Positions 1-51,974 of a DNA stretch of 51,974 nt are shown piece by piece. The stretch is from a virus. The notes under the pieces were generated by a model. It saw only the letters and a program-made list of their open reading frames with translations. It was not told the origin of the DNA and did not search any database. Location of the stretch: IMG/VR virus record IMGVR_UViG_3300028802_000021, positions 1-51,974 of that record; one strand, written 5' to 3'. Within the stretch, counting starts at the first letter, position 1, and every line of letters begins with the position of its first letter. Both the position numbers and the translations under genes were made by a program.

Positions 1-26
1 CTCCCGGCTAACGACTGTCCTCTGTG

Positions 27-234
27 GATTCGGACACCCCTACCCCTATGTCGGTAACCGCCCATCTGTCTCAGGCCGGCCTTATCCAGACATCGATGTG
101 TGTAATTGTCAATAGTCTTCCACAGTGGAGTCCAGATAGGAATTTATGTCTGTCTGGTCAGGCGATTCGGACATTGGGAACACCATGTCCATATCACCCC
201 ATAGCTCGTAGCCGGCGCTCCCCTGAATCGGACA
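27..234. repeat. GATTCGGACA repeats
   Basis: GATTCGGACA occurs at 27-36 and 164-173, and GAATCGGACA at 225-234. The first copy is paired with an upstream TGTCC (16-20) and the second with a downstream ATGTCC (185-190), giving short inverted repeats. The spacing is irregular, which fits regulator binding sites better than a replication iteron array. Confidence 0.45.
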
Positions 235-309
235 TAGGTGTACATCACTGTCAAGGGTGTGGGGTAGTGATCTATTGCATCCCTGTTGGGGGTACTCTGA
301 GTGGTACTT

Positions 310-336
310 AGTAGCGCTACTAGGTAGACTAGGTAG
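310..336. repeat. AGTAGCGCTACT palindrome plus ACTAGGTAG tandem repeat
   Basis: A perfect 12-bp palindrome is followed at once by two tandem copies of ACTAGGTAG. A related GGTAGCGCTATC sits at 943-954 before the third gene. These may be operators or promoter elements; no -35/-10 pair is clear enough to call. Confidence 0.35.
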
Positions 337-467
337 CGCAGGGCAGGTAGGCACGATGAACCACCCCCCTCATGGGGGTAGGCATAGGAACCGCCAATAC
401 CTGAAACGTTGCTTGTACCTTCGCCTACGGGTTGCAAATTCCATTCTCACAAAGACTTATTGATGAC

Positions 468-499
468 GGTGCACAGGCTCCCATTACAGCCCGTGCGCC
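468..499 (+). promoter_or_regulatory. Leader hairpin before the first gene
   Basis: GGTGCAC (468-474) pairs with GTGCGCC (493-499), and an inner GGCT/AGCC extends the stem. The hairpin lies 33 bases upstream of the ATG at 532 and before its ribosome-binding site. It resembles the hairpins at 1846, 2432 and 2894 in its GTGCAC core. No T-run follows it, so it is not a classical terminator. Confidence 0.4.
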
Positions 500-531
500 C
501 ACATGAGTAAGCCCCCCTGAGAGGAAAGCTA

Positions 532-726
532 ATGGATCCGAACGAAGCTCTGAACATGATCCGCCGTGCAGCTAGGTCCGCCATGAGCCAGATGGAAAAC
601 GACACTGACGATCCATCGTTCTGTGTGGTCGATAACCGCACTGTGCATGCCCTTGTAGATGCGTTCGAGGCCCTTGATGAGTGGCTTGGTAATGGCGGTT
701 TCGCCCCTACCGCATGGGAGCGCTGA
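532..726 (+). CDS. Small acidic early protein
   Basis: A 64-residue protein of unknown function. A GAGGAAAG ribosome-binding site lies just upstream of the ATG. The N-terminus (MDPNEALNMIRRAARSAMSQ) is amphipathic and helical, the middle is acidic, and the end contains VHALVDAFEALDEWL. It is the first gene of a + strand run of small genes and its stop is one base from the next ATG, so translation is probably coupled. Nothing in it suggests an enzyme. Confidence 0.75.
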   Translation: MDPNEALNMIRRAARSAMSQMENDTDDPSFCVVDNRTVHALVDAFEALDEWLGNGGFAPTAWER

Positions 727-727
727 G

Positions 728-940
728 ATGCCGAGTGTATGGGTGCACGAATTCCGCAACGGGACCATGACCGGTAGTTCGGTGGGCGGCTTCACCGATT
801 CGACCGCCCGGGAGTGGATTGACGGTAGGCGCCGGGCCCGGGATACCGATCCGGTGTGGGCGGCTTTCCGTGACGGCTATGACTGGCACACCGTCGAATT
901 CGATGCGGATGGCAGCGGCAAGTATGCGGTCACGTACTGA
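728..940 (+). CDS. Small hypothetical protein
   Basis: A 70-residue protein beginning MPSVWVHEFRNG and ending with an EFDADGSGKYAVTY segment. The ATG is almost joined to the preceding stop, so it is probably translated by coupling. A longer in-frame start at 659 would overlap the previous gene and lacks a ribosome-binding site. The fold appears beta-rich; function is unknown. Confidence 0.7.
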   Translation: MPSVWVHEFRNGTMTGSSVGGFTDSTAREWIDGRRRARDTDPVWAAFRDGYDWHTVEFDADGSGKYAVTY

Positions 941-955
941 TCAGGTAGCGCTATC

Positions 956-983
956 GGGTGCGCGGGCTACGGTCCGCGCATCC
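956..983 (+). promoter_or_regulatory. Leader hairpin, 10-bp stem
   Basis: GGGTGCGCGG (956-965) pairs with CCGCGCATCC (974-983) around an 8-base loop, with one G-U pair. It lies between a stop codon and the SD GGAGGA of the gene at 1011, the same position that the other leader hairpins occupy. Confidence 0.5.
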
Positions 984-1010
984 TGTTGGTCTTATCTGAA
1001 CGGAGGATCC

Positions 1011-1475
1011 ATGAGCAAGATCATGGGAACGATATGGGTGTGCACCGATTGCGTGCTCGTGGAAGCCAATGGCGAGTGTGACCCGGAACGACCAGCCGAC
1101 CTGCCAAAGCCACTGTCGGCTATCGATGAGGGCTATTCGGTGACGCTCGGGCTGGGCCGTGAGGATCACGTGGAGGGTTGCCTCCCGGGCGATGAATACG
1201 ATGATTGCGAGTGCGACCGTAACCCGTTTTCGACGCTCTCGTGTGAGGGTTGCGGCGACTGGAATGCCGGTGAGCGTCACGCTCTCACGTTGTGGCTCGA
1301 ACGGCACATTGTCCGTGAGCGCACGTACGGCCTGGGAACGGTTCGCCGGGCTGTGTGCACGTGTGGTGACGAGTCGGAGCCGATTGCTAAGGGCTGGTCG
1401 GTGGAGCAAGTTGCCGCCGGGCATGCGGTGAACGGTGTGCTCCTGCCGTCGCCGGACTGGGGGCACGCGAAGTGA
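1011..1475 (+). CDS. Cys-rich zinc-binding-type phage protein
   Basis: A 154-residue protein with an SD (GGAGGATCC) directly before the ATG. Cysteines are paired: WVCTDCV near the N-terminus, DCECDRNPFSTLSCEGCGDW in the middle and AVCTCGD towards the end. The segment SCEGCGDWNAGERHAL is typical of a small protein family seen in actinophage early regions, known to me only as hypothetical. A metal-binding structural role is inferred from the CxxC pairs. Confidence 0.75.
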   Translation: MSKIMGTIWVCTDCVLVEANGECDPERPADLPKPLSAIDEGYSVTLGLGREDHVEGCLPGDEYDDCECDRNPFSTLSCEGCGDWNAGERHALTLWLERHIVRERTYGLGTVRRAVCTCGDESEPIAKGWSVEQVAAGHAVNGVLLPSPDWGHAK

Positions 1476-1645
1476 ATGCTGAGGAGATCGGCGCCGAGCA
1501 GGAGCGGCTTCTACGGGAGTGGGCACCGGAGCCGTGTAGGTGGTTTCTGCGGTGCGAGAACCCGGCGACGGGTTCAACGTCGCATCCGATTCTGGGTGAG
1601 GTTCCGACGTGTGACAGGTGTGCTGCTTTCGCTGAGGGCAAGTGA
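1472..1645 (+). CDS. 57-residue Cys knuckle protein
   Basis: It starts at a GTG overlapping the upstream stop in GTGA, and its own stop overlaps the next GTG. The product carries PCRWFLRCENPATG, then HPILGEVPTCDRC, that is C-x5-C ... C-x2-C, a small zinc-knuckle pattern common in actinophage early genes. The tight overlaps on both sides and the motif support it despite its size. Function unknown. Confidence 0.7.
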   Translation: MNAEEIGAEQERLLREWAPEPCRWFLRCENPATGSTSHPILGEVPTCDRCAAFAEGK

Positions 1646-1827
1646 GTCCGGAGTATCGGGCGGCGTATGAGCGTGGTTGGCGTGCGTCGGCTCGTATGGG
1701 CGCCTCGTCGCCGTTGGAGCGGGCGGATGATCGGCGCGAGCCTAGGGCTTGGTATGACGGCTACCACGATCATGCGGCGGGGCGGGGGAAGTGGTCTATC
1801 CCGCTTGGCCTGGTTGAGGGGTATTGA
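1642..1827 (+). CDS. Small hypothetical protein
   Basis: A 61-residue protein whose GTG start overlaps the preceding stop. The sequence (SPEYRAAYERGWRASARMG, then WYDGYHDHAAGRGKW) is Arg/Tyr-rich. Repeated Y-x2-G-W and Y-x2-G-Y type segments resemble short phage or actinobacterial proteins that begin YxxGWxA. Function unknown. Confidence 0.7.
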   Translation: MSPEYRAAYERGWRASARMGASSPLERADDRREPRAWYDGYHDHAAGRGKWSIPLGLVEGY

Positions 1828-1845
1828 GGTTCGCTGCTAGCCCAT

Positions 1846-1869
1846 GGTGCACGGGGTTGCCCGTGTGCC
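1846..1869 (+). promoter_or_regulatory. Leader hairpin with GGTGCACGGG stem
   Basis: GGTGCACGGG (1846-1855) pairs with CCCGTGTGCC (1860-1869) over the tetraloop GTTG. Upstream bases TAGCCCAT are shared with the hairpin at 2894. The ribosome-binding site and start of the gene at 1916 follow. No T-run follows. Confidence 0.55.
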
Positions 1870-1915
1870 GTGGAGGTGACGCGAACTGTTGCCTGGGAAA
1901 CGGAGAGAGATTCTG

Positions 1916-2170
1916 ATGGTGGTCAATTTAACGTGGGAGTCGGTTCCTGGCGGCGATGATGCGTCTCTGCCAAGCCGTGAGGACATCGCTGCGGCGTTGA
2001 TGAAGCGTAGGGGTCGGTCTGCGGTGGTGGGTCGCCATGACCGTGTGGTGCGTGCGGATGCGCATGTGGAGCGGATCAATTCGGGCCGTGAGTATGGGGC
2101 GGGTTTTTCTGCGGTGCGGCGCCGGGTCGGGAATGAACACCGGGTGTATGCGTGGCGGGATGACGCGTGA
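1916..2170 (+). CDS. Small basic protein
   Basis: An 84-residue protein. The ATG at 1916 is preferred over the upstream TTG at 1889 because a GGAGAGAG ribosome-binding site sits about 7 bases before it. The C-terminal half is Arg-rich (MKRRGRSAVVGRHDRVVRAD, then FSAVRRRVGNEHRVYAW), suggesting nucleic acid binding, but no named domain is visible. Its stop overlaps the ATG of the next gene. Confidence 0.65.
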   Translation: MVVNLTWESVPGGDDASLPSREDIAAALMKRRGRSAVVGRHDRVVRADAHVERINSGREYGAGFSAVRRRVGNEHRVYAWRDDA

Positions 2171-2424
2171 TGGCGAGTCTTGAGGAGCGCCTAGCGCAGC
2201 AGGAGGGCTTACGGGCGAGCCAGGACCGCGATTTGTCGGACTTGGCGGCGACGCTTCGGGCTCAGCATCACACGTTGCAGGCGTTGGCTTTGACGTCGTC
2301 TGAGCACAATTTCATGCTGACGGATTTGCGGCGGCAGGTGGAGCGGCTTGCGGCGGATACGGCTTCGGGTCTTCAGCGGATCACTGACACTCTGGCGTTG
2401 TTGATCGAGCGCGGCAACGAATAG
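2170..2424 (+). CDS. Predicted coiled-coil protein
   Basis: An 84-residue protein with heptad-like spacing throughout: LEERLAQQEGL, then LSDLAATLRAQHHTLQALAL, then LRRQVERLAADTASGLQRI. It is almost certainly an alpha-helical coiled coil. The start shares its first base with the last base of the preceding stop. Its position among small early genes suggests an accessory or scaffold function; nothing more specific can be said. Confidence 0.7.
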   Translation: MASLEERLAQQEGLRASQDRDLSDLAATLRAQHHTLQALALTSSEHNFMLTDLRRQVERLAADTASGLQRITDTLALLIERGNE

Positions 2425-2431
2425 CGAGCAT

Positions 2432-2455
2432 GGTGCACGGGTTCGCCCGTGCGCT
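2432..2455 (+). promoter_or_regulatory. Leader hairpin with TTCG tetraloop
   Basis: GGTGCACGGG (2432-2441), loop TTCG, then CCCGTGCGCT (2446-2455) form a 10-bp stem with terminal wobble pairs. It precedes the GGAGG and ATG of the gene at 2490. It matches the hairpin at 1846 base for base in the 5' arm, while the 3' arm differs at wobble positions. Confidence 0.55.
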
Positions 2456-2489
2456 GTGTGCATTGTTCGTAGCAAATGGAGGACTGGAA

Positions 2490-2873
2490 ATGAAGAGTGA
2501 CCCGATTGACCCGAACGCTGGCGTGATCGATGGCCGGGAGCTTGTCGACCGTATCGGCTGGCACGAGATCGACGAGGAGGACGGGCTGGAGGCGGGCGAC
2601 GCGGAGGAGTTGGCGGCGCTGCGGAAGCTGGTGGCGGAGGTTGAGGGGATTTCCGGTGAGCAGTGCCGGTATGGGGTTTCGATTGTCGGTGACGGCTTTT
2701 TCACCGAGTACATCCGGAACCGGTTTGTCGACACCCAGGATTCTGATCACTCGGTGGATATCGGTACTTGGCCGTTTTCGCACATTGATTGGGATGCGGC
2801 GGCCGATGAGGAAAAGCGGCATTTCTCTTCGGTGACGTTCGAGGGTCGCCTGTTTTGGGTCGAGGACGAGTAG
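2490..2873 (+). CDS. Acidic hypothetical protein
   Basis: A 127-residue protein. The ATG at 2490 is chosen because GGAGG lies 9 bases upstream; an in-frame GTG/ATG farther upstream would run through the leader hairpin. It is strongly acidic in the first half (IDGRELVDRIGWHEIDEEDG, then LEAGDAEELAALRKLVAEVE) and has a beta-rich C-terminal half ending RHFSSVTFEGRLFWVEDE. No catalytic motif is seen. Confidence 0.75.
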   Translation: MKSDPIDPNAGVIDGRELVDRIGWHEIDEEDGLEAGDAEELAALRKLVAEVEGISGEQCRYGVSIVGDGFFTEYIRNRFVDTQDSDHSVDIGTWPFSHIDWDAAADEEKRHFSSVTFEGRLFWVEDE

Positions 2874-2893
2874 GGCACCGTTTCTAGCCCATC

Positions 2894-2915
2894 GTGCACA
2901 CGTTCGCGTGTGCAC
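2894..2915 (+). promoter_or_regulatory. Leader hairpin, perfect 9-bp stem with TTCG loop
   Basis: GTGCACACG (2894-2902), TTCG, CGTGTGCAC (2907-2915). The stem differs from the hairpins at 1846 and 2432 at two pairs, and both arms change together. TAGCCCAT precedes it as at 1846, and a GGAGGAGGAG ribosome-binding site follows for the GTG at 2954. Confidence 0.6.
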
Positions 2916-2953
2916 TGGTGGAGGTGGCGCGGTGCCGCCAAGGAGGAGGAGTT

Positions 2954-3070
2954 GTGAGCGACGAGATGCTGACGGATTTGCGTCACCGGTTGGAGCGTGT
3001 GGAGAGCAAGGTCGATGGGATCGCTGCGGGTGTTCAGCAGCTGGTTGTCATGTTGGGTCGGCTCTCGTGA
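2954..3070 (+). CDS. 38-residue coiled-coil peptide
   Basis: A GTG start follows a strong GGAGGAGGAG ribosome-binding site. The product reads as one amphipathic helix with leucines and valines at heptad spacing (LTDLRHRLERVESKVDGIAA, then VQQLVVMLGRL). Its stop overlaps the next GTG. It is probably a small oligomeric helper protein; function unknown. Confidence 0.6.
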   Translation: MSDEMLTDLRHRLERVESKVDGIAAGVQQLVVMLGRLS

Positions 3071-3306
3071 AGTTCACCGGTCAGGAGTTGTCTGACATCC
3101 GCGACGCGGTGTTTTCCAAGGTGGAGACGCTGGGTGAGCACTTGGAGGCGTTGGACGGCGTGGTGGAGAGGCTGGAGCGTCGGGAGAGGGTTTTCCCGTT
3201 CGCGGTGGGTGTGGAGGGTGTTCGCGCGGCGAAGGGTATGCGTTCCGACATGGAGGCCCGCCGTGACCGTCTACAGGCGTTGGCTGAGCGTCTGGTGGAC
3301 CTGTGA
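3067..3306 (+). CDS. Coiled-coil small protein
   Basis: A 79-residue protein. The GTG at 3067 overlaps the upstream stop (GTGA). An N-terminal helix (LSDIRDAVFSKVETLGEHLE) and a C-terminal Arg-rich helix (RSDMEARRDRLQALAERLVD) flank a short hydrophobic segment. It is probably helical and oligomeric and is co-translated with its neighbours. Function unknown. Confidence 0.65.
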   Translation: MKFTGQELSDIRDAVFSKVETLGEHLEALDGVVERLERRERVFPFAVGVEGVRAAKGMRSDMEARRDRLQALAERLVDL

Positions 3307-3512
3307 TGTTCGCCTCGCCGGCGGATTTTGAGCCGGGGATGTGGTTCCGCACCGATAACGGTGGGCCTGCTCTGAGGTGGTTGGGGGTGGAGCCGGTCAA
3401 GTCGAGGTTCGCGGGTAAGCGGCGGGTGCGGGTGCTAGTCGAGGGTGGCGTCAATTTCGTCACCGATGTGGAGAGAAAGTTTCAGGTCATCGATTGGGGG
3501 GTGGGGCGTTGA
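3306..3512 (+). CDS. Small beta-rich protein
   Basis: A 68-residue protein whose ATG overlaps the preceding stop by one base. It has alternating hydrophobic strands (GMWFRTDNGG, LRWLGVEPVKSRFAGKRRVR, VLVEGGVNFVTDVERKFQVI) that suggest an SH3- or OB-like barrel. Its stop overlaps the TTG of the next gene. Function unknown. Confidence 0.65.
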   Translation: MFASPADFEPGMWFRTDNGGPALRWLGVEPVKSRFAGKRRVRVLVEGGVNFVTDVERKFQVIDWGVGR

Positions 3513-3634
3513 GCTACGGAACGTTTTTCGAGGGCGTGTCGGGTGCGCCTGAGGGTCATTCGGGTGTGTCGGTGGTGCTGGCCCTGCTGATTCTGGCGGG
3601 TGTTGTGGTGGCGTTGTGGGTGCGGCATGGGTGA
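3509..3634 (+). CDS. 41-residue single-pass membrane peptide
   Basis: It begins at a TTG overlapping the previous stop and ends inside the start of the next gene. A polar N-terminus (SYGTFFEGVSGAPEGHSG) precedes one transmembrane helix (VSVVLALLILAGVVVALWV) and a short basic end (RHG). It would insert with the C-terminus inside. The overlaps on both sides argue that it is real. Function unknown. Confidence 0.55.
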   Translation: MSYGTFFEGVSGAPEGHSGVSVVLALLILAGVVVALWVRHG

Positions 3635-3908
3635 GGTGATTATCTTCCCGGGGCCGCTACCCCTTGAGGGGGATTTGGTGGTGGATCCGGACAGGTTGTT
3701 GTCGGGTCCTGAGGTGGCGCGGCTGTTGGGTATTCAGGCGTCGTCGTGGCGGGCGTATGTGGCGGGTGGGCGGGCTCCGGCGGCGGATGATCCGGGCCCG
3801 CTGGATGTGCCTGCGAATCGGCGGCGTCCAAGGTGGCGGCTGTCGACTGTGAGGGCGTTTAAGCAGCGTCCGAAGCGTCAGGGGTTTCGGTCTGATCTGG
3901 CGAGGTGA
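3627..3908 (+). CDS. AlpA/MerR-type helix-turn-helix protein
   Basis: A 93-residue protein. A helix-turn-helix is visible around residues 25-45 (LLSGPEVARLLGIQASSWRA), followed by a wing-like RRPRWRLSTVRAFKQRPKRQ. This layout matches the excisionase/AlpA/MerR-like small DNA-binding proteins that phages use as transcription regulators or recombination directionality factors. It lies far from the integrase, so an early regulator is more likely than the excisionase. Confidence 0.7.
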   Translation: MGEVIIFPGPLPLEGDLVVDPDRLLSGPEVARLLGIQASSWRAYVAGGRAPAADDPGPLDVPANRRRPRWRLSTVRAFKQRPKRQGFRSDLAR

Positions 3909-3911
3909 TCA

Positions 3912-3950
3912 CCCCGCGCCCACCGGTAGGGAAGCCTGGTGGACGCGGGG
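3912..3950 (+). promoter_or_regulatory. Leader hairpin before the last rightward early gene
   Basis: CCCCGCG and CCACC (3912-3924) pair with GGTGG and CGCGGGG (3938-3950) with one internal mismatch. The hairpin overlaps a GTG at 3939, which argues that translation of the following gene starts downstream of it at 3966 or 3969. Confidence 0.45.
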
Positions 3951-3965
3951 GACAGGGTTGGAGGG

Positions 3966-4163
3966 GTGTTGAGCGCCGAAGATGATCTGCTGGTGGCCGC
4001 TGAGGGGATCTATGACGGCTGGTATGCGGGTGCCTCCCGGGTGGACTGGGAGGATTTCCTGTTCCGCTTGGAGGATCAGACGGGGTTCGAGCTGGGTGAC
4101 AGCATGGATTCTCCGCTGATTCGCAAGATCAAGCGGCATATTGCGGCGTACAGGAAGTTGTGA
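3966..4163 (+). CDS. Small acidic protein
   Basis: About 65 residues. The start is uncertain: GTG 3966 or TTG 3969, both next to a GGAGGGG run, or GTG 3939, which would lie inside a hairpin. The product has an acidic helix (LLVAAEGIYDGWYAGAS) and WEDFLFRLEDQTGFELGDSM, ending with a basic helix (IRKIKRHIAAYRKL). It is the last gene before a strong terminator. Function unknown. Confidence 0.65.
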   Translation: MLSAEDDLLVAAEGIYDGWYAGASRVDWEDFLFRLEDQTGFELGDSMDSPLIRKIKRHIAAYRKL

Positions 4164-4172
4164 GCTGGTGTG

Positions 4173-4208
4173 AAAAACCCCGCCCGGGTGTCCGGGCGGG
4201 GTTTTTTT
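4173..4208. terminator. Bidirectional intrinsic terminator
   Basis: A five-A run, stem CCCCGCCCGG, loop GTGT, stem CCGGGCGGGG and seven Ts. It is a textbook rho-independent terminator in both directions and separates the rightward genes ending at 4163 from the leftward gene ending at 4223. Confidence 0.9.
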
Positions 4209-4222
4209 GTGCCCTGAGCTAC

Positions 4223-4375
4223 TTACTGGGCGTTGGGGTCGGTCGGCTGCTGCTGGGCGTTGGGGTCCTGCTGCTGCCGTTCCTGGCGGCGCTGTTCCTG
4301 TTCCTGCCGGGCGCGTTCCTGCTCGGCCTCTTCCTGCTGGCGGCGGCGGTCTCGTGCCGGGTCCTGGTTAGCCAT
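4223..4375 (-). CDS. 50-residue Gln/Arg/Glu-rich peptide
   Basis: The ATG follows a GGGAGAGG ribosome-binding site. The product is highly charged and Gln-rich (MANQDPARDRRRQQEEAEQE, then RARQEQEQRRQERQQQ) and ends with a repeated DPNAQQQ-PTDPNAQ motif. It is probably a long single helix or coiled coil with a disordered tail. It is the terminal gene of the leftward methylase unit. Function unknown. Confidence 0.6.
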   Translation of the reverse strand: MANQDPARDRRRQQEEAEQERARQEQEQRRQERQQQDPNAQQQPTDPNAQ

Positions 4376-4417
4376 TGCGGCCTCTCCCTGGGTTGGGTGG
4401 GTGAGGGGGCGACTCTC

Positions 4418-5104
4418 CTATGGTGCCCGATGCTGGCTGTTCCATGCGGCGCCGATGTGGCGGGTGTAGGCGGGCGGGATGGCTTCGGTGAGTTCTTCCC
4501 GCACATCGGTCCAGTCGATGCCGAGGGCGTGCTGCATTTCGGCGATGGTGGCTTTGCCGCCGCCGTCGCCGTAGGCGGCGACGTAGGGGCCTTGCCGGTA
4601 AATCCCGTGGCGCATGCCGCGTACGTATCCCTGGTGCTTGTGGTGCTTCGGCTGGGGGACGTGGAGGCCTTCGAGTTCGAAGTCTCGGTGGCGTTGCACC
4701 CAGGGGGGTTCGGCTTTGGGGAACATGTCCATGCAGAGGCGCAGGTCGCAGCGGATCAGCCCTTTGTGGCCGGTGGGCTGTTCGATGATGAATGGTTTTC
4801 CGACGGCTTGCAGGAGTTGGCGGGTGGCGGGGACGAGCTGGCGGTGGGTGCGGCCCCAGCCTTTGCTCTTGTTGGTGCCGTTGGTGATGGCGCATCCGGC
4901 TTGGCAGGGTGGGCTGGCGTGGATGAGATCAAAGTCGGCGCCGATTCGGGCGAGGATTTCGAGGGCGTCGCCTTGGAGGAATGCGTCGCCGCAGTAGGTG
5001 GGGCGGGGGTGTAGGTCGACGCCGGTGACGTGGAATCCGGCTTGCTGGTATCCGGCGGTGGCTCCCCCGGCGCAGCAGAACAAATCGAGCAGGCGTGGAA
5101 TCAC
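4418..5104 (-). CDS. DNA (cytosine-5) methyltransferase
   Basis: A 228-residue protein that transfers a methyl group from S-adenosylmethionine to C5 of cytosine in DNA. Motif I (LLDLFCCAGGATAGY, residues 5-19) binds the cofactor, and motif IV SPPCQ (about 64-68) supplies the catalytic Cys67. IIEQP (about 105-110) stands where motif VI is expected, and QRHRDFEL resembles motif VIII. The protein is short for the family (usually over 300), so the target-recognition part is small, as in other phage solitary methylases. No partner restriction nuclease is nearby; protection of phage DNA from host restriction is the likely role. Confidence 0.85.
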   Translation of the reverse strand: MIPRLLDLFCCAGGATAGYQQAGFHVTGVDLHPRPTYCGDAFLQGDALEILARIGADFDLIHASPPCQAGCAITNGTNKSKGWGRTHRQLVPATRQLLQAVGKPFIIEQPTGHKGLIRCDLRLCMDMFPKAEPPWVQRHRDFELEGLHVPQPKHHKHQGYVRGMRHGIYRQGPYVAAYGDGGGKATIAEMQHALGIDWTDVREELTEAIPPAYTRHIGAAWNSQHRAP

Positions 5105-5231
5105 GCCCCCCGACGGTGCCGGCCTTCGGTGCTGGCAGCCGGCCCCTGTTCGGGTGACTGGGGGATTTTGTCGCTGGTTGCCGGCATGCTAGGGGGCGTT
5201 CGAACCTCTACCCCTCTTTGGAGGTTTTCTC

Positions 5232-5726
5232 ATGTTCCGCAATTTGGTGCGAGGCATGGTCGCTCTCGCCGCCATCGCCGCTATGGGTGTGGGGATTTCC
5301 CCGGCTCAGGCGGCCCCGGTATCGCAGGCGGCGCCGGTTTCGGCTGCCGTCCCTGTCGCGGTGCCTCGTCTGGTCGATGTGGATGTGCAGGAGTTCCGCC
5401 GGTTCGACCGGCTGATTCTGCGTTTCCGTAATGGTGTGCCGGACATTCGGGCCCGCTATGTGAATGTCGCTTTTGATCAGGACGGTGACCGGGTGCGTCT
5501 GCCGGGTGGCCGGTTGCTGGTGCTGCGCCTGGAGCCTGCCCGTGCCCGGTCGCTGGATCAGGATGTGGAGCGGGTGAACCTGAACAATGTTCGCGCGTTC
5601 CGGCTGATCGAGGACCGGCGTGGTGTGGTCCGCATCGCGGTTGGCCTGCGTCAGCGGGTCGGCGTGCGGGTGCTGGAGCTGCCGAACCGGTTGATCGTCG
5701 ACATTCCGAACCGGGACCGCTTCTAG
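5232..5726 (+). CDS. Secreted AMIN-like domain protein (probable moron)
   Basis: A 164-residue protein with a classic signal peptide: basic MFRNLVRG, a hydrophobic core to about residue 22, and a likely cleavage after PAQA (about 27). The mature part begins with an Ala/Pro/Val-rich linker and then a beta domain (FDRLILRF, VRLPGGRLLVLRLEPA, FRLIEDRRGVVRIAVGL, then RVLELPNRLIVDIPN) that fits the actinobacterial AMIN-like exported domain. A GGAGG ribosome-binding site precedes the ATG, and a terminator follows the stop. It is a single + strand gene between leftward genes, so it is probably expressed on its own from the prophage. Change of the host surface is a plausible but unproven role. Confidence 0.75.
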   Translation: MFRNLVRGMVALAAIAAMGVGISPAQAAPVSQAAPVSAAVPVAVPRLVDVDVQEFRRFDRLILRFRNGVPDIRARYVNVAFDQDGDRVRLPGGRLLVLRLEPARARSLDQDVERVNLNNVRAFRLIEDRRGVVRIAVGLRQRVGVRVLELPNRLIVDIPNRDRF

Positions 5727-5738
5727 CCCGAGCATGCG

Positions 5739-5775
5739 AAAACCCCGGCAGGGGGCAACCTCTGCCGGGGTTTTT
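5739..5775. terminator. Intrinsic terminator, bidirectional
   Basis: AAAA, stem CCCCGGCAG (5743-5751), 10-base loop, stem CTGCCGGGG (5762-5770) and TTTTT. It ends the secreted-protein gene and also faces the leftward genes. Confidence 0.9.
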
Positions 5776-5845
5776 CATGCCTGTCGCTAGGTGTCGGGGG
5801 GCGGCGTCAGCCATCGTCGGTGCGTCATGCGGGTGACGCTAGCGC

Positions 5846-5935
5846 TTACGTCTTGGTGATGGCGCCGATGACAGGTCGGACCACTGTGACGGTGATCTTC
5901 AGCTTCGTCTTGGGGTTGGTGACGGTGGCCTTCAC
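5846..5935 (-). CDS. 29-residue peptide, tentative
   Basis: A GTG start overlaps the stop of the upstream gene (GTGA). The product begins VKATVTNPKTKLKITVTVV and is a short beta-prone peptide. Support is only the stop-start overlap and GC-rich third positions; it may be untranslated sequence. Confidence 0.35.
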   Translation of the reverse strand: MKATVTNPKTKLKITVTVVRPVIGAITKT

Positions 5936-6306
5936 TTGGCGGCCTCTCTGGCGACGGTGTCGGCCCGGCTCACCTCAGGGGTGACGGTGATCTTCCCGGC
6001 GGCGAGGGTGGTGACTACCCCGGTTGCGGAGATGACCTGTACATCCCAGACGCCCTTGATCGGCATGGTGGTGGAGGTGGCGGACGGCATGGTGACGTTG
6101 ACGGCGTTGGCGAGGACGGTGCAGGTGAAGTCCAGGGCGGTGGGGGCGTCTGCGGTGGCCCGGATTTGTGCTTCGGCGGTGTAGCCGGTGAGGTCGAAGT
6201 CGACGCCGGCGTCGTCGGTGACCAGGATCTTCAGGTTGATGTCGTCCCCGGCGTACAGGTTGAGGTCGACGGTGGCGGGCCGGGCATCGATTATGGTCGC
6301 AGCCAT
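5932..6306 (-). CDS. BppU-like tail/baseplate adaptor or structural protein
   Basis: A 124-residue beta-rich protein. The region DINLKILVTDDAGVDFDLTG followed by AEAQIR and later GVWDVQVISATG and GKITVTPEVSR resembles the N-terminal immunoglobulin-like domain of baseplate upper proteins (BppU family) that couple tail parts. The ATG at 6306 is preferred over upstream starts because the reading frame before it overlaps the end of the previous gene. It lies outside the main tail operon, which is odd for a structural protein. Confidence 0.55.
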   Translation of the reverse strand: MAATIIDARPATVDLNLYAGDDINLKILVTDDAGVDFDLTGYTAEAQIRATADAPTALDFTCTVLANAVNVTMPSATSTTMPIKGVWDVQVISATGVVTTLAAGKITVTPEVSRADTVAREAAK

Positions 6307-6473
6307 TTTCCCTGCTCCTCTGTGGTTGAACGGTGACAGTCGCATATGCAGGGGGCGTCGCAGAATTTGCACCTGGCGGGCCGCTTCCGCGTGCCGTCGG
6401 CTCTGAGTGTGGCGAGGTTGCAGTACTCGTGTGCGTCGTGGAGGCAGCCGGTGGACAGGTATTCGTGGATCAT
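6291..6473 (-). CDS. Cys-rich zinc-knuckle protein
   Basis: A 60-residue protein starting MIHEYLSTGCLHDAHEYC, with RPARCKFCDAPCICDCH near its end. The CxxC-xxx-C-x-C-x-C pattern and His residues fit a compact zinc-binding module. The EYLSTGCLH...CKFC...CxCxCH signature is familiar from hypothetical proteins of actinophages. The ATG overlaps the upstream HNH gene's stop (ATGA). Confidence 0.75.
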   Translation of the reverse strand: MIHEYLSTGCLHDAHEYCNLATLRADGTRKRPARCKFCDAPCICDCHRSTTEEQGKWLRP

Positions 6474-6829
6474 CGGGCGTTCCATCCGCCGGGTTGTAGG
6501 CGCCCGGTCTCGCGGGAGTGGCAGGAGGCGCACAGGGCTCGCAGGTGGCGGTCAGCGTGCGGGTCCTGGTTGCGCTGCTTGATCAGCAGGCGGATGCCTC
6601 GGGGGTGGTGGTCGGCGACAGAAGCCATCCGCCCGCAGAGGACACAGGCGGGATGCCGGCACAGGTAGTCGAGGCGGATCTGGGGCCAGTCGTCGCCGTA
6701 GAGGGCACGCCAGTGGGTGCGCTGCTGGCGGTGGAGGCGGCGGTGTTGATCGCAGGCCCCGTCGGTGACCCGGGTGGGGCAGCCGGGGGTGGTGCAGGGC
6801 TTCCTGGGGAGGATCGTCACCCGTTCCAC
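6470..6829 (-). CDS. HNH endonuclease
   Basis: A 119-residue protein. Zinc-ligand pairs CTTPGCPTRV...CDQH and CVLCG...CASC flank the nuclease core ADHHPRGIRLL, with HLRALCASCHSRETG supplying the last His. This is the short stand-alone HNH type widespread in actinophages, often linked to packaging or mobile DNA, although this copy is far from the terminase. It would nick or cut DNA using a metal ion; target unknown. It carries no intron or intein features. Confidence 0.85.
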   Translation of the reverse strand: MERVTILPRKPCTTPGCPTRVTDGACDQHRRLHRQQRTHWRALYGDDWPQIRLDYLCRHPACVLCGRMASVADHHPRGIRLLIKQRNQDPHADRHLRALCASCHSRETGRLQPGGWNAR

Positions 6830-6847
6830 CCCCGGCTGAGCTGGTGG

Positions 6848-6891
6848 CCCCGCCGCCTGCGGAAACGGAGGAGGAAACGCAGGCGGCGGGG
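6848..6891. repeat. Perfect 14-bp inverted repeat
   Basis: CCCCGCCGCCTGCG (6848-6861) and CGCAGGCGGCGGGG (6878-6891) surround a purine-rich 16-base loop. It fills the gap between the gene ending at 6896 and the HNH gene starting at 6829. There is no T-run on either side, so it is more likely an mRNA-stabilising or processing hairpin than a terminator. Confidence 0.65.
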
Positions 6892-6895
6892 TCGT

Positions 6896-7036
6896 CTAGT
6901 GGTGCCGGTGCTTGCGGTGGTAGGCGCGGTGGAGGCGAGCGATCCGGTCCGCCTTGTCGTACTCGGCGTGGATGGCGTCCAGGTCGTCGCCTGCGCGCCG
7001 GAGGGCTTCACACATGGCGCAGTGGGGGTCTCTCAT
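6896..7036 (-). CDS. 46-residue His/Arg-rich protein
   Basis: The ATG overlaps the preceding gene's stop. The product starts MRDPHCAMCEALRRAGDDLD and ends with an Arg/His helix (ADRIARLHRAYHRKHRHH). A single CxxC plus C-terminal histidines could bind metal. It is part of the leftward run of tiny genes. Function unknown. Confidence 0.6.
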   Translation of the reverse strand: MRDPHCAMCEALRRAGDDLDAIHAEYDKADRIARLHRAYHRKHRHH

Positions 7037-7227
7037 TCGATGACCTGTTTCTCCCGGGCGGCGGTGAGGGCTTCAATGTATTCGTCTCTGGTCATCTGCC
7101 GCGATTTGCGCCCACAGTGGTGGCATCCGGCGTCACCGTAGGAGACGGCGAGCTGGTTGAGGACGTAGTGCTCACCGAGGCAGTGGATGCACCGGGACTG
7201 AATGGCGATTTCTTGATCATCATTCAT
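7033..7227 (-). CDS. Zinc-ribbon-like protein
   Basis: A 64-residue protein with two CxxC knuckles (SRCIHCLGEHYV and AGCHHCGRKSRQ) spaced about 17 residues apart, giving a zinc-ribbon layout, then a helical C-terminus (TRDEYIEALTAAREKQVIE). Both ends overlap neighbours. It is probably a small nucleic-acid- or protein-binding accessory factor. Confidence 0.7.
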   Translation of the reverse strand: MNDDQEIAIQSRCIHCLGEHYVLNQLAVSYGDAGCHHCGRKSRQMTRDEYIEALTAAREKQVIE

Positions 7228-7366
7228 CGGCGATGCGCTCCAGTCTTTTCACGCGCCTCTCAAGGGCTTCAGTGTTTCGGCGGGCCTCACCTGCGACGAA
7301 GAAGGCCAGGGTGACGATGATCCAGAGCCCGCCGAGGAGCAGCCAGAGAATGGTGAGGCTATCCAT
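7220..7366 (-). CDS. 48-residue membrane protein with coiled-coil tail
   Basis: One strongly hydrophobic helix (residues 3-25: LTILWLLLGGLWIIVTLAFF) is followed by a charged helix (EARRNTEALERRVKRLERI). It resembles the small membrane proteins encoded in series in this operon and overlaps the genes on both sides. Function unknown. Confidence 0.65.
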   Translation of the reverse strand: MDSLTILWLLLGGLWIIVTLAFFVAGEARRNTEALERRVKRLERIADE

Positions 7367-7670
7367 GGCCGTTGCCTTTCAGGGCCCGGTTCCGTGCTTC
7401 GAGGACGGCGATCTTGTGTGCGAGGGCGGCGGCTTTGTCCTCGATGCTGTTTTTGAGTTCAATGACGGCGTCGTTGCGCCGCTGGAGGATGTCTACCTGG
7501 CTTCTCAGGTTGCCGATGCGGCCCTGGTTGACTCTGTCGGCGGCGAGCACGAGGACGGTGCCAGCGAGGCCGCCGACGGAGAGCAGAACGTTGAGCCAGT
7601 TCCCGGTGAAGGCGCAGAAGAGGCCGTAGCAGATCCAGAAGGCGACGAGGAGGAGCATGAGTTTCCTCAT
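7359..7670 (-). CDS. Two-TM protein with coiled-coil domain
   Basis: A 103-residue protein. Two transmembrane helices (LMLLLVAFWICYGLFCAF and VLLSVGGLAGTVLVLAA) precede a long coiled coil (IGNLRSQVDILQRRNDAVI...KIAVLEARNRALKG). The ATG at 7670 is chosen because it overlaps the stop of the upstream gene. Three membrane proteins in a row suggest a small membrane complex; the role is unknown and a link with lysis is not supported by position. Confidence 0.7.
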   Translation of the reverse strand: MRKLMLLLVAFWICYGLFCAFTGNWLNVLLSVGGLAGTVLVLAADRVNQGRIGNLRSQVDILQRRNDAVIELKNSIEDKAAALAHKIAVLEARNRALKGNGHG

Positions 7671-7774
7671 CGTCGCTGCCTTTTCTGGGCGAGGCGGTGT
7701 TCGGCGACGATGACGGCGAGCCAGGCGAGGTAGATGACGAAGGTGACGCAGAGGGCGACGAAGAGCAGGGTCAT
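7667..7774 (-). CDS. 35-residue membrane peptide
   Basis: A single transmembrane helix (LLFVALCVTFVIYLAWLAVI) with a basic C-terminus (AQKRQRR). Its stop overlaps the downstream ATG (ATGA), which supports translation. It is likely oriented with the C-terminus inside. Confidence 0.5.
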   Translation of the reverse strand: MTLLFVALCVTFVIYLAWLAVIVAEHRLAQKRQRR

Positions 7775-7777
7775 GGG

Positions 7778-7948
7778 TCAGCGGGCCCTGCGGATGAGGC
7801 GGAATCTGGGGCGCCTGGCGGTCAGGTGGTCGTAGACGAGCGGCGAGGATACGGGGGCCTCGTTTTCGAGCCATTCCTTGATGGAGTCGTAGGCGGGGTG
7901 CCATTGATTCGGCGGCCAGTGCTCACTGTGGTTACCTGCGGGCCTCAT
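7778..7948 (-). CDS. 56-residue hypothetical protein
   Basis: It begins MRPAGNHSEHWPPNQWHPAY and ends in an Arg-rich helix (RRPRFRLIRRAR). The ATG overlaps the stop of the gene ending at 7945. Sequence in between (DSIKEWLENEAPVSSPLVYD) is probably helical. Function unknown. Confidence 0.6.
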   Translation of the reverse strand: MRPAGNHSEHWPPNQWHPAYDSIKEWLENEAPVSSPLVYDHLTARRPRFRLIRRAR

Positions 7949-8511
7949 TTGGAGTCACCTGTCTCGCTGTCGTTGAGGGTATCTGTCGACCCTTTCCGGC
8001 GCCAGGATCGACTGCGGAGCTTGCTGGACAGTTCGTATACGTCGCCGACCCGGTACCAGTAGCCGCCGGCGGTGGCCATCTGGGGGTCCCAGTGGCCTTT
8101 GATCCGGCCCCGGATGCGTTGGGTGCTGAGGGTTTTCGGCGCGATGTGGATGAGTTTCGCCGCGACACCGGCTTTGACGAGGTCGTCGTCTTCGTAGTGG
8201 CCGGGCTGGTCGCAGTGCCAGGTTTCTCCCCAGGTGGTGAATCTTTCGTCGAGGTTGTGGACGGTTTCGGCTTTGCGGGTGTGGTCGAGGTATTCCCGGG
8301 CGGCTTTCATGGCGGTGTCGAGGGCGGCGAGGGTTTTGGCGCTGTTGTAGGCGAGGAGTCTGCGGTCGGCTTCTTCGACGGCTTCGACGATGGTGCGGAG
8401 GTGGGTGGCGACGCCTTCGTATTCGGCGGCGGTGTGTCGGTAGGCGAGGGCGACTTTTCGTGCCCTGTGGACGGGCTGGTCGCCGGGGAACGGCCAACGT
8501 CGCATTTTCAT
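7945..8511 (-). CDS. Hypothetical helical protein with C-terminal HTH-like region
   Basis: A 188-residue protein. The ATG at 8511 overlaps the stop of the DGQHR protein gene. Residues about 20-90 are long charged helices. The C-terminal half contains DLVKAGVAAKLIHIAPKTLS and IKGHWDPQMATAGGYWYRVG, then DVYELSSKLRSRSW, which reads like a MerR/AlpA-type helix-turn-helix followed by a short wing. A DNA-binding role is plausible but unproven. Confidence 0.65.
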   Translation of the reverse strand: MKMRRWPFPGDQPVHRARKVALAYRHTAAEYEGVATHLRTIVEAVEEADRRLLAYNSAKTLAALDTAMKAAREYLDHTRKAETVHNLDERFTTWGETWHCDQPGHYEDDDLVKAGVAAKLIHIAPKTLSTQRIRGRIKGHWDPQMATAGGYWYRVGDVYELSSKLRSRSWRRKGSTDTLNDSETGDSK

Positions 8512-9815
8512 CGGGCGGCTGCCGCCATCGGGCTGACGAATCCGGAGGGGACGCCGCCGTCGCCGGGGATGCAGCGCAGGATGATCGGGATGGGGGTTTC
8601 TTCGGTGAAGGGCAGGGTCCTGGGGGCTCTGCCGGTGACCATGTTGTTCCACGACGTGATGATCATTCCGAGGTGGGTGAGTGCCGACCTGCGCTCCCCC
8701 TTGCGGCCCTTGTCGACGGCGTCTTTGATCTCGCCGAGCTTGCGGCGCAGCACCGCCCGGGGATCGTCGTCGAGGAGTTTGATCCGGGAGCCGTCGGGGA
8801 CGACATCGGTGACCAGTCCGTCGAAGAATTGGCGCACATATTCGTTGTCGGCGCCGTTGACTTTGCGGATGAGGTAGTGGGCGGCGGCGAGTGCCGGGCA
8901 GGAGATGCCCCGGATCTTCTGATACTTGGACACCCCGTATGCGGTGCTGAGGCGGTAGGCCTCCTGGTCGTTGCCGAAGGTGTCGATGACGACCTGGTTC
9001 GGTAGGCGCATCCTGGAGGAGCGGCGGGCGTCACCGTCGAGGTGGTAGTAGGCGAGCCGGACTGTCGACTGGAGCACGGAGGAGTGCTTTTCGCCGCCTT
9101 TGGCGAACAGTTGCCGGGCGATTCGCAGGGCGCCTTCGTCGATGACTTTGAAGTTTTCCAGGGGCATGCCGACGAAGACGGCGAAGGGCACTGTCAGGGT
9201 TTCGCCGAGGAGTTTCGCCGCTTCTACTGTCGCGTCGAGGCGATGCTGTCCGTCTTGGAGGATGCCCCGGGTGTCGAAGGCGATTCCTTGGTGGGTGAGG
9301 TGCCACATTCCGGCGAGGATGATGTCGCGGTAGCGGTCCCGGACGACGTCGCTTTTTGGCCGGTTGTCGCCGTTGTTGGTGCGCAGGATCGCCGCCGCCT
9401 GGTCGGAGGTGATGTTGACCCAGCGCATCCAGGGTTTGGGGTGTTCGCCGGTGAGCCAGTCGAGGCTGACGTCTTCGCATTCGACCAGGTAGGGCCCGGC
9501 TGCCCTGATGAGGCTGGCGTTGGCGGCCATTTCTTTCGCTTTTTGTTCGGCGAATTCCCGGGCGATGTCGTTGCGGGTGCGGTTTTCGTTGATGCGGGCG
9601 CCGGACATGGCTTTTTCGGCGTCGGCGAGCCCGGCGGCGTTGAGTCGGGCTTCAGTGTTTTTCAGGGAGCGGACGTCGGAGTAGGTGAGGTGGATGGAGT
9701 GCATGCGGCCTGCGGGGTCGTACACCTTAAACCCGTTGGTGCTTTCGACGACGCTCCATTTGACTCGCCGGCACCGGTCGACGAGGGCTTTGCTGTCGGT
9801 TAGCCGTGTGGTCAT
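8508..9815 (-). CDS. DGQHR / ParB-like nuclease-fold protein
   Basis: A 435-residue protein. Residues about 185-197 hold GILQDGQHRLDA, the DGQHR signature of the ParB/Srx-like fold also seen in DndB-type proteins, preceded by DRYRDIILAGMWHLTHQGIA. The N-terminal 100 residues are helical and charged; the C-terminal half is helical with FTEETPIPIILRC near the end. Comparable proteins are common in Streptomyces phages, annotated as ParB-like nuclease domain proteins. It is the largest gene of this leftward unit. Possible roles include DNA binding or a modification-linked control function; nuclease activity is not shown. Confidence 0.7.
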   Translation of the reverse strand: MTTRLTDSKALVDRCRRVKWSVVESTNGFKVYDPAGRMHSIHLTYSDVRSLKNTEARLNAAGLADAEKAMSGARINENRTRNDIAREFAEQKAKEMAANASLIRAAGPYLVECEDVSLDWLTGEHPKPWMRWVNITSDQAAAILRTNNGDNRPKSDVVRDRYRDIILAGMWHLTHQGIAFDTRGILQDGQHRLDATVEAAKLLGETLTVPFAVFVGMPLENFKVIDEGALRIARQLFAKGGEKHSSVLQSTVRLAYYHLDGDARRSSRMRLPNQVVIDTFGNDQEAYRLSTAYGVSKYQKIRGISCPALAAAHYLIRKVNGADNEYVRQFFDGLVTDVVPDGSRIKLLDDDPRAVLRRKLGEIKDAVDKGRKGERRSALTHLGMIITSWNNMVTGRAPRTLPFTEETPIPIILRCIPGDGGVPSGFVSPMAAAAR

Positions 9816-9829
9816 GTGGGTGGTTCCTT

Positions 9830-10123
9830 TCAGAGGGGTTCGGGGGCGATGAGTCCGGTTTTGACGTAGTAGTCGAGCTCTTTGTCGGTGGGCGGCTGGT
9901 TGATGTTCATGTGGCAGCGGGGGTGCCCGGGTGCGACGGAGCAGAGTTGGATCATGGGGCGGATTGCGCCGACGCCCCGGGTGGTGCGCAGGTCGTAGCG
10001 GATCCCGTCGACGAAGAACACACCGAGGGGGTAGCAGTAGGCGGCGCCGTCGCTGAGCCAGAACCTCAGCCCGGCCTTCTCATCGATCCACTCGTAGTAC
10101 TCGGTTTCGTCAGTGCTGGTGAT
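9830..10123 (-). CDS. Small DUF protein with possible ATC start
   Basis: The reading frame contains FFVDGIRYDLRT, PMIQLCSV and PTDKELDYYVKTG, a pattern shared with the protein at 10403-10735 (VDGISYD ... PMLRV ... LTEAELYNWV), so the two are diverged paralogues. The coding look continues upstream of GTG 10021 to ATC 10123, which sits 8 bases after AGGAG; no ATG, GTG or TTG exists between the in-frame stop and that point. Start at ATC gives 97 residues; start at GTG 10021 gives 63. Function unknown. Confidence 0.55.
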   Translation of the reverse strand: MTSTDETEYYEWIDEKAGLRFWLSDGAAYCYPLGVFFVDGIRYDLRTTRGVGAIRPMIQLCSVAPGHPRCHMNINQPPTDKELDYYVKTGLIAPEPL

Positions 10124-10406
10124 GGTCGGCGCTCCTTTCGAACCGGGCGAGTTTCAGGGTTTGCAGGTGGTGGATTTCGTCCTGGGCAACAATGTTCGCT
10201 TCGAGGAGTCGGCTGTGTTCTTCGAGCAAATGGACGTGGGTGATCCGCAGGTGGTCGGTGTGGGCGGTGAGCAGCGCCATCAGGGTGCAGAGGGTGGCGG
10301 CGGTGGCGGCGAGGTAGTTCCCGGCGGTGATGCTGGCGCCGGTCATGAGGATCCAGCCGCCGGTGATGGGGGCCCAGGGGGTGAGGGTGATCCGCCGGCG
10401 GGTCAT
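10110..10406 (-). CDS. Two-TM small membrane protein
   Basis: A 98-residue protein starting MTRRRITLTPWAP, with two hydrophobic helices (ITGGWILMTGASITAG and YLAATAATLCTLMALLTA) and a helical C-terminal domain (HVHLLEEHSRLLEANIVAQD). The ATG overlaps the stop of the upstream gene. The helix-rich tail contains several His and Glu residues but no clear motif. Confidence 0.65.
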   Translation of the reverse strand: MTRRRITLTPWAPITGGWILMTGASITAGNYLAATAATLCTLMALLTAHTDHLRITHVHLLEEHSRLLEANIVAQDEIHHLQTLKLARFERSADHHQH

Positions 10407-10735
10407 GCCAGGCCCGGGGCGTCGCAGGTGCAGCCGGGCCCGTCTGGGTCGCTCCACCTGTCGTGGACCCAGTTGTAGAGCTCCGCTTCGGTGAGCGGGC
10501 AGTTGAGGCAGGCTACGGCGGGGTCGCACATGCCGTCTTCGTTGGTGAGGACTCGCAGCATCGGCTGGACGGTCCAGGAGCAGAGGTCGGCGTGGTGCAT
10601 GTCGTAGCTGATGCCGTCGACGGTGAACGGGAGCAGCTGGTAGAAGCCGAGGAGTCCACTGTCCCCGCTGAGCGGGTGGTAGCTGAGCTCATGGCACCTC
10701 CGGGATGGGGTGGCTGCTTCTTGCAGGGTAGACAT
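10403..10735 (-). CDS. Small Cys-containing DUF protein
   Basis: A 110-residue protein that opens the leftward unit running to 5846. It shares VDGISYD, PMLRVL and TEAELYNWV with the gene at 9830, and adds a Cys-rich segment (CDPAVACLNC) and CTCDAP near the end. A GTG at 10750 would add five residues; ATG 10735 is preferred, though its ribosome-binding site is weak. Function unknown. Confidence 0.65.
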   Translation of the reverse strand: MSTLQEAATPSRRCHELSYHPLSGDSGLLGFYQLLPFTVDGISYDMHHADLCSWTVQPMLRVLTNEDGMCDPAVACLNCPLTEAELYNWVHDRWSDPDGPGCTCDAPGLA

Positions 10736-10784
10736 GAAAAACCCATTCACTCAATAGCGGGCCGGTGTGTGCCCGTCGTTCAGC

Positions 10785-11480
10785 TCAACGACCCTCTGAC
10801 ACCGGGGTTACGCGCAACATCATCGTTTGCGAACTTAGGTAATCCGAATGGGTGATCTGCAAGTTGCATGCCGCACACCACACCCGGTCCGGCTTGTCAT
10901 CGGTGCGCCTTAAAGCTGGCACCGAACATGAAGGACATTCACCGGGGAGACGGATGGTGCGGGGGTCGAGGCCGCACACCTTCCGGGCCCGATGGTGCAA
11001 CTCCGAGAACAACCCCAGCAGTCCCGCCCCATCTAGCCCGTAAGCCCGCTCAGAGCCCCACAGAGCGACTTTCGCAGGCATCCGTGCCAGATCGTCTATC
11101 CGGGGGTGCAGGAAGCTCACAGCGTCGCTCAGGCCGTACCCTTCCCGAACCTTCACCGACAGGCGAACTATCCCGAGGTGGGTGCGCAGATGATCCTCTG
11201 CGGACCGGGCAACCTCCGCGATGACGCTACGTAACGTGAACACTCCGATGTCGATCGTCGGCGTCGACTCAGGCTTAGGCCGGGAGATCTTCGACTCGGA
11301 ATGGGAGTCCTGCCGGGCGATCAATTGCGACAGGTCCACATAATCGTAGCGGAGCAAATTCAATTCGCGCCGGGACCGATTACGGCAGCCCTCACAAAGC
11401 GGATTCGTCATCGACAGGCCGGGAATTCCACTACGGCGGTCGAATACCGAACAATTCTCGCCGAGGATACAGAATGTCAT
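10785..11480 (-). CDS. Zinc-ribbon protein of the replication region
   Basis: A 231-residue protein. The N-terminus has a Cys cluster (CILGENC ... CEGCRNRSRRELNLL). The central part is helical (VIAEVARSAEDHLRTHLG). The C-terminus has a second zinc ribbon (CPSCSVPALRR ... VWCAACNLQITHSDY). Proteins with this Cys arrangement occur beside replication genes in Streptomyces phages and are uncharacterised. A start at 11480 overlaps the stop of the winged-helix gene upstream. Confidence 0.75.
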   Translation of the reverse strand: MTFCILGENCSVFDRRSGIPGLSMTNPLCEGCRNRSRRELNLLRYDYVDLSQLIARQDSHSESKISRPKPESTPTIDIGVFTLRSVIAEVARSAEDHLRTHLGIVRLSVKVREGYGLSDAVSFLHPRIDDLARMPAKVALWGSERAYGLDGAGLLGLFSELHHRARKVCGLDPRTIRLPGECPSCSVPALRRTDDKPDRVWCAACNLQITHSDYLSSQTMMLRVTPVSEGR

Positions 11481-12316
11481 TCCGATTCCTCATCCCGAAA
11501 CAGCACCGACGGAATGGGTTCGGTCGGTCGGTCCGGGGGGTACTTCGAAAAAGTTGTGTCTGTTCCTGTCGAAAGCGGGCTTGTCGCTTTCGTATTGTTC
11601 AGCGTTGCTCGAATTGCGGCCTGGGCATCTGGAGCTCGCATCGTAACACCCTCTGGTGGGATCTCAACCGACTCGATCGGGTCGGTTTTCCGGGCGGGTC
11701 GCGCGGCGCCCCCGCCGCTGCGCGGCGCGTCCCGCCCGGCTTTTGGAGTTCCGTCCGTCCTCGAAGAGGACGGAACTTCAAAAGACCCCGCGCGGGGCTG
11801 CGCAGGGCTGCGCGCCCAGCCCTGCGCGCGAGGGACGTCCTCCATATCGTTCTGACCTGCGGAAACGTCGTCCTCTTTGGGCCACGGTTGGGCCACGTTA
11901 TGGCCGTTTTTTGACTGCCGACTGGCCGCGATTGGGCCACGGTCAGGCCGCGATAGGGCCACGATAGACCCACGATCGGGTCGTATCGTGGGTCTATCTG
12001 ATTGACCATCTCGAATGGGTGTGATCCACTTTTCGGTGTCCACGATGGCGTACTCCTCAAGGGTGGCGTCATACCGGAGGAGCTCTGCCTCGCAAAGTCG
12101 ATCAACATAGCGCCCCAGATGCCGGGTGCCCGGCAAGGCGGCGGCAATCTGCGCCCGGGTGATCCGGCCCCTCGTCGACAATTCATGCATCGTCAGAACA
12201 ATGACAAGGAAAATGTAGCGGGCAGTCTCCGGCACGGTAATCAACTTGGCGTCCTTGGGGTACCCGAGAGGATAAGAAACCCTCGCCGGTCCGCTCCCCC
12301 TACGCTGAGGCCTCAC
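11477..12316 (-). CDS. Winged-helix replication-type protein with internal iterons
   Basis: A 279-residue protein. GTG 12316 follows GGGAG and overlaps the upstream stop. Residues about 25-105 (VPETARYIFLVIVLTMHELS, then RITRAQIAAALPG, then LCEAELLRYDATLEEYAI) read as a winged helix. The remainder is low-complexity, Arg/Pro/Ser/Gly-rich and probably disordered. The middle of the gene is made of imperfect 11-bp DNA repeats, which give an 11-residue protein periodicity. A DNA-binding protein whose own gene contains the repeats recalls lambda O, so replication initiation is the favoured role; this is inference. Confidence 0.65.
   Translation of the reverse strand: MRPQRRGSGPARVSYPLGYPKDAKLITVPETARYIFLVIVLTMHELSTRGRITRAQIAAALPGTRHLGRYVDRLCEAELLRYDATLEEYAIVDTEKWITPIRDGQSDRPTIRPDRGSIVALSRPDRGPIAASRQSKNGHNVAQPWPKEDDVSAGQNDMEDVPRAQGWARSPAQPRAGSFEVPSSSRTDGTPKAGRDAPRSGGGAARPARKTDPIESVEIPPEGVTMRAPDAQAAIRATLNNTKATSPLSTGTDTTFSKYPPDRPTEPIPSVLFRDEESE
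11693..11827. repeat. Nested GC-rich inverted repeats inside a gene
   Basis: GCGCAGGGCTG (11800-11810) and CAGCCCTGCGC (11817-11827) form a perfect 11-bp hairpin. A CCGTCCTC-GAA-GAGGACGG hairpin lies upstream, with AGTTCC/GGAACT extending partly around it. GGGCGGG and CCCGCCC flank a CGCGGCG-rich block near 11693-11742. All sit in the low-complexity coding part of the winged-helix gene. Confidence 0.5.
11877..11998. repeat. 11-bp iteron array with terminal inverted repeat (candidate origin)
   Basis: Units read TTGGGCCACGG, TTGGGCCACGT, TATGGCCGTTT, TTTGACTGCCG, ACTGGCCGCGA, TTGGGCCACGG, TCAGGCCGCGA, TAGGGCCACGA and TAGACCCACGA, starting every 11 bp from 11877 to 11965. The array ends in a perfect 14-bp inverted repeat, GATAGACCCACGAT (11963-11976) and ATCGTGGGTCTATC (11985-11998). 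An 11-bp step is about one helical turn, so binding sites would lie on one face of the DNA. Confidence 0.65.
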
Positions 12317-12537
12317 CGTAACTCCCCCCTTCCATTCTCCAGCCACCACTGCCGACCCCGGATCTTCGTTTCCTGCCACCTGACCTGTTCGAAAACCCGG
12401 CGCCGGTAGGCCCGCATGAAGGCGATGCGCAATTCCCACGGCACGATCGGATAGCAGTGCCGGCACAGTGCCCGCCACACCGGCACCACCTCCTGGCCAC
12501 ACATCGGACAGTCGTGCCAGTCACCCACGACAGTCAC
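12313..12537 (-). CDS. Zinc-finger-like small protein
   Basis: A 74-residue protein: CPMCGQEVVPVWRALCRHCY is a C-x2-C ... C-x2-C finger, followed by a basic helical segment (FMRAYRRRVFEQVRWQETKI). The start lies at ATG 12537 overlapping the upstream stop. It probably binds nucleic acid or another replication protein. Confidence 0.7.
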   Translation of the reverse strand: MTVVGDWHDCPMCGQEVVPVWRALCRHCYPIVPWELRIAFMRAYRRRVFEQVRWQETKIRGRQWWLENGRGELR

Positions 12538-12779
12538 CCACCGTTACACCGCTCGGCCTTATGCGCTTCACACAGTCGCTGGACCGTCTCGCCGTCGGAG
12601 ACCCGCCACCGGGCCACCCGGGGGAACGGGGCGACGGCCTGGCCAAAGCGATGGATTTCCTCGCAACAAAATTCACAGAGCCGTGTGGACCGGGTCCGTA
12701 CCGCCTGGACCTTGCCGGGCTTGAGGGGCTTCGGGGTTCTCTTCGGCAGCTCCGGCATCCCTGGCAACGGCTGGCTCAT
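12534..12779 (-). CDS. Small Cys-containing protein
   Basis: An 81-residue protein with a Pro/Lys-rich N-terminus (LPKRTPKPLKPGKVQAVRTR), then LCEFCCEEIHRFG and LCEAHKAERC. The CxxCC and CxxH residues suggest a metal site. The start abuts the preceding stop. Function unknown. Confidence 0.65.
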   Translation of the reverse strand: MSQPLPGMPELPKRTPKPLKPGKVQAVRTRSTRLCEFCCEEIHRFGQAVAPFPRVARWRVSDGETVQRLCEAHKAERCNGG

Positions 12780-12998
12780 CTAGAGGTACCCCCGGTAACG
12801 GAGGACGACGAAGGCGCAGAACCCTGCCGCCTGCTTGTGGTTCGAGTTCATCAAGATCGCCTTCGTCAGCTCCTCAATGGTGAGGAAGATGTCGTTGTCG
12901 AACTTCGCCATCGCGTCATCGACAAGCAGGCACAGCGACGCCAGCCCAAGGTCGATCTCGTGGAGGATCACTTCGTCCTCAGTCGTCATCGTCGTCAT
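12780..12998 (-). CDS. Small helical protein
   Basis: A 72-residue protein (EVILHEIDLGLASLCLLVDD, then TIEELTKAILMNSNHKQAAG). It is mostly alpha-helical with an acidic N-terminus. ATG 12998 has an in-frame alternative three codons on. Its N-terminal end overlaps the neighbouring Cys-knuckle gene by 20 bases. Function unknown. Confidence 0.65.
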   Translation of the reverse strand: MTTMTTEDEVILHEIDLGLASLCLLVDDAMAKFDNDIFLTIEELTKAILMNSNHKQAAGFCAFVVLRYRGYL

Positions 12999-13173
12999 CG
13001 GGTAGCAGCACCTTTCGGAAGCCGAGAGGGCAGCCCTCCCGGTGCGGGGTCACGGAATGGAGCCCGGAGCGGCGGCGGCGAACCACCGTGTACGTCCAGC
13101 CATCCGGAGTAGGGCGGGTCACCGGGGCTTTGCACACCCGGCACTCCCGCCACACGCAGGCAAATATCTTCAT
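12979..13173 (-). CDS. Cys-knuckle protein with acidic tail
   Basis: A 64-residue protein: CVWRECRVCKAPVTRP, then VRRRRSGLHSVTPHREGCPL and a terminal run of six Asp residues. It overlaps the resolvase stop at one base (TGATG). The metal-binding layout and acidic tail suggest a small interaction partner; function unknown. Confidence 0.65.
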   Translation of the reverse strand: MKIFACVWRECRVCKAPVTRPTPDGWTYTVVRRRRSGLHSVTPHREGCPLGFRKVLLPDDDDDD

Positions 13174-13559
13174 CACTTCTCCAGCGGGTAGATGAGCAGG
13201 TGCAGGCCCTTGTCTTTGCGGGCCACCAGCGGACCCAGGCGCATGTCGGGGCCGATGACGTGCTTGGCGTTGTCGTCGGCGAACACCCCGGCATCGACGA
13301 GCCCGTCCACACAGGCCTTCCCTGTCGGGGCCCAGTTGTTCGGGTCGCGCCGGCGGACTTCGACGAACCGCAGCTCGCAGACGATCCGGGCGTACTCGAT
13401 GCGGGGCAGGCGTAGGTGCCGGGCCCAGAAGTAGGTGGCGAGTCTCCAGGCCCGCACCCGCCCGGCCTTGTCCGCCCAATGAAGCCGCTGGTTATCCGTC
13501 AGCCAGCCCAAACGGCCAGCGGGGACCTCTACGCGGTAGAGGTACGGCGGCGGGGTCAT
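13173..13559 (-). CDS. RusA-family Holliday junction resolvase
   Basis: A 128-residue protein. The RusA signature is visible: VRRRDPNNW (Asp72, start of the metal site), KACVDGLVDAGVFADDNAKH (Asp85, Asp95, Asp96) and VIGPDMRLG. RusA proteins are homodimeric enzymes that cut four-way DNA junctions made during phage recombination and replication. The length matches the family (about 120). It sits with RecT and a Cas4-like exonuclease in one recombination unit. Confidence 0.8.
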   Translation of the reverse strand: MTPPPYLYRVEVPAGRLGWLTDNQRLHWADKAGRVRAWRLATYFWARHLRLPRIEYARIVCELRFVEVRRRDPNNWAPTGKACVDGLVDAGVFADDNAKHVIGPDMRLGPLVARKDKGLHLLIYPLEK

Positions 13560-14128
13560 GGCTGTGCCGCCATCTTCTTGCGTCGGGCTCTAAATTCTCG
13601 AAGGCGCTGAAGTTTGCACGTGCGGCAGGCGCGCTCGGGGCGGCCCGAAGATCTCGTGAGGAAGAGGTCGAACGGGTGGCCCCGGAGGCACAAATTCTTT
13701 GCGCGGTTGATCGAGGTAATGGTGAAGGGGGACCGTGCGGTGTTCTCGAAGGCCGTGCAGGGGTCGAGATGCCCCGGGTTTACGCAGTGCCTCACGCGAC
13801 AGAGGTGATCAAGGGTGAGACCAGCGGGAATCGCCCCCCGTAGAACCATGTACACGGCCCGATGAGCCGGGGTTCTCGTCTGTATCTTTTTCCCGCCGAG
13901 CCCCTCGTATGCAACGGCGAAGGTCCCGTATCCGTATGCATTGCGAGCGCCGAGCCAGTTCCAGCATCCATCAGGCGGGGCGCCTTCCACGTTCCGGAAT
14001 AGATTCACAAGCCGCCTGTCGGTCAGTGTGTATGGTTCCCCGTTCACCTGAACGACTCTCGAAACGAGCGACACCCCCAGCCGTTGAAGCTCGCTCGTGC
14101 ATAAGCTCGCAAAGTCCATCCGCTTCAC
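13556..14128 (-). CDS. HNH endonuclease with extra zinc site
   Basis: A 190-residue protein. Residues about 50-80 (DGCWNWLGARNAYGYGTFAV) and the core LTLDHLCRVRHCVNPGHLDP match the HNH_3-type nuclease with the His-Asn-His metal finger. A C-terminal CLRGHPF ... RACRTCKLQRLREFRARRKK adds a zinc knuckle and a basic tail. This looks like a free-standing homing-type HNH gene; it is embedded between the resolvase and RecT with short overlaps, so it may be a mobile insertion that kept the operon intact. Confidence 0.8.
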   Translation of the reverse strand: MKRMDFASLCTSELQRLGVSLVSRVVQVNGEPYTLTDRRLVNLFRNVEGAPPDGCWNWLGARNAYGYGTFAVAYEGLGGKKIQTRTPAHRAVYMVLRGAIPAGLTLDHLCRVRHCVNPGHLDPCTAFENTARSPFTITSINRAKNLCLRGHPFDLFLTRSSGRPERACRTCKLQRLREFRARRKKMAAQP

Positions 14129-14997
14129 GCCCCCGCCTCCGCGCCTTCGACGGGCGGCCAGTTTTCATCGCTGTTGAGCATTTCGAGGACGGCCCGGCCC
14201 TCTGCCTCGCTGAGGTTGTTGACTGTGACGACCTTGCGGCCCAGGACCCCGGAGATGATCTCGTTCCGCTTGTCCCTGTTCTTGATGGATGCCTCAGCGA
14301 ACTTCGTCATGATCGCCGCCCGGGTCGCCGGGAAGATCGACATCTGGTCTTCGGACTCCTCAAACTCAGGAGGCGGGGCAGCCTGGGTCAGCTCCGGGGT
14401 CAGTTCCGGCTCGGCGTACATCGGTGCTGGTGAGACAGGCTTCGATGCCTGCACCTTTGCGGGCTCGGGGGGTGTCAGATCCCGGATCTCCTCCGACGAA
14501 TACGTGGCGCCGATGAGGACATTCGCAGCCACCAGCCGGCACAGCTGAGAAGTGGCGCGGGCGATCAACATGACCCCCGGCTGGTTCTTCCAGTTGTCCT
14601 TGGCAGTCAGTCCGAGCTTGCGAGCCTGGTCGATATGCCACGTCACCGTCGTCCAGGCCTGTCCGGGGCGCTGGGCGGACATGACACAGCGGGTTTCGGT
14701 GGTCTCGTCGAGGCGGAAGCGGATGCCGTCCTTCATCGCCAGGCCCCGCATGGCGTTGGCGGACAGGGTGGGGCGGCCTTGGATGACGTCGATGGTGCGC
14801 AGCGAGGTCATCGGGGGCAGGTCGAGTTCGGAGCCGTAAAGGATGCAGGCGGCGATCTCGTCGGGCTTACCCCTCATCGAGGTGGGGACGAAGGAGGTGT
14901 TGCAGAGTGCTTTGGCGATGGTGTGGACCTGGGAGGCCTGTTCGACAAACAGGGCCAGGTCGTTGTGGACAGCAGGGATCGCAACATCGGTGCTCAT
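14125..14997 (-). CDS. recT: RecT-family single-strand annealing protein
   Basis: A 290-residue protein. The region LALFVEQASQVHTIAKALCN followed by TSFVPTSMRGKPDEIAACIL and MTSLRTIDVIQGRPTLSANA is the RecT core that binds DNA and anneals complementary strands; the C-terminal 80 residues are acidic and Pro-rich. It would act with the exonuclease downstream (Cas4-like) in phage homologous recombination. The gene is the second of the recombination unit after the Cas4-like gene, separated by one small membrane peptide. Confidence 0.8.
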   Translation of the reverse strand: MSTDVAIPAVHNDLALFVEQASQVHTIAKALCNTSFVPTSMRGKPDEIAACILYGSELDLPPMTSLRTIDVIQGRPTLSANAMRGLAMKDGIRFRLDETTETRCVMSAQRPGQAWTTVTWHIDQARKLGLTAKDNWKNQPGVMLIARATSQLCRLVAANVLIGATYSSEEIRDLTPPEPAKVQASKPVSPAPMYAEPELTPELTQAAPPPEFEESEDQMSIFPATRAAIMTKFAEASIKNRDKRNEIISGVLGRKVVTVNNLSEAEGRAVLEMLNSDENWPPVEGAEAGA

Positions 14998-15010
14998 TTA
15001 TGGGTGTCCT

Positions 15011-15088
15011 TTACCAAACGAAGGCGAGGAGGATCATCAAGGCCAGCCCTGCGGCGGCGACGAGCAAGGTCAGTACGTCTTCATCCAT
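15011..15088 (-). CDS. 25-residue membrane peptide
   Basis: MDEDV followed by one transmembrane helix (LTLLVAAAGLALMILLAFVW) ending at the stop. It overlaps the 3' end of the Cas4-like gene by 19 bases. The acidic N-terminus should lie outside the hydrophobic stretch. Small and unproven; the hydrophobic pattern is the main support. Confidence 0.4.
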   Translation of the reverse strand: MDEDVLTLLVAAAGLALMILLAFVW

Positions 15089-15864
15089 GGCGGGGTCTCG
15101 GCGTCGCCTTTCCAGGTGGGGATCTGGTCGGCGTTCTTCGCCACTTGCAGGACATGGAGGAAGACTTTGAACACGTGCCCGTCGGTGTTGAGCGGGTACA
15201 CGTCGTAGCCGTCCGCCCGGACCCAGACCGCTTTTGCTTCGGTGACGCCGACTTCGCGCATAGGAATCTCGGTGCCGTCCTGGGCCACGTACGCATCGGC
15301 ATAGCGGTAGGCAGCCAATTGCAGCGCAGTTTCGCCCCAAATCCCTGACTGTCCCGTCTTGTAGTCGAAGAGGATTCGTCTTCCGTCGGGGACTTCGGCG
15401 ATCAAATCGAACGTGCCGGCGTAGCCCCACTGGTAGGAGCCGACGGTGTTCTCGACCAGCAGCGGGCGGATCTTCCACTCGTCGAAGAACTTGATCACCG
15501 ACTCGACGTGGCCTCGGAGCTCTTCGGGGACGTCGACGTCTTCTCTGGTGAAGACCAACTTCTCGGCGAGCTTGTGGACCTTCGAGCCCCGCAACGCTGC
15601 CCCGTCTCGGATCCGCTCGGGTGCCCTCTTGAGGTGGTCGAGGATCTGCCGCTCGTCGGTGAGCTTGTTGTCGATCAACCACTGCTCGGTCTGGCCGGGC
15701 CAGGCGATGATCCGGGACGCTTCGGTGGCGACGGCTTTGGCGGCCCAGGGGATCAGGTTCGGCTTGGGCAGTCCCTTGGAGAGGGCTGTCGTGACACCGA
15801 CAGCCTTGTGCCCGTTGATGGTGTAGGAGTGGTTTCGGCCGCGCTGAATGCGGAAGATTGACAT
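15070..15864 (-). CDS. Cas4/RecB-like exonuclease
   Basis: A 264-residue protein of the PD-(D/E)XK superfamily. GSKVHKLAE (His97), TFDLIAE (Asp153), ILFDYKTG (Asp167, Lys169) and the Q-motif LQLAAYRYADAY are the expected catalytic positions. Phage members pair with RecT-type annealing proteins and resect double-strand ends. No cysteine cluster for an iron-sulfur site is visible, unlike cellular Cas4. It is the first enzyme of the recombination unit. Confidence 0.8.
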   Translation of the reverse strand: MSIFRIQRGRNHSYTINGHKAVGVTTALSKGLPKPNLIPWAAKAVATEASRIIAWPGQTEQWLIDNKLTDERQILDHLKRAPERIRDGAALRGSKVHKLAEKLVFTREDVDVPEELRGHVESVIKFFDEWKIRPLLVENTVGSYQWGYAGTFDLIAEVPDGRRILFDYKTGQSGIWGETALQLAAYRYADAYVAQDGTEIPMREVGVTEAKAVWVRADGYDVYPLNTDGHVFKVFLHVLQVAKNADQIPTWKGDAETPPWMKTY

Positions 15865-15883
15865 GTGCGGATACCGCTCTTTC

Positions 15884-16285
15884 TCAGCCGGCAGGGAATA
15901 CGGGTGGCGAATGGAGCAGTTCGTCGACGGCGGAGACCGGGATCCGGTATTGCCCTCTCGGCCCGTACCCCTTCACCGACGGCAGGCGCCCTTCGCGGCA
16001 CAGGTGGCGGACGGTCTCTGCGGAAAAGCCGGTGAGGATGGCTACTTGGGCGACGCGCAGGGTCGGCTCGTAGTCTTCGGTGAGGCGAGCGGCGTTCATG
16101 ACGTTGGCGCCACCTGCGGCGTTGTACGCATGGACGTCACTTTGTCGTACCAGGTAGTGCAGGTTTCCCTTGCGGGCCTGCTGCGACGGAAGGTTCCCGC
16201 GCTGGATGCGGCGGTAGACCTGGTAGCGGGAGATGCCCAACTGCTCGGCGACTTCGGCAACCGTCAGAAGGGCGTCATTGTCCAT
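15884..16285 (-). CDS. Tandem double helix-turn-helix regulator
   Basis: A 133-residue protein with two excisionase-like HTH domains in a row: residues about 7-55 (LLTVAEVAEQLGISRYQVYR, then RIQRGNLPSQQ) and about 75-120 (TLRVAQVAILTGFSAETVRH, then LCREGRLPSVKGYG, then QYRIPVSAVDELL). It is the first gene of the leftward replication unit and divergent from the rightward genes at 16575, so it likely controls that promoter. The ATG at 16285 follows a GGGGG run. Confidence 0.75.
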   Translation of the reverse strand: MDNDALLTVAEVAEQLGISRYQVYRRIQRGNLPSQQARKGNLHYLVRQSDVHAYNAAGGANVMNAARLTEDYEPTLRVAQVAILTGFSAETVRHLCREGRLPSVKGYGPRGQYRIPVSAVDELLHSPPVFPAG

Positions 16286-16574
16286 GGTGGTAATCCCCCT
16301 GAATTTGTTTCCCGGTGCGTCTCGGTGCTGACCGGGTAAACACAATCACGGGCCTCTGACATGGGCAACGAACGCCATTCGGGGTCCATTTGGTAGCCAC
16401 TCTGCGCGACCCCCACACCGGCCATGACGGCGCCCGAAAAGTCCGGCCCATACGCGAGGAGGACTCGCGGTAGTGTCACTCGAAAGTGGTGAATTACGTA
16501 GGTCGGGGAAAGAGGCATGTCCGATCCGGGGGTCCCGCCGTTGAGCCCAGCAACCGGAAGGAGACCCACCCGCC
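16286..16574. promoter_or_regulatory. Divergent intergenic region
   Basis: This separates the leftward replication unit from a rightward regulator cluster and must hold at least one promoter. A TCAC-tcgaaagtg-GTGA inverted repeat and AATTACGTAGG lie near 16475-16500, and GCGAG-gagga-CTCGC at about 16453-16467; a regulator could bind there. No -35/-10 pair is convincing. Confidence 0.4.
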
Positions 16575-16706
16575 ATGACCCTCTACGTATCCGAGACCCA
16601 CCCGAACTACCGGCAGCTTTCCGTCGGCGTCCACCGCGCCCCCAGCCGCTGGGACACCCTCAAGGATTGGCTTCGCTCCCCGTTCATCTACAAGGGAGCC
16701 CGCTGA
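16575..16706 (+). CDS. 43-residue hypothetical protein
   Basis: A GGAAGGAG ribosome-binding site precedes the ATG. The product MTLYVSETHPNYRQLSVGVH then DTLKDWLRSPFIYKGAR is basic and has no named motif. Its stop overlaps the next ATG (TGATGG). First gene of the rightward regulator cluster. Confidence 0.55.
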   Translation: MTLYVSETHPNYRQLSVGVHRAPSRWDTLKDWLRSPFIYKGAR

Positions 16707-16888
16707 TGGCCCGCAACACGACGGCGAGCATCAGCCACGCCGAACGCCCGCCCCGCACCCAATGCAAAATCTGCGACTGCTCAATCTTCATCGGGGACGA
16801 CACCGTCTGGGTGATCAGCCCCAGGCCCGGACTCGCCCACCGGATCTGCGCCGAGGAATCGAAGGGGGTGCCGCCACGCGAGCCCTGA
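16706..16888 (+). CDS. Small zinc-knuckle protein
   Basis: A 60-residue protein: TQCKICDCSIFIGDDTVW gives a CxxCxC knuckle and LAHRICAEESK a further Cys. The HxxxC and CxxC residues likely coordinate one zinc. It is coupled to its upstream neighbour by a stop-start overlap. Confidence 0.65.
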   Translation: MARNTTASISHAERPPRTQCKICDCSIFIGDDTVWVISPRPGLAHRICAEESKGVPPREP

Positions 16889-17046
16889 GAATCCTTCGGC
16901 CCATCGCAGTAGCGGCAGCGATCAGCAACGCCTGCACTGCGTTCATCGGCGCGTACACCACCGACCCCAAGGCAATGGCGGTAGGCCTGATCGGGGTGGC
17001 GTGCAGCACCTACGGCTGGCTTTTTTTCACCGAGGAGGCCGAACTG

Positions 17047-17469
17047 ATGGAGGCGACCACAAGGACCGGTTACCGCGACGTCGCGATGCGGCTGCGCTGG
17101 GAGATCAAAGAGGAAAGCCTGCAGCCCGGGGACCGGCTGCCGTCGACAGAGGAGATCGCACGACGGTTCGGGGTGAGCCGCCGCACCATCAACCGGGCCT
17201 TGACCGTCCTTGCCGGGGAAAACCTCATCGAGGTCGTCACCGGGCGGGGCTGCTACGTCGCCGGCGGGCACAAGAGCGACAAGCGCAGAGACAAGGTGGA
17301 GGCCTGGCTGCGCGACAACTCCCGGGCGGGGGCCTGGCTGCCCGACACCGTCCACCTCGCCCAGGCATGCGAGGTGTCCCCGGGGGTGGTCCGCCGGGTC
17401 CTCAACGAGCACCTGCGGCGGGGGCTGCTGTACAGGAACCGGGGGCGGTTCTATTACCACACCCCATGA
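17047..17469 (+). CDS. GntR-type winged-helix regulator
   Basis: A 140-residue protein starting at an ATG with GAGGAGG about 9 bases upstream. Residues about 8-75 hold the GntR DNA-binding domain: YRDVAMRLRWEIKEESLQPG, DRLPSTEEIARRFGVSRRTI, NRALTVLAGENLIEVVTGRG. The C-terminus (RDKVEAWLRDN, SPGVVRRVLNEHLRRGLLYR) resembles a second winged helix rather than a metabolite-binding domain. The same frame is open and coding-like back to about 16885, where it would add two transmembrane helices, but only a CTG start exists there. Likely a phage lysogeny or early regulator. Confidence 0.7.
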   Translation: MEATTRTGYRDVAMRLRWEIKEESLQPGDRLPSTEEIARRFGVSRRTINRALTVLAGENLIEVVTGRGCYVAGGHKSDKRRDKVEAWLRDNSRAGAWLPDTVHLAQACEVSPGVVRRVLNEHLRRGLLYRNRGRFYYHTP

Positions 17470-17669
17470 TCACGTCGCATCGACTGGAAGCACTCATGTA
17501 CGACCTGCCGCTGCTGCTCGCCGCCACCCGACGGCGCAGCGGATACAGCATGCACGCCGTCGCGATGCAAGCCGGGTGTGCCGTCTCCACCATCAGCCGG
17601 GTGGAGGCGGGCTACAGCTGCGACGTGAAAACCCTCATCCTCGTCCTGCGCTGGATCGAGACACAGTAA
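17466..17669 (+). CDS. XRE-family helix-turn-helix regulator (Cro/CI-like)
   Basis: A 67-residue protein with a Cro/CI-type HTH: LPLLLAATRRRSGYSMHAVA, then MQAGCAVSTISRVEAGYS, ending with VKTLILVLRWIE. It is only the DNA-binding domain, like Cro. It overlaps the GntR gene's stop and ends just before a bidirectional terminator. Possible partner of the GntR-type protein in the lysis/lysogeny switch; neither target nor role is proven. Confidence 0.75.
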   Translation: MITSHRLEALMYDLPLLLAATRRRSGYSMHAVAMQAGCAVSTISRVEAGYSCDVKTLILVLRWIETQ

Positions 17670-17707
17670 AAGGGCGGGACTGTCATCACTGACAGCCCCG
17701 CCCTTCG
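17668..17707. terminator. Bidirectional terminator between convergent genes
   Basis: AAGGGCGGG and CCCGCCCTT close a long stem with an inner CTGTCA-tcac-TGACAG. A-runs and short T-runs flank both ends. It ends the rightward regulator pair (stop 17669) and the leftward gene stopping at 17716. Confidence 0.8.
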
Positions 17708-17715
17708 TCGTCCCC

Positions 17716-17907
17716 CTAGTGGAGCTTACAGACCTCCGCGCACCGCCAGCAGACGTCCACCCCGAATTGCGGGTACCGGCTCAACTCCCGATCCCCGATG
17801 ACCCGGTCACACATGGTCACCAGCGGGCGGTCCGGGTTCTGCCGGTGCTGATACTGCCTCGGGGTCTCCCGGGTCGGCGGCAGCGTCACCCAGCGAATCA
17901 GCTTCAC
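17716..17907 (-). CDS. 63-residue Cys-containing protein
   Basis: GTG 17907 with GGAGGAG about 10 bases upstream. MKLIRWVTLPPTRETPRQYQ, then RPLVTMCDRVIGD, then VDVCWRCAEVCKLH: a C-terminal CxxCxxxC cluster suggests a metal site. It overlaps the upstream gene by 101 bases in another frame. Function unknown. Confidence 0.6.
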   Translation of the reverse strand: MKLIRWVTLPPTRETPRQYQHRQNPDRPLVTMCDRVIGDRELSRYPQFGVDVCWRCAEVCKLH

Positions 17908-18304
17908 GACTGAAATACTCCTCCGCGATGGCACCCGCCGCCCCCGCCAGCACCAGCATGTGGCGTACCGACTCGGTGGCGTCGCCGCCACTGTGGAACA
18001 GCCGGGCGCACAAGTCGATGTCCTCGCCGTGCCGGGCTGTCATGAAGTCCGCCAGCCACTGCAACGCGTGCGCCTTGTCCGGCCTGTACCCGGCAGCGGT
18101 CGTCAGGTACCCCTTGAGGTCCGCCACCCCGACCATGCGCTGAATGGCACCGGCGATGACCCACGACAGGGCGAAACAACCCGGCGCCCCGTACGCCAGC
18201 GACACCGCCGTGAACAGGGCCCGCACCTTCGTCAGGTCGCCGTCGATGGAAGCAACGACAATCTCGGTGGCGAACTTCTTCAGCTCGCCGGTCAGCTCAT
18301 TCAC
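17807..18304 (-). CDS. Helical hypothetical protein of the triplicated-family operon
   Basis: A 165-residue protein: LKKFATEIVVASIDGDLTKV, then RALFTAVSLAYGAPGCFALS, FHSGGDATESVRHMLVLAGA. It is mostly helical with a Pro/Ala/Gly-rich tail. The start overlaps the last of three related genes upstream. The tail overlaps the next gene by 101 bases in a different frame; both frames look coded. Function unknown. Confidence 0.65.
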   Translation of the reverse strand: MNELTGELKKFATEIVVASIDGDLTKVRALFTAVSLAYGAPGCFALSWVIAGAIQRMVGVADLKGYLTTAAGYRPDKAHALQWLADFMTARHGEDIDLCARLFHSGGDATESVRHMLVLAGAAGAIAEEYFSREADSLGDAAADPGDPEAVSAPAEPGPPAGDHV

Positions 18305-18834
18305 CAGGACAGCGCCTTCCGGTCGATAGCGTCGGCTTTCATGTATGAGCCCACCGCGCGGAGCATTCTCCGCAACGCCTGCACCGCCCGGGGATCATGC
18401 TCGTATTCCTGTCGGGGCCCGAGGAATACCAGGTCCGTTTCCGGTTCACCCTCGGACCGCAGCACCACGTAGCCGCGCCCGGCGCAGTCGACGAGGACGC
18501 ATGCTCTCAGCCGGTTCTTCGTCAGCCTCCCGTCGAACCTGATCCGGCCCTCATGCACGAAGAACAGCCCGGCAACAGCATCGCCGGTAGCGAAAAGGCC
18601 GTGCCGTTCCAGGATCAGCCGGCTGCCGAAGGCACCCCGTTCGATCCGGTCGACGAGGTCGTTCAGTTCGCGCAGATTTTTCGGCTGCTGCGGATACATC
18701 GCCGACACGAAGCCGAGACCCTCGGAGTGCAAGACGAACGCGAGCAGCGGCGGAAGGCCCCACTCCCCTTCCTGGTGCAGAACCTGGTCGAGGTTCGACA
18801 CCAGCCAACGCATGTCGGAGCTCTGCGGGATCAC
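18301..18834 (-). CDS. Member 3 of a triplicated unknown family
   Basis: A 177-residue protein starting at GTG 18834 inside the preceding stop (GTGA). It shares with the two upstream genes a helical start (WGLPPLLAFVLHSEGLGFV), an AGLFFVHEGRI segment, VLVDCAGRGYVVLRSEGEPE, and a terminal LRRMLRAVGSYMKADAIDRK. The VDCAGRxY core and the terminal M-x3-AID motif are common to all three. No enzymatic motif is recognised. Confidence 0.7.
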   Translation of the reverse strand: MIPQSSDMRWLVSNLDQVLHQEGEWGLPPLLAFVLHSEGLGFVSAMYPQQPKNLRELNDLVDRIERGAFGSRLILERHGLFATGDAVAGLFFVHEGRIRFDGRLTKNRLRACVLVDCAGRGYVVLRSEGEPETDLVFLGPRQEYEHDPRAVQALRRMLRAVGSYMKADAIDRKALSW

Positions 18835-19358
18835 TGCGGCATCACCGCCTCGATGTCGATCGCCGTCGGGGACATGACGGTGCCGAGGGCGCCGAGAATG
18901 CCCCGGAGCCCGACGACTACCCGGGTTTCTTCCACTACCGGTGTGGACTGCATCGACCAGGCGGGTTCGGGTTCTTCGCCCCGGAATCGCTGCGCCCGGT
19001 AGAGCCTTCCGGCGCAGTCGACCACTGTCATGATCCGGCATTCGACGAGTGCGTCGTTGTCGAGCATCCACCCTTCGGTGCAGAACCAGATCCCGGCGGT
19101 GTGGTTGGCGACGTCGGCGACAGGCAGGCGCCCCTCTTTGGCCATGTCGACGGTCAGCTGGGCCAGGTGGAGCAGGGCCACCGCCGGGTTGCTGTAGGGC
19201 ATTCCGGCGGGCTGGAGCGGGTATTCGACACCGTCGAGGTGGCCTTGCTCGTTTTCGACGATCATGCCGAGCATCGGTGCGACGTCCCAGCCGTGTTCGT
19301 GGATGCGCCCCTCAAGGATGGACGCGATTTCCAGGACGTCTTTCGGTTCGGGAATCAT
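18831..19358 (-). CDS. Member 2 of a triplicated unknown family
   Basis: A 175-residue protein: VLEIASILEGRIHEHGWDVA, then PMLGMIVENEQ, AGIWFCTEGWMLD, TVVDCAGRLYRAQRFRGEEP and LRGILGALGTVMSPTAIDIE. ATG 19358 overlaps the stop of member 1. The order of motifs is identical to the neighbours, so tandem gene duplication is the simplest reading. Confidence 0.75.
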   Translation of the reverse strand: MIPEPKDVLEIASILEGRIHEHGWDVAPMLGMIVENEQGHLDGVEYPLQPAGMPYSNPAVALLHLAQLTVDMAKEGRLPVADVANHTAGIWFCTEGWMLDNDALVECRIMTVVDCAGRLYRAQRFRGEEPEPAWSMQSTPVVEETRVVVGLRGILGALGTVMSPTAIDIEAVMPQ

Positions 19359-19954
19359 CCGCCCGCCCCGACCTGGGCGACCTTGTCCATGTCGATGGCG
19401 CCGGTGGACATGTTGGCGCCGAGCCCGAGCAGGAGGCGGCGCAGGGCAATGAGCACCTCCCGGTCGTAGGTGATCTTGTCTGTGTCGCCGGGGTCGGTGA
19501 TCAACAGTTCGGGGTCTTCGTCCCGGAACCGGTTCACCCGGAAGACGTACCCGCCGCAGTCGACGATGATCACATGCCGGATGGTCTTCCCCGCCGGATT
19601 CTCCGACGCTCTCATGCCTTCGTGTTCCATGCCGTCGGGAACCAGGTGCGCCTCGCAGCTGAACCAGAGAGCCATCAGGGCGTCACCTGCGCCCTCCATT
19701 CCGGCATCGGTGATCAACTTGCGATGATCGGTGGTCCGTTCCAGGGTGAGATCGGCGATGTTCCGCAGGGCGCTCAGCGGATCTGTAGGGATGAGTTCTG
19801 CGGGCTGAACAGGGAACTTCTTCACCCCGGCACCGAGCCCGCCAAGGTCGCTGACGCTGCCGAGTACCGGCGCCGATCCCCAGCCCATCGAGTGGGCCGC
19901 TCTCTCGATCATCTCGGCGCAGTAGATCATGTTGTCTATCGAATCGGGGATCAC
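19355..19954 (-). CDS. Member 1 of a triplicated unknown family
   Basis: A 199-residue protein. GTG 19954 is chosen because AAAGAGG lies about 10 bases before it; an ATG at 19981 is in frame but unsupported. Features: MIYCAEMIERAAHSMGWGSA, PVLGSVSDLGGLG, LMALWFSCEAHLV, VIIVDCGGYVFRVNRFRDED, LRRLLLGLGANMSTGAIDMD. It has an insertion of about 20 residues relative to member 2. It leads the leftward operon. Confidence 0.75.
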   Translation of the reverse strand: MIPDSIDNMIYCAEMIERAAHSMGWGSAPVLGSVSDLGGLGAGVKKFPVQPAELIPTDPLSALRNIADLTLERTTDHRKLITDAGMEGAGDALMALWFSCEAHLVPDGMEHEGMRASENPAGKTIRHVIIVDCGGYVFRVNRFRDEDPELLITDPGDTDKITYDREVLIALRRLLLGLGANMSTGAIDMDKVAQVGAGG

Positions 19955-20007
19955 CGGATGTCGACCTCTTTCGTGTTGCATGCGATAGCGGGGCGGCAAA
20001 GGGAGCA

Positions 20008-20013
20008 TATAGT
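20008..20013 (+). promoter_or_regulatory. TATAGT -10-like hexamer
   Basis: TATAGT lies 20 bases before the tRNA-like element and could be its -10 box. No matching -35 hexamer is seen at normal spacing, so the call is weak. Confidence 0.3.
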
Positions 20014-20032
20014 CGGTGCCGGAAATCCTCCA

Positions 20033-20113
20033 GGCCGGACTCGGCGTCCCCGGAAGGTCAGGTCCCCCGTACCTGACGCCCCGGGAGTGCAGGTTCGATT
20101 CCTGCACCGGCCA
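20033..20113 (+). ncRNA. tRNA-like element (degenerate tRNA or att-type tRNA fragment)
   Basis: A GGCCGG (20033-20038) / CCGGCC (20107-20112) end stem, an anticodon-like hairpin GTCAGGT-CCCCCGT-ACCTGAC (20057-20077) and a T-arm GTGCAGG-TTCGATT-CCTGCAC (20087-20107) are all present. The D-arm is poor, T8/A14 are absent, and position 33 of the loop is C. The apparent anticodon is CCC (glycine). It ends two bases before the ATG at 20115. It may be a divergent phage tRNA, a pseudo-tRNA, or a piece of a host tRNA left by integration. Confidence 0.4.
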
Positions 20114-20114
20114 C

Positions 20115-20372
20115 ATGAATGACATTCGGTTCTGCCCTGACCATGGAGACCCGCTCACCCCCGGCAGCGAATGGCCCTGCCCCGTCGCCTGCGACAGCGA
20201 CCCCATCGACGTCACCACCTGCCACCACTTCGCCGCCGAAATGGACCGGCGCATCCGCGACGTCGAAATCGGCGGCAACTACTACACCCTCCGCACCGAC
20301 GACAACGGCAACCGAGTCACCCAGGAATACCGCAACCACCAGCCCTACGGAGAACCGAAGGCAATCCGATGA
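20115..20372 (+). CDS. Small protein with His/Cys residues
   Basis: An 85-residue protein starting directly after the tRNA-like element. It contains RFCPDHGDPLTPG, CPVACD and CHHFAAEMDRRIRD, followed by YYTLRTDDNGNRVTQEYRNH. The nearest ribosome-binding-like sequence lies inside the tRNA-like structure, so translation may be weak or leaderless. Possible zinc-binding N-terminus; function unknown. Confidence 0.6.
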   Translation: MNDIRFCPDHGDPLTPGSEWPCPVACDSDPIDVTTCHHFAAEMDRRIRDVEIGGNYYTLRTDDNGNRVTQEYRNHQPYGEPKAIR

Positions 20373-20515
20373 CCTACGACCACGAACACCCCTGCCCGTC
20401 AGACAAATGCATCGCCGTCCTGCGGCGGCTCGGATACGACATCCCCAAAGAAGTCGACTGCTGCGTCTGCCTCGCCCGGGAACAACAGAAAAAAGCGGGC
20501 CACCCCGAAAGGTGA
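20369..20515 (+). CDS. 48-residue Cys-rich protein
   Basis: MTYDHEHPCPSDKCIAVLRR, then EVDCCVCLAREQQKKAGHPE. The cysteine arrangement (C-x4-C ... CC-x-C) suggests a zinc knuckle. The start overlaps the upstream stop (ATGA) and a terminator overlaps its 3' end. Confidence 0.6.
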   Translation: MTYDHEHPCPSDKCIAVLRRLGYDIPKEVDCCVCLAREQQKKAGHPER

Positions 20516-20523
20516 CCCGCTTT
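20489..20523. terminator. Bidirectional terminator overlapping a gene end
   Basis: A six-A run, AAAGCGGG and CCACC on one arm and GGTG and CCCGCTTT on the other, with one mismatch. It overlaps the last codons of the + gene. T-run on the + side is short (TTT). Confidence 0.65.
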
Positions 20524-20629
20524 CCCGCCATTACCCCTGAACTCAGGTTCCCCCCAGAGAACCCTGCGTCCCAATCTCATCCGGCCCGAAACCACTGACA
20601 CTAAGTCCGTGTTTTCGGATACCGGAACT

Positions 20630-21001
20630 CTAGCCGACGAGCCACACCAGCAAAAGCCCGATGACAAAGATGGCCAACCCGGCACCGACAAGAGCACCCA
20701 GAAGCATGTCTCTCATGTTCAGGCCCTCGTCGTCGTCGCCTATCCGATGCCGGGCAGGAGGGTCGTCGAGGTCCGGATCATTCACCGGAGCCCGGCCCTT
20801 CACCGTCGGCAAGATCTGCGTCGGCACCACATGCCCATTCAGCTTCGGCGGCGGCGGCGGAAAGAACGGAGCGAGATTCACTTTCGGTGGTTGCTGCGGC
20901 GGATGATGACAACAAGCCGAGCTGACATACACCACTGGATGCTGACAGCCCGCCGGCGGCAACGGATCAGTAAGAGGATCAGGACGTCTACCCGGCTGCA
21001 C
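20630..21001 (-). CDS. Proline-rich single-pass membrane protein
   Basis: About 123 residues from GTG 21001, which has GGAGG 9 bases upstream; a GTG at 21037 is an alternative. The N-terminal part is Pro-rich (PFFPPPPPKLNGHVV), with CQHPVVYVSSACCHHP near the start. An acidic linker precedes one transmembrane helix (LLGALVGAGLAIFVIGLLLV). Function unknown; an envelope anchor is plausible. Confidence 0.55.
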   Translation of the reverse strand: MQPGRRPDPLTDPLPPAGCQHPVVYVSSACCHHPPQQPPKVNLAPFFPPPPPKLNGHVVPTQILPTVKGRAPVNDPDLDDPPARHRIGDDDEGLNMRDMLLGALVGAGLAIFVIGLLLVWLVG

Positions 21002-21050
21002 TCGCACCCGCCCTCCGGAAGAAATGGGGTGCCTCACACGGTAGACGAAA

Positions 21051-21072
21051 GGCCGCCCCCGGAGGGGCGGCC
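21051..21072. terminator. Hairpin with short T-run, leftward terminator
   Basis: GGCCGCCCC-CGGA-GGGGCGGCC, followed on the - strand by TTTC. It lies just after the stop of the - strand gene at 21084. Confidence 0.6.
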
Positions 21073-21083
21073 CTAGCGGGTGG

Positions 21084-21275
21084 TCACTTGATTACGGCGG
21101 CGAAGGCGTACCCCTCCTCCAGGCACCACTCCACGAAACCCCGCGTGATCATCTCTTGCATCTCAAAGTCGACAACAACGTCCGGGCCGTTATTCAGGGC
21201 GCTCTTCGCCGTCTCTCGCAGGTACCCCTGGATGAGGTTTTCGGACGACACGCGCGCCAGCAGCCACTCACTCAT
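21084..21275 (-). CDS. 63-residue hypothetical protein
   Basis: MSEWLLARVSSENLIQGYLR, then ALNNGPDVVVDFEMQEMITR, then FVEWCLEEGYAFAAVIK. ATG 21275 overlaps the upstream stop (ATGA). Helical ends flank a beta-like centre; no motif recognised. Confidence 0.65.
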   Translation of the reverse strand: MSEWLLARVSSENLIQGYLRETAKSALNNGPDVVVDFEMQEMITRGFVEWCLEEGYAFAAVIK

Positions 21276-21535
21276 GCCGGGGTGGCACTCCACTTCTTCG
21301 GCAGCGAATCATTCCAGCCTTTGCCAGGGCGATAGCTGGCTGCATGGCAACCCCGCATCCGCGAAGGGTCGTCGTGGAACCAGGGCTGGTCCTCCGCGAC
21401 CGACAACCTACTGATCGGCTCCTTGCAGTAGCGGCACTCGGCATGGGCAACCATCCGATCGAGACCCGCGACGAATGCCCCGAGGGTCGTCTCCGGCGGC
21501 AGCTTCCGCACCATATCCAGCATCTCAAGCATCAT
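21272..21535 (-). CDS. Small Cys-containing protein
   Basis: About 87 residues. The start is uncertain (ATG 21535, 21532 or 21523). It has a helical beginning (MLEMLDMVRKLPPETTLGAF), then AHAECRYCKEPISRLSVAED and HDDPSRMRGCHAASYRPGKG. The CxxC plus HD/H/C residues make a zinc knuckle typical of small actinophage proteins. Divergent from the gene at 21599. Confidence 0.65.
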   Translation of the reverse strand: MMLEMLDMVRKLPPETTLGAFVAGLDRMVAHAECRYCKEPISRLSVAEDQPWFHDDPSRMRGCHAASYRPGKGWNDSLPKKWSATPA

Positions 21536-21598
21536 GACTGGATCAACGAAGGGGCGGGCGGGGCGTAACGGTGCGTCCCGGTGCGCGTTAGTGAAGGT

Positions 21599-21814
21599 AT
21601 GAGTGAGATCAAGTACGGCCCGCCCGGAATCCAGTACGTGACCATCGACGACAACCTTGCCTATCAGTGGACCGGGGAGGGGCTCCTCAAGATCGGCGAC
21701 AAGGTTCGACTGCCGGGTAACTGGACCACGGGATTCGAGGACTGGATCGGCGAGGTGACGTCTTTCGGGAGCACTTGGCAGGGCCGCCACGTGAGCATTC
21801 TCGGCCGGGAGTAG
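21599..21814 (+). CDS. Small beta-rich protein
   Basis: A 71-residue protein: YVTIDDNLAYQWTGEGLLKI, GDKVRLPGNWT, EDWIGEVTSFGSTWQGRHVS. The strand-turn-strand pattern resembles SH3-like barrels. A GAAGG lies just before the ATG. It stands alone between the left-facing unit and the att region. Function unknown. Confidence 0.6.
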   Translation: MSEIKYGPPGIQYVTIDDNLAYQWTGEGLLKIGDKVRLPGNWTTGFEDWIGEVTSFGSTWQGRHVSILGRE

Positions 21815-21820
21815 TGGTGG

Positions 21821-21854
21821 GCCCTGACCCGTCCATCATGGACAGGTCAGGGCA
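21821..21854. terminator. Hairpin after the + gene, no T-run
   Basis: GCCCTGACC and GGTCAGGGC enclose an inner GTCC/GGAC pair. The 3' arm overlaps the first arm-type repeat of the att region. With no T-run it is a weak terminator candidate, or simply part of the att structure. Confidence 0.4.
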
Positions 21855-22057
21855 CATCCAGGGCACATCAGGTCGAGCGAGGGTGGTCATCGTTGGACAC
21901 GGTTGGATAGTAAAACCCCAGGTCAGAGGCGGTTTGGGTCATGTCCGCCCTGGTCCGTTTAGTCCGTGTCCAGTTGTTTCAGGAAGTTACCAAATGTGCC
22001 CTCTGACCTGGGGTTTTGTCGGCAACCAGGCCCCTGAGGGCACATCTAGGGCACACT
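21848..22057. other. int: Candidate attP region
   Basis: Arm-type repeats: CAGGGCACATC at 21848-21858 and 21859-21869, an inverted ATGTGCCCT at 21994-22002, GAGGGCACATC at 22036-22046 and TAGGGCACACT at 22047-22057, the last two overlapping the integrase stop. Between them, AAAACCCCAGGTCAGAGG (21912-21929) and its exact reverse complement (22000-22017) form an 18-bp inverted repeat, with TGGACACGG/CCGTGTCCA inside. Repeats flanking a core next to a tyrosine integrase gene are the expected attP layout; the core sequence itself cannot be fixed without a host genome. Confidence 0.6.
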
Positions 22058-23233
22058 AGGGAGGATCTGGCGCAGGTTTTCTCCGACGATCGCCCTCGTC
22101 TTGCCGTCACGGTCGGCCACCAGATGTGAGTAGTACTTGAGGGTCGTCGATTGGTTCGCGTGACCGAGTAGCTCCGAGACCTCAGATATCGGCCTGCCCT
22201 TGTAGATCAGCGTGGAAGCGTAGTAGTCGCGAAGCTGATGCATGGTGACCGACGCCAGCTGCTGAGATCGCACGGTGTTCTGGATGGCCTCAGTTCCCGC
22301 AAGCGCATTGGCCGCGACGGCGAATTCTTCGGCGGCGGCACGACGGGCTCGTTCCCAGGGCCAGGCCTGGAAGACCCGCGCATTCATCAGCCCATTCTGG
22401 GGTCGGGTGAAGAGGTATCCCCCGGGCGCTGGCGGGAATTCCCTCACGTGGCGAGCGAGCATGTCGATCATCTCCAGCGGTACCGGGATGATGCGATCCT
22501 CGTAGTTCTTCAGGGGGCGTGAAACGATCCCCCGACCGCGTTCCATCTGAAGCTGCTGCTGAAAGTGCACGGTGGGTGATTCCGTGTTGGCCCAGTTCAC
22601 GTCGGCCATCCGGAGGCCGAAAAGCTCGCCCTGACGTCCACCAGTCGCGGCGCCGAGTGCGATCAGCGCACGATAGCGGGCATCGATATTGGCGATGAGG
22701 GCGGCAACCTGGACTGCCTCCAATAGCCACATCTTCGCGGGTGCACCCTTCGGCAGTCTGACGCCGATGCAGGGGTTCCCGGAGATAACCCTCTTCAGCG
22801 CGGCGGCTTTGAAGATTCCTCGCACAAGAGTCATGTGCGTGCGAATGGTGCTCGCCTTGAGGCCGCTCTCAAGCATGGACTGGATCAAGACGGTGATGTC
22901 ATCGTCCTTGATGGCGAGCATCTGCTTGGCACCCAGGACCGGGTAGACGTGCAGCTTGAGCGTCCCCTTACTGGCGACACGGTAGTTATGCGACGCCGTC
23001 AGCCTCTCGTGCCAGGCGTCGGCGAAATCCCTGAAGGTCTGCTTGCCCTTCTTGGGGTCGACGTAGGTGTGATCCCGAATGGATACTTCCGTGGTGAGCT
23101 GGAATGCTTCGGCGAGACTCTTGCGCTCGAAGTTCCTCTTGCGCTGGACGCCTTGCGGGTTGCGCCAGCGGTATTGCCAGCCGACCCGCTTTCCGTTGTC
23201 GTCAAAAAGCTCGCTGATGGTCCCTTTACTCAC
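22046..23233 (-). CDS. int: Tyrosine-family phage integrase
   Basis: A 395-residue site-specific recombinase. GTG 23233 follows AGGTGGAAA. N-terminal residues 1-55 hold an arm-binding-like domain (VGWQYRWRNPQGVQRKRNFE), 60-160 the core-binding domain and 170-395 the catalytic domain: Arg200 (TGGRQGE), Lys242 (PLKNYED), His332-x2-Arg335 (MHQLRDY), His358 (LGHAN) and Tyr367 or Tyr368 (LKYYSHL). It integrates the phage into the host chromosome at an attachment site. Confidence 0.92.
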   Translation of the reverse strand: MSKGTISELFDDNGKRVGWQYRWRNPQGVQRKRNFERKSLAEAFQLTTEVSIRDHTYVDPKKGKQTFRDFADAWHERLTASHNYRVASKGTLKLHVYPVLGAKQMLAIKDDDITVLIQSMLESGLKASTIRTHMTLVRGIFKAAALKRVISGNPCIGVRLPKGAPAKMWLLEAVQVAALIANIDARYRALIALGAATGGRQGELFGLRMADVNWANTESPTVHFQQQLQMERGRGIVSRPLKNYEDRIIPVPLEMIDMLARHVREFPPAPGGYLFTRPQNGLMNARVFQAWPWERARRAAAEEFAVAANALAGTEAIQNTVRSQQLASVTMHQLRDYYASTLIYKGRPISEVSELLGHANQSTTLKYYSHLVADRDGKTRAIVGENLRQILPSVP

Positions 23234-23321
23234 TGGCTTTCCACCTGACTGGGGGTCCGGATGATGATCTTGCTGGTGGCACCCTAGATCACCAGGGCAC
23301 AGAACACAACTACCAAGCGAC

Positions 23322-23528
23322 CTATCGGAGCTGGTTACGCACCCACTCGTCGACATCCTCCAGCCGGTAGCGGACGTTGCGTCCAATCTTGTGCCGGCGC
23401 GGACCTGTTCCCCGGGTGTTCCACCGATAGACCGTGTTATCCGGGACCTGGAGGTAAGCGGCAACATCTTCCACCGTGAGCATCGGCTGACGAGTATCGG
23501 CAACCGATACCTGCTTGCGGTTAGTCAT
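23322..23528 (-). CDS. Excisionase-like HTH protein
   Basis: A 68-residue protein with an excisionase-type HTH: MLTVEDVAAYLQVPDNTVYR, then WNTRGTGPRRHKIGRNVRY and RLEDVDEWVRNQLR. It lies just upstream of the integrase on the same strand, the usual place for a recombination directionality factor that biases the integrase to excise. A regulator role is the alternative. Confidence 0.75.
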   Translation of the reverse strand: MTNRKQVSVADTRQPMLTVEDVAAYLQVPDNTVYRWNTRGTGPRRHKIGRNVRYRLEDVDEWVRNQLR

Positions 23529-23848
23529 GTCGCCGAAGCTAAAGCACAGGTAGATCCACTAAATCCGAGCCGCCCCACCCGCCTACGCCGCGCTGCAATC
23601 GCATGCTGTTGTTCCTCCGTTCGGGTGACTGGAACGCAGAGAAACGCCCCACCCTCCGGCAAGAGGGTGGGGCGTCTGCGGGTCGTATGACGAACGAGGG
23701 AACCGACCCGGCGGTGCTCGGGCTAGGCGAGCTCTGCGCCAGCGCGCCCACCTAGCGAGCTGTCTTCAGTGTGAATACCTGAGGGCGGCTCGTCTATACC
23801 GCTCACGCTCTGGTGCGTATTCGGACCGGGCTCGGTGCAACTTGCAGA
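23529..23848. other. Intergenic region between integrase unit and tail genes
   Basis: No gene is supported. It contains the leftward terminator hairpin at 23644-23675 and otherwise unremarkable sequence. It separates the excisionase-like gene at 23528 from the end of the late operon at 23849. Confidence 0.5.
23644..23675 (-). terminator. Terminator of the late operon
   Basis: ACGCCCCACCCTC and GAGGGTGGGGCGT form a perfect 13-bp stem with a 6-base loop. On the - strand the stem is followed by a TTTCTCT stretch. It lies 173 bases past the stop of the last late gene. Confidence 0.65.
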
Positions 23849-24613
23849 TCAGGTGCCGTAGTAGCCGAGGTATTTGACCTGCATGCCGGACTGGACGATG
23901 GCGGACGCGTCGGTGGCGAGGGTGGCGGCGCCGCTCTGCACCCCGTACAGCTCGACGTATTCGCCGACGTTCAGGCCGATGATGGTGGGCCGGGCGACAA
24001 CGGTGGTCGGCGCCGATGTCGGGGTGATCGGGGTGGCGGGGATGGTGACTCCGGCCCCGTTGAATGCGGCGCCTTGCTTGTACCAGATGGCTGACCGGTA
24101 TCCGGTGGCGTTGGCTCCGAAGGTGATCGCCCCGGTGAATTCGTAGACGCCGGGGACTTGTGCGCTGTATCGGGAGCCGGATGTCCAGCCGTTGAGCCGG
24201 TTCATGTCGGCGGTGTGCAGGGTGAGTGCGGCGCCGTTGCCTTGGGTGAAGTTCTGAGAGTTGGTCTGTTTGATCTTTGCCAGGTATTGGCCGGGGAACG
24301 GCACCCGGGTCGGGGTCCCCGAGACGGAAGCTACGTAGTACATGTAGCCGGTGTCGGTTTCCAAGCCCATCAAGCCGACGGTGGGGGTGGGCCGGTTAAG
24401 GGAGGTGGAGACTGCCATCATGCCGACGGTGTTGGTGGCTTTGAGGGCGTTGACATCGGTTTTCAGCTGGGTGATGTCGGTGCCTTGAGTGACGTCGCTG
24501 GCGGCGTTGGTGTTGAGGTAGCCCTCGATGTCTCTGATGGCCTGGTTGAGAATGGTTCCCCAGGTGCCGGTGGATCCGTTGATCACGGGCAGGCTTACGG
24601 GCGGGTTGGCCAT
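23849..24613 (-). CDS. Minor tail protein with jelly-roll-like C-terminus
   Basis: A 254-residue protein, the last in the late operon. The N-terminus (PVINGSTGTWGTILNQAIRD then IEGYLNT) resembles the attachment part of tail fibres. Then comes a coiled-coil region (QLKTDVNALKATNTVGMMAV). The C-terminal 120 residues (LTLHTADMNRLNGWTSGSRY, YEFTGAITFGANATGYRSAI, GEYVELYGVQSG) look like a C1q/TNF-type beta jelly roll. Host receptor binding is the likely role. Confidence 0.7.
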   Translation of the reverse strand: MANPPVSLPVINGSTGTWGTILNQAIRDIEGYLNTNAASDVTQGTDITQLKTDVNALKATNTVGMMAVSTSLNRPTPTVGLMGLETDTGYMYYVASVSGTPTRVPFPGQYLAKIKQTNSQNFTQGNGAALTLHTADMNRLNGWTSGSRYSAQVPGVYEFTGAITFGANATGYRSAIWYKQGAAFNGAGVTIPATPITPTSAPTTVVARPTIIGLNVGEYVELYGVQSGAATLATDASAIVQSGMQVKYLGYYGT

Positions 24614-24627
24614 GCTGGGGCCCCTTT

Positions 24628-27600
24628 CTAGTCATCGGGTGGCGGCACGTCGCCGGACCTGGGGGGCGCGTTGTAGTTCTTCAGGTAGCGGATGAGGCGC
24701 GGAATGGGGGCGCGCTTGCTGCGCGGGTCGGCGGAGGTGGGGAGCCGTCCGAGGCTCATCGACACGTGTTCTTCGTCGTTTTCGTCGATGTCGACGGTGA
24801 TCTGCGAGACCCGATACTTGTCGTTGAGCAAATCTTTTCCGAGCCGGAGGATCAACGTGATGGTGTCTCCGACGTCGATGTGGTGGCGGCCCCGCCAGAA
24901 GCCCTGCTTGAGGGTTACCTCGTAGGACGGGCGCCGGTCTGAGAGCTTCTGGAGCTTGCGGTTGGCGCGTTGGCGGATGCTGTTGATGTCGCCGCCGATG
25001 GAAGAGGTGCCGTCTTGTTGATCTCGCTGGCCGTACTGGTTGATGTCGGTGTCGAGGCGGACGACGACTCCGCCTGCTGCGTCGGCGCCGGAGCCGGTGC
25101 TGGTGTCGCCGGTGTAGTAGAGGCTGTTGGCGTAGTCGTCGGAGGCGCCGTTGCGGGTCCAGGCGGCGATGGGGGTGGGTCCTTTGCCGTGGTCGAAGAG
25201 GACGACGCCTTTGTCTTCGCCGCGTTCGCCGATGAAGAACATGAGCTTCGGGGCTTGGTGGATGTCGAGTGGGGTTTCGATCCACCATTCCCACCGGTGC
25301 GGGGAGTGTGCTTCGAGGTTGTCGAAGGCGTCGGATAGCAGTGTGCCGAGGGGTAGCTGGAATGGCCCGGTGGTTTTGCCGAGGTCGTAGGTGTCGATTT
25401 CGGTGAGGTCGAGCCCGAGGTTGGCGGGCACGATCCACTGAATGATCTCCATGACGGGAGTGCCTACGTCCCACATCGTTGTCGGGACAGGCAGGTACGG
25501 GTGCAGATACCGCATGATCATCCTGTCGGCGAGGATGGTGCGGTAGTCGACCAGCTGCGCGCTACACGTCACCCCCGTATCCGATGCGGCGACACTGAGA
25601 TGGGCGACGTTGAACCTGCCGATCATCTCCAGCTGCTTCGTCCTGGGGTCCTTGCGCCGCCACCACAGATCGGTGTCCATCTCGTCGAGCAGGATCGTCG
25701 AATCCCGGGTGAACGCCATGTCGATCCTGGCCTCACCGCCTTCGTTGAGCCGCAGCGTGAACCCTTTCGATGTCGCCGGCGGCAGGGCCAGTGCGGGGCG
25801 GGACGGGTAGGTGCCGGGGTCGATGTTGTAGTTCGGTGCGCCGCGCCAGATGATCCGGGACGACCAGGGGCCGACACCGATGATGTGCATCGGCGGGGCG
25901 ATGCGGCCGGAGATGCTGGCGAAGATCGGCAGGGAGTCTTCCGGCGGGGCGGGTTCGGCGACACCGTAGTACTTGCCGTAGCCGTAGGTGCCGAACGAGT
26001 ACGACGGGTTGTCCGACGGGTTCGTGTCGGTGGGGGTGCCCGGGTTGCCGGAGTACGGCCCGTAGTTGTAGGTGCCGGTGCCGTAGGTGTAGTTGGTGGC
26101 GTCGGTGTTCGGCGCCTGCGGGAGTCCGAACTGTTCGTCGTCGACGATGCCGAGGGGCAGCACCATGTTCGTGGGGATCGGCGGCACAACCCAGATGTCA
26201 GGGTCGGCGAAAGCTTGGCGGTCGATGATCCCGTCGGGGCTGAAGAACATGCCCTGGTAGGGGCCTCTGCCGTAGTCGCCGGTGTTGTAGGCGCCGCTGT
26301 AGACGGAAATGTAGGTGAGTTCCGGCTGCCCGACCGCTTGTGCGTCGCTGATGCCTTGGGGGCCGATGACGCCGGGGAAGAACTGGACGCTGGGGGCGCC
26401 GAGGGTCTCGGGGTCGGCGAGGGTGGGGGCGGTGACCGTCGACGCCTGGAAGCCGACGTACGGCTCGGCGGGGACACCTGCGTCGACGATGGGGCCCGGG
26501 GCGACGTTGACGGTTCCGGACAGGACCGGCTCGTCGAACGTTTCCAGCTCGGCGATTCCTGCCGGCAGCAGGGTCGGCTGAATGTAGGCGGTGGGCCCGG
26601 TGAGGGTTTCGCCGTCGACGATGGTGTCGGGGGTGGCTGGGGCGGGGATGAAGCCCAGGTCGGGACTGTCGAGGGTTTCCGGGTCGGCGAGGCTGTCGGG
26701 GTGGGGGCTGGTGTCGACGGCGAAGTCAACGGCGGGGGCGCCGAGGGTCTCGGGGTCGGCGAGGCTTGCGGGTGCGATCGGCGGTGCGGCGACAGCGAAG
26801 GAGAGTGCGGGGTCGCCGAACGTTTCCGCATCGGCGACGCTGTTGGGTTCCTTCGGGATGACGTTGACGTTGTCGTACCGGGCTGTTTTCGGGGTGGCGG
26901 TAAGGGACCGGCCTTCGAAGGCAAGCCGGTACAGGGTTTGCGACAGGGTGAACGGGTATTCGGCCCGCCCGGTCCAGGTGGTGCCGTTGGTGGAGGTCTC
27001 CCAGTAGACGGTGTTGTTGCCGTGCCGGATCCGCCAGTAGGCGTGGTTGGTGGCGTTGTAGGTGAGGCTGATGTTGACGTATAGGTTCCCGTCGACGTCG
27101 AACCCGAGGCATTGGAAGTTGTTGGTGTTGCCGTTGAGTTGGAAGTAGAACCGTTCGTTTCCGCCGGCGACGGGTTCGACCCGCATGGTGAGCATGTGGC
27201 CGGTCAGGGATGCGGACGAGACTTTCGCGTAGGCGTGGGAGTTGGCGAAGGTGTAGCTGCCTACTGCGGTGGCGACGCCGATGGTCGACGCACCGGAGTT
27301 GATGTTGAGGGTGCCGCCGTCGACGTCGAAGGTGGAAGTAGCGCCGGAGGTTGTCCACTTGGTCGGGTCGAGTGTCGGGCCCGGGAAGTAGTCGGTGAAC
27401 TCCTGTAGCAGCTTGGGCGGCGGCGGGAGGACGAGGCTCGGAAGGTCGAGGGTCTCGGGGTCCACCACGCCAGCGGGGGCGACGGTGGCGGCGTAGACGA
27501 ACGCTGCGTCGGGGGCGCCGAGGGTTTCCGGGTCGGCGGCGCTGTTCGGGTTGGCGCCGGGCAGGGCCACCAGGTTGACGTTGTCGACGCTGATGGTGGT

Positions 27601-29970
27601 GGCGGTGGATGTGGAACCCCAGGCCGATTCGAACTCGACGACGCAGTAGCCCGCACCCAGGGTGAGGGGGGAGCTGCCCCGGGTGGTCCAGGTGACACTG
27701 TCGGGGGATGTTTCCAGGAAGACGCTTGAGGGCTGGTGCCGGATCCGCCACCAGGCCATCGTGACCGGGTCGTAGGTTCTGCTGACGTCGGCGAGGTAGG
27801 TGCTGCCGTCGAAGATCCGGAATCGGATGTTCGGGCCGTACTTTTCGAAGGAGAAGAACTCGCCGGTGGTGAGGTTGCGGACCCCGAAGTTGAACGCTTG
27901 GACGTTGGAGGTGGACAGGGTCACATTCGCCAGCACGTACGAGCTGGCGACGGTGTAGCTGTTGGCGGAGCGGATGAGAACGCCGGAAGCGCCGGTGGAG
28001 AGCCCGGCGGTGGTGTTGATGTTGAGGGTGCCACCGGAAACTGCGACGAGGCCGGGGTGGGTGTTGACAGTCCACTTCGCCGCATCGAGGGACGAGCCGC
28101 CGAAGTCGTCGGTGAGGGTTTCGAGCTTGGCGGCGACGAAGGTGAGGGCCGGGCTGCCCAGGGTGTTGGAGTCGGCGAGACTGTTCGGGCTGACACCCAT
28201 GGCGATGAGGTTGACGTTGTCGACACTCATCGTGGTGGCAGTTGTCGTGCCACCCCAGGTCGACTCGAACTCGACGAGGTAGGCGCCTGCCTTCAGGGTG
28301 TAGGCGGCGTTGCCCCGGACGGTCCAGGTGACACTGTCGGGGGATGTTTCCAGGTATATGGCTGAGGCGTACCGGATTCGCCACCAGAGCATCGCAGTCT
28401 GGTCGAAGACGGCGTTGTTGTTGAAGACGTTCGTGCTGCCGTTGAAGAGCCGGGCGTTGAGGGTGCCGGCGTAGCACTGGAGGTGGAACGATTCGCCGGT
28501 GGTGAGGTTGCGGACCTTGAGGGTGAACTGCTGGATGTCGGAGCCGGACAGGGCCACTTTCGCCAGGAGGTACGAGTTGGCGAGGATGAAGCTGTCGGTG
28601 GAGCGGATGACGACATTGGATGGTGCACCGTTGGCGAGCCCGGCAGGTGTGTTGATGTTGAGGGTGCCACCGGAGACGGCGACGTAGCCGGGGTTGGTGG
28701 TGGCGGTCCACTTGACCGGGTCGAGGGGGCCGGTGGTGAAGTGGTCGGTGAGGGTTTCGAGCTTTTCGAGCCCAAGGTTGACGTTGTCGACGGTGACGGT
28801 GAGGCCGGTGCCGGTGCTGTACTGGTTGGCGTTGATCTGGGCGGTGAATGAGGGTGCCGTCGGGGTGTAGGTGGCCTGCGCCTGAATCGTCCAGACGCCG
28901 CCGTCGGGTGAGGTTTCCCAGTACAGGACGGTGCCGGTGTGGCGCAGCCGCAGCCAGGCGTGGTTGGTGGCGCTGTAGGCAGGCTGAACGTCGACGATGA
29001 CGGCACCGGCGGCGTTGTACCCGCGCAGGTACAGGGTGGAGCTGCCGCCGTTCATGAAGGTGAAGGACTCGCTGGTGCCGGGCATGCCGGTGATCTGCAA
29101 GTCCACCTGGTGGTTGGTGGATGCGTTGGTGGAGAGCTTGCAGAGGAAGTACGAGTTGGTGAGGTAGAACGCGCCGTAGGTGGTGACGGTGCCGACGTTG
29201 ATGGTGGATCCCATGGCGATGTTGAGGGTGCCGCCGGAAACAGTGCAGGTGCCGATCCCGTTGGTTTTCCACTTTGTCGTGTCGAGGGTGGTGCCGGGGA
29301 AGGAGTCCTTGAGGGTTTCGAACTTCGACTGGGCAAGCCTGGTGTTGTACGGGAACCCTTCGGCGTCGGCGATGCCGTTGGGGGCGACGGGGCCAAGCGA
29401 CAGGACTGGGGCGAGGTTGACCTTGTCGAACTTGACGGGCTGGATGTTGGAGCTGGAGGCCCCCTGGACGAACAGGCGGGCCTGGAAGGTGGTCGTGCTG
29501 GTGCTGTAGCTGTACTGGTGCCGCTGGGTCCAGACCAATCCGTCAGGCGAGGTGTCCCAGTAGAGCTTGCCGGCGGTGTGACGGATCCGCCACCAGGCCA
29601 TCGTCGCAGCCGAGTAGGCGAGGGTTTGGGCGGTGAGAACCCCGCCGGAATAGAAGCGGAGGGTGCACGTCGAAACGTTCGAGAGTTCGAACTCCACCCG
29701 GATGGAATTGTTCGAGGAGGCGGCAACGAGCATGACCAGGCCCGCGTTGGAGGTGCCGAGATCCACTTTGGCGAGTAGGTACGACTCCATGAGGTCGAAG
29801 AAGGAGACGCTGTTGACGTAGGAGTAGGAAGAATTGTTGCCGATGAGGTTGAGGGTGCCGCCGCTGACGTTGAGTGAACTGCCGCCGCCGGAGGGGTCGA
29901 CGAACGCCTGCCACTGCGCATTGAGTGTGGTGCCGGGGAAGTCGTCGGTGAGGGTTTCGAGCAGTGCCAC
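24628..29970 (-). CDS. Giant minor tail protein with LamG-like repeats and Gp37-like domain
   Basis: A 1780-residue protein. Five LamG/concanavalin-like modules of about 185 residues begin LETLTDDFPGTTL (near residue 4), FETLKDSFPG (217), LETLTDHF (404), LETLTDDFGG (616) and LQEFTDYFPG (855). A series of about 14 short motifs of the form SLADPETLGAP runs from about 198 to 1290, clustered between 1040 and 1290, and Gly/Tyr-rich segments follow. From about 1345 a domain resembles the Siphovirus ReqiPepy6 Gp37-like family (FTLRLNEGGEARIDMAF). It likely joins the tail tip and binds polysaccharide on the host surface. Confidence 0.75.
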   Translation of the reverse strand: MALLETLTDDFPGTTLNAQWQAFVDPSGGGSSLNVSGGTLNLIGNNSSYSYVNSVSFFDLMESYLLAKVDLGTSNAGLVMLVAASSNNSIRVEFELSNVSTCTLRFYSGGVLTAQTLAYSAATMAWWRIRHTAGKLYWDTSPDGLVWTQRHQYSYSTSTTTFQARLFVQGASSSNIQPVKFDKVNLAPVLSLGPVAPNGIADAEGFPYNTRLAQSKFETLKDSFPGTTLDTTKWKTNGIGTCTVSGGTLNIAMGSTINVGTVTTYGAFYLTNSYFLCKLSTNASTNHQVDLQITGMPGTSESFTFMNGGSSTLYLRGYNAAGAVIVDVQPAYSATNHAWLRLRHTGTVLYWETSPDGGVWTIQAQATYTPTAPSFTAQINANQYSTGTGLTVTVDNVNLGLEKLETLTDHFTTGPLDPVKWTATTNPGYVAVSGGTLNINTPAGLANGAPSNVVIRSTDSFILANSYLLAKVALSGSDIQQFTLKVRNLTTGESFHLQCYAGTLNARLFNGSTNVFNNNAVFDQTAMLWWRIRYASAIYLETSPDSVTWTVRGNAAYTLKAGAYLVEFESTWGGTTTATTMSVDNVNLIAMGVSPNSLADSNTLGSPALTFVAAKLETLTDDFGGSSLDAAKWTVNTHPGLVAVSGGTLNINTTAGLSTGASGVLIRSANSYTVASSYVLANVTLSTSNVQAFNFGVRNLTTGEFFSFEKYGPNIRFRIFDGSTYLADVSRTYDPVTMAWWRIRHQPSSVFLETSPDSVTWTTRGSSPLTLGAGYCVVEFESAWGSTSTATTISVDNVNLVALPGANPNSAADPETLGAPDAAFVYAATVAPAGVVDPETLDLPSLVLPPPPKLLQEFTDYFPGPTLDPTKWTTSGATSTFDVDGGTLNINSGASTIGVATAVGSYTFANSHAYAKVSSASLTGHMLTMRVEPVAGGNERFYFQLNGNTNNFQCLGFDVDGNLYVNISLTYNATNHAYWRIRHGNNTVYWETSTNGTTWTGRAEYPFTLSQTLYRLAFEGRSLTATPKTARYDNVNVIPKEPNSVADAETFGDPALSFAVAAPPIAPASLADPETLGAPAVDFAVDTSPHPDSLADPETLDSPDLGFIPAPATPDTIVDGETLTGPTAYIQPTLLPAGIAELETFDEPVLSGTVNVAPGPIVDAGVPAEPYVGFQASTVTAPTLADPETLGAPSVQFFPGVIGPQGISDAQAVGQPELTYISVYSGAYNTGDYGRGPYQGMFFSPDGIIDRQAFADPDIWVVPPIPTNMVLPLGIVDDEQFGLPQAPNTDATNYTYGTGTYNYGPYSGNPGTPTDTNPSDNPSYSFGTYGYGKYYGVAEPAPPEDSLPIFASISGRIAPPMHIIGVGPWSSRIIWRGAPNYNIDPGTYPSRPALALPPATSKGFTLRLNEGGEARIDMAFTRDSTILLDEMDTDLWWRRKDPRTKQLEMIGRFNVAHLSVAASDTGVTCSAQLVDYRTILADRMIMRYLHPYLPVPTTMWDVGTPVMEIIQWIVPANLGLDLTEIDTYDLGKTTGPFQLPLGTLLSDAFDNLEAHSPHRWEWWIETPLDIHQAPKLMFFIGERGEDKGVVLFDHGKGPTPIAAWTRNGASDDYANSLYYTGDTSTGSGADAAGGVVVRLDTDINQYGQRDQQDGTSSIGGDINSIRQRANRKLQKLSDRRPSYEVTLKQGFWRGRHHIDVGDTITLILRLGKDLLNDKYRVSQITVDIDENDEEHVSMSLGRLPTSADPRSKRAPIPRLIRYLKNYNAPPRSGDVPPPDD

Positions 29971-29989
29971 TACGGGACGCTCCCCTCAA

Positions 29990-30418
29990 CTAGCCGATCT
30001 TGTAAATCTTGCCTGACGTGCTGGGCCAGGTGATCGTCACATTGCCAGTTCCCGGGGTGATCGGCAGGTTAGTTCCGGTGTCGAAGTAGAACATCAGCCG
30101 CTGCGCACTAGCGGCCACATCGGCGCCGCCAGCAATCGCCGACGCCTGGTAGACGACCAGGGCGTGAGTGGAGCCTGAGGCGGTGGTGGTGATGGTGCAG
30201 TCGTCGGCGTCGAACACCCCGGCGACCAGTGTCGGGTTGGCGAGTACCGCCGCTGTGCCGTTGACGACCCCGCCGGCGGTGGTGACGTCGGACATGAAGG
30301 TGTGGGCTGCGGAGTAGACGTACCCGGCGACGAGGGCGCATTTGGTGACGGCGGTGTCCAGGTCGAATTGGCCGCCCATGATGCCGTTCTTGAAGGCGGT
30401 GTAGCTGGCGTTAGCCAT
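29990..30418 (-). CDS. Minor structural tail protein
   Basis: A 142-residue beta-rich protein: ASYTAFKNGIMGGQFDLDTA, TKCALVAGYVYSAAHTFMSD, then FDADDCTITTTASGSTHALV and RLMFYFDTGTNLPITPGTGN. It is immediately upstream of the giant tail gene. The ATG at 30418 follows GGAG. Probably part of the tail tip; no named family is recognised. Confidence 0.6.
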   Translation of the reverse strand: MANASYTAFKNGIMGGQFDLDTAVTKCALVAGYVYSAAHTFMSDVTTAGGVVNGTAAVLANPTLVAGVFDADDCTITTTASGSTHALVVYQASAIAGGADVAASAQRLMFYFDTGTNLPITPGTGNVTITWPSTSGKIYKIG

Positions 30419-31352
30419 TGAGGGAATCTCCGTCCATGTCGTAGGTGACGCCGTCGAACATGACGTACTGGGGGGCGTTACCGGCGGGCATGGCAACAGT
30501 CATGGTGCCGTCGGTGTCGATCTTCAGGCGGCACACGTAGCTGCCGGTTTTGGCGCTGGCGTGGTCTTTGTTGATGGAGCAGGGCGCGAGCAGGTAGCGG
30601 GTGTGGGTGGGGCGCAGGTTCGGGTGGACGGCGCCGATGACGTAGTCGTTGTCGCCCTCGAAGACGGGGTTGCTGGCGCCGCTGACCCGTTTGACGCACC
30701 CGCCGAGCCGGACGACACCGTTCTCGGTGTAGAGCGCTCGGGGCCGGGACGAATCGACGCCGCTGTCTCCGGAGGCGTCGAGGATGCCGGTAGCGAGGTA
30801 GATCTGCAGGTACTCCCCTGCGGAGCCGCCGTGCCTGCGCTGCGAGTTGTCGATGTTGGAGTTTTGAATGAACGGCGTGTGGGGCTTGATGGTGATCGTG
30901 GCGATCTGGATGTAGGCGGCGACGTCACCGCCGGGAACGGGGATGCCGGAGCCGGTGTTCTGGGTGACGACGATCTGCGCGTTGTACACGTCGCTGGAGG
31001 CTGAGGTGACCCCGTCGTAGACGGCGACGTAGACGCCGTGGACCCGGTCCGACGGCGGGTTGTAGTCGAAGGTGGGGAGTTGCACGTCGACGTCGGAGCC
31101 GAGACGGACGAGGTAGTTGGATCCGGCGCCACCTACCCGGATGTAGCCGGAGTTGACGGTGACGCCGAAGCCGACGGTGGCCATCTGGGTGACCATGAAG
31201 TCGGAGCTGCCGAGGGCGCCGGTGCGCCGGGCCAACGCGGCGGTGTAGTCGCGGAAGTTGGCGGCGGTGTAGCTGATCGGGGTGCCAGCACCGCCGGACC
31301 TGAGTTGCAGGAAGTACGGCATCCCCGGTAAGGGCTGGTATGTGGTGGCCAC
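30411..31352 (-). CDS. Minor tail protein
   Basis: A 313-residue beta-rich protein. GTG 31352 has TTAGGAG upstream. Notable segments: FLQLRSGGAGTPISYTAANF, then LVRLGSDVDVQLPTFDYNPP, then YVAVYDGVTSASSDVYNAQI and HTRYLLAPCSINKDHAS. It lies between the distal tail protein and the tail-tip genes, where baseplate or fibre-adaptor proteins are expected. It begins just after the upstream gene with a short gap. Confidence 0.65.
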   Translation of the reverse strand: MATTYQPLPGMPYFLQLRSGGAGTPISYTAANFRDYTAALARRTGALGSSDFMVTQMATVGFGVTVNSGYIRVGGAGSNYLVRLGSDVDVQLPTFDYNPPSDRVHGVYVAVYDGVTSASSDVYNAQIVVTQNTGSGIPVPGGDVAAYIQIATITIKPHTPFIQNSNIDNSQRRHGGSAGEYLQIYLATGILDASGDSGVDSSRPRALYTENGVVRLGGCVKRVSGASNPVFEGDNDYVIGAVHPNLRPTHTRYLLAPCSINKDHASAKTGSYVCRLKIDTDGTMTVAMPAGNAPQYVMFDGVTYDMDGDSLNG

Positions 31353-31362
31353 GCCGACGCTC

Positions 31363-32283
31363 CTAAATGGTGAACCACTGCTCGCGGAATTGGACGGTGA
31401 CGGTGCCTTTGATCGACATGAACTGGACGTGGTGGATGCCGGGCTGCCAGATCCAGTAGGTGGAGACACCCCAGTCGACGGCACCGTAGGCGCTCATGTC
31501 GTCGATGACTTGGCTGCCGCTGCCGTCGCTGAGCCAGACGGCGCCGGAGCCCATGTCGATGCCGACTGTGTGTCCGCCGTCGAGGGTGAGCCCGTCGAAT
31601 TTGAAGACGTCACCGTCGGAGATGATCTCGGGGTCGGTGACGGGCCCGGTGATGTAGATGGTGGGGGCTACCGCGCCGTCGCCGCCGACGTTGATGGTTT
31701 CGCCGGGGTAGGTGGCGCCGACGAGGCCGAATCCTTTGGGGAAGATCGCGGGGAAGATCCAGTCGGTGGCGGCGTCGTCGTCCCCGGCGACGTCTTCGAT
31801 GGTGTACGACTTCAACCCGGAGTCGATCATCCCGCTGGGGCAGGTGAACGACAGTTGCAGGTCGATGATCGCCGCCGAGCGGGCCGTGTAGACCAGCGTG
31901 TACGGGTTCGGCCGCAGCATCATCCGGGGCTTACGGATGTCGTCGATGGGGGTGGCGTCGCCGGTGTCGTAGCGGACGACTGTGAGCTCGGGTGTGGCGT
32001 TGGGGTGGGCCATCCTGGTCAGTTCGGACACATACCAGTAGGCGTCGTGGACGGTGTCGCCGAGGATTTGCAGGTCGAGGATGACGGTGCGCTGCCCGAG
32101 GTAGCCGTTGGACATGGTGACCCCGTCGGCGCCCGCGTTCGGTGTGGTGGTGTACCGAACGTCGGGCGCCCCCAAGTCCCACGACTTGCACATGATCGGG
32201 TCTTCGCCGGATGCCTGGCGGGGCCGGATGACGACTTTGCTGGGGCCGTTGATCAGTGCCAGCTCGGCTGGCTTCACCTTCAT
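31363..32283 (-). CDS. Distal tail (Dit-like) protein
   Basis: A 306-residue protein directly after the tape measure in transcription order, as in siphophages. The N-terminal half (KVVIRPRQASGEDPIMCKSW, then LGQRTVILDLQILGDTVHDA, RPNPYTLVYTARSAAIIDLQ) fits a tube-forming Dit domain; the C-terminal half is a beta-sandwich (FDGLTLDGGHTVGIDMGSGA). It would form the ring linking tail tube and tip. Confidence 0.7.
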   Translation of the reverse strand: MKVKPAELALINGPSKVVIRPRQASGEDPIMCKSWDLGAPDVRYTTTPNAGADGVTMSNGYLGQRTVILDLQILGDTVHDAYWYVSELTRMAHPNATPELTVVRYDTGDATPIDDIRKPRMMLRPNPYTLVYTARSAAIIDLQLSFTCPSGMIDSGLKSYTIEDVAGDDDAATDWIFPAIFPKGFGLVGATYPGETINVGGDGAVAPTIYITGPVTDPEIISDGDVFKFDGLTLDGGHTVGIDMGSGAVWLSDGSGSQVIDDMSAYGAVDWGVSTYWIWQPGIHHVQFMSIKGTVTVQFREQWFTI

Positions 32284-32286
32284 GGG

Positions 32287-35200
32287 TCACACCCCCGACG
32301 GCATGTAGTTGTATCGGTTGGTGACTTCGGCGACCCGGCGTCCGTCCATGGTCACTGCGGGGGTTCCGGTGCGGGCGACGGCACCGGCGAGGAGGGCGAC
32401 GTCGCGGGGGTCGAGGCGTACCGGGCCGGAGAGGGCCTGCTCCTGCTGCTTGGTGCGGACGGTCTCGTTGCTGCCGGTGCCGTTGTAGACGGTGGAGTAG
32501 CCGGGCGGGAGTGTCCCGCCGGTGTCGTACTTGCGAACCAATCCCCCTTCGGCCTTGCCGATGTCGAAGTGGGCGTGGTCGTAGTGACCGGGGGCCATGA
32601 AGATCGACCGGAGTCCGCGCCGGTGGGCCTCACCGATGATCGCGGCGAGGTAGGCCTGTTCTCTCTTGCTGGTTCCGGCACCCTTGTTGACGTCGATGGC
32701 GCCGCCCCGGTAGTGCCACGAGTTCGGTACGTGCCCGCCGTGGACGCCGCCGAACTGCGGGTGTTCGGCGACGGAGAATCCCCTGGCCTGCAACCAGTGG
32801 CCGAAGTCGACGAGGGCCTGACCTGAGGCACCGCCCGCGCCGATGATCCCGGAGATTCCGCCGGGGGTGCTGGGTCCGGCGCCGAAGCCCCGGGAGATGC
32901 GGGCGGCGGCGTTGGCGACGCTGCCCCCGGCTCGGGTGATCGTGGCTGCGGCGATCCGGGCGAACAGGTTGTTGCCGAACTTCTTTCCGACGGCACCGGC
33001 GAGGCCACCCTCAGCGAAGCGGGGGAACTGTCGGGTGCGGATGGCTTCCATGAAGTCGGTGCCGTAGTGCTTGACCGCCGCTACCGGCTGGACGAATTCC
33101 TGCGCGGTGAGCATCGCCGGGATGTTGTCGGCTTTCGGGTGCGGGGAGAACCCGGCGACGGTGCCTCCGTCGGCATGTGGGGCTCCTTCGGTACCTCTGG
33201 CCTTCTTGGCGATGTCGCCGATGGTTTTGCCGATGTTCTTGCCGACGTCTTGGGTGGACTTGCCGGTGAGGGTGGGGATCGTCGGTGCGCCGAGCGACTT
33301 CAGAAGGCTGTTGATCTTCCCGACGAAGTTGGTGTCGACCCACGACAGAACTCTCTGCGCCGGGCCTGCCAGCTTCTCCGTCAGGGTGGCGAAACCGGAG
33401 GCGAATCCAGCGGCGGCCAGGTGCCCTGCGGTGGTGAAGATGTGCGTCAGCGGGGTGGTGATGTTCTCGCCGATCCAGGTAGGAACGGCTTCCTTCAGCT
33501 CGTTCCACCCGTTGACGAACCCGTACCAGAGCCCGGAGATCAGATCCCCGCCGATTTCGGCGAAGATCGTGGAGGGGCTGGCAATGCCGAAGCACTTCTT
33601 GAACCAGTCGACGACGCCATCGACCCAGCCGGAGATCTTGTTTTTGAAGTCGGTGTAGGCGCCGCCGGTGATGCCGTCGATGATCCCGCCGAGGATGCCG
33701 TCGCCGCCGTACATGCTGAGCTGTTCGAGCAGGTACTGTCCGACGCCCGCCCAGCCGTTGGTCTTGCCGGACAGCAGGTTCGGCAGGTCCATGCTGAAGA
33801 ACCGCTTCAGCGCGGGGGCCCACTTGCGGCCCAGCATGGTGAACATGGTGATGGCGGAGTTGTCGATGAAGGCGTTCCAGACGGTGTCGAATGAGAAGTC
33901 GTCTTTGAAGATGTCGGCGTATGAGACAAATCCGCGCTTGTCCTTGCCGAGCCCGCGCTGAAATTCCTGCCATCCGGTAGTGGCGCCGAAGAGGACGGCG
34001 GCGGTTACGACGTTGGAGACGCCTACCGCTTCAACCCCGGCGAGGATCTTCGACCCGCCCTTGAGTGGCTTGCCACCAGGGGCGGTGGGGATGACGCCAC
34101 CGGGGCCACCACCGATGGCCTTGCCGTAGACGTTGACTACTCCGGCCTGGACGTTCATGGTGGCTGTCTGCGCGCCGCCGCCGACGAACTTGTCCAGGAC
34201 TTTGAACTTGCTGGTGAGGGCGTTGCGGAGCTTGTCCATCACCGGGATCTTGATGTCGAACCCGACCGCCTTGCCGATCTTGGCGGCGGCGATGATGGCG
34301 AGCAGGGCGGTGGCGGCCTGCGGGTGCTTGACGATCTGTTCCATCGCCCATGCGATCTTGTCGGCGACGACACTGATGGCATCGGCGGCGAGCTGCGGGT
34401 TGGACGCGGCGAAGGCGGCGAACGCGGTGAAGAACGGGTTGAGGGTTGCCAGGAACCGCAGCGCCCGGAACCCGATGAAGAAGGTCGTCGCGTTTTTGAA
34501 GAAGTCGGCGATCTTCGCGTAGGGCAGTTCCTTGATGGTGGTGAAGAAGTCCTTCAGCTGCTTCTGCCCGGTGGCGGAGCTGGACCAGTCGGCGATGGAC
34601 TTGGTGAAGTCGCGGAAGCTGGTGACGAGGCTTCCGCCGGCGGGGAGGCTGGCGGTGAAGATGTTGCGGAGCAGGGTGCCGATGTTCTTGACGATGTCGA
34701 ACCACTTGCCGAGCTCAGTCCGGGAGTCTTTGAACCAGTCGGCGAGGCCACCACTCTCATCCAAAACCTTGATCCAGTCGGCGAACCTTTGCGACAGGGT
34801 GAGGATGACTTTGGACAGGGATTCGAATCCGGGTGCGGCCTTGTCGAGGATGCGGGTGATCGGGTCGGCGAGGGTGATGAGTGCCTTGCCGAGGTTGTCG
34901 AACGCCTTCGCGTTGATCTTCTGCATCCGGGCCATCGAGTCTCGGAACAGGGCGCTCTTGGTGAAGACGCCGATCTTCCCCGCGTACTTGCCGATGATGG
35001 CGCCGAGATCCCCGGCGTAGTCGGCGGCGAGCTGCAGGGTGGTCTTGCCTTTGACGGGCTGGGTGATGGCTTTGAGGAAGGTGTTGAAGCCGGGCAGGGT
35101 CTTCTGGGAGATCTCCCGCTGGAGCCTTTTGAACAGGCCCTCGTTCTTGTCGAACCAGTAGTACATTTCCTGCGCCGCCGGGGACAGCTCTTTGATCTTC

Positions 35201-36360
35201 GCTTCGAGCAGGGCGGCAGCGGAAGTAACCTTCCCCAGACCGCCGGCGGTAGCTGACGAGCCGCGCAGGGAGGCCTGGGCGTTGAGGGTGGCGTCCCGAG
35301 CATCCCGGGCCCGCTCCTTCGCGTCCTTGACCTTGTCGGAGCCTTCGACTCCCTTGCGCACCGATTCGCGCAGGTCGGTCTTCTTCTGCTTGCGTTCCAG
35401 GGCGGTGTCCGACAGCCGGGTCTGCGCGTCTCGCAGGTCTTGCCGGGCTCGGGCCCGGTCGAGGGCGGTGGCGAAGAAGTTCCGGTCTGTCGCCTGCAAA
35501 TTCTGCTTCGCTTCGGCAACGGACAGGGTGTCGTTGCGGTACTGGTTGTCGAGGTCGATGACTGCTTGCTTGAGGTCTTCGAGGTCCCGAACCGCTTCGC
35601 GGCGGGCTTTGTGGACGTCGGCGGCGGCTTTGGCCTCGTCGCGTTGGGCGTCGGCTAGGGTCCGCTTGGCCTGTGCCAGGTCGTCGGCGCTGCGCACTGC
35701 CTTCTGGGCTGCGTTGGCCGCATCTGTCGTGCCCTGGGCGAGGACAGTCTTGCGCAGGCTGAGTGCGTCGCCGATGCCCTGGAAGGCGACCAGGACACCG
35801 GACAGGCCCAGGGCGGCACCGACACCAGCAGAGCCGAGGGCGGCGATACTGGTGGAGGCTTGGACTGCTGATGCCCCCATGGCGAACAGGGCGGGGGTCA
35901 TGGCGGTGACAACCCCGTAGAGCAGGTTCATCGGCTTGATGCCCTTGCCGCCGTAGTCGATCAGCTGCGGCGACGTGAAGAGGGTCTTGTTGCGGCGGGC
36001 GGCGGACTCCCGGATGATCCGCTCCTGCTGCCGGGCCGCCTTCTCGGCGATCCGGGTCTGCTCGGCGGCGGCCTTCTCCGCCATCCGGGTCCGCTCCTGG
36101 AACGCCCGCCCTTCGGCCTGCTGGACTTGTTCGTTGAAGTTGCGGACCCGGTTGAACTGGTCCTTGATGTAGTTGGCCCGCATGCCGGCGATGTGGTTGA
36201 GCCCGGCCTGCGCGGCTCTTTTGTCGACGGTGACGGGGACTTCGAACTTGAGCCCGGCGAGTTCTTTCTTGGCGCCCTTCTCGACGTCCTTGCGCATCCC
36301 GGAGGTGTCGGCGCCGACTTTGACTACCGCATCGGCAATGACCTCATCGTCGCGTGCCAT
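32287..36360 (-). CDS. Tape measure protein with C-terminal M15-like peptidase
   Basis: A 1357-residue protein that sets tail length and passes through the tail tube. Long coiled coils lie at about residues 70-115 and 215-375 (ADDLAQAKRTLADAQRDEA and many similar segments). Hydrophobic stretches lie in the middle. Near the C-terminus (about 1190-1290) a D-Ala-D-Ala carboxypeptidase/M15-type domain shows SWHYRGGAIDVN and YDHAHFDIGK, the His/Asp zinc pattern, so it may locally degrade peptidoglycan at DNA entry. Its start lies five bases after the stop of the frameshifted chaperone gene. Confidence 0.85.
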   Translation of the reverse strand: MARDDEVIADAVVKVGADTSGMRKDVEKGAKKELAGLKFEVPVTVDKRAAQAGLNHIAGMRANYIKDQFNRVRNFNEQVQQAEGRAFQERTRMAEKAAAEQTRIAEKAARQQERIIRESAARRNKTLFTSPQLIDYGGKGIKPMNLLYGVVTAMTPALFAMGASAVQASTSIAALGSAGVGAALGLSGVLVAFQGIGDALSLRKTVLAQGTTDAANAAQKAVRSADDLAQAKRTLADAQRDEAKAAADVHKARREAVRDLEDLKQAVIDLDNQYRNDTLSVAEAKQNLQATDRNFFATALDRARARQDLRDAQTRLSDTALERKQKKTDLRESVRKGVEGSDKVKDAKERARDARDATLNAQASLRGSSATAGGLGKVTSAAALLEAKIKELSPAAQEMYYWFDKNEGLFKRLQREISQKTLPGFNTFLKAITQPVKGKTTLQLAADYAGDLGAIIGKYAGKIGVFTKSALFRDSMARMQKINAKAFDNLGKALITLADPITRILDKAAPGFESLSKVILTLSQRFADWIKVLDESGGLADWFKDSRTELGKWFDIVKNIGTLLRNIFTASLPAGGSLVTSFRDFTKSIADWSSSATGQKQLKDFFTTIKELPYAKIADFFKNATTFFIGFRALRFLATLNPFFTAFAAFAASNPQLAADAISVVADKIAWAMEQIVKHPQAATALLAIIAAAKIGKAVGFDIKIPVMDKLRNALTSKFKVLDKFVGGGAQTATMNVQAGVVNVYGKAIGGGPGGVIPTAPGGKPLKGGSKILAGVEAVGVSNVVTAAVLFGATTGWQEFQRGLGKDKRGFVSYADIFKDDFSFDTVWNAFIDNSAITMFTMLGRKWAPALKRFFSMDLPNLLSGKTNGWAGVGQYLLEQLSMYGGDGILGGIIDGITGGAYTDFKNKISGWVDGVVDWFKKCFGIASPSTIFAEIGGDLISGLWYGFVNGWNELKEAVPTWIGENITTPLTHIFTTAGHLAAAGFASGFATLTEKLAGPAQRVLSWVDTNFVGKINSLLKSLGAPTIPTLTGKSTQDVGKNIGKTIGDIAKKARGTEGAPHADGGTVAGFSPHPKADNIPAMLTAQEFVQPVAAVKHYGTDFMEAIRTRQFPRFAEGGLAGAVGKKFGNNLFARIAAATITRAGGSVANAAARISRGFGAGPSTPGGISGIIGAGGASGQALVDFGHWLQARGFSVAEHPQFGGVHGGHVPNSWHYRGGAIDVNKGAGTSKREQAYLAAIIGEAHRRGLRSIFMAPGHYDHAHFDIGKAEGGLVRKYDTGGTLPPGYSTVYNGTGSNETVRTKQQEQALSGPVRLDPRDVALLAGAVARTGTPAVTMDGRRVAEVTNRYNYMPSGV

Positions 36361-36364
36361 CGGT

Positions 36365-36625
36365 TCACCCCACTTCGATCAGGTCCTGGCTGGCTGCGTG
36401 ACGCAGACTCAGTGCGGTGCGGGAGGCGATGATCTGGGGGCTTTGGACGACTTCGGGTTCGGTCCATTTCGCGACGGCGTCCCTGGCGAGCTGGATCGGT
36501 TTGCGTTCTTCGGTGAAGTGCCGGCGGGAGTCGAGTTCGGTGTGGACAGCCCGCATCTCGTCGATCATGGTTTCCCAGAGGACACACATGGCTGCCCTGA
36601 CGGTTAGGCGTTGGCCGCCTTTTTC
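36365..36625 (-). CDS. Tail assembly chaperone, -1 frameshift extension
   Basis: This frame continues the upstream chaperone after a -1 slip at the GAAAAAG site. It reads GGQRLTVRAAMCVLWETMID then EMRAVHTELDSRRHFTEERK and ARDAVAKWTEPEVVQSPQII. An internal ATG at 36589 is not the natural start. The fused product would have 220 residues. Paired G and G-T proteins of this kind chaperone the tape measure during tail assembly. Confidence 0.75.
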   Translation of the reverse strand, partial: EKGGQRLTVRAAMCVLWETMIDEMRAVHTELDSRRHFTEERKPIQLARDAVAKWTEPEVVQSPQIIASRTALSLRHAASQDLIEVG

Positions 36626-37026
36626 GATCCGAGCGAGACCACGTTCGGCGCAGGACCAGTGCCGTTCGCACCAGGCGAGGAGCCACCGGAACTGCTCTGG
36701 GCTTTTCCCGTGAAGTGCTCCATGACCCAGTCGGTGAGGTCGTTCATCTGCCCCAAGCCGATGACGGCTTGCTCATCGTCGTCGTCTTCGTCCTTCTGGA
36801 GCAGTTCCAGGAACCGTTCCCGGTCTGCTTTGACGAGGACGGTGTTGAAGAATTCGGCGGTGGCTTCGTCGGGGCTGGCGTCGTCGTCGCGCATGATGGC
36901 CAGGAGTTTGTTCCACCGGCTGTAGGGCAGCTTGGCCCGGAGTGTGAATTCCTGCCCACCGATTTTGAAGGTGGGGCGAATGCCCGCCTGTTCGGCGAGC
37001 ATCGCATCGAAGTCACGGGTGATCAT
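36604..37026 (-). CDS. Tail assembly chaperone (upstream frame)
   Basis: A 140-residue protein: FDAMLAEQAGIRPTFKIGGQ, YSRWNKLLAIMRDDDASPDE, LELLQKDEDDDDEQAVIGLG, ending in a Ser/Gly/Pro-rich tail before SKKAANA. It matches the position and acidic composition of siphophage tail assembly chaperones lying between major tail protein and tape measure. The terminal GAAAAAG provides the -1 slippery site. Confidence 0.8.
   Translation of the reverse strand: MITRDFDAMLAEQAGIRPTFKIGGQEFTLRAKLPYSRWNKLLAIMRDDDASPDEATAEFFNTVLVKADRERFLELLQKDEDDDDEQAVIGLGQMNDLTDWVMEHFTGKAQSSSGGSSPGANGTGPAPNVVSLGSKKAANA
36618..36625 (-). promoter_or_regulatory. Programmed -1 frameshift site
   Basis: On the - strand this reads GAAAAAGG, with in-frame codons AAA AAG followed by GCG. 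The -1 frame stays open for about 85 further codons; the 0 frame stops 15 bases later. This is the conserved G/G-T arrangement of long-tailed phages. Confidence 0.7.
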
Positions 37027-37149
37027 CTATTCCTTCTCTGGATCGGCGGCGAGGGTTGGCTTGGCCTGGACTCTGCGAACGACCCAGATCCAGGCGCCGA
37101 CGATGGCGGTGACGGCACCGGCGATAGCGCCGAGAGCGAACTTGATCAC
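37027..37149 (-). CDS. 40-residue membrane peptide between tail genes
   Basis: GTG 37149 overlaps the major tail gene's stop. It reads VIKFALGAIAGAVTAIVGAW then IWVVRRVQAKPTLAADPEKE, one transmembrane helix with a basic boundary. It ends next to the chaperone's start. Unusual in a tail operon; function unknown. Confidence 0.5.
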   Translation of the reverse strand: MIKFALGAIAGAVTAIVGAWIWVVRRVQAKPTLAADPEKE

Positions 37150-37727
37150 GGGACCATCGCCGGGTTGAGGGTGTCGGCACCCATGATCTTCAAAATCTTG
37201 GTGCCGTCGAGGGGCTTCTCCAGCTGGAACGTCGCCGGGATGATCGACTTCGTGGTGCCCTTACGGTTCTCGATACCGAGCGATCCACCCTGAAGGCAGC
37301 GCCGGAAAATCATCCGCAGGTCGTTGACGGCAGGGTCGTTGAAGGCGTCCCAGCCGAGCATCACCCGGGTTTCATTGCCGAGATCCGGCGGCTCGAACTC
37401 CCACGCCGATCCGGAGTCGACGTCGGCGATGATGCCGCCGTTGAACGCCAGAGTCAGGTTTTTGAATGTCAGCTCTGCGAGGGCGAACTCGATACTGGCG
37501 TCCCTGCCTGTCGTCACCCGGGCGATCGGGTCGAGTTCCTCGGCGACTTCCACCGCGTCGACGCTGATCTCGTAGTTGAAGACGGAACCCTCATCGGTGT
37601 AGCCGAGAGGAACCCAGGCGGCGTCCCAGGCGGCGGTGTGGTCGGCGGGTTCGGTACTGCCGATCGGGGCCACGTAGAGCTTGCCCGGCTTGCCGAATCG
37701 GACTGCGGCAGCGTTGAAGTCAGCCAC
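37146..37727 (-). CDS. Major tail protein
   Basis: A 193-residue protein: VRFGKPGKLYVAPIGSTEPA, then WVPLGYTDEGSVFNYEISVD, EVAEELDPIARVTTGRDASI and FQLEKPLDGTKILKIMG. It has the tail-tube (phage_tail_2/TTP-like) beta-sandwich composition and the expected place between the tail terminator and the chaperones. It would stack as rings into the tail tube. Confidence 0.8.
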   Translation of the reverse strand: MADFNAAAVRFGKPGKLYVAPIGSTEPADHTAAWDAAWVPLGYTDEGSVFNYEISVDAVEVAEELDPIARVTTGRDASIEFALAELTFKNLTLAFNGGIIADVDSGSAWEFEPPDLGNETRVMLGWDAFNDPAVNDLRMIFRRCLQGGSLGIENRKGTTKSIIPATFQLEKPLDGTKILKIMGADTLNPAMVP

Positions 37728-37745
37728 GGAAATTTTCCTTCCATA

Positions 37746-37776
37746 CGAAAGAGGCCCGCCGGTTGGGGCGGGCCTC
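37746..37776 (-). terminator. Hairpin upstream of the major tail gene
   Basis: GAGGCCCGCC and GGCGGGCCTC form a 10-bp stem (6-base loop); on the - strand it is followed by TTTC. It lies in the 67-base gap between the tail terminator gene and the major tail gene. It may reduce read-through or act as an mRNA processing signal for higher tail-protein output. Confidence 0.5.
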
Positions 37777-37794
37777 GAAGGGTGAGCGGAGCGT

Positions 37795-38211
37795 CTAGGT
37801 GACTGTCGTGATCAACGCGTCCACGATGAACCGGGGCGTGTCGGAGTCGGGGTCGGGCAGCCATCGCATGCCCTGGGTGACGGCGGCGCCGAGATACACC
37901 CCGGTGACGATGGCGCCGCCGTTACGGGCCAGCCATTCCAGTTCGGCGATCAACGTCCGGGCGATGTCCCCGGCTTGCAGGCGGGTCAGGCCCCAGCAGT
38001 CGAACTGCATGCGGGCCTGCTGCTCGGGAATGTCTTTGGTCGGTCTGGGGCCGCCGGAGACCTGCCAGGCGACCAGCGCCGGGTTCGGCGCTTTCGCCGG
38101 CATCGCGTTGTAGATGGAGTAGCCGCCGGTAGTGCGCAGCAGCAGCGGGGCGACCGATGTGGTCAGGAGCCAGGTTTTGACGACGGCTTCGGTATCGGCG
38201 TAGAGGATCAT
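37795..38211 (-). CDS. Tail terminator protein
   Basis: A 138-residue protein: MILYADTEAVVKTWLLTTSV, then PLLLRTTGGYSIYNAMPA, DIARTLIAELEWLARNGG and VTQGMRWLPDPDSDTPRFIV. It resembles the DUF3168/gpU-type terminators that cap the tail tube and link it to the neck. Overlaps the upstream gene's stop by 4 bases. Confidence 0.7.
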   Translation of the reverse strand: MILYADTEAVVKTWLLTTSVAPLLLRTTGGYSIYNAMPAKAPNPALVAWQVSGGPRPTKDIPEQQARMQFDCWGLTRLQAGDIARTLIAELEWLARNGGAIVTGVYLGAAVTQGMRWLPDPDSDTPRFIVDALITTVT

Positions 38212-38531
38212 CGGCCGTACCTGGCCTTCACCTCGTCGATGGCGGGGCGGATGAACGGCTGCCTGTCGCCGTGCTTGAGGGTGCCGAACTCGACGAACAC
38301 CCAGTACCGGCGCCGGGACGAGATCGTGTAGTCGCCGGTTGCCGGGTCTTTTCGCATGTAGAAGGACTCGGCGAGGATGGGCCCGGCGTCGTCGTGTTCG
38401 GTCCCCCGAGCCGCCGAGCCTCTGGGGGCGTTGACGTAGATGAGGTCGAGGATTTCCCGGGCGATCTTCTCGGCGAGGTCTTCGGCTTCGCGTTCGATTC
38501 GGGCGAGAGCGCGGTAGGCGTTTCTGGCCAT
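38208..38531 (-). CDS. HK97 gp10-like connector protein
   Basis: A 107-residue protein: YRALARIEREAEDLAEKIAR, then EILDLIYVNAPRGSAARGTE, RRYWVFVEFGTLKHGDRQPF and IRPAIDEVKARYG. The VEFGTxxHxxxPFIRPA motif is the hallmark of HK97 gp10-like head-tail joining proteins. ATG 38531 overlaps the neighbour's end. Confidence 0.8.
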   Translation of the reverse strand: MARNAYRALARIEREAEDLAEKIAREILDLIYVNAPRGSAARGTEHDDAGPILAESFYMRKDPATGDYTISSRRRYWVFVEFGTLKHGDRQPFIRPAIDEVKARYGR

Positions 38532-38532
38532 G

Positions 38533-38871
38533 TCAGACCTCGCCTTCGGTGTCTCGCATGCGGGCTTCGACATGCGAGCCGGGGAATTCGAGGAACCAGA
38601 CGATCCGGAACGTCCGCGAACTGTATTCGTCTTTGATCCAGTCCGGGTATCGCAGCCCGCCGGCGATCGGATCACATTTGAGCCCGTAGTCGATGACGTT
38701 CTGCTGGCCACCCTCAAGCTGGAGGTTGCCGGCGGGGTAGTCGATGACCGCCCTGACCCCGGTGACGACGACATCCCTTTCGGGTTCCCCGGCACCGGCG
38801 TACGGCTCGTCGTATTCGTCTGCGGTGGCAATCCGCAGAACCGTGATCGTTGTCGTCGACAGTGGAATCAT
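38533..38871 (-). CDS. Head-tail stopper-like connector
   Basis: A 112-residue protein between the adaptor and the gp10-like gene, where a stopper is expected. It has a beta-rich middle: VVVTGVRAVIDYPAGNLQLE, GGQQNVIDYGLKCDPIA, FRIVWFLEFPGSHVEARM. The family assignment comes mainly from position and size. Confidence 0.65.
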   Translation of the reverse strand: MIPLSTTTITVLRIATADEYDEPYAGAGEPERDVVVTGVRAVIDYPAGNLQLEGGQQNVIDYGLKCDPIAGGLRYPDWIKDEYSSRTFRIVWFLEFPGSHVEARMRDTEGEV

Positions 38872-38888
38872 TCCCGCCCCTTCTGGTG

Positions 38889-39419
38889 TCAGAGGCTGTA
38901 ACGGTCCAGCAGGGCGGAATGTAACGGGCTGAACGGGGTTCCCGAGCTGGTACTACTGCTGCTGCCGCCCCAGGTGCGCGAAACCTGACCGGTGGTGGCA
39001 GAGGTGAGACCTTCGGGGTTGCTGAGGGTTTTCGATGTCAGGTCCATGGTGACCAACTTGAGCACGTCGGGAACCGGGTCGTAGCCGTGTTCGACGTCGA
39101 ACTCATATTGGACGGCGAAGATCCAGTAGCCCCACACCTGGCCTTTGCGGGACCACTTGATCGGATACTTGTCCGGGTCCTGAACAACCCCGTCCGCCCT
39201 CAGTTCGATGACGTCGGTGAGGCACAAGGTAGGCAACGTCATCAGCGACGTCCCGGCGCCTTCGGAGTACATGGTGGCGGTGGTCTGCGACAGTTCCCAC
39301 CCGCAGTAGGTGCGGACCGAACTCGACGCCACATCCAGCATCAGCTGGGCCTGGTTCTGATCGGTGAGGGTGCGGCCCAGATAGGTTTCCAGTTCCTCCA
39401 CCGTCGCCAGTGAGCCCAT
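38889..39419 (-). CDS. Head-tail adaptor (gp6-like)
   Basis: A 176-residue protein: LATVEELETYLGRTLTDQNQ, then LMLDVASSSVRTYCGWELSQ, IELRADGVVQDPDKYPI, EFDVEHGYDPVPDVLKLVTM. The VEELxxxLG...ASxxVRxYCGW pattern is typical of head completion adaptors that dock to the portal. The C-terminal Ser-rich tail is unusual. Confidence 0.75.
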   Translation of the reverse strand: MGSLATVEELETYLGRTLTDQNQAQLMLDVASSSVRTYCGWELSQTTATMYSEGAGTSLMTLPTLCLTDVIELRADGVVQDPDKYPIKWSRKGQVWGYWIFAVQYEFDVEHGYDPVPDVLKLVTMDLTSKTLSNPEGLTSATTGQVSRTWGGSSSSTSSGTPFSPLHSALLDRYSL

Positions 39420-39811
39420 TACTCGCGGCCGGTGCGCTTATTCCGGCCGATGCGGGACTTGCCCTCAGGGTCAGGCTGCTCGGGCGGCTCGGGGCGCTGC
39501 ACTCCGTGGGCGCTGGGCTCCTTCATGTGGGTCGACAGCCGGTTCGCCTCATTGTTCTCGTGGTTGTCCGGATCCTCGTCGAGGGGTTCATCGATCGGCT
39601 TCGCGCCGACCTTCTCCGCCATCTCCGGGGTCATCTGGGCGGTGATTTCCATACCGGACACGTAGTAGTGGTATTCGCCGAGTTCCTGCGGCTGTTCGGT
39701 CATTCTGATTACTCCTCGGTGGAAGGCTTCGCCGGTGAGGAGCGGGAGCGTCTGATGGCTGGCGCCACAGGCCGCTCCCGGTGTCCCGCAGATCCGGCAG
39801 TAGACGTTCAT
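39419..39811 (-). CDS. Small head-associated protein with zinc knuckle
   Basis: A 130-residue protein. An N-terminal VYCRICGTPGAACGAS and an acidic helical centre (MEITAQMTPEMAEKVGAKPI, EPLDEDPDNHENNEANRLS) precede a basic, Pro-rich end. ATG 39811 overlaps the capsid stop by one base. Small proteins with this layout follow the capsid gene in several actinophages; the role is unknown. Confidence 0.7.
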   Translation of the reverse strand: MNVYCRICGTPGAACGASHQTLPLLTGEAFHRGVIRMTEQPQELGEYHYYVSGMEITAQMTPEMAEKVGAKPIDEPLDEDPDNHENNEANRLSTHMKEPSAHGVQRPEPPEQPDPEGKSRIGRNKRTGRE

Positions 39812-41106
39812 TACGGCAGGGTGATCTTCACGAATGCCTGGGGGCGGAGAATGCCGAACGCGCACCGCATTTCTGCCAAGATCGCGACGAGGTTCCTGAC
39901 GAAAAAATCGGCATGACTGTCTGTTGCGGTCACTGACGTCTGTTCCCGGTCCCAGATGACGCCCCAATTCCAGGCGGCGCAGTAAGCAGTTCCCGGCGGC
40001 AAAGCCTCCGACTCCACAACGGGCAGACCCCACAGGCGGGGGGTGCTCATGCCGAACGGGCCGGAGCCGAAGAACAGCTTCTCGCCGCCGGTACGCAGCA
40101 GGTCGATCTTCTCCCAGTCGACGGGGTTCATCGCATAGGCGGTCGGAACAGCCCGGCCTCCGATGCGGACCTTCGTGCGGGCCTTGCGGGTGGTGTCGAA
40201 AGCGTCACCGGAAGCCGCCTGAAGCTGAACGCCCGGGGTGTTGGCCAGGCCGAGGAAATGCTCGCCCGTGCCGTCGCCGGTGATCAGTTCCGTTTCGAGG
40301 GCCTCTTCGAGGTTGTAGGTGAGGAAGTTGTCGATCAGGGTGCGGATCTGCCCGACGTCGGCGAGGGCCCGCTTGGTGATCGGCATCCAGTTCGCAATGT
40401 TCTTCACGTCGGTGCTGTCGCGTTCGAACTCGAAGCCGCTCTCGGGCTTGACGCCACCCTGGGCGGGGGTGACGATCGGCGGCCCCACCGCGTCGATCGG
40501 GGCTGTCGTCGTCGCCTCAGGGACCACTGCCGCGTTGTTGTCGGTGTTGACCATCTTGACGAACTCGACATGGTCCGACGTGGTGCTGCCGGTGCCGAAC
40601 AGCGACCGGACTGTCAGGGGCCGCTGGTAGAACGGGTCGAGCAGGCCCCGGAAGTCATGCTCGATCATCGGCCCGCCGGACACGTCGTGGTCGCCGGAAG
40701 TCATCAGTGACTTCATGCTGCCGACGTGGATCGTGTTCGTGTTCACCCGCTGCTTCTCGGCGAAGACACCACCCCGGGCGGTCTTCATCAGCAGCTTGTA
40801 CTCCGGCGAGGTGGCGAAAACCTCACCCATGGACTTGCGCCGCGTGCCCTGCGCCTTCTCCTGGGCCATGTCGTCGGCGAGGGACTGGACTTCCTCACCG
40901 AGACCGCCGGAGAGGTCCAGCATCTGGTTGCGGAACTCCTCCTCCTTCTTGGCCCGGTCGGAGAGGTCGTTGGCTTTGGTCATGTGACCGTCGATGGCGT
41001 CCTTCTCGACGTCGGTGAGGGACCGTTCCTGCTTCTCGGCGACGTCGAGGATCCCCTTGGCGGCGTTGGTTTCCGCCAGGATCGCGTCACGGATGCTCTT
41101 ACGCAT
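39811..41106 (-). CDS. Major capsid protein (HK97 fold)
   Basis: A 431-residue protein. The first about 90 residues are helical and charged (NAAKGILDVAEKQERSLTDV, RAKKEEEFRNQMLDLSGGLG), the delta-domain-like part removed by the protease. Later segments FLTYNLEEALETELITGDGTG and VMNPVDWEKIDLL-like, GLPVVESEALPPGTAYCAAW, match the HK97-type phage_capsid family. ATG 41106 overlaps the protease gene end. Confidence 0.85.
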   Translation of the reverse strand: MRKSIRDAILAETNAAKGILDVAEKQERSLTDVEKDAIDGHMTKANDLSDRAKKEEEFRNQMLDLSGGLGEEVQSLADDMAQEKAQGTRRKSMGEVFATSPEYKLLMKTARGGVFAEKQRVNTNTIHVGSMKSLMTSGDHDVSGGPMIEHDFRGLLDPFYQRPLTVRSLFGTGSTTSDHVEFVKMVNTDNNAAVVPEATTTAPIDAVGPPIVTPAQGGVKPESGFEFERDSTDVKNIANWMPITKRALADVGQIRTLIDNFLTYNLEEALETELITGDGTGEHFLGLANTPGVQLQAASGDAFDTTRKARTKVRIGGRAVPTAYAMNPVDWEKIDLLRTGGEKLFFGSGPFGMSTPRLWGLPVVESEALPPGTAYCAAWNWGVIWDREQTSVTATDSHADFFVRNLVAILAEMRCAFGILRPQAFVKITLP

Positions 41107-41776
41107 TGGTGGTTTCCTGTTCCTCTCGTGACCTGGCGGCCAGGTATGCGGTCTCCGCGTCCAGCTCCAGCACCTCGAACTGTTTGCGGCACAAAAAAAC
41201 CGCCCCGGAAGGGCGGTAGGGGGTGGACGAATCTCCAGGTGGGTCGTCAATGGGGGGTGGGGCCTGTTTCACGCCGATGAGTTCCGTCATCGGGTTCATG
41301 CCGAGCGGGGTGGGCCCGACTTCGTGCAGGAACAGGTCGAGGAGTTCGTTGGCGTCGTTGTCTTTGCTGCGCTGCTCGTTGATGACGTCGTAGGTGAACG
41401 AGAACTGCTTCACCCGGCGGTTCTTCATCAGATGCCGGACCTGCTTACCCATGCCGAAGTCATCGAGGCGGGCTTTGACGTACAGGCCGCCGTGTTCCCG
41501 GACCCAGTCGTTGACCCAGTCGGGCATGTCGGCGCCGGTGTCGAGTTCTTTCGCCTCGATGACCTCGCCGATGTTCATGGACGGGTCATCCAGGCGGTGT
41601 GACCAGTAGACCGGTATCGGGGCCCCCGAGTTCGCCCAGTGTTCCAGGCTTTTCTTGAACGCCCCGGGACGCACGATGTCGCCGCCGTAGTCCTTGTTGT
41701 CGAACACCGATACAACAGCCTCGAAAACTCCCTCATCGTCGGTGGTGATCGTTGCGGGCATGCTCTTGTGTTTCAT
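41099..41776 (-). CDS. Capsid maturation protease (HK97 prohead type)
   Basis: A 225-residue protein: VVSVFDNKDYGGDIVRPGAF, then HWANSGAPIPVYWSHRLDDP (His60), MPDWVNDWVREHGGLYVKAR and RRVKQFSFTYDVINEQRSKD (Ser126). The PVYWSH and FS-containing motifs fit the serine-type prohead protease that cleaves the capsid precursor. The C-terminal 60 residues carry a low-complexity segment and contain a terminator-like sequence at DNA level. Confidence 0.8.
   Translation of the reverse strand: MKHKSMPATITTDDEGVFEAVVSVFDNKDYGGDIVRPGAFKKSLEHWANSGAPIPVYWSHRLDDPSMNIGEVIEAKELDTGADMPDWVNDWVREHGGLYVKARLDDFGMGKQVRHLMKNRRVKQFSFTYDVINEQRSKDNDANELLDLFLHEVGPTPLGMNPMTELIGVKQAPPPIDDPPGDSSTPYRPSGAVFLCRKQFEVLELDAETAYLAARSREEQETTNA
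41193..41217 (-). terminator. Terminator-like hairpin inside the protease gene
   Basis: On the - strand: ACCGCCC, loop of 5, GGGCGGT, then a run of seven Ts. This is a complete intrinsic terminator in the direction of late transcription, but it lies within the coding part of the protease and upstream of the capsid gene. Confidence 0.65.
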
Positions 41777-43071
41777 CAGCCACTCCCGACGGGCTTGGGT
41801 CCAGGGGGCTTCCCATTCGATTCCTCATTGGACGGGTTGTTAGGGGCGGTGTCCCTGGGCGAGGCCAGTCCGCCGGCGGTGACGTTCAGCGGGGTGATGA
41901 GCTCTTCCGCTTCCGGCAGGTCGGACAGGTTGTACAGGGCCCGGCCTTCGTTGCGGGTCATCCAGGGCCCGCCGACGGATGCGCTGATCGCTGCTGCCTG
42001 GGTTTCGAAGGAGCCTTGCATCTTGGCCTTCAGGTTGAACTCGACGTAGATCTTGGACGCTCCGGCGGGGTCGACGTCGGGGAGCAGCTGCAGTTCGATG
42101 TCCTGCTGCAGCATCTCCAGCAGCGGGCCCAAAGCGTCGGCGTACAGCATTTTGCGGAGCTCGCCCAGCGATGACTGGTTGGCGCTTTTGGACATGCCCA
42201 GCATCGACGGGTCGACGTGGTAGGCGGCGGCGACCTCTTCACGGGAGAGCTGCCGGGCTTCGATGTACTGGGCGTCTTTCGGGGTGATGCCACCCTCGTG
42301 CCAGGACATGCCGTCCTCAAGGATGGGGGTTCCTCCAGCCTGTTGGGTGGAGCTGTAGGCACCCCAGTCGGTCATGAACCTTTGCCGGGCGGTGGACGAC
42401 CAGCGGGGGGCCTTTTCGGGCCGGGTGATGAAGCCGGAGATCCGGGCCCCGTTGCGCCACATCTGCTCGCGGTATTCGGCGGCGGCGTATTCCTCTTGGA
42501 GGAGCTGCTTGAGGGTTTCCAGCGGCGGGTAGCCGTCTCGGGGGGTGCTGGGGTTGTAGCCGTAGAAGTGGACGACCTGGTCGGGGTCGAGGTCGATGGG
42601 GCCTCGGGTGCCTTGGATCCGGTATTTGTCGGGGGCGAGGGGGTTGCTGCCGACAAGTTGGACGAACCGGCGGGGGACGGGGTGGACGCCGTTGGAGCCG
42701 TCGGGGGCTTTGGCTTTCAGCCAGAACGCCGAGTTGAAGATCGAATACTCCTGGACCGTCCAGTTGATCAGCTTGTATTTACTCCACTTCGACCCCGGCC
42801 AAGGATCATTGAGCAGCTTCGACAGCGGATGATCGCGGACCTTCTCCCTGTCGGTGTCGGAGGTCCGCTCGAAGACGTCCAGCCCGAGCTGGGCGACGTT
42901 ACGGCCGAGGAAGTCGATGACAGTCCGCACCGCCGGCTGCTTCTGGTAGATCTGCTCGTAGCTGCGGAACTGCTCGGGGCCCACCTGAATGAACGCTGGC
43001 GGGTCCAGGCCCAGGATCGTGTTATTCGGGCGGACCTGCTTGATGACTCCTGCGGTCAACGCGAAAGGCAC
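41776..43071 (-). CDS. Portal protein
   Basis: A 431-residue protein: AFIQVGPEQFRSYEQIYQKQ, then PAVRTVIDFLGRNVAQLGLD, DHPLSKLLNDPWPGSKWSKY and RDGYPPLETLKQLLQEEYAA. The SPLxTLKQLLxEEY and MLGMSKSANQSSLGELRKML segments are the classic HK97/SPP1-family portal pattern. It forms the dodecameric ring at the capsid vertex through which DNA enters. Followed by the protease and capsid genes. Confidence 0.88.
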   Translation of the reverse strand: MPFALTAGVIKQVRPNNTILGLDPPAFIQVGPEQFRSYEQIYQKQPAVRTVIDFLGRNVAQLGLDVFERTSDTDREKVRDHPLSKLLNDPWPGSKWSKYKLINWTVQEYSIFNSAFWLKAKAPDGSNGVHPVPRRFVQLVGSNPLAPDKYRIQGTRGPIDLDPDQVVHFYGYNPSTPRDGYPPLETLKQLLQEEYAAAEYREQMWRNGARISGFITRPEKAPRWSSTARQRFMTDWGAYSSTQQAGGTPILEDGMSWHEGGITPKDAQYIEARQLSREEVAAAYHVDPSMLGMSKSANQSSLGELRKMLYADALGPLLEMLQQDIELQLLPDVDPAGASKIYVEFNLKAKMQGSFETQAAAISASVGGPWMTRNEGRALYNLSDLPEAEELITPLNVTAGGLASPRDTAPNNPSNEESNGKPPGPKPVGSG

Positions 43072-43104
43072 CGCGTACTCCTTTCGGGTGACGTGGTGGG
43101 GATT

Positions 43105-43332
43105 TCACTCCGGGTCGGGGGTTTTCGGGGGTGCTACCTGCAAATACAGGACCCGGTGCCGTTCGATGTAGACGTCGCCGTCGAGTCGCTGCGGTTCGAG
43201 CTCCCGCGAGTACAGGGTGGTGTCGGACAGCACGAGCAGCGGCCCCGACCTGCGAATGAGGACCCCGTCGAGGGCGGAACCGTCGACGAGGTTCACCAGG
43301 ACCCGGTCGTAGACGGGCCAGCGAGAGAACAT
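43105..43332 (-). CDS. Small head-region protein
   Basis: A 75-residue protein: MFSRWPVYDRVLVNLVDGSA, then LDGVLIRRSGPLLVLSDTTL, then VYIERHRVLYLQVAPPK. The beta-rich composition resembles an Sm/SH3-like barrel. It sits between the lysis genes and the portal and has a GGAG upstream. Function unknown; small proteins occur before the portal in several actinophages. Confidence 0.65.
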   Translation of the reverse strand: MFSRWPVYDRVLVNLVDGSALDGVLIRRSGPLLVLSDTTLYSRELEPQRLDGDVYIERHRVLYLQVAPPKTPDPE

Positions 43333-43522
43333 GATCCGTTAGCTCCATATGGGTGACAGAAATTGCGGCGGCGGGCCCGGTTCTGCATGCTGGGTGCCGG
43401 AAGTGAGCGAGAGATAAGCCCGGCTCCCGCCGGTGGTTCTCTCCATCCGTCGCTTCTCGCTTTGCCGGTAGCGTGGAATCCCTTTGGCGTCGACTGCTTG
43501 GGTTCCTGAAACCGGCGCAGTG

Positions 43523-43550
43523 GACCCTCCCGTCTGCGGGTGGGAGGGTC
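43523..43550 (+). other. Hairpin just before the tRNA
   Basis: GACCCTCCC (43523-43531) and GGGAGGGTC (43542-43550) pair perfectly around 10 bases, with T-G-T-T after it. It could be a terminator of a short upstream transcript or an RNase processing signal for the tRNA precursor. Confidence 0.45.
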
Positions 43551-43556
43551 TGTTAC

Positions 43557-43630
43557 AGCGCGGTGGAGCAGCCCGGTAGCTCGACGGACCCATGATCCGG
43601 AGGTCGCCAGTTCGAATCTGGCCCGCGCCA
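43557..43630 (+). tRNA. tRNA-Met (CAT), initiator-like
   Basis: A 74-base cloverleaf. Acceptor AGCGCGG pairs with CCGCGCC except for the first pair (A1 and C72 do not match). D-arm GAGC/GCTC, T-arm GCCAG-TTCGAAT-CTGGC, anticodon CAT. The unpaired 1-72 position and the GTGGAGCAGCCCGGTAGCTC core are initiator-like. Unusual: C instead of U at position 33, only two of the three initiator G-C pairs in the anticodon stem, an A27-G43 mismatch, and no encoded CCA. Confidence 0.8.
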
Positions 43631-43637
43631 CAGGGGG

Positions 43638-43704
43638 GTTGTTCGCGCGTTCCGAGCTTGTTGGACGCTCAGCCGGTCTTGCTCGGACCTTCGGCGCGGA
43701 CAAC
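43638..43704 (+). ncRNA. Long hairpin RNA after the tRNA
   Basis: GTTGTTCGCGC (43638-43648) pairs with GCGCGGACAAC (43694-43704) with one wobble; inside, TCCGAGC (43651-43657) pairs with GCTCGGA (43681-43687). A 67-base stem-loop in a region with no protein gene. Strand assumed from the tRNA. Confidence 0.5.
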
Positions 43705-43746
43705 TCCCCGTCCAGCCCGGCCCTGATGGGGTTCTGGGGGGATGGA

Positions 43747-43826
43747 ACACGGCAATGCCGTGTCACTCAAGGGCGCGGCGGCTACCGGAAGACTCCAGCG
43801 AGGTTTTCCGGCCCGCCGCGTTCTTC
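43747..43826 (+). ncRNA. Tandem structured RNA, copy 1
   Basis: Hairpin ACACGGC-AAT-GCCGTGT, then a conserved single-strand CACTCAAGGG, an outer stem CGCGGCGG/CCGCCGCG, an inner stem CCGGAA/TTCCGG with a CTA bulge, and a conserved TTCTTC end. Copy 2 (43917) shares the unpaired parts exactly but carries different stems. Confidence 0.6.
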
Positions 43827-43916
43827 ACGTCCGGGTGACGGCGGGTTGCGTCCCGGTGTCCGGCCATTATGCTGAGACGGTCCGGATCGCCTATGCGATC
43901 TTCGGACCTGGTTAAA

Positions 43917-43993
43917 GCGGGGCAGTGCCTCGCCACTCAAGGGCGCGGCGGCTACCAGGGGCAGGCACACTTCCCTGGCCCGCCGCGTTCTTC
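43917..43993 (+). ncRNA. Tandem structured RNA, copy 2
   Basis: Hairpin GCGGGGC-AGT-GCCTCGC, conserved CACTCAAGGG, outer stem CGCGGCGG/CCGCCGCG, inner stem CCAGGG/CCCTGG, and TTCTTC. It is 170 bases from copy 1. Inner and first hairpins differ from copy 1 on both arms while pairing is kept. Confidence 0.6.
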
Positions 43994-44154
43994 TATGGGC
44001 GACGCCAGGGCCAGGCGGAGCCACCTACGGCCAGGTGGACGGCGATGGCGAGCAGACCGGCGATGGTGAAGGCGGAGACATATTCGCCGCCGGTGTCTAT
44101 GAGGTCGAGCAGGAGCGCCACTCCGAAGAGGATGGCGGCGGCGACGGCGAACAT
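43993..44154 (-). CDS. Holin-like small membrane protein
   Basis: A 53-residue protein starting at ATG 44154, next to the endolysin stop. Two hydrophobic helices (FAVAAAILFGVALLLDLI and AFTIAGLLAIAVHLAVG) are joined by DTGGEYVS and followed by a short tail (WPWRRP). Small two-helix proteins right after a lysin are typical holins that open the membrane for release of the enzyme. No functional motif proves it. Confidence 0.65.
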   Translation of the reverse strand: MFAVAAAILFGVALLLDLIDTGGEYVSAFTIAGLLAIAVHLAVGGSAWPWRRP

Positions 44155-44898
44155 CTACTCGGCGCCTTCGCCGAGGACTGCCACCTTGAGCTCCGCCAGG
44201 TCGTCCTTGATGTCCTTCAGGTCGCATTTAACCCACTGAAGGTCGCGCCCGTTGTAGCCGATGCCGGCGTTGACGCCCATCGTCGGGTTCGGGTCGTTCG
44301 TCGGCACCGGGTTGCCCTTGGAGTCGTAGCGCTGCACACAGTCCTCGTAGGCGGCGGTGGCGAGCGCCTTCTTCCCGTCGGTGCTCTTGGACCAGTTCGT
44401 CATCCACTTCTTGAAATCGGATTCGTTCATGGTGTCACCCCACTCGTCGACGAGACCCCAGGAGCTGGTGTCGTTCTCGTTTGTCGTGTCGTACTTGGCG
44501 GAGAAGTGGCCGTGCTTGTCGTGCGGGTTCGAGCCGGTGTAGTTGCGCCAGTTCCAGCCGTTGGACTCTTCGGCGATCTTCTTGTTCCAGATGACGTAGT
44601 AGAGCCTGTCGTCCTTGTTGTTCTTGTGGTTGTTGACGATGAGGTTGATGGCGTCGGTGAAGGTCATCCCGTTGGGCCAGGGTCCGGTGCAGTCGACGTC
44701 GATGGCGTGGACTTCGTTGATCGAGTCGGAGTCTTCTCGGGAGGTGGCGCCGGTTTCGTCGGGGTTGTGGTCGGAGGTGCTGCTGGCGTGGGCGGAGTCG
44801 CCGATGGACCCGTCGGTGGAGTCGTCTCGGTCGGGGTTGAGCTCGTCGAACTCGTCGAATAGGGATTTGAGGCAAGGGATCAGCACCCAGCTCGCCAT
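44155..44898 (-). CDS. Endolysin, M15-type peptidase
   Basis: A 247-residue protein. GAGGAGG lies upstream of ATG 44898. STSDHNPDETG (His44), EVHAIDVDC (His64, Asp67, Asp69) and NPHDKHGHFSAKYD (His126, His129, His131) carry the His/Asp residues of D-Ala-D-Ala carboxypeptidase-like (M15) zinc peptidases. The C-terminal 40 residues are helical and may bind the cell wall. It would cut peptide cross-links of peptidoglycan at lysis. Placed between large terminase and portal, which is unusual. Confidence 0.8.
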   Translation of the reverse strand: MASWVLIPCLKSLFDEFDELNPDRDDSTDGSIGDSAHASSTSDHNPDETGATSREDSDSINEVHAIDVDCTGPWPNGMTFTDAINLIVNNHKNNKDDRLYYVIWNKKIAEESNGWNWRNYTGSNPHDKHGHFSAKYDTTNENDTSSWGLVDEWGDTMNESDFKKWMTNWSKSTDGKKALATAAYEDCVQRYDSKGNPVPTNDPNPTMGVNAGIGYNGRDLQWVKCDLKDIKDDLAELKVAVLGEGAE

Positions 44899-44978
44899 TG
44901 ATTGCCTCCTCTTTCGGGTGATGCACGAAGGGGGGACCGATGGCACGCGATGGCGCTCGGGTGCCTTAGGGTGGTGGG

Positions 44979-45233
44979 GTGACGGAGGAACAGAGTCCGG
45001 TGCTGCTCGGCGTCCTGATAGCACTGCTGGGAGCTTCCACCGCGTTCAGCTTCGGGTACCTGAAGCACCGGCTGGAAAGATCGAACTCCGACTACAAGGA
45101 CACGAAGGCCAAGGTGGTGCCGCTGCGGAAGGCGTATTGGCTGGCCTGGTGGGCGGCGGTGAAGGTCGGCTTCTGGGTGTTCATCGTCGGGTTCATCCTG
45201 GTCGCCTGGGTGTTCAGCGATGCGCAGAAGTAG
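44979..45233 (+). CDS. Two-TM membrane protein of the + strand cassette
   Basis: An 84-residue protein: TEEQSPVLLGVLIALLGAST, then AFSFGYLKHRLERSNSDYKD and WLAWWAAVKVGFWVFIVGFI. Two transmembrane helices are separated by a charged cytoplasmic loop. TTAGGGT lies about 7 bases before the GTG, so a leaderless start is possible. It runs against the late operon. It could be a second holin-type or a prophage-expressed membrane protein. Confidence 0.65.
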   Translation: MTEEQSPVLLGVLIALLGASTAFSFGYLKHRLERSNSDYKDTKAKVVPLRKAYWLAWWAAVKVGFWVFIVGFILVAWVFSDAQK

Positions 45234-45516
45234 CACCCCGCACGAGCCGGGCCCCGGGTGCCGCGACGACCACTGCTACTCGTGCAATCTGGACGAGCCC
45301 TTAGAAGGGGGCTACTACATCCTCTGCGGCGAGTGCTTCCACGTGTACTACACGAAAGCGGAACTGCGCCGGGCCTACCGTCGGGTCTATTGGAGGACGC
45401 ACCGTTGGGCCCCGTTCGGCGGCCCCCCGACGCCGATGTGGCGGATCCTGTGGCGGGTACTGACAGTACGGGCCAAAGACATCTACTTCTGCCAGGAGTG
45501 CACACATGATTTCTAG
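45220..45516 (+). CDS. Zinc-ribbon protein
   Basis: A 98-residue protein: CRDDHCYSCNLDEPLEGGYY, then ILCGECFHVYYTKAELRRAY, then FCQECTHDF. The four CxxC/CxxxC knuckles suggest two zinc sites. Its ATG lies 14 bases before the previous stop. Function unknown. Confidence 0.7.
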   Translation: MRRSSTPHEPGPGCRDDHCYSCNLDEPLEGGYYILCGECFHVYYTKAELRRAYRRVYWRTHRWAPFGGPPTPMWRILWRVLTVRAKDIYFCQECTHDF

Positions 45517-45835
45517 GGTGAACCAGCTCGACGCCCTGTATGCGCGGGTGCCGAACATCAACTGCAAGGGTCTGTGTTACGAAACGTGCGGGCCGATCAT
45601 TCCGATGGCGGCGGCGGAGCAGCAGCGGACCGGGCTGCCGACGGTGAACTGGCACGACAACCAGTGCGCCGCGTTGACGTACGAGAATCGGTGTGCGATC
45701 TACGCCGAGCGCCCGCTGATATGCCGCCTGTACGGGACGGTGGAGGACTTCACCTGCGAGTTCGGGTGCGAGCCCGACAGTCACCTGACACCCGCCGAGG
45801 GGCGCGAGCTGATCCGGGAGTCGCAGGAGATCTGA
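45506..45835 (+). CDS. YkgJ-type cysteine-cluster protein
   Basis: A 109-residue protein: NINCKGLCYETCGPIIPMAA, then NQCAALTYENRCAIYAERPL, ICRLYGTVEDFTCEFGCEPD. The spacing of eight cysteines and the CxIYxERPLICRxYG motif match the YkgJ/zinc-iron-chelating (CxxCxxxCC) family, which can bind zinc or an iron-sulfur cluster. An unexpected gene in a phage late region; probably acts in the host cell rather than in the virion. Confidence 0.75.
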   Translation: MISRVNQLDALYARVPNINCKGLCYETCGPIIPMAAAEQQRTGLPTVNWHDNQCAALTYENRCAIYAERPLICRLYGTVEDFTCEFGCEPDSHLTPAEGRELIRESQEI

Positions 45836-45954
45836 CAAGGCTTCCCCGGGTACCCTCCCGCGTTCCCGAGTCGACGCGGTGGGGGCGTGTTGCGGCCCCG
45901 GGGAATCCCCCAGGATGGTCTCCCCGTAGGAGTGGGTGAGCTTCCCTGGGGGTC

Positions 45955-46004
45955 GGGGGCCTGCGCGTCATGGGGTGCAACCCGCGCAGGCCCCCACTTT
46001 TCTT
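45955..46004 (+). terminator. Intrinsic terminator of the + strand cassette
   Basis: GGGGGCCTGCGCG (45955-45967) and CGCGCAGGCCCCC (45983-45995) form a perfect 13-bp stem; ACTTTTCTT follows. It separates the YkgJ-type gene from the ribbon-helix-helix gene. Confidence 0.8.
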
Positions 46005-46023
46005 CCCCGAGAGGAGCCCGTTG

Positions 46024-46290
46024 ATGACAGACGAGGTAGTGACGTTGACCCTGCACATCCGCAAAGAGGTCTACGAGCGGATCTGGACTGCCGCTGCCCG
46101 CAACGGCATGTCCCGGACGGCGGTGGTGAACGAATATGTGGAGCTGTTCGACAGCATCGCCACCTCGCCTTCGGGAACCCGGATGAAGGTCAGACTGCTT
46201 CGCGACGGCACCGAACTGTGGGTGGATGTGGTGCGTAACGACATCGCCGGTGGGAGACGCCGGCGATGGCAGTGGTTCAGACGATCATGA
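46024..46290 (+). CDS. Ribbon-helix-helix regulator
   Basis: An 88-residue protein. N-terminal DEVVTLTLHIRKEVYERIWT then AAARNGMSRTAVVNEYVEL is the strand-helix-helix core of CopG/Arc repressors. The C-terminus is beta-like (GTRMKVRLLRDGTELWVDVV) with a basic end. GAGAGGAG precedes ATG 46024. It ends tail-to-tail with the large terminase (14-base overlap). Likely controls the cassette or a nearby promoter. Confidence 0.7.
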   Translation: MTDEVVTLTLHIRKEVYERIWTAAARNGMSRTAVVNEYVELFDSIATSPSGTRMKVRLLRDGTELWVDVVRNDIAGGRRRRWQWFRRS

Positions 46291-47968
46291 GGTTTCCGTC
46301 CTCATAGGCGGACCGGATCGTCTCCATGCCCTCCCGCGACTTCCACGCGTTGACCGCCATCGCCGCCGCCGGAACCGCGTCGATGCGGGCCTTGTCCCTG
46401 CCCCGCTCCGGTTTCACCGGGCGCACCAGATTGGGGTCGTACGGAGCATGTCGGACTTCGCACTGATCGAAACAGTAGCGGGCCACTGGGTTGCCGTGAT
46501 GCCGCAACAGTCCCCGTTTGACGGTACCCATCAGGTCTGTCATCCCGGGACTCATGCGATCGTAAGTGTTGCGGTACGCCGTCAGTTCGCCTTCTTCGAT
46601 GTCGAGCTTCAACACGTCGGCGATCCGGTTGATGATCGGCCACATCGACCACTCGTCGCAGTCCGCGGCGACGATCCGGTAGGCCTTCGCATCCTCGGCG
46701 ATATCGTCGATGACCTTGTCGTAGTCGATGACGGAGCCTTCGGTGATCGTCAGCCAGCCCTGTTTCGCCCAACGCGTGAACTTGCCGTCGTGAAGCTGGT
46801 CAAGGCGTTCCAGCCCCGACTCGGGCAGCCAGAACCGCCACATGATGTGTGCCGGGTCCTCGTTCGGCTCCTCTCCTGGGACCACCACCGCCCATGCGGT
46901 CAGGTCGAATTTCGCGGCTAGGTCGAACCCGGCGTAGGCGATGCGGCCGTGCAACTCCTTGTTGTGCCAGTGCGGGTTCAGCCACAGGTTGCCGGTGCAG
47001 GTATCCCACAGGTGCATCGGCATCCACCGTGACGACTGCGCCACCCACTGGTTGAGCCGGAACTGGCGGAAGGCGTTCTCCTTCGCCGGGTCGTTGCGGG
47101 CCTCCTGGGCTTCGTCGCGCAGCGACTGCCAGGACAGGAACTCGCCCAAAGCCGGGTTGGCAAGAGGCCACAGGGTTTCGTCCCAGGGGTCGGCGTCGGC
47201 GGGGATGTTCTTGATGTAGACGAAGATGTGCGGGGCCCGGTCCGGGTTCTCGGCGATCTTCAACATCTCGTCGTGTTCCTGCTTGGCGAACGACTGCGGA
47301 TCGTCGCCGGCGGTGGTGGCGGCGACCATCAGCGGCTGGACCCGGGCGCCCATGCCGGTGCGCATGGCATTCCACAGGTCGGAGTTCTTCTGGGTAAGCA
47401 CTTCATCGAAGACGATGCCGTGGGGGTTGTGGCCCAGGTTGCCGGCGGAGTCGGAGGCGACGGCTTCGTAGTAGGAGCCGGTGGTGGTGTCGTAGATCCG
47501 CTTCGCCTGCTTGTTGATCTTCAGCCTGGAAGAGAGCAGCGTCGACAGGTGCACCATGCGCTCGGCGACGTCGAAGACCTTGCGGGCCTGGTCCCGGTCC
47601 ATGGCGGCGCCGTAGATCTCGGCACCCTCCTCATCGTCGGCGATGAGCAGGTACAGGGCGATCCCAGCCAGAATCTCCGACTTGCCGTTCTTGCGGGCAA
47701 CCTCCACCCAGGCCAGCCGGTAGCGGCGCACATAGCAGTCGTGCTCTGTGGACCAGGTGACCTTGCCGAACAGCGGGGCGATGATGTCGTCGAGCTGCCA
47801 CTGGGAGAGCCGGAACGGGGTCCGGGACCAGCGACCCTTGGTGTGGACGAGGATTTCGGCGAAAAACGCATTCACGTGTGCGACTCGGGGCCCGCACAGG
47901 TGGTCTCCGCGCTTGGTGCAGGCGATGTCGTCGAATGTTTTTCCACATTGGGGCAGCCGCTTAGGCAC
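46277..47968 (-). CDS. terL: Large terminase subunit
   Basis: A 563-residue packaging ATPase/nuclease. GTG 47968 follows GGGGAGG. Walker A VARKNGKSE (about residues 90-98), Walker B GIVFDEVL (about 184-191), and nuclease acidic residues in AYAGFDLAAKFDL (about 347-355) and RIDAVPAAAMAV near the C-terminus. It has the usual TerL length. It cuts concatemeric DNA and drives it into the prohead through the portal. Confidence 0.9.
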   Translation of the reverse strand: MPKRLPQCGKTFDDIACTKRGDHLCGPRVAHVNAFFAEILVHTKGRWSRTPFRLSQWQLDDIIAPLFGKVTWSTEHDCYVRRYRLAWVEVARKNGKSEILAGIALYLLIADDEEGAEIYGAAMDRDQARKVFDVAERMVHLSTLLSSRLKINKQAKRIYDTTTGSYYEAVASDSAGNLGHNPHGIVFDEVLTQKNSDLWNAMRTGMGARVQPLMVAATTAGDDPQSFAKQEHDEMLKIAENPDRAPHIFVYIKNIPADADPWDETLWPLANPALGEFLSWQSLRDEAQEARNDPAKENAFRQFRLNQWVAQSSRWMPMHLWDTCTGNLWLNPHWHNKELHGRIAYAGFDLAAKFDLTAWAVVVPGEEPNEDPAHIMWRFWLPESGLERLDQLHDGKFTRWAKQGWLTITEGSVIDYDKVIDDIAEDAKAYRIVAADCDEWSMWPIINRIADVLKLDIEEGELTAYRNTYDRMSPGMTDLMGTVKRGLLRHHGNPVARYCFDQCEVRHAPYDPNLVRPVKPERGRDKARIDAVPAAAMAVNAWKSREGMETIRSAYEDGNLMIV

Positions 47969-48021
47969 CGGTTTCACCTCCCCGAACGAGTGACATGGCG
48001 CACCGGGCGTCACTTACATGC

Positions 48022-48040
48022 AAAGTGAACCGTTCACTTT
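48022..48040. promoter_or_regulatory. Operator palindrome (19 bp)
   Basis: AAAGTGAAC, one central C, then GTTCACTTT: a perfect palindrome that ends 3 bases before the ATG at 48044 and lies between divergent genes. An XRE-family regulator encoded downstream could bind here to repress itself and possibly the leftward terminase side. Confidence 0.65.
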
Positions 48041-48043
48041 CTT

Positions 48044-48661
48044 ATGAAGGGCAAGGATTGGCACGGCACCGACATCAACCTGACCGCAAGACTCCAGCCG
48101 TTCCTGTCGGCGGTGATAGCCCGCCAAGCCCGGCTCGGCGAATCCGGCCGCCAGACGTCGACCAGGGCGGGGCATTCGGCGACCTGGTGGTTCGATGTCA
48201 CCGCCCGACACGCAATGATCAACCCGAGTCTGTCCCGAATGGCGCAGGTCGCCGAAGTCCTGTTCATACAGGAGTTCGGGCTGTTCCTGTTCGCCGACGA
48301 CGAGTACTCCACATACACCCTGCACGACATCGAAGCCCCGGACGCGAACCAGTCGCGCATTTCCATGGGGAGGAAGGTCTACGACTTCCGGAGACCACTG
48401 AAACCGCTGTGTGAACTGCTGACGCAGCGCCGGCGGGTCCTGTACAGGACTCCTAAGGAGTTCGCGGCAGTGAACGGGTTCGAACGGACAACCATCACCG
48501 GACTGGAATCACCGAAGAAGAACTACAACCCGTCGCTGGCCCGCCTGTCGTTCTGGGCGCAGGCGCTGCAGGTGCAAGAGTTCGGCGTGTATCTGCTCAT
48601 CGACGGCGAGTACACAGAGGTCGACGTGCTGCACGACAACGAAACGGAGGATGGGGAATGA
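48044..48661 (+). CDS. XRE-like regulator with two repeated HTH/QEFG modules
   Basis: A 205-residue protein. Each half has a Cro/CI-like helix-turn-helix and a following strand: NPSLSRMAQVAEVLFIQEFG then LFLFADDEYSTYTLHDI (first), and TPKEFAAVNGFERTTITGLE, PSLARLSFWAQALQVQEFGV, YLLIDGEYTEVDVLHDN (second). The two halves are related. There is no ribosome-binding site after the operator, so translation may be leaderless. Likely a DNA-binding repressor/immunity protein. Confidence 0.75.
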   Translation: MKGKDWHGTDINLTARLQPFLSAVIARQARLGESGRQTSTRAGHSATWWFDVTARHAMINPSLSRMAQVAEVLFIQEFGLFLFADDEYSTYTLHDIEAPDANQSRISMGRKVYDFRRPLKPLCELLTQRRRVLYRTPKEFAAVNGFERTTITGLESPKKNYNPSLARLSFWAQALQVQEFGVYLLIDGEYTEVDVLHDNETEDGE

Positions 48662-48942
48662 TCGACTACGGGGATTTCCGGGTTCGGCTGGCGCCGATCG
48701 CTGCCGTCATGCGCCAGCACCGCAAACAGGTGCTGGGCATGAGCGCCGTCGAGTTTTCCAGGGCGGCGGGGCCGTACGACCAGTATGTGTCGGTGCTCGA
48801 ATCAGGGCTGGGTCTGCGGAATCCGACGATCGGCAAGCTGGTCCATTGGGCGAAGATGGCTCAGGCGCAGGAATTCGGCCTGTATGTGGTCCTGAACGGT
48901 GTCACCACCGACGTTTCCCTCATCGACGAGCGGGGGGAGTGA
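48658..48942 (+). CDS. Single QEFG/HTH module protein
   Basis: A 94-residue protein: FRVRLAPIAAVMRQHRKQVL, GMSAVEFSRAAGPYDQYVSV, LESGLGLRNPTIGKLVHWAK, MAQAQEFGLYVVLNGVTTDV. The XRE HTH and the same QEFGLY strand-turn as the previous gene make it a stand-alone copy of that module. It overlaps the previous stop (ATGA). Confidence 0.75.
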   Translation: MIDYGDFRVRLAPIAAVMRQHRKQVLGMSAVEFSRAAGPYDQYVSVLESGLGLRNPTIGKLVHWAKMAQAQEFGLYVVLNGVTTDVSLIDERGE

Positions 48943-49233
48943 GTGGCGGACCAGATTTCGGATGGTGAGGCTTTCGCCATCCTCATCGCCCACGCCCTGG
49001 GGGAGCTGTACGCCTACCCGTGCTGCCCCGACTGTTGTTGGCCGTGTTACGTGCTGAAAGCCCTCTCGGAGCGCCCTGACGGCGCCGGAAGCCTGAATTC
49101 GCTGCTGACGAACGCCTCGCCGTCTCTGGACGGCTACTCCTGGTACACGGATGCGGGTGTCGACCGGGAATGGCTGGACAAGGTGGCGTTTTCCCGCACC
49201 TCATGCCATGAGGGGCCTGAAAGTGACCGATGA
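48943..49233 (+). CDS. Cys-rich protein in the regulator cassette
   Basis: A 96-residue protein starting at GTG 48943. AFAILIAHALGELYAYPCCP then DCCWPCYVLKALSERPDG carries a dense CC...CC-x2-C cluster, suggesting a metal site. The C-terminal half is polar. It sits between QEFG-module genes with a short overlap on its 3' side. Function unknown. Confidence 0.6.
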   Translation: MADQISDGEAFAILIAHALGELYAYPCCPDCCWPCYVLKALSERPDGAGSLNSLLTNASPSLDGYSWYTDAGVDREWLDKVAFSRTSCHEGPESDR

Positions 49234-49417
49234 CGACCGGGTGGTGCACCTGAACGCGTCGCGGATGGTCCGGTGGGCGAAGAAGGTCGGCGCGCAGGAG
49301 TTCGGCTTCTATGTGGTGATCGACGGCGACCGGATAGTGATCCCGCTCAGCCTGACAGAAGACGAGACGGACCCGGGCCCTGAACCGTCTCCTGAACCTG
49401 AGACTCCCCCACTCTGA
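49223..49417 (+). CDS. Truncated QEFG module protein
   Basis: A 64-residue protein from GTG 49223 (AGGGG upstream); ATG 49208 is an alternative. HLNASRMVRWAKKVGAQEFG then FYVVIDGDRIVIPLSLTEDE is the second half of the QEFG module without the upstream helix-turn-helix, followed by a Pro/Glu-rich tail. Likely a partial duplication or a dimer partner of the longer proteins. Its 3' end overlaps the end of the small terminase gene on the other strand by 71 bases. Confidence 0.65.
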   Translation: MTDDDRVVHLNASRMVRWAKKVGAQEFGFYVVIDGDRIVIPLSLTEDETDPGPEPSPEPETPPL

Positions 49418-49832
49418 GCCCTCCTCGGGCTGACGGGGTCAGTCCGAAGTGGCGGGCGTAGTCCTTCATCAGGTTGGACGCTTCGCGCATGATGCTGGTG
49501 GCGGGGTGCTTGAGGGGGCCTCGGGGGCTGTCGATGACGAGTCCGTCGCGTTGGATCATCCGGGATGCCTTGCGGAAGGTGACGACTGCTTCGCAGTAGC
49601 CGTGGAGGATGTCCCGGTCGGCGGGGGCCACCGTTTTCATGATCTCCAGCTGCCGGAGGGTGTATTCCCAGACCTCGATGACTTCTTTGTCTTTCGACGG
49701 GCAGATGGGGGTGCCTTCTTCGGGGATGGGTTCGTCGTTGTTGACGAGTTCGGGGTGGCCGCCTCGGAGAAGCTTGAGGGCGTTGGGTGTGCCGCCGGCG
49801 GTGCGGCTGCCGGGTGGTCGTCCTCTGCCCAT
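49347..49832 (-). CDS. terS: Small terminase subunit (P27 family)
   Basis: A 161-residue protein beginning MGRGRPPGSRTAGGTPNALK, then LLRGGHPELVNNDEPIPEEG, PSKDKEVIEVWEYTLRQLEI and ASRMIQRDGLVIDSPRGPLK with AREASNLMKDYAR-type helices. This matches the P27-family small terminase that recognises phage DNA for packaging. It heads the late operon; a cassette of regulators on the opposite strand separates it from the large subunit. Confidence 0.82.
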   Translation of the reverse strand: MGRGRPPGSRTAGGTPNALKLLRGGHPELVNNDEPIPEEGTPICPSKDKEVIEVWEYTLRQLEIMKTVAPADRDILHGYCEAVVTFRKASRMIQRDGLVIDSPRGPLKHPATSIMREASNLMKDYARHFGLTPSARGGLRVGESQVQETVQGPGPSRLLSG

Positions 49833-50036
49833 GATCGGTTCCTTTCGGTGGGTCTTGAGGGTGGCGAGGTCTTGTCCTCGCCCATACGGGTGGCGATAGC
49901 ATCCAGTTGCGCGCCGGTGTGAGATAATCGCCGGGCAGTTCCAGCAGGGGTTACCGTCCCGGCCCACCACCCCTTCAGGTTCTCCGCCACGCAAGCTTCG
50001 AAGCTGAAGAAGGGCCGGGACGGTCTTGAGGAGGGC
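49833..50036. promoter_or_regulatory. Late promoter / intergenic region
   Basis: Divergent spacer between the small terminase (leftward) and the rightward genes from 50037. It must carry the late promoter and contains a large inverted repeat (49953-50024). No clear -35/-10 hexamers are seen. Confidence 0.45.
49953..50024. repeat. 72-base stem-loop with 13-bp arms
   Basis: ACCGTCCCGGCCC (49953-49965) and GGGCCGGGACGGT (50012-50024) pair perfectly; inside are CTTCAG/CTGAAG and a 12-bp palindrome AGCTTCGAAGCT. It precedes an SD (GAGGAGG) and start on the + strand, and lies next to the small terminase. Candidate leader RNA or packaging-site element. Confidence 0.5.
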
Positions 50037-50216
50037 ATGGCGCCGATGAGCGACGACGAGGAACAGCCGTGCGTCTGCGGCAGGCAGCGCATCAAATCCA
50101 TCCAGGACATCGCCGACCACTTCGGGTTCACCTACCAGCAGGCGTTCGACTACGTGCTCACCATCGGCATCGCCCACTCCCAATCCGCCCTCACCCAGAA
50201 AGAGCCCGGCGAATGA
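50037..50216 (+). CDS. Small Cys-containing HTH-like protein
   Basis: A 59-residue protein: PCVCGRQRIKSIQDIADHFG, then FTYQQAFDYVLTIGIAHSQS. GAGGAGG is close to both ATG 50037 and ATG 50046, so the exact start is unsure. IQDIADHFGFTYQQAFDYVL looks like a short helix-turn-helix. Function unknown. Confidence 0.6.
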   Translation: MAPMSDDEEQPCVCGRQRIKSIQDIADHFGFTYQQAFDYVLTIGIAHSQSALTQKEPGE

Positions 50217-50464
50217 TCGACAGAGAAAGGATTCCGTTGGCGGAAATGATCATCAACACCATCGCCAACCGTCCCGGCGCCCAGCCCAAGACACCGGAAA
50301 TCCCGAAAAGCGTCGCCGAAGTCGCCGACAACTACGCTCTCACCACAGAAGAGGCCGGAGAGCTGCTGGTCGAGCTGGGGCTGCTCTACCTGCGTGACCA
50401 CACCCGCCAGGCCCACAAACTCCTCTGCGCCCTCGCCATCACCCCGCAGAAGGCCACCGAGTGA
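50213..50464 (+). CDS. Small helical protein
   Basis: An 83-residue protein: IPLAEMIINTIANRPGAQPK, IPKSVAEVADNYALTTEEAG, ELLVELGLLYLRDHTRQAHK. It overlaps the previous stop (ATGA). Mostly helical; a HTH-like EVADNYALTTEEAGELL is possible. Function unknown. Confidence 0.65.
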   Translation: MIDRERIPLAEMIINTIANRPGAQPKTPEIPKSVAEVADNYALTTEEAGELLVELGLLYLRDHTRQAHKLLCALAITPQKATE

Positions 50465-50796
50465 AAGCAGGAAGGTTTTTCAGCTTGTTCAGCGGCCGAG
50501 ACGACAACGCCGACGTCTACGTTGACCTTGACGGCACCCAAATCCCCGTCATCTCCGCCCGATACGAGCCCGGCGACAAAGCCCGAGTCGTCATACGACT
50601 CGATCAGCTCAAGCTGCTCGTCTATCTCGACAAGGTCAAAAACGCGCCGGAAGAGGAAACCTCCCCGCAGGTGCACCACCTGTCAGCGAATGGCGACCCG
50701 CACGTGAAAACGGGCGACTCCGTCACCGGGCGATGGGGCATGGTCGACTGTCCACAGTGTAAGCGGGCGTATACCGCCAAAGCGGCCAAGATCTAA
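50461..50796 (+). CDS. Small beta-rich protein with C-terminal Cys pair
   Basis: A 111-residue protein: ADVYVDLDGTQIPVISARYE, PGDKARVVIRLDQLKLLVYL, VDCPQCKRAYTAKAAKI. The beginning is beta-like, the end carries one CxxC zinc-type pair. GTG 50461 overlaps the upstream stop. Function unknown. Confidence 0.65.
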   Translation: MKAGRFFSLFSGRDDNADVYVDLDGTQIPVISARYEPGDKARVVIRLDQLKLLVYLDKVKNAPEEETSPQVHHLSANGDPHVKTGDSVTGRWGMVDCPQCKRAYTAKAAKI

Positions 50797-50811
50797 GGGG
50801 GTCGGCCAGTC

Positions 50812-51078
50812 GTGAGCGCGAAAGATCCCGCAGACCGTTCCCTCATCGCATCCATTGCAGCCCACATCTCATGGGGACGCACCCCCAACCGGGCCGCCAG
50901 AACCGAGGCCGCCCGTCAGGCCGCGCTCGATCGGTTCGAGGCCCAGGTGCCGCCCGAGGTGGTTGACCCGGCCGCCCGTGCCGCCGCCGCCGAAAACCTG
51001 CGCCGGGCCTACTACAAGACCCTCGCTCGCAAGTCCGCTCAGGCGCGCAAGGCCAAGAAGGCGAAACTTCTCCGCTAG
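50812..51078 (+). CDS. Small conserved actinobacterial-type protein
   Basis: An 88-residue basic protein: SLIASIAAHISWGRTPNRAA, RTEAARQAALDRFEAQVPPE and AENLRRAYYKTLARKSAQAR. The AHxSWxRTPNRxARTxxAR and RAYxxxLxxKSAxAR patterns are familiar from a short conserved protein of Streptomyces and its phages, still unnamed in function. It ends before a terminator. Confidence 0.75.
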   Translation: MSAKDPADRSLIASIAAHISWGRTPNRAARTEAARQAALDRFEAQVPPEVVDPAARAAAAENLRRAYYKTLARKSAQARKAKKAKLLR

Positions 51079-51095
51079 CGCGACTGGTGGAGCGG

Positions 51096-51129
51096 AAAAG
51101 GCCCTCTAGCGCGACTGGGGGGCCTTTTT
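51096..51129 (+). terminator. Intrinsic terminator
   Basis: AAAAGGCCC and GGGCCTTTT enclose a 15-base loop and are followed by a T. The loop carries the second copy of CTAGCGCGACTGG. It ends the + strand unit that runs from 50037. Confidence 0.75.
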
Positions 51130-51147
51130 CGACGAAAAGGAGCCTAA

Positions 51148-51510
51148 ATGGAAGAAATTACCGGGCGAGCCATGAGCCCGTTCCTGCGCATGCACCCCGA
51201 AGCCCCGATCCGGGTCAGCATCAACGGATTCCTGGTAAAAATCGACGATGTGTACTACGACAACCGGATCGGGGTCCAAATCGTCGAAATCGACTCCGAT
51301 CTGCCCCAAATCGAGCTGTGGACCTCCGTAGAGGCCGCTAAATACCTGAAAGTGTCCCGGCAGCGGATCCACCAGATCGCCACCGCCTACGCGCTCACCC
51401 CGGCACACACAGTTCTCGTCGGCGGAGGGCGAAGCCTCCACCTATGGCATGCGGCAACCTGGCGCCAGTTCGCCGAAATCGACCGGAGCGCCGGGCGCCC
51501 CAAGACCTAG
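51148..51510 (+). CDS. Protein with C-terminal helix-turn-helix
   Basis: A 120-residue protein. AAGGAG precedes ATG 51148. The N-terminal 55 residues are beta-like (IRVSINGFLVKIDDVYYDNR, VQIVEIDSDLPQIELW). The middle holds an excisionase-type helix-turn-helix (TSVEAAKYLKVSRQRIHQIA). The end is LHLWHAATWRQFAEIDRS. Possibly a phage regulator or accessory RDF; function unknown. Confidence 0.7.
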   Translation: MEEITGRAMSPFLRMHPEAPIRVSINGFLVKIDDVYYDNRIGVQIVEIDSDLPQIELWTSVEAAKYLKVSRQRIHQIATAYALTPAHTVLVGGGRSLHLWHAATWRQFAEIDRSAGRPKT

Positions 51511-51520
51511 GAGAACCCTG

Positions 51521-51760
51521 ATGGGCGTCAACCATCCCCAGTACGGCACCTTCTGCGCCATCTGCTTCGGACAGCTCAGATCCGAAGACTGCGCCACCGA
51601 CAGCGACGGGCAGAAATGGGACGTCTGCAAGGGGAAATGCGCTGTCGAAGCCGGAATCTCGCCGTCAGGAGACGAAGTCGGAGAAGTACCAGTCCGGCTC
51701 CGCCAGCAGCCGGCGCCACTCCGCAGCAATCCCCCCCAGCAACATGATCAAATCGTCTGA
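51521..51760 (+). CDS. Small Cys-rich protein
   Basis: A 79-residue protein: YGTFCAICFGQLRSEDCATD then KWDVCKGKCAVEAGISPSGD. Two Cys pairs suggest one zinc. GGAG is upstream. The last about 30 residues lie antisense to the - strand gene at 51665 and have a composition more like antisense sequence, so the true end could be shorter. Confidence 0.6.
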   Translation: MGVNHPQYGTFCAICFGQLRSEDCATDSDGQKWDVCKGKCAVEAGISPSGDEVGEVPVRLRQQPAPLRSNPPQQHDQIV

Positions 51761-51886
51761 GTCCCGCGCCGTCCCGATCAACTTCAACTCATCACCGGCA
51801 GAAATATAGATGCCGATCTCATGACTCGGGGGCCATTCCACAGCCCGAGTCGCATTATCGACCGGATTCGGGAAATCAGTCTGCAC
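51665..51886 (-). CDS. Small hypothetical protein at the right end
   Basis: A 73-residue protein: MQTDFPNPVDNATRAVEWPP, then SHEIGIYISAGDELKLIGTA, RDSDDLIMLLGGIAAEWRRL. The strand-turn-helix pattern looks real. Its 3' end overlaps the + gene by 96 bases tail-to-tail, and an AT-rich region precedes its start. Function unknown. Confidence 0.65.
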   Translation of the reverse strand: MQTDFPNPVDNATRAVEWPPSHEIGIYISAGDELKLIGTARDSDDLIMLLGGIAAEWRRLLAEPDWYFSDFVS

Positions 51887-51974
51887 AATTCCTCTATTTG
51901 TATTCAGAATGGTAAATGCGATATTTAGCGGCTATTTGCCATTTGGAATTTCGGATGATCGACTCGGCTCGGGC
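51887..51974. promoter_or_regulatory. AT-rich right end
   Basis: Unusually AT-rich for this genome. AATGGTAAAT and ATTTGCCATT form an imperfect inverted repeat (10 bp, one wobble). It likely holds the promoter for the leftward gene at 51886; the window may also end at a genome terminus here. Confidence 0.4.

Follow-up and report, generated by a model that had tools for sequence, protein, structure and literature searches.

Organisation of the locus

The window, i.e. the whole stretch of DNA analysed here, is a 51,974-base IMG/VR virus record in which + strand genes lie between the terminase and portal genes (Table 1). One of these has a homologue in almost every relative, and a small RNA island separates it from the divergent portal operon. 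The closest portal proteins among cultured phages, at ∼45% identity, are those of Gordonia and Arthrobacter phages, and an actinobacterial host is therefore likely. The island contains two tandem copies of a folded RNA element of ∼80 nt, referred to here as element A, after which a 53-aa ORF and a PHROG-32486 gene, both on the - strand, are inserted in the window and in the relative L028.

The first-pass annotation had placed these elements, preceded by a tRNA, inside the late operon in a stretch covered by no protein gene. The tRNA is real, and the island does adjoin the portal operon, but it lies on the opposite strand to the portal, protease and capsid genes, has a promoter-like motif of its own and precedes a conserved + strand gene. 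The stretch is otherwise free of protein genes, except that the 3' end of copy 2 shares a single base with the stop codon of the - strand 53-aa ORF. The TTGCGG-17-CATGCT motif upstream may serve as a promoter, although it bears little likeness to the sigma-70 consensus and is absent from the output of a strict consensus scan. The phage tRNA-Met is initiator-like: the relatives have non-pairing bases at positions 1 and 72 (A.C, A.A, C.A, T.T or C.C) and mostly G-rich anticodon stems, and CCA is not encoded.

Table 1. Coordinates of the RNA island, its neighbours and element B; positions are those of the window unless another record is named.
Feature	Position	Strand	Basis or remark
Capsid	39811-41250	leftward	
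Protease	41099-41776	leftward	
Portal	41776-43071	leftward	
Putative promoter, TTGCGG, 17 bases, CATGCT	43363-43391	+	alignment; hexamer positions kept in most relatives, spacer diverged
GAGATA...TTCTC hairpin	43409-43444	+	upstream of tRNA; kept in most relatives, including some without element A
Hairpin GACCCTCCCG-TCTG-CGGGTGGGAGGGTC	43523-43550	+	directly upstream of tRNA; L028 also has a hairpin there
tRNA-Met (CAT), initiator-like	43557-43631	+	1-72 mismatch by eye; present in most relatives
Long hairpin between tRNA and copy 1	43634-43709	+	by eye; hairpin of differing sequence at same place in L028, L125, L128
Element A copy 1	43744-43826	+	folding, block comparison, covariance model
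Copy 1 P1 hairpin, loop AAT	43747-43753/43757-43763	+	fold
Copy 1 linker CACTC	43764-43768	+	fold
Copy 1 long stem P2	43769-43781/43813-43825	+	fold
Copy 1 internal loop, CTA opposite C	43782-43784 opposite 43812	+	fold
Copy 1 inner stem P3	43785-43792/43804-43811	+	fold
Element A copy 2	43914-43993	+	anatomy as copy 1; both arms of P1 and P3 changed
53-aa membrane-like ORF (MFAVAAAILFGVALLLDL...)	43993-44154	-	stop codon overlaps copy 2 end by one base
PHROG 32486 gene	44155-44898	-	found only in window and L028/L239
Gene with homologue in nearly all relatives	44979-45233	+	gene comparison
Terminase large subunit	46277-48013	leftward	
Terminase small subunit	49347-50183	leftward	
Element B	L242:3232-3321	-	
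Element B	L128:~1853-1944		also in L241, L454, L468
Element B	Microbacterium phage Cece OP068343 3666-3744		unannotated intergenic
Element B	Curtobacterium phage Nonagon PQ868950 7647-7726		unannotated intergenic
Element B	Curtobacterium phage Commonplace PQ868961 7821-7875		unannotated intergenic

Fold and covariation of element A

The two copies of element A have a start-to-start spacing of 170 bases, and share a 36-nt block that is 89% identical and a 17-nt block that is fully (100%) identical. When folded on the + strand and compared with shuffled sequences, copies 1 and 2 gave z values of -5.3 and -3.7, respectively. Across the family the conserved element is 72-96 nt long and opens with P1, a 7-bp hairpin with the loop ARU and the invariant tip GGC-ARU-GCC, which is joined by the five-base linker CAYUY to the long stem P2. 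Next come a CUA/C internal loop with invariant GG/CC pairs on either side and the inner hairpin P3, which varies in both stem and loop. The spacing of the copies, and the differences on both arms of the first hairpin and the inner stem with pairing kept, are as first described. The stretches CACTCAAGGG and TTCTTC, which had been taken as unpaired, are only partly so: AAGGG pairs with TTCTT, including G.U pairs, as the foot of P2, and CACTC is left as the linker. Pairing between the P1 loop and the linker (ARU/AYU) was also considered; it fits most members, but copy 1 is mismatched and there is no compensatory change, and it is therefore not claimed.

Relatives were sought with script-screened pattern scans of IMG/VR, which yielded L028, L125, L128/L132 and L130. 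The majority of matches in two broad scans were chance coding matches; the first wide pattern, for instance, returned ∼119 stretches, of which one was real and the remainder chance coding matches. Since the second pattern fixed the sequence of P2, the P2 core at first seemed invariant, a bias that was removed by searching with P1 and the linker only. This pattern, which leaves the long stem free, recovered L519/L527 and L505, in which P2 is altered on both arms. Together, the scans and the covariance model define a small family of eight distinct members.

With five sequences, two-sided changes were present in 8 of 27 pairs, a count reached in 0 of 500 shuffles. With all eight members this rose to 12 of 27 (three in P1, five in P2 and four in P3; again 0/500 shuffles), with 94.4% of cells paired, and alignments slid as controls gave far fewer such changes. 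Model R1, built from five sequences, scored members that it had not seen at 60.8 bits (L130), 68.6 bits (L519/L527) and 63.0 bits (L505), and model R2 scores members at 76-91 bits and its best non-member at 19.9. The claim of a structured RNA made in the first-pass annotation is strongly supported, with compensatory changes in every helix and a model that separates members from noise. That the two partly identical copies in one genome might simply reflect a recent duplication, free of structural constraint, is in practice refuted by the two-sided changes, by their absence from the shuffles and by the occurrence of members in unrelated phages. It is close to certain that both stretches represent a single conserved secondary structure of RNA type, common to several phages.

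Strand of element A

Read on the + strand, the alignment has G.U in 21 cells at eight sites versus A.C in five cells at two sites, a ratio that is reversed on the - strand. Wrong-strand matches to the covariance model reach at most 24 bits, and tRNA-Met is on the strand of element A in the window, L028, L125, L128 and L132. These observations, together with the promoter-like motif upstream, support the reading of element A from the + strand. They also bear on the notion that the hairpins act as DNA, i.e. as single-stranded structures for replication, packaging or recombination. Compensatory changes alone cannot tell RNA from single-stranded DNA, and the mixed flanks of L028 point to recombination within the identical core. 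However, the strand asymmetry, the constant orientation with respect to tRNAs and the same-strand intergenic position in an unrelated phage make a role as DNA very improbable. The single copy in L028 combines the P1 and 5' flank of copy 1 with the 3' flank of copy 2, the arrangement expected if recombination across identical cores had deleted the intervening sequence, or if the converse duplication had taken place.

Comparison with known RNAs

No Rfam 15 family matched element A at the gathering threshold across the window or, with the limit relaxed to E 10, around the island; the relatives were scanned too, and only tRNA and chance matches were returned. The element had not been recognised in the initial reading of the sequence, and no matching family was found here. 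The suggested relation to GOLLD and ROOL is not supported. These are also orphan structured phage RNAs often found near tRNA genes (one GOLLD example is downstream of a Met-tRNA; PMC12286853), and element A is near tRNA-Met or a tRNA-like RNA in seven of eight members. Yet GOLLD and ROOL exceed 600-800 nt, contain many pseudoknots and match Rfam models, whereas element A, at ∼80 nt as against >600 nt and with no Rfam match to E 10, shows no relation to them in sequence or fold in covariance searches; proximity to tRNAs is the only common feature.

Covariance searches of sets of 395, 390 and 376 actinobacterial genomes found no element A, a weak negative in that about a dozen candidates per genome were scored. 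Among the matches listed, a pattern scan of genome contigs gave only chance matches, as did BLAST of element A against cultured phages and plasmids. A BLAST match in OneinaGillian was discarded, being inside a gene and not found by R2, and a comparison for rRNA mimicry gave no above-chance match to one actinobacterial 23S region. No description of element A was found in the open-access literature, and element A is a previously undescribed RNA family.

Setting in relatives and other structured RNAs

In seven of the eight members, the small RNA island that contains element A adjoins the portal operon, and A is found there behind a promoter-like motif and on the strand of tRNA-Met or of tRNA-like RNAs. 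In L130 it is flanked by tRNA-like RNAs and in L527 it precedes one, and more RNAs follow it in L125 and L128. It is supported, then, that element A belongs to a short RNA transcription unit comprising the promoter-like motif, hairpins, usually tRNA-Met or a tRNA-like RNA, and then A. The locus is retained in phages whose portals are 61-82% identical, and the tRNA in many of them, but the contents vary: tRNA-Met occurs with A, with A and B, with B only or with tRNA-like RNAs, or none of these is present. Element A is missing from the same-clade phages L240, L241, L245, L247 and L251, and must therefore be dispensable there or replaced by other RNAs. The contigs L130 (IMGVR_UViG_3300043313_002644) and L246 (IMGVR_UViG_3300043313_001183) come from one metagenome; the former stops within the island and the latter shortly before the portal gene, and the two may be fragments of a single phage genome interrupted at the structured RNAs.

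The eighth member, L505, is a 124-kb contig of an unrelated phage, in which element A has an ATPase gene on one side and, on the other, a 101-aa ORF and then a radical SAM gene. Element A ends ∼20 nt before the 101-aa ORF, a DNA polymerase clamp gene is near, and all are on one strand. The radical SAM gene just downstream in this phage (L573:7208-10180, - strand) encodes a 990-aa protein. The presence of element A in this unrelated phage indicates that it either moved between unrelated phages or is old.

A second structured RNA, element B, occurs in the same islands (Table 1); in eight sequences, 8 of its 24 predicted pairs have two-sided changes. Like A, it is a two-hairpin structured RNA of similar length, found in the islands of L242, L241 and L128 on A's strand. 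It differs from A in that it forms a three-way junction, includes an outer stem, has AGAAC and GGCTGG-type blocks that do not vary, and is present also in cultured Microbacterium and Curtobacterium phages. Terminator-like hairpins follow it in Cece and Nonagon, and no Rfam match to element B was found in the scanned loci.

The tRNA-like RNAs, of ∼120-150 nt, were observed in L130 (rc ~209-344), L245 (rc ~5847), L247 (rc ~4360), L253 and L555, with a further example in L527 (~6690-6805). Their 7-bp acceptor stem differs in sequence from phage to phage but stays paired, the D and T arms are ordinary, and two long hairpins take the place of the anticodon arm, usually with CAAGARC between them. 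ARAGORN and Rfam miss these RNAs. Just after A in L130 (rc ~475-530) is a minihelix with an acceptor-like stem and a T arm (GCCGGTTCAACTCCGGC), lacking D and anticodon arms; it is possibly a processing signal, having the minimal RNase P substrate shape. Downstream of the tRNA-like RNAs in L130, L245 and L247 is a common and very stable stretch of ∼130 nt, element Y (GTGGGCGCCGGGCACCGGATGGGAACCGGGC...).

Possible function of element A

No gene was found to co-occur consistently with element A among the few genomes compared. That the unpaired bases are invariant while the downstream neighbour changes suggests that something binds element A, rather than that it controls a single gene. Since the invariant bases cluster in the P1 tip, the linker and the internal loop, and there is no common downstream gene, the reading favoured here is of element A as a noncoding RNA module with a protein partner bound in trans, although taken whole this stands at somewhat less than an even chance. 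The predicted module would be either a domain of the unit's transcript or an RNA released via tRNA-processing enzymes. Its invariant surface (the GGC-ARU-GCC tip, the CAYUY linker and the CUA/C loop with its GG/CC pairs) would be presented to a phage or host protein, and tandem copies may raise dose or valency. Against this count the lack of a consistently co-occurring gene and the same-clade phages that do without A; in addition, element A of L505 lies ∼20 bases upstream of a same-strand reading frame, an arrangement that equally suits a role in cis.

The main rival is that element A acts in cis, as a nascent-RNA element, on its own RNA polymerase, countering pausing or termination in the manner of HK022 put, an RNA that binds the beta-prime zinc-binding domain. 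The put RNAs are ∼70 nt long, comprise two stem-loops with bulges, are present in two copies per genome and are situated just downstream of, or ∼270 nt after, a phage promoter (PMC9378689). Element A, with P1 and P2/P3 as two stem-loops in ∼80 nt, is similar in size and outline to put as described. It would lie, by eye, ∼65 nt (L527) or ∼350 nt (window) after the putative start at the promoter-like motif, which is conserved upstream in the alignment; it is also location-tolerant and tandem, and leads in L505 into genes on its own strand. However, put elements belong to two separate early operons whereas the copies of A are tandem within a tRNA unit, read-through in the window would yield RNA antisense to two genes, and no consistent downstream operon or terminator was found. 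A put-like role is accordingly possible but doubtful, clearly behind binding in trans.

It is less likely again that element A is a transcript-end or processing element, i.e. a hairpin that ends, protects or separates the RNAs of the tRNA unit as a terminator or RNase stop. In the window and L028 a very stable GC stem is indeed followed by UUCUUC, and copy 2 is placed where the + strand unit meets a - strand gene. Nevertheless, the U tract that follows the GC stem of an intrinsic terminator is not found in all members: the tails are UUCUUC, CAUCCU (L125/L128), UUCC and UAUAUCCC (L505), and a consensus terminator scan gave no terminator at the two window elements. Moreover, the invariant tip, linker and bulge would be needless for a plain terminator, and there are the further RNAs after A in L125 and L128.

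A cis-regulatory leader, whether riboswitch-like or protein-binding, for a downstream gene would agree with L505, where the 101-aa ORF and then the radical SAM gene follow closely. The remaining seven members have no directly following gene on the same strand, and the gene that comes next in the window and L028 is convergent, which leaves the leader an unlikely explanation, more so than a transcript-end element.

More broadly, and as speculation that we consider rather improbable, actinobacterial phages may keep exchangeable 'RNA cassettes' of mutually unrelated structured RNAs (A, B, the tRNA-like RNAs in which the anticodon region has been rebuilt, and others) at one initiator-tRNA locus as a noncoding toolkit for countering or taking over the host. 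The structured small RNAs of phages beyond the enteric models are almost uncharted. Element A adds a new RNA family with covariation support, a ready covariance model and a locus that holds other unlisted RNAs, and, because element B occurs in cultured Microbacterium and Curtobacterium phages, the role of such RNA islands can be tested in the laboratory now.
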